From positions 1 to 24,157 of IMG/VR virus record IMGVR_UViG_3300008267_000369: DNA of 24,157 bases; one strand, 5' to 3'. Positions 1 through 24,157 of the stretch are shown in pieces (within the stretch, counting starts at the first letter, position 1; each line of letters opens with the position of its first letter). The notes under the pieces were generated by a model. The model saw only the letters and a program-made list of their open reading frames with translations. It had not been told where the DNA came from and made no database searches. A program made the position numbers and the translations under genes. The stretch comes from a virus.

Positions 1-728
1 CTAAATTCAGTTGTTAATGTAGTAATTTCTTGTCTTATAGTTTCACATTTAATTTCTTGTTTTGCAATTTCTTGTCTTAATATATTGATTTCACTTGTTG
101 AATCACCTTGTGGGTCAAATGAATTTACCATTAATTGTTGTAACTTAGCACAATCTAATTTAAATAAATAATCAAATTCTACATTTAACGAACAATCATT
201 ATCATTAGCACCTACATTAAAAATGGTGCCATCATTCCCTTTAGGGTTAAGTACTATTTTAAATGTTGTTGCACATGAATCTGTTGGCGGTGCTACTGGT
301 TTGATTCTACATGTTTGTGTATTATCATCCCAAAATGCTTTTGTCCCAGCTGGTAAGTTAAAATAACTTTTACCAGTCATATCAACACTCAATTTTTCAA
401 TTTGAGGTACTATGGTTTGACTAAATATCTGTTCACAACAAAATTTACCTAAATAGTTTGTTGAATATTTAAGTATTTCTCTTTTACGTTCAGCACCACC
501 AAATATGTTAATAAATATTTGAATTTCACCTTCTGGTGTTATATCTATTACTTCGTGTTTAAATACTAACCCATCATAAGTATTATTTTTTAAATAATAA
601 TTATGTTGTTGAGTGGTGAAATTTTCTGCCACATTCCACATTAATCTGTCACGATTACCTCTACACGTAGTTCCACCATCTTCTCTATCATAACCATTAC
701 CTTGTACTATTTCAAATAAATATCCCAT
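1..728 (-). CDS. Tail/baseplate-region protein, C-terminus cut by window edge
   Basis: An open frame starts at ATG 728 (MGYLFEIVQGNGYDRE...) and stays open through base 3, so about 242 residues are visible and the C-terminus lies outside the window. The start is 21 bases after the stop of the 897-residue gene, matching the tight packing of this block. I do not recognise the family. The visible part is a soluble, mostly beta-like sequence with several Cys (including a CC pair near residue 92 and a DSCATTF stretch). It ends in a charged, heptad-like segment (EINILRQEIAKQEI) that could begin a coiled coil, as in trimeric tail fibres. A structural role is inferred only from position at the end of the baseplate operon. 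Confidence 0.72.
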   Translation of the reverse strand, partial: MGYLFEIVQGNGYDREDGGTTCRGNRDRLMWNVAENFTTQQHNYYLKNNTYDGLVFKHEVIDITPEGEIQIFINIFGGAERKREILKYSTNYLGKFCCEQIFSQTIVPQIEKLSVDMTGKSYFNLPAGTKAFWDDNTQTCRIKPVAPPTDSCATTFKIVLNPKGNDGTIFNVGANDNDCSLNVEFDYLFKLDCAKLQQLMVNSFDPQGDSTSEINILRQEIAKQEIKCETIRQEITTLTTEF

Positions 729-749
729 CTTAATTATTCATATAAACTT

Positions 750-3443
750 TTAGCTAAGTGTTAAAGGTTCGCAACAACCTATTTCACCTTTAATTTTTTT
801 ATCAAAATACTGATACATTACACCTTCTAAACCTAAATTTAAATCTGCTATTCCAGCATTCGTTAATTTACACCCAAACCCTTCAATGTTAGTGTAAGGG
901 TCTTTTATTTTTGTTGGTGTTGTATAATATGTTGGACAATGTGACCCATCTGGGGTTACCAGTGCTAATCTACCATCACCATAAAAACTTTTAAATGTTA
1001 AAAATTTATTGGTTGACCCAACTGGAACTGTAGTTGGTTGTAAAATATCACTATATGATAATTCACCAGAACCACCAGTTTCAAAAATATATTCTCTCAA
1101 AGTCCATTTACATGCTGCTGTACAACCACATTTATTATTACCACAACAAATGTTACCACTAGTCATCATGTTTAACGCTGTTGATGTGTTTAACCCTTCT
1201 TGAAATTGACTTTCAAAAAACATTGATGTTCCACCAATAGCTTTACAACATTCTTTATCAATAAAAATGCTGTCATAATTAGAACTAGCATTATTTTTTA
1301 TTGGTACACCTTTTGCATCTCTTTCATATAAATTAAACACATAAATACCAGTTGGTTCATCAAGTTGTTTACTAATTAAATTATCACAAGATAAAGTACT
1401 TGACCCAGCTTTAGTTACACAAACACTTAATGCTTCATCTATTCCATCACATGGACATCCACAAACACTAACTGCTTGTTCTGGCATTGGGTCTGCAATA
1501 ACTTCGGCAGTGTAAACATAACAACTATCTAAATCTTTACCAGTATCATCAACTATATCAATATAAGTTTGACCGTTATAACCATTAATAAGCCCTAAAT
1601 TGTAATTTGTAAATAGATTATTAGTATTAATTACGTTAGCTGTTGTACTAACAGTTACTGTTGAAAAATTAGGTATAAGAGCTCTGAATTGATTAAGGTA
1701 TTTAGAACCTCCATCATATGGACCTACGTGAGGGTTGTTACCTAATAATACGTCTATGTCGGCCATTTGACCACCAGTCTGTCTATACCATAAACCATAA
1801 TTTTGATAATACATATCATCAGAGTTAGGTAAAGGTTTTGGGTAACCATCAGTATCAACTGGGTATAAACTAGGGTCAGTATCTAATCCGTTAGCATCTA
1901 AAACTTCCAAAAATAAATCAATATCAATTGGTCCATCAGCTAAATAAATATGTTCATTAAATGTTATTAATCCATTAGGTATTCCTAAGAATCTTAATAA
2001 GAATTCTACTGATTTTCTAGCACCTTTTGATTTCCATATCCATGGTGAATTTAATATTAATCTTCTCCATAGTTCAACATCAATTTCAGAAGGTGTCATA
2101 CCAACTGATTGACCATCATAAGTAGATTTTTCACTTTTAGTGAAAGTTTCTAATAAATCATCACCTAATACAGATGTTATTAATTCCCAACCTAAAACTC
2201 TTGCCAAATCTTTTAAATATTTATCTGGCATGTTGTTTCTTTTGTTATATGTAACAACATGTGCAAATGAAATACCTTTAATGAATTTATTTATGTCATC
2301 GAAAGACCTACCGTATATGTTTAAAGTTTTTGTTACTTTTTGTCCAGTAGTCGTATCTTTATGTAAATCGTCTAAACGTACTGGTAAAGTATCAAATGCT
2401 GATATTGATTCAGAAACTAAAAATCTAGACATCAAGTTTGTTTCATTTGAATCAAACTCGTTAACCATTTCTAATATGTTTGTAACATAATTTTCATAAT
2501 CAAGACTGTTAAACTCTAAATTATAACCATCTTTTACTGGCCATGTTAAAGTTTTAGTTTCAGTTAATAAAACCCCAGTTTCTGACTTTTTAGGGTATTC
2601 AAATGTTGTTGTGTATTTTGGTATTGTAGTTAAATTTAATAAAACTTTTTTTAACCCATCTAATGTATTGAAAAATAAATTTGTTGCAGCACTTTTTGGT
2701 TTAATGTGATAAGTTACTGTTTGACTTAAACTATTGCCAAATGGGTCGCCAACAACTGTTAAATAGATATAATCATTAGTAATATCGTTAGAACCAATAA
2801 ACTCTACTAAATTATATTCGGTATCATTAATGAATACACAATATTCTAAATAATTAATGACTAAATCTCTAAGTTGGTTGCTTTCGTTGTATGTATTAAG
2901 TAATGTCCCAGTTTGAACGTAATTAATATCATACTTATTTATTAATGCAGCTGTGCTTACTTTAAAAGTGGCTAAATTTGTTAATATATCATATGAATAA
3001 TTTTCATACGTATTTGTTACAATACTAGAGGAAGGGTTAATAGCGTTTACATAAATTGATGCTGGCCATTCTATTATTATGTCTTCTAACGTAACTCTAA
3101 AATATTCACTCATTGACCCAAATAACGCATGATTTTTAAGATTTGAAGAATCAAGTCTTAAAATTGTTTTTGCATTAGCTTTAACAATTTGTTGAAACTG
3201 AGTTTCGTTAGGCGTTAATTCATCAATAGTATAAAACTTTGAGAAATTATTTGTAATGTAGTTTTTTGTTACTTTAGGGTCTAAGTTTGTTGTCACACTA
3301 AAGTTACCCATAGTGAATAGAGTATTACCCCCGTTATTGGTTAACTGTAAACCAACTAGGTCTGGACTATATTCATTGTATTCTATATCCCTATTATATA
3401 TTGTTTTTTTAGAATACCCAGGTACTTTAATTTTTTTAGCCAT
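750..3443 (-). CDS. Large baseplate/tail protein with P2 gpI-like segment and Cys-rich C-terminal third
   Basis: The protein has 897 residues with an ATG start 15 bases after the preceding stop. Residues about 378-500 (…DKYLKDLARVLGWEL…, then …ELWRRLILNSPWIWKSKGAR…SVEFLLRFLGIP…) have the layout of the P2 gpI-type tail protein domain: a helical segment, then W-R-LI, then KGar-sve-ll-flGi. That family sits in the baseplate wedge of contractile tails. The N-terminal 370 residues look like beta-rich structural sequence and hold almost no Cys. In contrast the last 260 residues carry 17 Cys, including CGCPC (661-665), a CC pair (732-733) and a cluster at 766-778, suggesting metal binding or disulfides. 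Position downstream of gp25 and gp6 supports a baseplate role, possibly a counterpart of T4 gp7, but that equivalence is a guess. Confidence 0.82.
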   Translation of the reverse strand: MAKKIKVPGYSKKTIYNRDIEYNEYSPDLVGLQLTNNGGNTLFTMGNFSVTTNLDPKVTKNYITNNFSKFYTIDELTPNETQFQQIVKANAKTILRLDSSNLKNHALFGSMSEYFRVTLEDIIIEWPASIYVNAINPSSSIVTNTYENYSYDILTNLATFKVSTAALINKYDINYVQTGTLLNTYNESNQLRDLVINYLEYCVFINDTEYNLVEFIGSNDITNDYIYLTVVGDPFGNSLSQTVTYHIKPKSAATNLFFNTLDGLKKVLLNLTTIPKYTTTFEYPKKSETGVLLTETKTLTWPVKDGYNLEFNSLDYENYVTNILEMVNEFDSNETNLMSRFLVSESISAFDTLPVRLDDLHKDTTTGQKVTKTLNIYGRSFDDINKFIKGISFAHVVTYNKRNNMPDKYLKDLARVLGWELITSVLGDDLLETFTKSEKSTYDGQSVGMTPSEIDVELWRRLILNSPWIWKSKGARKSVEFLLRFLGIPNGLITFNEHIYLADGPIDIDLFLEVLDANGLDTDPSLYPVDTDGYPKPLPNSDDMYYQNYGLWYRQTGGQMADIDVLLGNNPHVGPYDGGSKYLNQFRALIPNFSTVTVSTTANVINTNNLFTNYNLGLINGYNGQTYIDIVDDTGKDLDSCYVYTAEVIADPMPEQAVSVCGCPCDGIDEALSVCVTKAGSSTLSCDNLISKQLDEPTGIYVFNLYERDAKGVPIKNNASSNYDSIFIDKECCKAIGGTSMFFESQFQEGLNTSTALNMMTSGNICCGNNKCGCTAACKWTLREYIFETGGSGELSYSDILQPTTVPVGSTNKFLTFKSFYGDGRLALVTPDGSHCPTYYTTPTKIKDPYTNIEGFGCKLTNAGIADLNLGLEGVMYQYFDKKIKGEIGCCEPLTLS

Positions 3444-3458
3444 TTATCAATTTAATTT

Positions 3459-4379
3459 TTAAATAGTTGTAATATTTGAAAATGCTTTTGAAAAATCAAT
3501 AACATTTCGTTGCTCTCTAACTTCAAACAATTGTTTACCACTAAATTGGTCTTTAATTTCATACAAGTTGTATTGTTTATAAATATTGTTACTAAAGTTA
3601 TATATTGTATAAATACCATCTTCAATACTTTTTGTTTGATTTCCATACAATGCATATGCTAAAGTTTCAAAATCATGTTCAACCATCTCAACTTCAATCA
3701 TAATAGGATTGAAAAATGTATTAGTTATAATAACTTGTTGATTAGGTTCACCTATAAATGGTGTTGCATTAGGTTTAACATTTGGTGACGATGAAGGTGT
3801 TAAAGTACAAAAAGTTAAACTAGAGTTATCATTTAAACGATATCTAATTGCTTTTTGACTTGAGTTAGTTAAGTTTTGGTTTACTGGTTCAGCTCTATTG
3901 TTAGAAGTAATGACTCTATAAAAATTATTTATTTTAGCGTCAGTTGATGAGGAAGTGTTTAAATATTCAATTCTATAACCACTCAAACCATTATTCTCAA
4001 ATTTATTAGCAAACTCAGTTGGTACACTAGAAATATCAAATATAACACCTTTAATGTCTGGATATGCTGATAGTACACCTACGTCAACTATTTTAACTCT
4101 AATTTCAGCTGGCTTAATTACAATTGTGTAAAAACCTTTTGCTGAAAAATCAGATACTGGTAATTTTAATGTATAGACACCTCCAAAAATTTCAAAATTT
4201 GTTACATTTGACAATGATTTATTAGGATTGTCAACTTTTTGTAAAACATCAACTGAACTTAATTTAGTAAATGTAGGGTCATCATTTTTATCTCTGCTAG
4301 GAGTAAAATGATAAAATATTTCAACATCTTCTGGTGAAATATCAGCTGGTCTTATTGTTCCGTATGTTCCAGTAGCCAT
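3459..4379 (-). CDS. Unrecognised structural protein of the baseplate operon (306 aa)
   Basis: The 306-residue frame starts at ATG 4379, one base after the stop of the 46-residue gene, and ends 15 bases before the 897-residue gene. I do not recognise a family. It begins MATGTYGTIRPADISPEDVE and has no signal peptide or membrane segment. Alternating hydrophobic stretches (for example around FEIFGGVYTLKLPVSDF and IRVKIVDVGVLSAYP) suggest a beta-sandwich fold, followed by an Asn/Ser-rich middle and a more helical C-terminus. There are hardly any Cys, unlike its downstream neighbour. A baseplate or tail-tip component is inferred from the operon only. Confidence 0.8.
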   Translation of the reverse strand: MATGTYGTIRPADISPEDVEIFYHFTPSRDKNDDPTFTKLSSVDVLQKVDNPNKSLSNVTNFEIFGGVYTLKLPVSDFSAKGFYTIVIKPAEIRVKIVDVGVLSAYPDIKGVIFDISSVPTEFANKFENNGLSGYRIEYLNTSSSTDAKINNFYRVITSNNRAEPVNQNLTNSSQKAIRYRLNDNSSLTFCTLTPSSSPNVKPNATPFIGEPNQQVIITNTFFNPIMIEVEMVEHDFETLAYALYGNQTKSIEDGIYTIYNFSNNIYKQYNLYEIKDQFSGKQLFEVREQRNVIDFSKAFSNITTI

Positions 4380-4380
4380 A

Positions 4381-4521
4381 TTACTTTTTTATTTGTTTTT
4401 TTATTTCTTTAACCATTAAATTAATTTCATAGTTAGTTAATTTATTTATTTCATATAAAGGTAACAACAAATGGTATGAAAGTAACCATTTATCATTAAA
4501 TTCTTTTTCTTTTTCTGTCAT
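4381..4521 (-). CDS. 46-residue micro-protein between structural genes
   Basis: A short frame runs from ATG 4521 to TAA at 4381-4383 and encodes MTEKEKEFNDKWLL... ending in KEIKKQIKK. It fills exactly the gap between two larger genes: its start lies 3 bases after the stop of the 293-residue gene, and its stop is 1 base before the start of the 306-residue gene. That fit is the main evidence that it is translated. The product is charged at both ends (acidic/basic N-terminus, very basic C-terminus) with a hydrophobic helix-like centre (WLLSYHLLLPLYEI) too short and broken to be a clear membrane anchor. A small assembly factor or minor baseplate protein is possible. The function is unknown. Confidence 0.7.
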   Translation of the reverse strand: MTEKEKEFNDKWLLSYHLLLPLYEINKLTNYEINLMVKEIKKQIKK

Positions 4522-4524
4522 ATT

Positions 4525-5406
4525 TTATTGTCTTGTAACGTTAAAATAACCGCCATTATAAGTTGCAACATCACCTAATGATTTTATTTCAGCCAATCTT
4601 AAATGGTTTTCAAATACATTATTAACACCTCTTTCTATAAATACATCGTCATACACTTCTGGAACAGAAATAATGCCTAATAAATATTCTTCTTTTGTTA
4701 AACCACTAAATGAAATGTTAGTTGTATTAAAACCTTCACCAATATAATTAACAATTGTTAATGGGATTTGTCTAGTTTCATTATCAATTGTTACACTTCT
4801 AGTTTTACCAGTATATTCTACATATCTTAATCCAGTTGTTTGTGTTTGAGTACCTAGATTAGCGTCATTAACGGTGTCAAATACATATATTTTTGGTTCA
4901 CCATAACTTTTAATTCTATCAACACCAGTTAATTGGTCACCTTTATAGTTTGTATATTTTTCTTTATTTATATCGAAACCAGTTCTATATGATATTTTTC
5001 TATCGTATGATTTTAAATCTTCAACTTTACTTTCTGTCATACCAGTAATGGCAGCATTGACATAATTATAATAATCTTTTTCAGTACTTGTTGGGTACCT
5101 TAAAACGTATGATGAATTATATGGGGTGTTTAAATTAGTAAAGATAGGGTTAGGTTTATTTTTCATAAACGGAAACGATATATTTAACTTACTTAATTTA
5201 TCTTTCAAAATAGTATAATCAACAGATGAATTGGCTTTATCGTATGTTACGAAATCAATATCAGTGAATAACCCCATGTCATCCATTGTTTGAGTTAAAA
5301 TAATTTTAATAAAAAAAGTTGATGCAGTCATTGCACCCCAAGATTTAGATTTATTCTCTCTATCAGTGTATTCTTCTAAATTTATTGTTCTTTTAATAAC
5401 TTCCAT
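4525..5406 (-). CDS. Unrecognised structural protein of the baseplate operon (293 aa)
   Basis: A 293-residue protein whose ATG overlaps the upstream stop by one base (TAATG at 5404-5408), a classic arrangement for translational coupling. It starts MEVIKRTINLEEYTDRE and has no visible signal peptide, membrane segment or Cys cluster. The N-terminal 60 residues look partly helical (SKSWGAMTASTFFIKIILTQ), while the rest alternates short beta-like strands with polar turns and many Tyr/Asn, typical of phage tail proteins. I do not recognise the family. Its position in the unbroken late operon after gp25/gp6 argues for a baseplate or tail-tip subunit. Confidence 0.8.
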   Translation of the reverse strand: MEVIKRTINLEEYTDRENKSKSWGAMTASTFFIKIILTQTMDDMGLFTDIDFVTYDKANSSVDYTILKDKLSKLNISFPFMKNKPNPIFTNLNTPYNSSYVLRYPTSTEKDYYNYVNAAITGMTESKVEDLKSYDRKISYRTGFDINKEKYTNYKGDQLTGVDRIKSYGEPKIYVFDTVNDANLGTQTQTTGLRYVEYTGKTRSVTIDNETRQIPLTIVNYIGEGFNTTNISFSGLTKEEYLLGIISVPEVYDDVFIERGVNNVFENHLRLAEIKSLGDVATYNGGYFNVTRQ

Positions 5407-6233
5407 TACAATGCGTTTATTTGGTATAAATTAACAATGACTGTTTCATTGTTATAACTTACATTATTGCTAGGTAAAGTTGTTCCATTTCCTTGGTAGG
5501 TTGAATCAATATAATACTTGAACCCAGTGTTAGTTCTAATAATCTTATATTTAGTATATAATTCTTTGACTAACTTATCTATATACTGAGGCGTATTTTT
5601 AACCATCATATTTAAAGTCTTACCGTTTTTAGCATTTTTAAAAACAGCTTTCATGTATAAATCTTTTGATTCGTTAATAGGAATCTGATTTTTAAAATCA
5701 TAAATAAAATAACCATTTGAAACACCGTTCTTAACGGCTAATGGATTTGTTAAAATAAATTTAACTTGTATTTGATTTGCTGGTTTAACTCTACCATCTT
5801 TATCGAAATCAATACTATTTAAAAGACAATTAATGTTTATTTTATTTACTAATCTTTGCGTCAACGGATTATCTGTATCATAAAACAATAAATCAATAGA
5901 ACTATAAATAAAACTATTTTTTCTATTAGCTAATTCTTCATTTGTAAAATTTATATCACTATAAAAACTAGAATAAGAATTGCTGCTATTTAAGAAATTG
6001 AAATTATAGATTACTGTATTTATTGGATTACCGTTGCTATTAACTGGTGTAAACCTAGTTTTTTCATAATCAGAAATTGGGTTTATTGAAGCTTCTACTT
6101 GTTCTTTAACAAATACTTCTTCAATTACCTCGTAATTATCAACTATTTGAAATTCAGTTTGAGCTGGAATAGGTAAATAAAAAAAATCAGAATTTAAATT
6201 CTTACTGTTTATTGTAAATTTTTTAACATACAT
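5406..6233 (-). CDS. Unrecognised structural protein of the baseplate operon (275 aa)
   Basis: A 275-residue protein starting at ATG 6233, inside the last codons of the upstream gene (11-base overlap), and ending in a one-base overlap with the next start. It begins MYVKKFTINSKNLNSDFFYL and is rich in Asn, Tyr, Phe and Lys with beta-type alternation, no membrane segment and a single Cys. The length is in the range of T4 gp8/gp9, but I can see no sequence feature supporting either name. Both overlaps imply coupled translation with its neighbours, so a stoichiometric role in the same sub-assembly is a reasonable inference. Confidence 0.8.
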   Translation of the reverse strand: MYVKKFTINSKNLNSDFFYLPIPAQTEFQIVDNYEVIEEVFVKEQVEASINPISDYEKTRFTPVNSNGNPINTVIYNFNFLNSSNSYSSFYSDINFTNEELANRKNSFIYSSIDLLFYDTDNPLTQRLVNKININCLLNSIDFDKDGRVKPANQIQVKFILTNPLAVKNGVSNGYFIYDFKNQIPINESKDLYMKAVFKNAKNGKTLNMMVKNTPQYIDKLVKELYTKYKIIRTNTGFKYYIDSTYQGNGTTLPSNNVSYNNETVIVNLYQINAL

Positions 6234-8028
6234 CTTCTGTTGGTGTGGTATTATATTTATCTGTTATTCTATTACCTAAATAGTCTGAAGGAAATTTTGT
6301 CCATAATAATTTCCATATACCAAAAGGGTCTTGTCTTTTTACTTTAAACATATAATTGTTATACAAGTAATGAGAACCGTTTAAAAATGGATAATCAATT
6401 GCTGTCTCATCACTATCATTTTGGCCAATATCTAACATATCTCTCCATATAATCCTACCATCACCTAAATTTGTCGCATAACTTGGTATGTCTACTGTAA
6501 ATTCATCGCCTTGTTCAACATAATTAGAAAAACGTCTAATTACAGTTTGGTAATGAGCCCTATAATAATAACCTTCATGTCTTGGTCCTAGGTCAATAGT
6601 GGTTGTTGCTTGTCCAGATGTTTTTGTTGTTTTTTCATTTATATAATTTAAAGTCGAAGGTGTTTCTCTGTTTAATGTGTTAAATCTATAGAACACTTCT
6701 TCTAAACGTGTTTCATTCAATGTTTTTTTGTTGTATTCAACTAAATCACCATAATACTCATTGTTACCTTGTGCAGAATTGTTATTATCTATTTGTACAG
6801 TCGATTCTAAGGGTTTAAATGAAACAAATGGTACAGTAACACCATTATGAATTTTTTGTATCACTGGGACGTTTAAAATGTGTTGTTGAATGTTGTTTGA
6901 ATCGTAAATAGAAAAGTAAGGTAACTCTAATCCAGAAGAGACTCTAGAAAATAAGTTATTGCTGCTAGTTTTAATTATTGTTAAGAATAATTCACTTAAC
7001 GGTCTACCTAGATTATCTTTTAAATCTGTAACATCAATATCTTCATTAAAAATAAATTGTTGTAATCTATCATTAAATAAGTTTTGAGAAAAACTAGCAT
7101 TATAGATATCATAATCATCTGTTTCAATAATGATTGTTGATTTAGTTTTTATTTTCTTAAATTTTCTAAAATAATAAATACATTCTTCATCATCAATAAT
7201 TTTTTTGAATCTAGAATTAGAGGTTAGTGTTCCAGTTGACGCAACTTCTAAAACAAAACAATAATCTTTTAAACTGTTTGTTGTGTCACCTAATGAATAC
7301 ACTGTATAATCACCATTAAATCCATTTGTGTTAACTATTCTTACTGTGTCACCAATGTTTAAATTATGTCTGCATGGTACTTTAAATATCGTCATTTGTT
7401 TATCAGATATTGTTACCGCTTCTGTGTCAATAATTAACAACCCTCCAGATACTAAAGAATGTTTATCATCAATAGAACTAGGATAAGTAATAGTTAATTC
7501 CCAGTTTTTAACACTTTTTAAATTATTACTATTATGGAATGGTTCATAATCTGGTAAAAAACTAAATCTAGTTCTGATTGGCTCCATGTCATAATATTTA
7601 CAGTTTTCAGTCACATCTGAACTATAATAACCAAACCAACCATCTCTTTCAGTTAAAAAATTATTAATAGCTGTAGGAAATGTGTTGTCGTTATCATCAG
7701 CGTTATTATTATCTTTTGGGTAAGACAAATCTAAAAAATCTGACATAGAATTAAAACCAGCTAATGTATATTTATCTGATTTTAATGAATCTGATAAATT
7801 AAATAATACATTACTTACTAATGGATTTATTGTACCCAAAATTCTATATGATTTACTACCTTGTCTTTCTTTATCAAAACGTTCATCAATATTAACTATT
7901 TTATAAATTTCATTATTTGGCATCAACCTACTAGTATTTTGTAGATTAACCTTTATAAAATTATCAACGTTCATTGATTCTTTTGATGTTTGACTATTTA
8001 GTCTTTGTCTTATTCTATCATCACTCAT
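6223..8028 (-). CDS. Unrecognised large structural protein of the baseplate operon (601 aa)
   Basis: I place the start at ATG 8028 (MSDDRIRQRLNSQ...), 2 bases after the stop of the 1528-residue gene. An in-frame ATG nine codons upstream (8055) would instead overlap that gene by 25 bases and add MFNCNKRLI. The adjacent-start rule seen throughout this block favours the shorter form (601 rather than 610 residues). The protein is polar, Asn/Asp-rich and beta-like with no membrane segment. The C-terminal 130 residues contain aromatic-rich stretches (EGYYYRAHYQTVIRRF, then GIWKLLWTKFPSDYLG). The size resembles T4 gp10 (602 aa), but no sequence similarity is claimed. The family is not recognised; a tail or baseplate role is inferred from context. 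Confidence 0.8.
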   Translation of the reverse strand: MSDDRIRQRLNSQTSKESMNVDNFIKVNLQNTSRLMPNNEIYKIVNIDERFDKERQGSKSYRILGTINPLVSNVLFNLSDSLKSDKYTLAGFNSMSDFLDLSYPKDNNNADDNDNTFPTAINNFLTERDGWFGYYSSDVTENCKYYDMEPIRTRFSFLPDYEPFHNSNNLKSVKNWELTITYPSSIDDKHSLVSGGLLIIDTEAVTISDKQMTIFKVPCRHNLNIGDTVRIVNTNGFNGDYTVYSLGDTTNSLKDYCFVLEVASTGTLTSNSRFKKIIDDEECIYYFRKFKKIKTKSTIIIETDDYDIYNASFSQNLFNDRLQQFIFNEDIDVTDLKDNLGRPLSELFLTIIKTSSNNLFSRVSSGLELPYFSIYDSNNIQQHILNVPVIQKIHNGVTVPFVSFKPLESTVQIDNNNSAQGNNEYYGDLVEYNKKTLNETRLEEVFYRFNTLNRETPSTLNYINEKTTKTSGQATTTIDLGPRHEGYYYRAHYQTVIRRFSNYVEQGDEFTVDIPSYATNLGDGRIIWRDMLDIGQNDSDETAIDYPFLNGSHYLYNNYMFKVKRQDPFGIWKLLWTKFPSDYLGNRITDKYNTTPTEDVC

Positions 8029-8030
8029 AA

Positions 8031-11000
8031 TTAACCTTTTATTACAATTGAACAACCAACACTATCCGATACTGAAATACTTACTGATGAAGGTGAAGGA
8101 CATGATTGACCATTACCAGCTTGGTAAGTAGTGTTTAATAAATATGGTGATGCTGGTGTTATCGTACCAATACCACCGTTAGCTGATATTTTATATTCAC
8201 AATACTTAATGTTATTAATCACTGTACTAGTTCTGGTGATAGAACCGTTTAATTCAACAGCTGGTACTGTTATGTTAAATTCTTTACTTGTCTCACAACC
8301 AACTTTATCAGTTAACGTTAAATTTACTTTAACATTAGTACCAGTAAATGTCGGAGATAAATTTTCAATAAAACTATATGTTAACCCACCAGCAAACGAT
8401 GCTAATTGAGCAATATTACTTATAGTCAAAGTTTTTTCAGCCCCATTATTTATTTTATATTTTAATATATATGGGAATCTTTTAGTGTATAAAAGTCCAG
8501 CATCAAGATGTGAAATACCAAAGTTAACAGTAACTGTTTGTCTGCTACATTGTTGTAAATTACTTCTATCTTTTATTTCTAACGCTACATTAGGTAGTTC
8601 AATTTCACTTTTATTTATATTTACCCATGTGCTAATTTCTTGAATACATCTTAATTTAGGGTCACCATTAAATTGGTCATTAGCTAAATAAACAGTCATT
8701 TTAGTATTACTAGCTAATGCAGAACTTGGCAAGTCAAAATATGTTTGTTGATTGGCAACATAAGGTTTAATTATCACATTGTCTTTACCACCAATTGAAT
8801 AAACAATGTAAACATTGTTATTTATCACACCACTAGCTATATCTATTGGTATTACATATTTATTTGGGTCACATTGTTTTGCTAATAATGCTGCTGATGG
8901 TTTTGTTGCTTTTAATTCTGGTGTTAAATGTTTAATTATCGCTGAAGTATTTGATGAAGACTTAAAAGCGTCTGTTACAGTTATATTATATTGACCAGCA
9001 AATAATTCAACAAATGTTGTATTAGAACCATCTGTACTTGTTATTGAATTTGAGTAACCTTTTGGTCCAGTAACGGTTATTGTGTAAGGTAATTTTCCAC
9101 CACTAACAATAACAGCGATACCTTCACTAGTTGATGTTTTACCACCAAAACATTGTATGTCAACATGTTTTTCAGTTATTACTAATGGAGTTGGACCAGT
9201 AACTTTTAAATCTTTAATTTCAACAGTAGTGTTACAAGAATCTTTAATCACTAATCTATAACCGCTACCTTTATTATCAGATAATAAATTTTTAATTTCA
9301 AAAGGTATTTGAGTCACAGCAACAGAACCAGTAGTTATTGATTTATTATCACTGTTGAATAGTTCGTAAGTATATCCACCACAACCACCATTAACACCAG
9401 TTATTAATATAATACCGTCACCAACTGTTGCATTTGTTGCATTTTTACTAACACTTGCAGACGCTGATAATTTAGGCGGTCCAGCAATTGTTGTTGATTG
9501 TTTAGTTGTGTTACCATTTTTATCAATTACTGTTATTATATAAGTACCAACACTTAAATTTGGGATTGAAATACTGGTATTACTAGCATTAATAGTTCCT
9601 TTTTTACTATAACCATTTGGTCCGCTTATTGAGTAACTATATGGTGCTGTTCCAAATTGTACACTAAAGATTATTGAACCAGTTGGGTTAGTAATTGACG
9701 CACCAACAGAAGCAGCTTTAATTGATAAGGTATCTGTGGTTATTATAGGACAAATACCAAAATACCTTTGATTTAATTTTTCAATAGCCGTAGCACCAGG
9801 TTTTGTACCAAAATAGAAAAAATATGAATGTTGTGGTTGTGAAAACACATTTTTACCACCATAACCTCTAAAATTAGCATATTCTAAACCGTTTTGAGTT
9901 TTACTATTGTAATCATACGTTGGTACATTTTGTGTATTAAAATTAGTATTGTATGGTGTTGAAGGAAATTTATATCTTGGTGCAGATGGACTAAGATATG
10001 TTAAATCTTTATTTAATGAATAAAAAATATCTCTAAAAAACACACCAGTGTCATCATCAATATCCCTATAGTCTAAATAACCGTTAGGTCTAACTGTTAC
10101 TCCGTTAACTGTAATAGCATCGTCTGTAGTTGCACCGAATTCACAAATATGTCTTACATTCAAACACTGTTTATAATCCATTGTAATACCTAAACAATTT
10201 ATTGAAAAGAAAAGACCTGGGATTTTATCACTTAGTTCTACCATACCAGTTGTTAAGACACTACTTTTATCGTTAGGGTCTTCAAATTCAACTGTTGTAG
10301 ATGGTAATTTATATGTTGTTGTTTGTAGTAATTTATATATACTAGGCATACCTTGCCAGTCGCATGATTCTGTTGAACCTAATAAAATTATATCAGTCGC
10401 AAATAATTTATATTTAGTGTCATGCATTGATGCTGCATAATATAGAACATCTTCAACTTTAGTTTCTTTAAAGAAAACTTCAACATTTTTTAGTACACCG
10501 TCTTTTATACCACCACTATCAAATGTTTTATCTTCTGAACCATTTAACCCAATAACATTTGGGTCTCCATCATAACAAGAGTCTAACAAATAATTGGTAA
10601 AACATGGGTTATCTGGTCCGTTTTCTTTGTCAGTATCTACACCGCTATAACCTTCTGAACCTAGGAAATCTTCACAATCATATTCACAAAATCTTGTTCT
10701 TCCATTTCTTTTTTTCTTATATTGAATTAAAAATGCGTATAATGTACCATTAACCCAATCGTTATAAAAATCAAACCTAAAAACATTTAATGCTTCGGCT
10801 AAAGCTGCTTGTAAACAATCATCAGCACCAGCTAAAGGGTCAAATTCATCATTAACTCCATCACCTGGGTAAAAAACTGTTTTACTTCCATCGTATTTTT
10901 TTTTCAGTTTTGATAAACTCATACCAAAATCTAATGATTTTTTATAACAGCCTGGGGCAAAGATATTACCATCAGTAGATGGACATTCTATTGATAAACA

Positions 11001-12617
11001 AGGAGCGTAAGGTAAAATTTCAAAACAGTCACAACATGTTCCCTTAGCAATACAAAAGTCACACTTATTAACATCTAAAAGCCAGCTTGGGAATGCACCT
11101 AATAGTGCACCAATACCATATATTATACTACAAATAATACCTAAAATACCATTAAGTAATAATATAACAAAGTTTATAATAGGTATTAATACCGCATTTA
11201 TTGCCACTAATATAAATAACATTATCGTTAATAATGTACATAGAAACGAATATAGTGGGTCGCCAGATGAATCTACTCTATTATAAGGGAAAGGATTTTT
11301 ATCTCCAGTACATGCGTTAACATCTTTAACACCGACAAAATTTCTAACGTTAAGACTACTTGCTTGAAATCTAGAAATAAACGAACTTACAGTGTAGATT
11401 TTGTTCCAATATAATGACCTAAAACTAGTTGGTTTTGTGTTTGACCCAAATTCATAGTCAATTTCACTCTGATTACTAGGGTTATTAGGTACTAAAAAAT
11501 TTGCTCTAGTTCTTTTATCTAAATCACCAGCTTGGTTCATACCTATTCTAAACCTAACATTAGCTCTAGTTGCTATACCTATACTAGGGTTATCAGAAGG
11601 TACCAACTGACCAAATTCATCAGTTACCACGTAATCTAAATTCATAGGTAATTGATACGCCCATGTACCATCTTCATCGATTAATTCACCTCCATCAACA
11701 TCAAATCTTTCAATATTACCGTCTGGTGTTTCTCGAATCATTTCAATTTTTCCAGATGTTGTTATTTGTTCACATAACGAACCCATAACTCTTCTAGGTC
11801 TACACCAGTTACTAACACCATCAGTATCAGAATCGCCAAAAATAGAACCAATAAAGATTGCATTTGATTTGATGTTTAAGTTCATGTCTAAATCAACTCT
11901 AGTAATACCAATTTCACATGTTTCAGTATCGCCCCAGAATGGTTGTACGTTAACACTTGTATTTAATGATTTAACTTGAACTAAACTATCTAAGTTTTTA
12001 CTATATTTAAATTTTTGTGCTGAATCAAAGAATTTTTCTGGTGTTCCAGCAGCAATTAAATCATAAGGTTTTTGAGAAGCCATACCAATATCTGAAATAT
12101 CTATATCGGCATGTATAGTGTGTGTACCAACTGGTACGCCAAATAACATAAAATCCCCAGAAGCATTTGTAGTTGCAGTGAATTTATAATATTTTGTAAA
12201 AATATATTCTAATTCTGGATTATCTAAAATTTCTCGTTTACTAGGCATAGTGCCTATTGGCGTAAAACAAGGGTTATTTTTCTCATTATTTTTAGGGAAA
12301 AGATTGTATCTAATACCATCTAAATCTCTATCTGTCACTATTTCATAAGGGTATAATGATTTAATTAGTGGGTTCTCTTTGTCTTCATCATCAATAGGTA
12401 TAAAAATACTTACTTTAGCATTTGGAACACCAAAACCATTATTAACTATAACTCGACCAATTACAACACCGTAATCAGAACAAAAATTTCTATAAGCTTC
12501 TTCTTGTGAAATTTTTAAACTAAGTGTTTCTAAATAATCAAACTCTTGGTCTATTTTTACTTTTAAATAGTTATCACCACCGTTAGGTGTTGTTCTTATT
12601 CTAATAGTTTTTGACAT
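8031..12617 (-). CDS. Giant multidomain tail/baseplate protein with transmembrane segment and SprB-like repeats
   Basis: The protein has 1528 residues. Residues about 51-177 look like a carboxypeptidase-regulatory-type beta-sandwich (GRVIVNNGFGVPNAKVSIFI … ASGDFMLFGVPVGTHTI) with a long insertion between its strands. Residues 456-511 form an unbroken hydrophobic stretch long enough for two membrane helices, followed at once by a Cys cluster (519-545: C519, C522, C528, C529, C531, C540, C545, then C557). Residues about 960-1235 hold three roughly 90-residue repeats of SprB/Ig-like type, with PY(S/T), GP-GYS and G-Y-ITVxD signatures. The C-terminal 290 residues are further beta-rich modules. 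It lies between a small membrane protein and baseplate-type genes. It is likely a tail or adsorption protein that contacts the host surface; the exact role is unknown. The membrane segment is very unusual for a tail protein. Confidence 0.85.
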   Translation of the reverse strand: MSKTIRIRTTPNGGDNYLKVKIDQEFDYLETLSLKISQEEAYRNFCSDYGVVIGRVIVNNGFGVPNAKVSIFIPIDDEDKENPLIKSLYPYEIVTDRDLDGIRYNLFPKNNEKNNPCFTPIGTMPSKREILDNPELEYIFTKYYKFTATTNASGDFMLFGVPVGTHTIHADIDISDIGMASQKPYDLIAAGTPEKFFDSAQKFKYSKNLDSLVQVKSLNTSVNVQPFWGDTETCEIGITRVDLDMNLNIKSNAIFIGSIFGDSDTDGVSNWCRPRRVMGSLCEQITTSGKIEMIRETPDGNIERFDVDGGELIDEDGTWAYQLPMNLDYVVTDEFGQLVPSDNPSIGIATRANVRFRIGMNQAGDLDKRTRANFLVPNNPSNQSEIDYEFGSNTKPTSFRSLYWNKIYTVSSFISRFQASSLNVRNFVGVKDVNACTGDKNPFPYNRVDSSGDPLYSFLCTLLTIMLFILVAINAVLIPIINFVILLLNGILGIICSIIYGIGALLGAFPSWLLDVNKCDFCIAKGTCCDCFEILPYAPCLSIECPSTDGNIFAPGCYKKSLDFGMSLSKLKKKYDGSKTVFYPGDGVNDEFDPLAGADDCLQAALAEALNVFRFDFYNDWVNGTLYAFLIQYKKKRNGRTRFCEYDCEDFLGSEGYSGVDTDKENGPDNPCFTNYLLDSCYDGDPNVIGLNGSEDKTFDSGGIKDGVLKNVEVFFKETKVEDVLYYAASMHDTKYKLFATDIILLGSTESCDWQGMPSIYKLLQTTTYKLPSTTVEFEDPNDKSSVLTTGMVELSDKIPGLFFSINCLGITMDYKQCLNVRHICEFGATTDDAITVNGVTVRPNGYLDYRDIDDDTGVFFRDIFYSLNKDLTYLSPSAPRYKFPSTPYNTNFNTQNVPTYDYNSKTQNGLEYANFRGYGGKNVFSQPQHSYFFYFGTKPGATAIEKLNQRYFGICPIITTDTLSIKAASVGASITNPTGSIIFSVQFGTAPYSYSISGPNGYSKKGTINASNTSISIPNLSVGTYIITVIDKNGNTTKQSTTIAGPPKLSASASVSKNATNATVGDGIILITGVNGGCGGYTYELFNSDNKSITTGSVAVTQIPFEIKNLLSDNKGSGYRLVIKDSCNTTVEIKDLKVTGPTPLVITEKHVDIQCFGGKTSTSEGIAVIVSGGKLPYTITVTGPKGYSNSITSTDGSNTTFVELFAGQYNITVTDAFKSSSNTSAIIKHLTPELKATKPSAALLAKQCDPNKYVIPIDIASGVINNNVYIVYSIGGKDNVIIKPYVANQQTYFDLPSSALASNTKMTVYLANDQFNGDPKLRCIQEISTWVNINKSEIELPNVALEIKDRSNLQQCSRQTVTVNFGISHLDAGLLYTKRFPYILKYKINNGAEKTLTISNIAQLASFAGGLTYSFIENLSPTFTGTNVKVNLTLTDKVGCETSKEFNITVPAVELNGSITRTSTVINNIKYCEYKISANGGIGTITPASPYLLNTTYQAGNGQSCPSPSSVSISVSDSVGCSIVIKG
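8913..9740 (-). repeat. Three SprB-like protein repeats within the 1528-residue gene
   Basis: Residues about 960-1235 of the giant tail protein contain three related modules. Repeat 1 carries GTAPYSYSISGPNGYS and VGTYIITVIDKNGN. Repeat 3 carries GGKLPYTITVTGPKGYS and AGQYNITVTDAFKS, preceded by the VDIQCFGG opening typical of SprB repeats. Repeat 2 (GGCGGYTYELFNSD … GYRLVIKDSCNTT) is more divergent. The repeats are recognisable at protein level only and their DNA has diverged, so they are not a recent duplication. Confidence 0.7.
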
Positions 12618-12625
12618 ATATAACT

Positions 12626-13009
12626 TTATTCAATCGTAGATTTTATTTTGTTAACTGGGTACAAGTATTTGTTTTCAGCTTCTTCAAAATCTTTATATTC
12701 TTTTTCTTCTTTTTCCTTCTCTTCTAGTTCTCTTATTTTTTTCCATCTAGTTAATGTTTTTGTTAGACTTAGTACATTAACTTTTTTATTTAAAACTAAT
12801 GTTTTAAATAAAAACCAAATAGCAAATATATTAATTATCGGAATCAATAATAATGAAAGTATAAAACCAAAAGTTCTAACACTGTAATAAGTTACCTTAT
12901 ATGGTAAACTTAAATTTTTTACTTCTTCATCATGGTTAATATCATTACCATTTAATTCATCTTGCTTGTTAAGCATGTTGTTTTTGTCATTTTTACAATT
13001 ACATCCCAT
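12626..13009 (-). CDS. Small membrane protein with MGCNCK start and charged C-terminal helix
   Basis: A 127-residue protein between gp6 and the giant tail protein, ending 8 bases before the latter's start. It begins MGCNCKNDKNN, with two Cys at positions 3 and 5 but no signal peptide. Residues about 47-68 (…FILSLLLIPIINIFAIWFLF) are one clear membrane helix. The C-terminal half is strongly charged (KKIRELEEKEKEEKEYKDFEE) and should form a coiled coil. The hydrophobic core shares LIPIIN with the membrane segment of the 1528-residue neighbour. I do not recognise a named family. It could be a chaperone for that neighbour, an inner-membrane factor in baseplate assembly, or a lysis or superinfection factor; context favours the first two. 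Confidence 0.8.
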   Translation of the reverse strand: MGCNCKNDKNNMLNKQDELNGNDINHDEEVKNLSLPYKVTYYSVRTFGFILSLLLIPIINIFAIWFLFKTLVLNKKVNVLSLTKTLTRWKKIRELEEKEKEEKEYKDFEEAENKYLYPVNKIKSTIE

Positions 13010-13076
13010 TTTTTCTATTTTTTAAAACTTATTATTTGAAATTAAAAATATCATTTTTTTTAATATAAGTAAACAA

Positions 13077-14888
13077 TTATTTAACCCTTACTCTAATATC
13101 TGTTGTGTATTTAATTTCAAACATTGAAGTAGGTTCACCAAACAATGTGTAATCCGCACTTACATCAATTAATCTTGTTTCTTCATCCAAATAAGGCTGC
13201 GAAATTTCATTTAAACTATATTTGTTTTCACCAACTTTATTATAAACTGAAATGTTTGTTACGTTTAACACACCCCCAATATTGTTTATAACTTCAATCA
13301 ATGGTGACAAATAAATGTTATCACCCATATCAAATTTATTTATATCCATATATTCTTTAGTTTTATTAATAATTTCGGATATAATTTGTGATTGTGGTAT
13401 TTTATTTTCAATCATAACATCATAATCGATTGCTAAATTAATAATCCTACCATCTTTTATATGAACATAATCATTTAACATTCTGTAGTCAGCTAAATAA
13501 TTAGATATATTTTCTTTTAATGTAGTATTTGATTCGTTAGATAGTCTACCATTTCTGTCTAATGTTAAAATATAAACAGCTATTTTATTTCTATCTTCAA
13601 AAATACCATTTCTAAATGGAGTACCAAAATTACCTGGCATTTGTGCGACTCTAGTTTGATAATCTTTTATCGTTACAGCTCTATTTTGTGAAGCAAAGTT
13701 ATATTTAACCATGTATCTTATCTCTTCAACTGTAGGTGCGTCTTTACCACCGACAGCTGGTAAAAAATTGTTTACTTTTAATGTCTTTTTAACGCTTTGA
13801 TTAATTGCAGCAGAAGGGCCATTAATTACCATGTCTAAAACACCTAAATTTGTAATTGTGTTTGGACCTACGTTAGTATCACTACCACCACCTACACGAT
13901 ATTTAATAAATAATGTTGTGTTTGCTGTATGTACTTCACCTAATGACATGTTGTTTATAAAGTTTCCTATTTGATTAACTAAAGTAGGGTCAACATTGAA
14001 ATCACATAAACTGCTTATATTTTGTGAACCAGCACCAAAAGTTATTTTTGTAAAACCTAAATCAGTATATTCTTTAATAAATTTTTTACTTGTAGACATC
14101 CATTTACCTGGCGTAACTGTAGAATTTAGACTAACTCTATTATTATCAACAACAAATACTTTATCTTCAGATAATGAAGACATTTCATACCATCTAATAT
14201 TACTGTTGTTGAATTGTGAATTTGTTGGTTGACCTTGTAAATTTGTACCTGGTAGTGTAATACATGATAATATTTCGGTAACGTTATTGTCTGGTAATAT
14301 AATTTCTAAAAAAGGAATTACATCTTGTGTTGTTAAAACTCTTTTAAATATTTTTGTAGCTCCATTAACTACCATTTCTCTTTTTGTTAACGTATAATTT
14401 AATACAGTACCGTTAGCATTAATATTAGGTAAAACGATTCTATTAGGGATACCATTTTTATTAAATGGACTAGAAAAATCTACATCATTAACTAATTCAA
14501 ATACTTTACCAGCACCATTAAATTGTGAACCAGCTCTAAGTAATGGAGCGTATGATACATCAAAAGTATCACCAAAAACTGGTATTGTAACACTTATATC
14601 TACAATTGTTGCACTGGAACGCTTATTAGGTATGTTTAACCCAAATGTTCTAGCTAATGATAACAATGAATGTCTTTCTTGTGCGTAATCTATTTGTGTT
14701 TCAGCAAACATTCTGTCTGTATTATGAGATAACATATCACCAACAGCAGCATTTAAATCTATAAGCATCTGACCAACAGAAGCATCATTAAAATCGCTAA
14801 ATATTTCTGGATAATATTTTTTCACATAATTAACTAGGTCAGTTCTAATATCGGCAAAGTTCCTAGAGTCGTAATTTACATTTGGCAT
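13077..14888 (-). CDS. 6: Baseplate wedge protein gp6 (baseplate J family)
   Basis: A 603-residue protein (T4 gp6 is 660) forming the iris-like ring of contractile-tail baseplates, where gp6 dimers join the wedges. The N-terminus has the usual pattern of this family: a DLVNYVKKYYPEIFSDF helix, then DASVGQMLIDLNAAVGDML and QERHSLLSLARTFGL. The C-terminus (…GDNIYLSPLIEVINNIGGVLNVTNISVYN) matches the conserved closing alpha/beta domain of J-like proteins. It starts 4 bases after the gp25 stop, reproducing the gp25-gpJ neighbourhood common in phages and contractile injection systems. The start at ATG 14888 is firm, being the first ATG after the upstream stop. No truncation or frameshift is visible. 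Confidence 0.92.
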   Translation of the reverse strand: MPNVNYDSRNFADIRTDLVNYVKKYYPEIFSDFNDASVGQMLIDLNAAVGDMLSHNTDRMFAETQIDYAQERHSLLSLARTFGLNIPNKRSSATIVDISVTIPVFGDTFDVSYAPLLRAGSQFNGAGKVFELVNDVDFSSPFNKNGIPNRIVLPNINANGTVLNYTLTKREMVVNGATKIFKRVLTTQDVIPFLEIILPDNNVTEILSCITLPGTNLQGQPTNSQFNNSNIRWYEMSSLSEDKVFVVDNNRVSLNSTVTPGKWMSTSKKFIKEYTDLGFTKITFGAGSQNISSLCDFNVDPTLVNQIGNFINNMSLGEVHTANTTLFIKYRVGGGSDTNVGPNTITNLGVLDMVINGPSAAINQSVKKTLKVNNFLPAVGGKDAPTVEEIRYMVKYNFASQNRAVTIKDYQTRVAQMPGNFGTPFRNGIFEDRNKIAVYILTLDRNGRLSNESNTTLKENISNYLADYRMLNDYVHIKDGRIINLAIDYDVMIENKIPQSQIISEIINKTKEYMDINKFDMGDNIYLSPLIEVINNIGGVLNVTNISVYNKVGENKYSLNEISQPYLDEETRLIDVSADYTLFGEPTSMFEIKYTTDIRVRVK

Positions 14889-14892
14889 AAAA

Positions 14893-15273
14893 TTATAATT
14901 TAATTACTATTATATCGGTTGTTTCAAAAACACCTTCGGTTATTACATATTGCATTGTTACAACAGCAGCATAATCACTTTCATCTGACGGTTCAATTTT
15001 TAAATCAGTAAAAGTTAATTTTGGCATGAATTTTTTTGTGACTGTTCTTATTTCTTCTAAAATACCAGCGTAAGTTAATTCATCATTTGGTTCAAATATA
15101 AATTTTAATAGATTTGTACCAAAATCTGGCATATATAGTCTTTGACCTCTTTGAGTTAATATCAAATGTAATAAATCAGATTTTAACGCTTGATTTGGGT
15201 CTACATTCAAATCTAAGAAAAAACCTTTCTTACTATCTTTGAATGGATATGTTATGTTTATAGCTTGAGCCAT
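14893..15273 (-). CDS. 25: Baseplate wedge protein gp25 (GPW/gp25 family)
   Basis: A 126-residue protein (T4 gp25 is 132) with the family core at residues 34-62 (…LLHLILTQRGQRLYMPDFGT…LLKFIFEP). The helix, the TxxGeR turn, the p-FGt motif and the closing FEP are in the expected order. In T4 this lysozyme-like-fold protein nucleates sheath polymerisation from the baseplate and binds gp6 and gp53. It is the first gene of the late block, lying downstream of a TATAAATA element and followed after 4 bases by gp6. There is no Shine-Dalgarno; the leader before ATG 15273 is A-rich. Confidence 0.93.
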   Translation of the reverse strand: MAQAINITYPFKDSKKGFFLDLNVDPNQALKSDLLHLILTQRGQRLYMPDFGTNLLKFIFEPNDELTYAGILEEIRTVTKKFMPKLTFTDLKIEPSDESDYAAVVTMQYVITEGVFETTDIIVIKL

Positions 15274-15294
15274 CTTTGTGTATTTTTAATGCAT

Positions 15295-15302
15295 TATTTA
15301 TA
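15295..15302 (-). promoter_or_regulatory. Candidate T4-type late promoter (TATAAATA) before gp25
   Basis: Read on the minus strand, bases 15302-15295 are TATAAATA, identical to the T4 late promoter element read by the gp55 sigma-like factor. It ends 21 bases upstream of the gp25 ATG and lies in the gap that separates the nrdA terminator from the structural operon, where a late start is expected. The octamer is AT-only, so several chance copies are expected in a sequence this AT-rich; position, not the match alone, is the argument. Confidence 0.45.
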
Positions 15303-15347
15303 GATAAATATAATAACTAAAAATTTTTATAAGTAAATATGGTAAAT

Positions 15348-15378
15348 AAAAAAAAGGGACCTATTAAGTCCCTTTTTT
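15348..15378 (-). terminator. Bidirectional intrinsic terminator after nrdA
   Basis: A 5-bp GC-rich stem (GGGAC 15356-15360 with GTCCC 15368-15372) has a 7-base loop and is flanked by eight A on the left and six T on the right, so the flanks can pair and either strand gives a hairpin followed by U. On the minus strand it lies 19 bases after the nrdA stop and separates the nucleotide-metabolism genes from the late block. The loop reads TTAATAG in transcript sense. Confidence 0.85.
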
Positions 15379-15396
15379 AATTATTTTTCATAACCT

Positions 15397-17550
15397 TTAC
15401 GCTGAGCAGCCAAAACATTCAAATTGACTGTCTTTTGGTTTTTCAACTTGTGCTACTTGACTACTAGCTAATTTTTTGTTAGCTTCTAGTTTAGATTTAG
15501 TTCTAGTGTAATAAACACCAGTTTTCAATCCGCCTTTCCATGCATACATAAGTGCTGAGGCAATTTTAGCATATTTAGCGTCAGAATGATAAACATTCAA
15601 TGATTGTGATTGGTCAACATATTTGTTTCTGATAATAGATAAATCTAATAAAACTTTTTGAGGTATTTCCCATACGTCTTTATATCTAAATCTAATATCT
15701 TCTGGTATTTCAACAATGTTTTGAATACTACCTTGGTTAGCAATGACTTTATCAATCATATCTCTATCCCATAAATCTAAATCTAGCAATTCATTAACCA
15801 AATATTTGTTAACAATTAAGAACTCACCTTGACCAACTCGTCTTGTAAATAAATTAGATGTTACTGGTTCAAATGATTCAAACACACCTAACAAAATTGC
15901 AGAACTTGCTGTTGGCATAAGAGCTAATAATAAACTGTTTAACATTGGAATTGGTTGTCCTTCTGGTAATGGTGACCATCCTTCAATATAAGTTTTACCT
16001 TCTGAGTATGGACTTCCTTCCCATGATGGATAATTTCTTCCTTGTTCAATCGCTAATCTCATTGATTCCTCAACACCAGCTTTATACATTGTTTCAAAGA
16101 TATCTTTGTTCCATTGTTTAGCTTCTTCTGACTCATAAGCAATTTTTTTCTTAGCAAAGAAGTCAGCCATACCAGCAACACCAATAGCCAATGCTCTTTG
16201 GTCTTCTCCAGCAGCTTTACTCCATTCATCAGACCATTTGTTTCTATCTATTACGCTATTTAAAGCTTTTACAAGAACTTTTGTAGTCTTAGCAATAGTT
16301 TCCAATGTATCGTGTTGTGAAAGGTTAACAGAAGCCAGCGTACACTGTGGTGTGTATTTTGGTCTTGATGCTTGGAACACTTCAATACATAAATTAGATT
16401 GTTTAATAATACCAATGTTTCTTTGCATGTTATTTTTGTTAGCATTATCTTTAAACATCACGTAAGGTTTACCACTCTCAACTTGTGATTTGATAATAGC
16501 ATCAAAAATACTCTTAGGGTTAACTTTTTTACCTAATCCTAATTCAACAGCTTTATTATATTCAGCAACAAAACCTTCCCCATATAATTCATGAAGTGGT
16601 GTTAAACCAGCTTTTTTAATTTCGTTAGGACAGAATGTATACCAATCTTCATTGGTTTGTAATTTCTCCATAAACAAATCGTTGATAATTACAGATGTAA
16701 ATAAATCTCTTGTTCTTAATTGTTCATCACCGATAGGTAATGTTAAATCTAAGAAATCTAAGATATCTCTGTGCCATACTGACAAATATAACGCACAACT
16801 TCCAGAACGAGAACCTTGTTTGTAGAATCTCATTTTTGATTGTACCATATCTGCTAATCTAACAACACCACCAGCATTACCTTTGAATGACTCAACAATA
16901 CTATCTTTACTACGTAATGGGTCAATCAATAATCCAATACCAGAACCTTCTTTTGAAGCTGCTGCTATCTTTGTTAATGTTTCTTCAATACCTTCAAATG
17001 AATCGTCTTCTAAATGTGTAAGATTACATGAAATCATACCATTTCTTTCTGGAACACCAGCGTTAGTATATGTCGGTGTTGCAAAGTTACCACGTTTTGA
17101 TGTAATTTCATCTAATAATTCTAATCTATCAGATTCATTATCATTATGTAAGAAACCAGAAACACGATTATACATACATGATGGTAATTCAGTAGGTGCT
17201 TTGTTATCATCTTTCAAAGAATATTTTGAAAGGAATGTTGTTGCAGCAAAGAAATCATAAGTTAAATCAACTGGTTGTAATTCTTTACCAACAATTTTAG
17301 ATTGTCTAGATAAAAGTATTCTACCACCCAGTAATGAATAATCTGGGTGTTGAATAACTTTATCCGCTGCTTTAAACGCAATTATCTCATCGATTTCAGT
17401 TGTTGTAATGTTATCACTAATCAACGGAATAACTTCTTGAAATAATGTGTCAGAATCAACTTTAAGACCTTTGGCTTGTGTTTTAATTCTTGTTAAAATT
17501 TTATTTGGTGTAAACGCTTGTGACGTTTTGTCTCTTTTTACTATTCTCAT
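15397..17550 (-). CDS. nrdA: Ribonucleoside-diphosphate reductase, large (alpha) subunit, class Ia type
   Basis: A 717-residue NrdA (T4: 754) that reduces ribonucleoside diphosphates for phage DNA synthesis. An ATP-cone spans about residues 1-90, giving allosteric activity control. Active-site residues are all visible: redox pair C175 (GMISCNLTHL) and C403 (PQCTLASVNL), the N386-x-C388-x-E390 catalytic triad with C388 as radical cysteine, and the radical-transfer tyrosines Y680-Y681 (TGVYYTRTK). The C-terminus ends CFGCSA, the swinging CxxC that passes electrons from thioredoxin or glutaredoxin. It starts 11 bases after nrdB and is followed by a terminator, so nrdB-nrdA end one transcript. 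No inteins, introns or frame breaks are seen. No glutaredoxin gene lies in the window. Confidence 0.97.
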   Translation of the reverse strand: MRIVKRDKTSQAFTPNKILTRIKTQAKGLKVDSDTLFQEVIPLISDNITTTEIDEIIAFKAADKVIQHPDYSLLGGRILLSRQSKIVGKELQPVDLTYDFFAATTFLSKYSLKDDNKAPTELPSCMYNRVSGFLHNDNESDRLELLDEITSKRGNFATPTYTNAGVPERNGMISCNLTHLEDDSFEGIEETLTKIAAASKEGSGIGLLIDPLRSKDSIVESFKGNAGGVVRLADMVQSKMRFYKQGSRSGSCALYLSVWHRDILDFLDLTLPIGDEQLRTRDLFTSVIINDLFMEKLQTNEDWYTFCPNEIKKAGLTPLHELYGEGFVAEYNKAVELGLGKKVNPKSIFDAIIKSQVESGKPYVMFKDNANKNNMQRNIGIIKQSNLCIEVFQASRPKYTPQCTLASVNLSQHDTLETIAKTTKVLVKALNSVIDRNKWSDEWSKAAGEDQRALAIGVAGMADFFAKKKIAYESEEAKQWNKDIFETMYKAGVEESMRLAIEQGRNYPSWEGSPYSEGKTYIEGWSPLPEGQPIPMLNSLLLALMPTASSAILLGVFESFEPVTSNLFTRRVGQGEFLIVNKYLVNELLDLDLWDRDMIDKVIANQGSIQNIVEIPEDIRFRYKDVWEIPQKVLLDLSIIRNKYVDQSQSLNVYHSDAKYAKIASALMYAWKGGLKTGVYYTRTKSKLEANKKLASSQVAQVEKPKDSQFECFGCSA

Positions 17551-17561
17551 ATTTTATAAAT

Positions 17562-18515
17562 TTAAAATTCTTCATCAAACATACCATCTATAGTTGTTGG
17601 TATCTCAACTCTAGTATACTCACCTTCTCTTTTTTCAAAGAAATTATTTTTAGATGATAACCCTATTCTTGACATATACTCTAATGGGTTTCTAACATTA
17701 AACTCAACTGGACATCCAAAATCGTTTAAAACAATGTCAGTAACGTATTGTACGTATTTAACCATATCTTGTTTTGTAAGACCTTGTAAACCATCTGGCA
17801 TACTTTCTTCAATGAAAACTTTTTCTGCTTCGTAACAACCTAAAACTATTTTTCTAATCTCATCTTTTGATAATTTGTATTCATCTTTAAGATAATTTTT
17901 GTATAATTTAAGAGCAAACTCATAGTGGAATGTTTCATCACGTAAAATCAACTCATTCATTGCAGCAAGACCTGGCATTTTATTACGACTTCTGTACCAA
18001 AATACACCAGCGAACACACTAGCAAATGAAATACCTTCAACACATGCAAAAGCTAACAATCTATGTGGGAATGATGGATGTTCAATCCAGTTTTCAGCCC
18101 ATGCTGCTTTTTTAGCAACAGCTTGGTTTGTTTCCATAGAATTAAATAATTCATCTCTTTCAATTAAATCTTTAATATAAGTTTCAATCAATAAAGAATA
18201 ACCGTTAGCATGTACTTGTTCAATAAAAGTTTGATGACCATAGAAGTATTGTGCCTCTAATATCTCAACTTCTCTTTGAAAATTGTTAGCTAAGTTTTCA
18301 ATCACCAATCCATCTGAAATAGCGAAAAATGCTAAAATGTTTTTCAGATAAATCTTCTCTTCTTCTTTTAGCTCATCAAATCTATCTTTAGATAAATCTG
18401 GTTCTTCAGCAACCCAAGTTTGTGCTTCAGCTTTTTTGTAATCTTCCCATAAATCGTTATGAATTACTGGGAAGATTGAATACCTCTTTTTTAATGTTTT
18501 GTCTTTTAAATACAT
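17562..18515 (-). CDS. nrdB: Ribonucleoside-diphosphate reductase, small (beta) subunit, class Ia type
   Basis: A 317-residue NrdB that houses the di-iron tyrosyl radical used by NrdA. By alignment with the family the metal ligands are D68 (FFAISDGL), E99 and H102 (IEQVHANGY), E160 (VEGI), E194 and H197 (RDETFH). Y106 sits at the radical-tyrosine position, so it is a tyrosyl-radical (Ia-like) enzyme rather than a tyrosine-free class Ic form. The acidic, aromatic C-terminus (DGMFDEEF) is the usual tail that docks to NrdA. The sequence is of the eukaryote-like branch (AEEPDLSKD, ILAFFAISDG). It lies 23 bases after the helicase gene and 11 bases before nrdA, giving the order nrdB-nrdA. Confidence 0.96.
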   Translation of the reverse strand: MYLKDKTLKKRYSIFPVIHNDLWEDYKKAEAQTWVAEEPDLSKDRFDELKEEEKIYLKNILAFFAISDGLVIENLANNFQREVEILEAQYFYGHQTFIEQVHANGYSLLIETYIKDLIERDELFNSMETNQAVAKKAAWAENWIEHPSFPHRLLAFACVEGISFASVFAGVFWYRSRNKMPGLAAMNELILRDETFHYEFALKLYKNYLKDEYKLSKDEIRKIVLGCYEAEKVFIEESMPDGLQGLTKQDMVKYVQYVTDIVLNDFGCPVEFNVRNPLEYMSRIGLSSKNNFFEKREGEYTRVEIPTTIDGMFDEEF

Positions 18516-18538
18516 TATTAATTTTAATTTAAATGTTA

Positions 18539-19957
18539 TTATTCTTCTTTTGGAACATTTAACGCATTTAACACATTGTCTCTAGTTTTACTAGCATCAA
18601 AAACGGATGCAACTCTTTTAGTTTCGTTGACAACTTTATCATTTTTGTGTTCTGTTTGTGTCTTAGCACCACTACTTTGCCCCATGTCTATTTGAATCTT
18701 AGCGTTGTCGAATCTAATATTTTCAAAGATAATACCAGATTTACCAAAACGTGATTTCAAAACAGCCATAGTCGCAGTATTATCGTTCTTTTGGTCTAAT
18801 GTTTTTGCAATAGAAACAACAAAGTGTGCAATTTGTGCTTTCTTAATTGAACCACCCATTTGGTCAGCCTCAACAACATCAGCTTTGATTGAACTTCTGT
18901 TACCTTGAATTGCTGTCCATCCAGCGATGTCTAATTCAGCAAGCATTGCTTCAAATTGTCTCATAACGCTACCTTCACCAGCATTAACATCATCAAATTT
19001 TCTAGATGGTTCAACACAATCTATGTAATCTAATAATATAATATCTGGGTACCAACCTTGTGCAATTAGTTTTCTAACGTATTGTCTAATGACTGGAATA
19101 GTAGTGCCATCACTTGAAAACTTTTTAAGTTTCAATTGACCCTTACCATTTGTCATCTCTTCAACCATTTTCATAAGGTCTTCTTTGTGAAACGCTAATG
19201 AATTTAAGTCATAACCAGACCAACATGATAAATGCTTTCTTTGAATAACTTTTGGGTTATCTTCAAAGAATATTTGTAAAACTTTCAGCCCTTGATTCAT
19301 AGCTGTATTTGCAATTTTTGTAATCATAGTTGTTTTACCAACACCGAAAGGAGCCAATATTGTAGCTAATTCCGTTTTAGCTAAACCACCATCCATAATC
19401 TCATCTAAACCTTTGATTCCAGTTGGTATTGGTTTTCTAAAATCTTCTTCTAAAACTGTGTCTATACTATCAAAAACGTTCATACCATCGTCTTTATTAT
19501 CACCATGTTCCAAAGCTTTTCTTAAAATAGCTTCACATTGGTCATAATCTTCAATGTTACCTTTGCTTATGATTTTATTAATCTCAGCAATAGATTTTTT
19601 CATTTCTTGCTGCTTACAAAATTTCATAGCTATATCTTTAATTTTATAGCTATCATTTAAATCAGCTTCTTGAATTTTTCTAAGTTGAGATATTAAGTAC
19701 TTTCTTTGCTGCTCGTTATCAACATCCTCCAATATTCTAATTTGTAAACTACTGAAATCTGGGATAACGTCATCTTTGTCTTTAGCTTCTTTCAACGTGG
19801 CAACTACGATACGTAAATACGCATCTTCAAAATAATTTGGGTCTACTATGTCTAAAATATTATTAGCGAATCGTCTATCTGTCAACATTTGTGCTATAAA
19901 TCTTAACTGATAATCATAACCCAAATACGCCAAACTATTTTTATCTATTTTTGCCAT
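18539..19957 (-). CDS. 41: Replicative DNA helicase, DnaB/T4 gp41 family
   Basis: A 472-residue helicase, almost the length of T4 gp41 (475), that should form the hexamer unwinding DNA ahead of the phage polymerase. Residues 1-150 are the helical N-terminal domain. The RecA-like motor follows, with Walker A at 202-210 (APFGVGKTT), Walker B at 306-310 (IILLD, then YIDCVEP), a Q-rich H4-type motif at 351 (QGNRSS) and a basic KSRFGKSG finger region at 401-408. The last 45 residues are polar and probably disordered. It follows an unrecognised 162-residue gene and precedes nrdB. No primase domain is present, as expected if a separate gp61-type primase lies elsewhere. Confidence 0.93.
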   Translation of the reverse strand: MAKIDKNSLAYLGYDYQLRFIAQMLTDRRFANNILDIVDPNYFEDAYLRIVVATLKEAKDKDDVIPDFSSLQIRILEDVDNEQQRKYLISQLRKIQEADLNDSYKIKDIAMKFCKQQEMKKSIAEINKIISKGNIEDYDQCEAILRKALEHGDNKDDGMNVFDSIDTVLEEDFRKPIPTGIKGLDEIMDGGLAKTELATILAPFGVGKTTMITKIANTAMNQGLKVLQIFFEDNPKVIQRKHLSCWSGYDLNSLAFHKEDLMKMVEEMTNGKGQLKLKKFSSDGTTIPVIRQYVRKLIAQGWYPDIILLDYIDCVEPSRKFDDVNAGEGSVMRQFEAMLAELDIAGWTAIQGNRSSIKADVVEADQMGGSIKKAQIAHFVVSIAKTLDQKNDNTATMAVLKSRFGKSGIIFENIRFDNAKIQIDMGQSSGAKTQTEHKNDKVVNETKRVASVFDASKTRDNVLNALNVPKEE

Positions 19958-19981
19958 TAATTTCTTTTTTTAAAACTTGTT

Positions 19982-20025
19982 ATAATAAATATATGATGGT
20001 TGGCCTAAGCACCAACCATCGTATA
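19982..20025 (-). promoter_or_regulatory. Inverted repeat over the stop codon of the 162-aa gene, with possible helicase promoter
   Basis: GATGGTTGG (19995-20003) and CCAACCATC (20012-20020) form a perfect 9-bp inverted repeat with an 8-base loop containing the TAG stop of the 162-residue gene; after one mismatch the flanking A/T bases can also pair. No T-run follows on the minus strand, so it is not a typical terminator. Instead, TTG in the first arm, 19 bases, then TATATTTA gives a promoter-like arrangement for the helicase gene with the repeat filling the spacer, so an operator or attenuator role is possible. Confidence 0.4.
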
Positions 20026-20493
20026 TGTTTTTTGACTAAAGTAACTTCTTATCTCATTCATGATTGATGGGATAATCTCTCTTACATCAACAGAATACCT
20101 AACTTTAGGTGGAAATAAGTTACCGCTAAACTCACTTTTTATAACTGATTTTTTATCAACTTTAATTTCAAATTGGAAATTATCTACTTTGTCAGTTGTT
20201 GGTTTTGCAGCCTCTTCACTAGGTACCATGTATGGGTTATAGTTACCCCATAGGTATTCCATAGATTTCTTTTGAAGATACTTAGGAATAATCCCTAAAC
20301 CACCGAAATCACCGTTACTAAGACCAGTAATTCTATCTACTAATTCTTTTAATTCAAAAGACTTTAGAATTTCTTCGTTGTAATCACGAATGTTAAAATA
20401 TCTTTGACAAATTATATTGTTATTAATGTACAATACAAATTCAAATCTTTGTTCTTCAAACTTTTTTGAAGTGTTCTCTCTTTCTGTGCTCAT
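20005..20493 (-). CDS. Unrecognised protein between RNase H and helicase genes (162 aa)
   Basis: A 162-residue soluble protein (MSTERENTSKKFEEQRFE...) with ATG 20493, starting 11 bases after the RNase H stop. I do not recognise a family. It shows a beta-hairpin-like start (RFEFVLYINNNIICQRYFNI), a helical segment (ELKELVDRITGL), a Gly-rich turn, and a C-terminal half with a Lys/Glu beta stretch (FEIKVDKKSVIKSEF) and a closing helix. No catalytic motif, zinc ligands or membrane segment is visible. Its place directly before the helicase, where T4 has gp40 upstream of gp41, makes a replisome accessory or helicase loader a reasonable but unproven idea. Its stop codon sits in the loop of an inverted repeat. 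Confidence 0.85.
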   Translation of the reverse strand: MSTERENTSKKFEEQRFEFVLYINNNIICQRYFNIRDYNEEILKSFELKELVDRITGLSNGDFGGLGIIPKYLQKKSMEYLWGNYNPYMVPSEEAAKPTTDKVDNFQFEIKVDKKSVIKSEFSGNLFPPKVRYSVDVREIIPSIMNEIRSYFSQKTYTMVGA

Positions 20494-20504
20494 ATATTCT
20501 ATTT

Positions 20505-21557
20505 TTAAATTAAGTTTCTTTCTCTTTCTATTAATTTTTTAAAAGGTACTAAGTAATCCTCATTTCTTACTTCACCTATTATCTTATCGATTCCGTCTTC
20601 ATGCATGTATTGTGCTATTTTCTTTATGTTTCTATCAGTACCATCTAGAGTACCGTTTTTTAATCTTTCTAACTCAATTATTGCGTTTTCTGAAATCATT
20701 GGATGCTTTAAATTTACAAGTCTATTGTTAATCTCATAAATCTTTTCGCCTTGTACACCATCAGTAACTCCGTTAATGATGTTGTTTAGAACCGTTAAAG
20801 GTTTCTTTTTTTCTGTTAATCTTTGTTCTTGCAATTTTTTTGCTTCATCTATTATTTCATTTAAAGTTAATACTCTTTCTTTTAACTGTGGGAAGTGTTG
20901 CAGCAATGTTTTTAACCCTAACCCTTTAATCCCTTTTATCACATCTGAAGTGTCACCAATCATTGTTTTTATTAGTGCAGCATTTTCGACATGATAACTA
21001 AAGTACGAAGAAAAGTTGGTAATATCAACATAATTCTTAATATGTAGAAAATAAATTTTAATATCTTCGTTGATTAGTTGAGCCATATCTGTATCATTCG
21101 TACAAATAGTGATTTTTTCATTTGGTTCTTTATTAAGACAATAGTATGCTATTAGGTCATCACCTTCAATATAGTCATAGTTAAATTGTCTTACATAAAA
21201 TTCATTTAAGTAGGACCAGATTTTTTGTAATTGAACTGCTTGTTCTTCGTCAACAGTTTCTGTTAGATTAACGAAATCTTTGTTTCTGTTACTCTTGTAT
21301 GGTTCGTAGATTTTAAATCTCTCTAAACCGCTTAATTTACCATCCCAAAATATATAGACTTGATGGTATAAATCTTCCACTAGCATTTTTCTAACTAGTG
21401 TGATAAACTGGTATAAAGCTCCGACAAATTCTCCTTTGTCATTGTATTCATCTTTGGCACCAGCAAATGCTCTTTTAAAAAGAGCATTGCCATCTACCAA
21501 TAATGTATTTTTTATTTTTTTTAACGCTTCACCATTTCTTGGTGGTCTTTTATTCAC
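20505..21557 (-). CDS. rnh: RNase H / 5'-3' exonuclease of T4 Rnh type (GTG start)
   Basis: A 350-residue flap-type nuclease (T4 RNase H is 305) that removes RNA primers and 5' flaps during lagging-strand synthesis. The PIN-like core carries acidic residues at positions that parallel the T4 metal ligands: D22 (LLVDGNAL), D72 (FWDGK), E131 and D133/D134 (IEGDDLIAYY), D155 and D157 (CTNDTD), D202 and D205 (GDTSDV). A helix-three-turn-helix DNA-binding motif follows (GIKGLGLKTLL, 209-219). The start is GTG 21557: it is the only usable start between the upstream in-frame stop and the catalytic core, and the only non-ATG start in the window. The extra C-terminal length is charged and helical. It lies 30 bases after uvsX. 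Confidence 0.9.
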   Translation of the reverse strand: MNKRPPRNGEALKKIKNTLLVDGNALFKRAFAGAKDEYNDKGEFVGALYQFITLVRKMLVEDLYHQVYIFWDGKLSGLERFKIYEPYKSNRNKDFVNLTETVDEEQAVQLQKIWSYLNEFYVRQFNYDYIEGDDLIAYYCLNKEPNEKITICTNDTDMAQLINEDIKIYFLHIKNYVDITNFSSYFSYHVENAALIKTMIGDTSDVIKGIKGLGLKTLLQHFPQLKERVLTLNEIIDEAKKLQEQRLTEKKKPLTVLNNIINGVTDGVQGEKIYEINNRLVNLKHPMISENAIIELERLKNGTLDGTDRNIKKIAQYMHEDGIDKIIGEVRNEDYLVPFKKLIERERNLI

Positions 21558-21587
21558 AGCATAAAACTTTAATTGTTAAACAATTGA

Positions 21588-22685
21588 TTAAGCAGACATA
21601 TCTTCTCTGCTCAATCCTATCTCTTCGGTTTGGATTTCAAAATCACCATAACCCATATCTAAATGACTACCTAAGAAATCTTTGTATTCTTTTTTGTATT
21701 CATCAATTTTATTTGGGTTCCAGTATCCATGTGGTGTTGACGCAATAGTTCCTTTTTGTTCTACACCATTAACTTGATTTTTCTCACATCTAATTCTAGT
21801 TACAACACCAAACTGATATTCACTACCTTTGTTTACAGCTTTTAATTTATCTGTTGAGTGAGTTAAGATACCACCAAAATGGAATATCATTCTAGGTGAG
21901 TAGAAAAATGCTTCACCACCTTTATGTTTAATAACTTTATTTTCGTTATCTAACCATATTTGCTGCACAACAGCAAAACTTGCAGTATAAGCTGAATCTT
22001 CTCGTCTAGAAGCTGGTATTCTATAGTTTATTAACGATTTGAAACATGTCGCTAATGCACCAGCAGTCCATTGGTTATTAGTAGTTTTAGATGTTGCACC
22101 TTTGAAACAGTTAATTGAACCAACTGAATCCCAGAAGAAAGCTACGTTTCTAGGAAGTGTACCTTCTTGTTGTGCGTCCATCATAGTATTCATGTGGAAT
22201 GAAATGTCTTCAACCACTGGTTCATATCTTAATGGTTTAGTCATCATTTTACTGTGTTGGTGGTCATATGTTGCATACATTCTTAGTAAGTCTGGTCCTT
22301 GTAAAAATATGAAGTCACCAACATAATTTACTTCACCAGTTTCTTCGTCAACTGTTTCTTCAAATTCAACACCAATGTTTTTAGCATGTGTCCAGTTCCA
22401 GTTACCTTCAGTTTCATAAATAATAGGTAAAATACCTAATTTTTGACAACCAGCGATAGCTTCATATATAGCAGTTGATTTACCAGTATTTGAATAACCT
22501 CTAAAACTAGTAAAATAACCGATTGGAATTCCAGGTACTTTTACAGCATCATGAAAAGCTTCAGATAAAGGAATCCATGCTAATTCTTTTTCTCTTATTT
22601 GAAAATCTAATCCTTGTGATTTTTTGAATGCACTTAAATCAAATTCTTTTTTTTCTATAGGACTTTTTGTAGGTTTTTTAGCCAT
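21588..22685 (-). CDS. uvsX: UvsX-like RecA-family recombinase
   Basis: A 365-residue strand-exchange ATPase (T4 UvsX is 391). Walker A is at 63-71 (GYSNTGKST) and Walker B at about 181-187 (VAFFWDS, D186). E91 in the YETEGNWNW stretch sits where the catalytic glutamate of UvsX/RecA proteins lies. The product loads on single-stranded DNA coated by gp32 for recombination-dependent replication and repair. It is the gene after gp32, 79 bases downstream and separated by a terminator hairpin; its partial co-expression with gp32 would suit their joint action. The C-terminus is acidic. Some of the protein resembles long phage RecA-like ATPases more than bacterial RecA. The assignment to UvsX is from motifs and neighbours. 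Confidence 0.9.
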   Translation of the reverse strand: MAKKPTKSPIEKKEFDLSAFKKSQGLDFQIREKELAWIPLSEAFHDAVKVPGIPIGYFTSFRGYSNTGKSTAIYEAIAGCQKLGILPIIYETEGNWNWTHAKNIGVEFEETVDEETGEVNYVGDFIFLQGPDLLRMYATYDHQHSKMMTKPLRYEPVVEDISFHMNTMMDAQQEGTLPRNVAFFWDSVGSINCFKGATSKTTNNQWTAGALATCFKSLINYRIPASRREDSAYTASFAVVQQIWLDNENKVIKHKGGEAFFYSPRMIFHFGGILTHSTDKLKAVNKGSEYQFGVVTRIRCEKNQVNGVEQKGTIASTPHGYWNPNKIDEYKKEYKDFLGSHLDMGYGDFEIQTEEIGLSREDMSA

Positions 22686-22721
22686 TATTTTTTAATTTTA
22701 ACACTTTGTTATTTTAGAACA

Positions 22722-22749
22722 AAAAAGAGGTTCGTTAAAACCTCTTTTT
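22722..22749 (-). terminator. Intrinsic terminator between gp32 and uvsX
   Basis: AAAAAGAGGTT (22722-22732) and AACCTCTTTTT (22739-22749) form a perfect 11-bp inverted repeat around a 6-base loop, bidirectional by symmetry. On the minus strand it lies 16 bases after the gp32 stop, followed by T-rich sequence supplied by the left arm. The loop reads TTAACG in transcript sense. It should lower read-through from the strong gp32 transcript into uvsX. Confidence 0.85.
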
Positions 22750-22764
22750 AATTCTTTGTTTACC

Positions 22765-23691
22765 TTAGAAAGGTAAATCATAATCATCTTCTTCAGACGT
22801 TGCAGCAGTTTCATTAACAACTGGTTCAGCTTTAGTTGTAGTAGCACTTTGGATATTAGCTTTTACATTTTCAACTCCCATTGTTAATTCTTCTTCCATT
22901 TTAGAACCTTCAGATGATGCATTGTTTTTCAAAGTTTCTTTGTCAACAAATTTTTTCTCATCTTTATCCCATACTGGAATACCACCTTTTACAATGATTT
23001 CAAGATATTCGTAACTTTTTACAGAATAAACATCTTCCCAAGTTCTAGAATCTGATAACCATTCAGTTTTCAATTCTTCTTCAGTGTGTAATGGTGTTGA
23101 ATCTAAAGCAACGATTGCTGATACAACTGGTACGTTATTTTGATTTCTATTAATAGTAATCGCTAAATCTCTACCAGTATCTGGGTCTGTAAAATTACGG
23201 TTAGTTTTTAACGCTGTTAAAACTCCGTGGATTTTATCATAAACACCCTCTTTACGATAATCATGGTTAAATCTCCAAAACTTAACTCCTTCGTCTTCAT
23301 GGTCTCTGTCAATTACTTTAACAACATACATTTGACGTGCTTTGTACTTTTTAGCTAATTCTTTGTCAGATTCTTTACCAGTTGCTCTTAACGCATCGTA
23401 AGCCTCACAAAATGGACATGGTTCGTTTTTCTCATGTTTTAAACATGCGAATGTTTTATACTCACCGTCAACTAATACTTTGTGACCATGTACTTCTACA
23501 AATGGTGATGAACCATCTTGTGTCGGTAAAATTCTGATTTCTTTAACTGCACTTTTTACACCTTCTTTGATGTAAGTGTTGAAATAATTTTTAAGGTCAT
23601 AAACCTTTTCAGCCTTCTTTTCGAATTTAGGGGCGTTGTTTTTTTGATACTGTGCTAACATTTCTAGTAGCGTGTCTTTTTGATTACTCAT
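22765..23691 (-). CDS. 32: Single-stranded DNA-binding protein, T4 gp32 family
   Basis: A 308-residue gp32 (T4: 301) that coats single-stranded DNA and organises the replication, recombination and repair enzymes. The zinc ribbon is plain: H70, C83, C92 and C95 (FACLKHEKNEPCPFCEAYDA), with the 12-residue H-to-C spacing of T4 H64-C77. A basic stretch at 22-29 (KFEKKAEK) fits the N-terminal cooperativity region. After the OB-fold core (about 45-240) comes a low-complexity linker and an acidic tail ending EEDDYDLPF. That tip resembles the conserved end of bacterial SSB rather than the T4 gp32 end. It is transcribed from two promoter-like sites upstream and followed by a terminator, consistent with high monocistronic expression. 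Start ATG 23691. Confidence 0.95.
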   Translation of the reverse strand: MSNQKDTLLEMLAQYQKNNAPKFEKKAEKVYDLKNYFNTYIKEGVKSAVKEIRILPTQDGSSPFVEVHGHKVLVDGEYKTFACLKHEKNEPCPFCEAYDALRATGKESDKELAKKYKARQMYVVKVIDRDHEDEGVKFWRFNHDYRKEGVYDKIHGVLTALKTNRNFTDPDTGRDLAITINRNQNNVPVVSAIVALDSTPLHTEEELKTEWLSDSRTWEDVYSVKSYEYLEIIVKGGIPVWDKDEKKFVDKETLKNNASSEGSKMEEELTMGVENVKANIQSATTTKAEPVVNETAATSEEDDYDLPF

Positions 23692-23749
23692 TTTTACTCT
23701 TTTTTTTTTAATTGTTATTACTTATTTATTTTTACTTTTAAAATTTAAA

Positions 23750-23779
23750 CTAATATACTTCAAAATTTGAAAAAGTCAA
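23750..23779 (-). promoter_or_regulatory. Candidate promoter P2 of gp32 with palindrome in spacer
   Basis: On the minus strand TTGAC (-35-like, from 23779) is followed, 19 bases after its TTG, by TATATTAG (23757-23750), one base from the Bacteroidota TAnnTTTG -10 form and also readable as a sigma70-type site. The spacer holds a perfect inverted repeat, TTCAAA-A-TTTGAA (23759-23771), placed where an operator could act. The -10 edge is 58 bases before the gp32 ATG. Confidence 0.6.
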
Positions 23780-23805
23780 GTACTTATACATAAATTTTAA
23801 TATTT

Positions 23806-23836
23806 CTAATATACTACACTAATTCACTAAATGCAA
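23806..23836 (-). promoter_or_regulatory. Candidate promoter P1 of gp32
   Basis: On the minus strand TTTGCA (TTG at 23836-23834) is followed after 20 bases by TATATTAG (23813-23806), the same octamer as in P2, 56 bases further upstream and with the same AG in front of it (AGTATATTAG). The spacer carries a short direct repeat of TTAGTG. The pair suggests tandem promoters driving gp32. Confidence 0.5.
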
Positions 23837-23850
23837 ATTTTTTTTAAAAT

Positions 23851-23883
23851 AAAAATAAAAAAAATCCTCAGTTAAGAGGATTT
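23851..23883 (-). terminator. Intrinsic terminator after the 85-aa gene
   Basis: AAATCCTC (23862-23869) and GAGGATTT (23876-23883) form an 8-bp stem with a 6-base loop that reads TTAACT in transcript sense. On the minus strand it is followed by a long T-rich run (bases 23864 to 23851). It begins 3 bases after the stop of the 85-residue gene and ends that transcript just before the gp32 promoters. Confidence 0.9.
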
Positions 23884-23886
23884 AAT

Positions 23887-24144
23887 TTATTTAATATCTT
23901 CTTCATCATAGTCATTAAAACTATTCTTGATTTCTTCATCACTGAATTCATCAACCTCTTTTTGTGTTAAGACATATTCTTTTTCTTTTTCATCTTGTTC
24001 ATCTTTATCTTCCCAATATTCACTTATAGGTATATTGAAAGGAAAACCTTTTAAAGAAATTAATTGTTGTCTTTCAACTGGAGTTGGATTTCTTTTTTTG
24101 AACTCTGTTTCTAATTCACTAATTTTATTACCCAATGCATCCAT
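23887..24144 (-). CDS. Small acidic protein, possibly extending past the window edge
   Basis: Eighty-five residues from ATG 24144 (MDALGNKISELETEFKKRNP...). The frame stays open upstream to the window edge (24156), so the true start may lie outside and the gene may be 5'-partial. The product begins with a helix that could form a coiled coil (NKISELETEFKKR), continues with a VERQQLISLKGFPFNIP stretch, and ends in a strongly acidic tail (DEEIKNSFNDYDEEDIK). I do not recognise a family; the acidic composition fits a small early phage protein or a partner of a basic protein. It is followed by a clear terminator and lies upstream of the gp32 promoters. Confidence 0.7.
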   Translation of the reverse strand: MDALGNKISELETEFKKRNPTPVERQQLISLKGFPFNIPISEYWEDKDEQDEKEKEYVLTQKEVDEFSDEEIKNSFNDYDEEDIK

Positions 24145-24157
24145 GTTTGAAATTCTA

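Follow-up and report, generated by a model that had tools for sequence, protein, structure and literature searches.

Genetic organization of the baseplate gene cluster

The analysed stretch of viral DNA, which comprises 24,157 nucleotides and is referred to as the window, carries a gene cluster with the order, in the direction of transcription, gp25-like gene, gp6-like gene, a gene for a predicted membrane protein of 127 amino acids (the partner) and a gene for a protein of 1528 amino acids that is hereafter called the giant (Table 1). The gp25-like and gp6-like neighbours corroborate the baseplate location that the original prediction had assumed for the giant. Its place after the gp6-like gene, from which it is separated in the window only by the partner gene, is constant in freshwater and rumen phages. 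Five open reading frames on the same strand are located downstream of the giant, the last complete one of which specifies a protein related to a large product of the baseplate cluster in Flavobacterium phage immuto. The reading frame at positions 6223-8055 overlaps the 3' end of the giant gene with its listed TTG start, and translation may in fact begin at an ATG nine codons further in (MSDDRIRQ).

Table 1. Coordinates of the baseplate genes and of the hydrophobic helix in the window.
Feature	Position	Strand	Evidence
gp25-like baseplate wedge subunit	14893..15273	-	Pfam GPW_gp25 above cut-off; phrog_261
gp6-like baseplate wedge subunit	13077..14888	-	phrog_219, E 3e-22
Partner, 127 aa, with N-terminal MGCNCK, one predicted TM helix (~46-68) and acidic tail	12626..13009	-	upstream gene in 158/159 loci; alignment; AlphaFold2
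Giant, 1528 aa, helix carrier	8031..12617	-	ORF list; homologues in IMG/VR and MAG contigs
Conserved core of the giant, residues 1-960, beta-rich domains flanking the helix	9738..12617	-	AlphaFold2 mean pLDDT 84, pTM 0.82
Hydrophobic run, residues 452-514	11076..11264	-	hydropathy scan versus shuffles; dG21 sum -3.88
One uninterrupted helix, residues 454-505; polar stripe at C460, T/K464, N474, N482, N489	11103..11258	-	AlphaFold2; periodicity and phase; conservation
Codon of the invariant Asn474, inside the helix	11196..11198	-	149/149 distinct homologues
Variable C-terminal part of the giant, residues 961-1528, Ig/SprB-like repeats	8034..9737	-	PHROG 2973; SprB; falling conservation
Probable wedge protein related to Immutovirus gp161	750..3443	-	hhalign probability 95%, E 1.6e-8

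The tail type was deduced from a relative of 126 kb (L005) that encodes a giant with 78% identity. Since this relative contains the same cluster along with genes for a tail sheath, a baseplate hub and a tape measure protein of 911 amino acids, it represents a contractile-tailed phage. These data support the assignment of the giant to the baseplate cluster of a contractile-tailed phage, its role in the tail being deduced from gene context. The clusters of Immutovirus and Mel-JY01 have a gp6-like protein in common, but neither a relative of the giant nor a partner of the transmembrane type was detected in them; the two proteins are thus not required for this tail type, and the module they form belongs to a lineage and not to contractile tails as such. 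Relationship of the giant to the large baseplate protein of Immutovirus, Mel-JY01 or LR756508 was rejected because no similarity was found, these proteins being related instead to the product of positions 750-3443. Comparison of the Immutovirus-type protein with T4 gp7 or P2 gpI by hhalign was not significant, so that a gp7-like role of the protein at 750-3443 is suggested only by a motif recognized by eye.

The giant protein and its hydrophobic helix

No Pfam family was detected above cut-off in the giant, and no Pfam, PHROG or PDB family spans its core. The C-terminal part yielded a match to the Hoc-like family PHROG 2973 (E 2.5e-7) and a sub-threshold match to SprB in Pfam, and conservation drops in this region. 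The hydrophobic stretch described in the original prediction proved to be real: residues 456-511 map exactly to positions 11252-11085, and their mean Kyte-Doolittle value of 2.25 over 56 amino acids exceeds that of all 500 shuffles of the giant sequence, which reached 1.53 at most. The maximum over 19 amino acids (KD19) is 2.79 in this run and only 1.15 in the rest of the giant, which contains nothing comparable. The stretch had been called unbroken, and indeed not a single Asp, Glu, Lys or Arg occurs between residues 454 and 514, although the run is not purely hydrophobic since Asn residues are present at the conserved positions 474, 482 and 489. The negative dG21 sum, a simple estimate calculated independently of position, predicts insertion of the segment into a membrane.

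The original prediction had further proposed a double membrane-spanning segment. The length would suffice for two helices, but AlphaFold2 modelling of residues 1-960 with 59 homologue sequences yielded one unbroken helix of 52 residues, with pLDDT values of 85-93 up to residue 490 and of 67-77 at its end. Polar positions recur along the helix at intervals of about 3.6 residues (453, 457, 460, 464, 467, 471, 474, 478/9, 482, 486, 489, 493, 496/7, 500, 504 and 507), and the phase of the hydrophobic moment, calculated with 100 degrees per residue, is nearly constant at about 105-168 degrees across all windows. The single modelled helix and the constant phase disfavour a hairpin of two helices, and the notion of a double segment was abandoned. 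The Ile-rich helix thus displays a narrow conserved polar stripe while its other faces are hydrophobic, which is the reverse ('inside-out') of a soluble coiled coil. Its length corresponds to about 78 A and exceeds one bilayer crossing.

The helix is followed in the giant by a Cys-rich stretch (residues 519-681, window positions 10575-11063), in which C545 and C601 are invariant and C557, C644 and C672 are conserved. A metal or disulfide chemistry shared between this stretch and the CxC motif of the partner is possible.

Conservation of the helix in homologous proteins

Three overlapping scans of IMG/VR confirmed 164, 162 and 161 stretches with homologues of the giant, and the best 80 of each scan were retained. 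The homologues are located on contigs of up to about 412 kb. Each of the 146 distinct homologous segments is hydrophobic, with a 19-residue maximum of at least 1.77, and contains Asn at position 474; homologues lacking the segment, which the original prediction had named as evidence to the contrary, were therefore not encountered among the relatives found. With a slightly different filter, Asn474 was present in 149 of 149 distinct homologues and Cys460 in 148 of them. The segment varies in length, as the first approximately 20 residues up to Asn474 are constant and the remainder comprises from a few to more than 70 residues. The rumen homologues have a shorter segment, in which Lys or Arg often occupies the stripe positions 464, 468 and 475. 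In one homologue (L027:1597-5991) the hydrophobic segment stretches over residues 483-556 and another one is located at 624-658, and in a further locus (L060:995-5668) the giant is distributed over three overlapping reading frames of 610, 561 and 406 amino acids that together represent nearly the full protein, owing either to assembly frameshifts or to a real split.

Six loci encoding a giant were present in MAG or single-cell contigs labelled as Bacteroidales, Paludibacteraceae, Clostridiales, Mycoplasmatota and Prochlorococcus; on account of these mixed labels, the host is not settled by the bins. The relative in the contig of a Prochlorococcus single-cell assembly (L086, QCKH01000004.1) may reflect the host or contamination by an attached phage. 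A collection of phage records that included phi29 contained no match to the giant at an E value of 1e-5, a profile search of the PDB matched no chain, and a fold search of the PDB with the core returned just weak Ig-like pieces with low TM-scores. Among predicted viral structures, A0A8S5LA66 of Myoviridae sp. ctPuP5, a phage that presumably originates from a gut metagenome, matched the whole core (E 1.4e-86, TM-score 0.77, 30% identity), and according to the modelled structures this uncharacterised protein belongs in all likelihood to the same family. A match to an Exiguobacterium phage was regarded as a chance hit, the gene context being different.

The small partner protein

Of the 159 distinct loci, 158 contain upstream of the giant a gene for a small protein that combines a C-x-C motif at its N-terminus (in most cases M-x-C-x-C-K) with a single TM-like segment, and the small upstream protein of the lone exception (L059) starts with the CC variant MSCCK. 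In a control stretch inside the giant, partner-type matches occurred by chance at a rate of 1/140. The partner gene ends at most 50 nt from the start of the giant in 154 loci, whereas reading frames of about 200-560 amino acids, at least two of them endonuclease-like by eye, are located between the two genes in the other four (L158, L229, L164 and L050), where the gap possibly represents a spot for homing insertions. In the alignment of the partner proteins Cys3 and Cys5 are invariant and Lys6 and Pro57 nearly so. AlphaFold2 predicted a helix of 39 residues (35-73) in the partner and mostly low confidence for the remainder. The co-occurrence of the two genes suggests that the helix of the partner might pair with that of the giant. 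Derivation of one helix from the other by duplication, considered on the basis of the common patterns K-x-x-G/A-F and P-I-I-N, was not supported (hhalign probability 4%).

Lipid or protein environment of the helix

Long lipid-loving helices are not expected in tail baseplates, and the original prediction had left the choice between a buried core and a membrane-inserting device. The hydrophobic positions of the helix exchange Ile, Leu, Val and Phe more freely than the neighbouring folded domains, with hydrophobicity being kept but not identity: the entropy of hydrophobic columns is 1.88 in the helix versus 1.03 in the N-terminal domain and 1.15 in residues 600-960 (p 4e-8 and 1e-5, respectively). 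Such free substitution would fit non-specific, lipid-like contacts, and a loosely packed protein environment would be compatible as well. The insertion-energy sum, a simple estimate that ignores position effects, is below 0 in 82 and below 2 in 117 of 145 homologues, whereas on the same scale the N-terminal domains of these homologues range from 8 to 15 and never fall below 8. As far as can be judged from sequence, this pattern is what lipid contact would give. The polar pattern, the freedom of substitution and the nature of the neighbouring gene thus favour the membrane, and T4 gp7 keeps the buried core alive.

T4 gp7 belongs to the baseplate wedge, and its structure has been solved (several PDB entries). 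It contains a TM-like helix at about residues 886-905, and its record notes the C-terminus as a predicted integral membrane domain. Among the baseplate, sheath and tube proteins of T4 that were tested, it possesses the strongest hydrophobic segment (KD19 2.07, dG21 0.26, KD40 0.83). Hydrophobicity alone therefore does not decide membrane insertion. Like the giant, gp7 is large. Its gene directly follows gp6, whereas the partner gene lies between the gp6-like gene and the otherwise adjacent gene of the giant, and its helix is a single short one near the C-terminus; moreover, the phage of the window has the separate Immutovirus-type protein at 750-3443. The giant was rejected as a homologue of gp7, as no similarity was detectable (hhalign probability 0.1%).

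A works-like precedent for membrane engagement may be seen in gp9 of Bacillus phage phi29, a tail knob protein that likewise contains an extended hydrophobic element. In the published structure, its pore-forming L-loops are bundled as helices within the knob; on release of the genome they leave the tail and are reported to arrange themselves into a helix barrel, the outer surface of which is hydrophobic (PMC6542822). The passages on this structure mention no membrane-protein partner. The phi29 protein differs in belonging to a short-tailed phage, in being an unrelated protein of 599 amino acids with a loop in a hexameric tube, and in its less hydrophobic segment, the KD19 of which (1.29) is lower than the family minimum of the giant. 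Homology between the two proteins was detected neither by sequence (E 1e-5) nor by PDB profile or fold search.

The combination of a TM helix in a contractile machine with a dedicated co-encoded protein also occurs in the prePAAR effectors of the T6SS, although their Eag chaperones are soluble and the partner of the giant is a predicted membrane protein. The TM helices are reported to be located on the cargo of the machine and to be handled by the dedicated Eag chaperones (PMC7773334). In long tails, the usual carriers of membrane segments are tape measure proteins such as those of TP901-1 and P2 (gpT) (PMC5099701 and others). The KD19 of P2 gpT is 2.49. The giant matched no tape measure family in the PHROG scan, and unlike tape measures with TM segments it is accompanied by a separate tape measure in related genomes. 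The tape measures of two related genomes contain marginal hydrophobic segments only (1.76 and 1.58), and no large protein of the tail cluster other than the giant has a strong TM-like segment there; a sample of two genomes does not suffice to claim that the membrane function has shifted from the tape measure to the giant.

Proposed role of the giant and alternative explanations

A membrane-engaging part is probably built into these phages, since every relative found retains the helix, always with a small membrane protein encoded beside the giant. We tentatively prefer the reading that the giant is a baseplate-associated virion component, the membrane-engaging helix of which is shielded and used together with the partner, most likely at infection. 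The helix of 52 residues would be kept shielded in the baseplate, most simply by the co-encoded small membrane protein, until a rearrangement of the baseplate exposes it. Several copies would then insert into the envelope of the host, where they would line or brace a passage for the tail tube or the DNA. Presence in the virion, pairing with the partner, oligomerization, insertion and the timing at infection are steps that we infer. The shorter segments of the rumen homologues with their Lys or Arg residues in the stripe, and a helix longer than one bilayer crossing, argue against membrane engagement.

The example of T4 gp7, a solved baseplate protein encoded directly after gp6, shows by analogy that a TM-like helix can reside in a soluble baseplate, and it is possible, although we hold it to be somewhat doubtful, that the helix of the giant is likewise packed in the baseplate, in a bundle with gp6-like helices, with the helix of the partner or with both, and never meets lipid. 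The proximity of the giant to the gp6-like gene and the conservation of helix bundles in the wedge core of contractile systems (PMC10457771) are in line with such a buried core. Compared with the T4 baseplate proteins that were tested, however, the helix is far longer and more hydrophobic (KD40 2.54 versus at most 1.24), and conservation at its hydrophobic positions is loose, in contrast to the remaining hydrophobic columns of the giant. In addition, sequence similarity of the giant to gp7 is lacking, and the neighbouring gene product bears the hallmarks of a membrane protein.

These hallmarks also bear on an unlikely alternative, in which the giant and the partner insert into the inner membrane of the host at a late stage of infection and serve there as an anchor for the baseplate or wedge during its growth, so that the contact with the membrane would be part of assembly and not of entry. 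The partner, a product of the baseplate cluster with one predicted membrane pass, the gene of which lies close to that of the giant, would be expected to reach the membrane, but the giant has no evident signal sequence, its helix would have to insert between two large folded domains, no anchored baseplate pathway has been shown for these phages, and related baseplates do without the module. Very improbable is a function outside the virion, for instance as a phage-made membrane protein acting in superinfection exclusion, lysis timing or surface display, with the position in the baseplate cluster being incidental. The resemblance of the C-terminal Ig/SprB-like repeats to surface adhesins would suit such a role, whereas the constant position after the gp6-like gene in phages from two environments and the missing signal peptide are opposed to it. 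We know of no exclusion or lysis protein with a large conserved core like that of the giant.

Little is understood so far of the way in which DNA passes from contractile tails through the inner membrane. A literature search on baseplate proteins with TM helices found no matching paper, and a membrane-engaging baseplate part of this kind seems not to have been described. The segment is shared by all relatives that were found, contains an invariant Asn and has a near-universal membrane-protein neighbour; the phage group is widespread and without match among the named phages searched. In a more far-reaching and rather unlikely version of the preferred membrane-engaging role, a large uncultured clade of contractile-tailed phages would possess a two-protein baseplate pore, in which helices of both the giant and the partner are assembled around Asn474 into a mixed barrel. 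This barrel would span the membrane of the host during infection and would thereby assume a function that is otherwise ascribed to the tape measure.

Genes outside the baseplate cluster

A scan for defence systems detected nothing. Two reading frames at positions 15397-18515, resembling subunits of ribonucleotide reductase by eye, are located between replication-type genes and the gp25-like gene, and the order of reading frame sizes around them is the same in one of the relatives (L092). The tail cluster of the latter additionally includes a reading frame of 2253 amino acids (L092:227-6985) with an endolysin-like stretch at residues 1700-1797 (phrog_2649, E 0.0013), which possibly specifies a wall-degrading hub.
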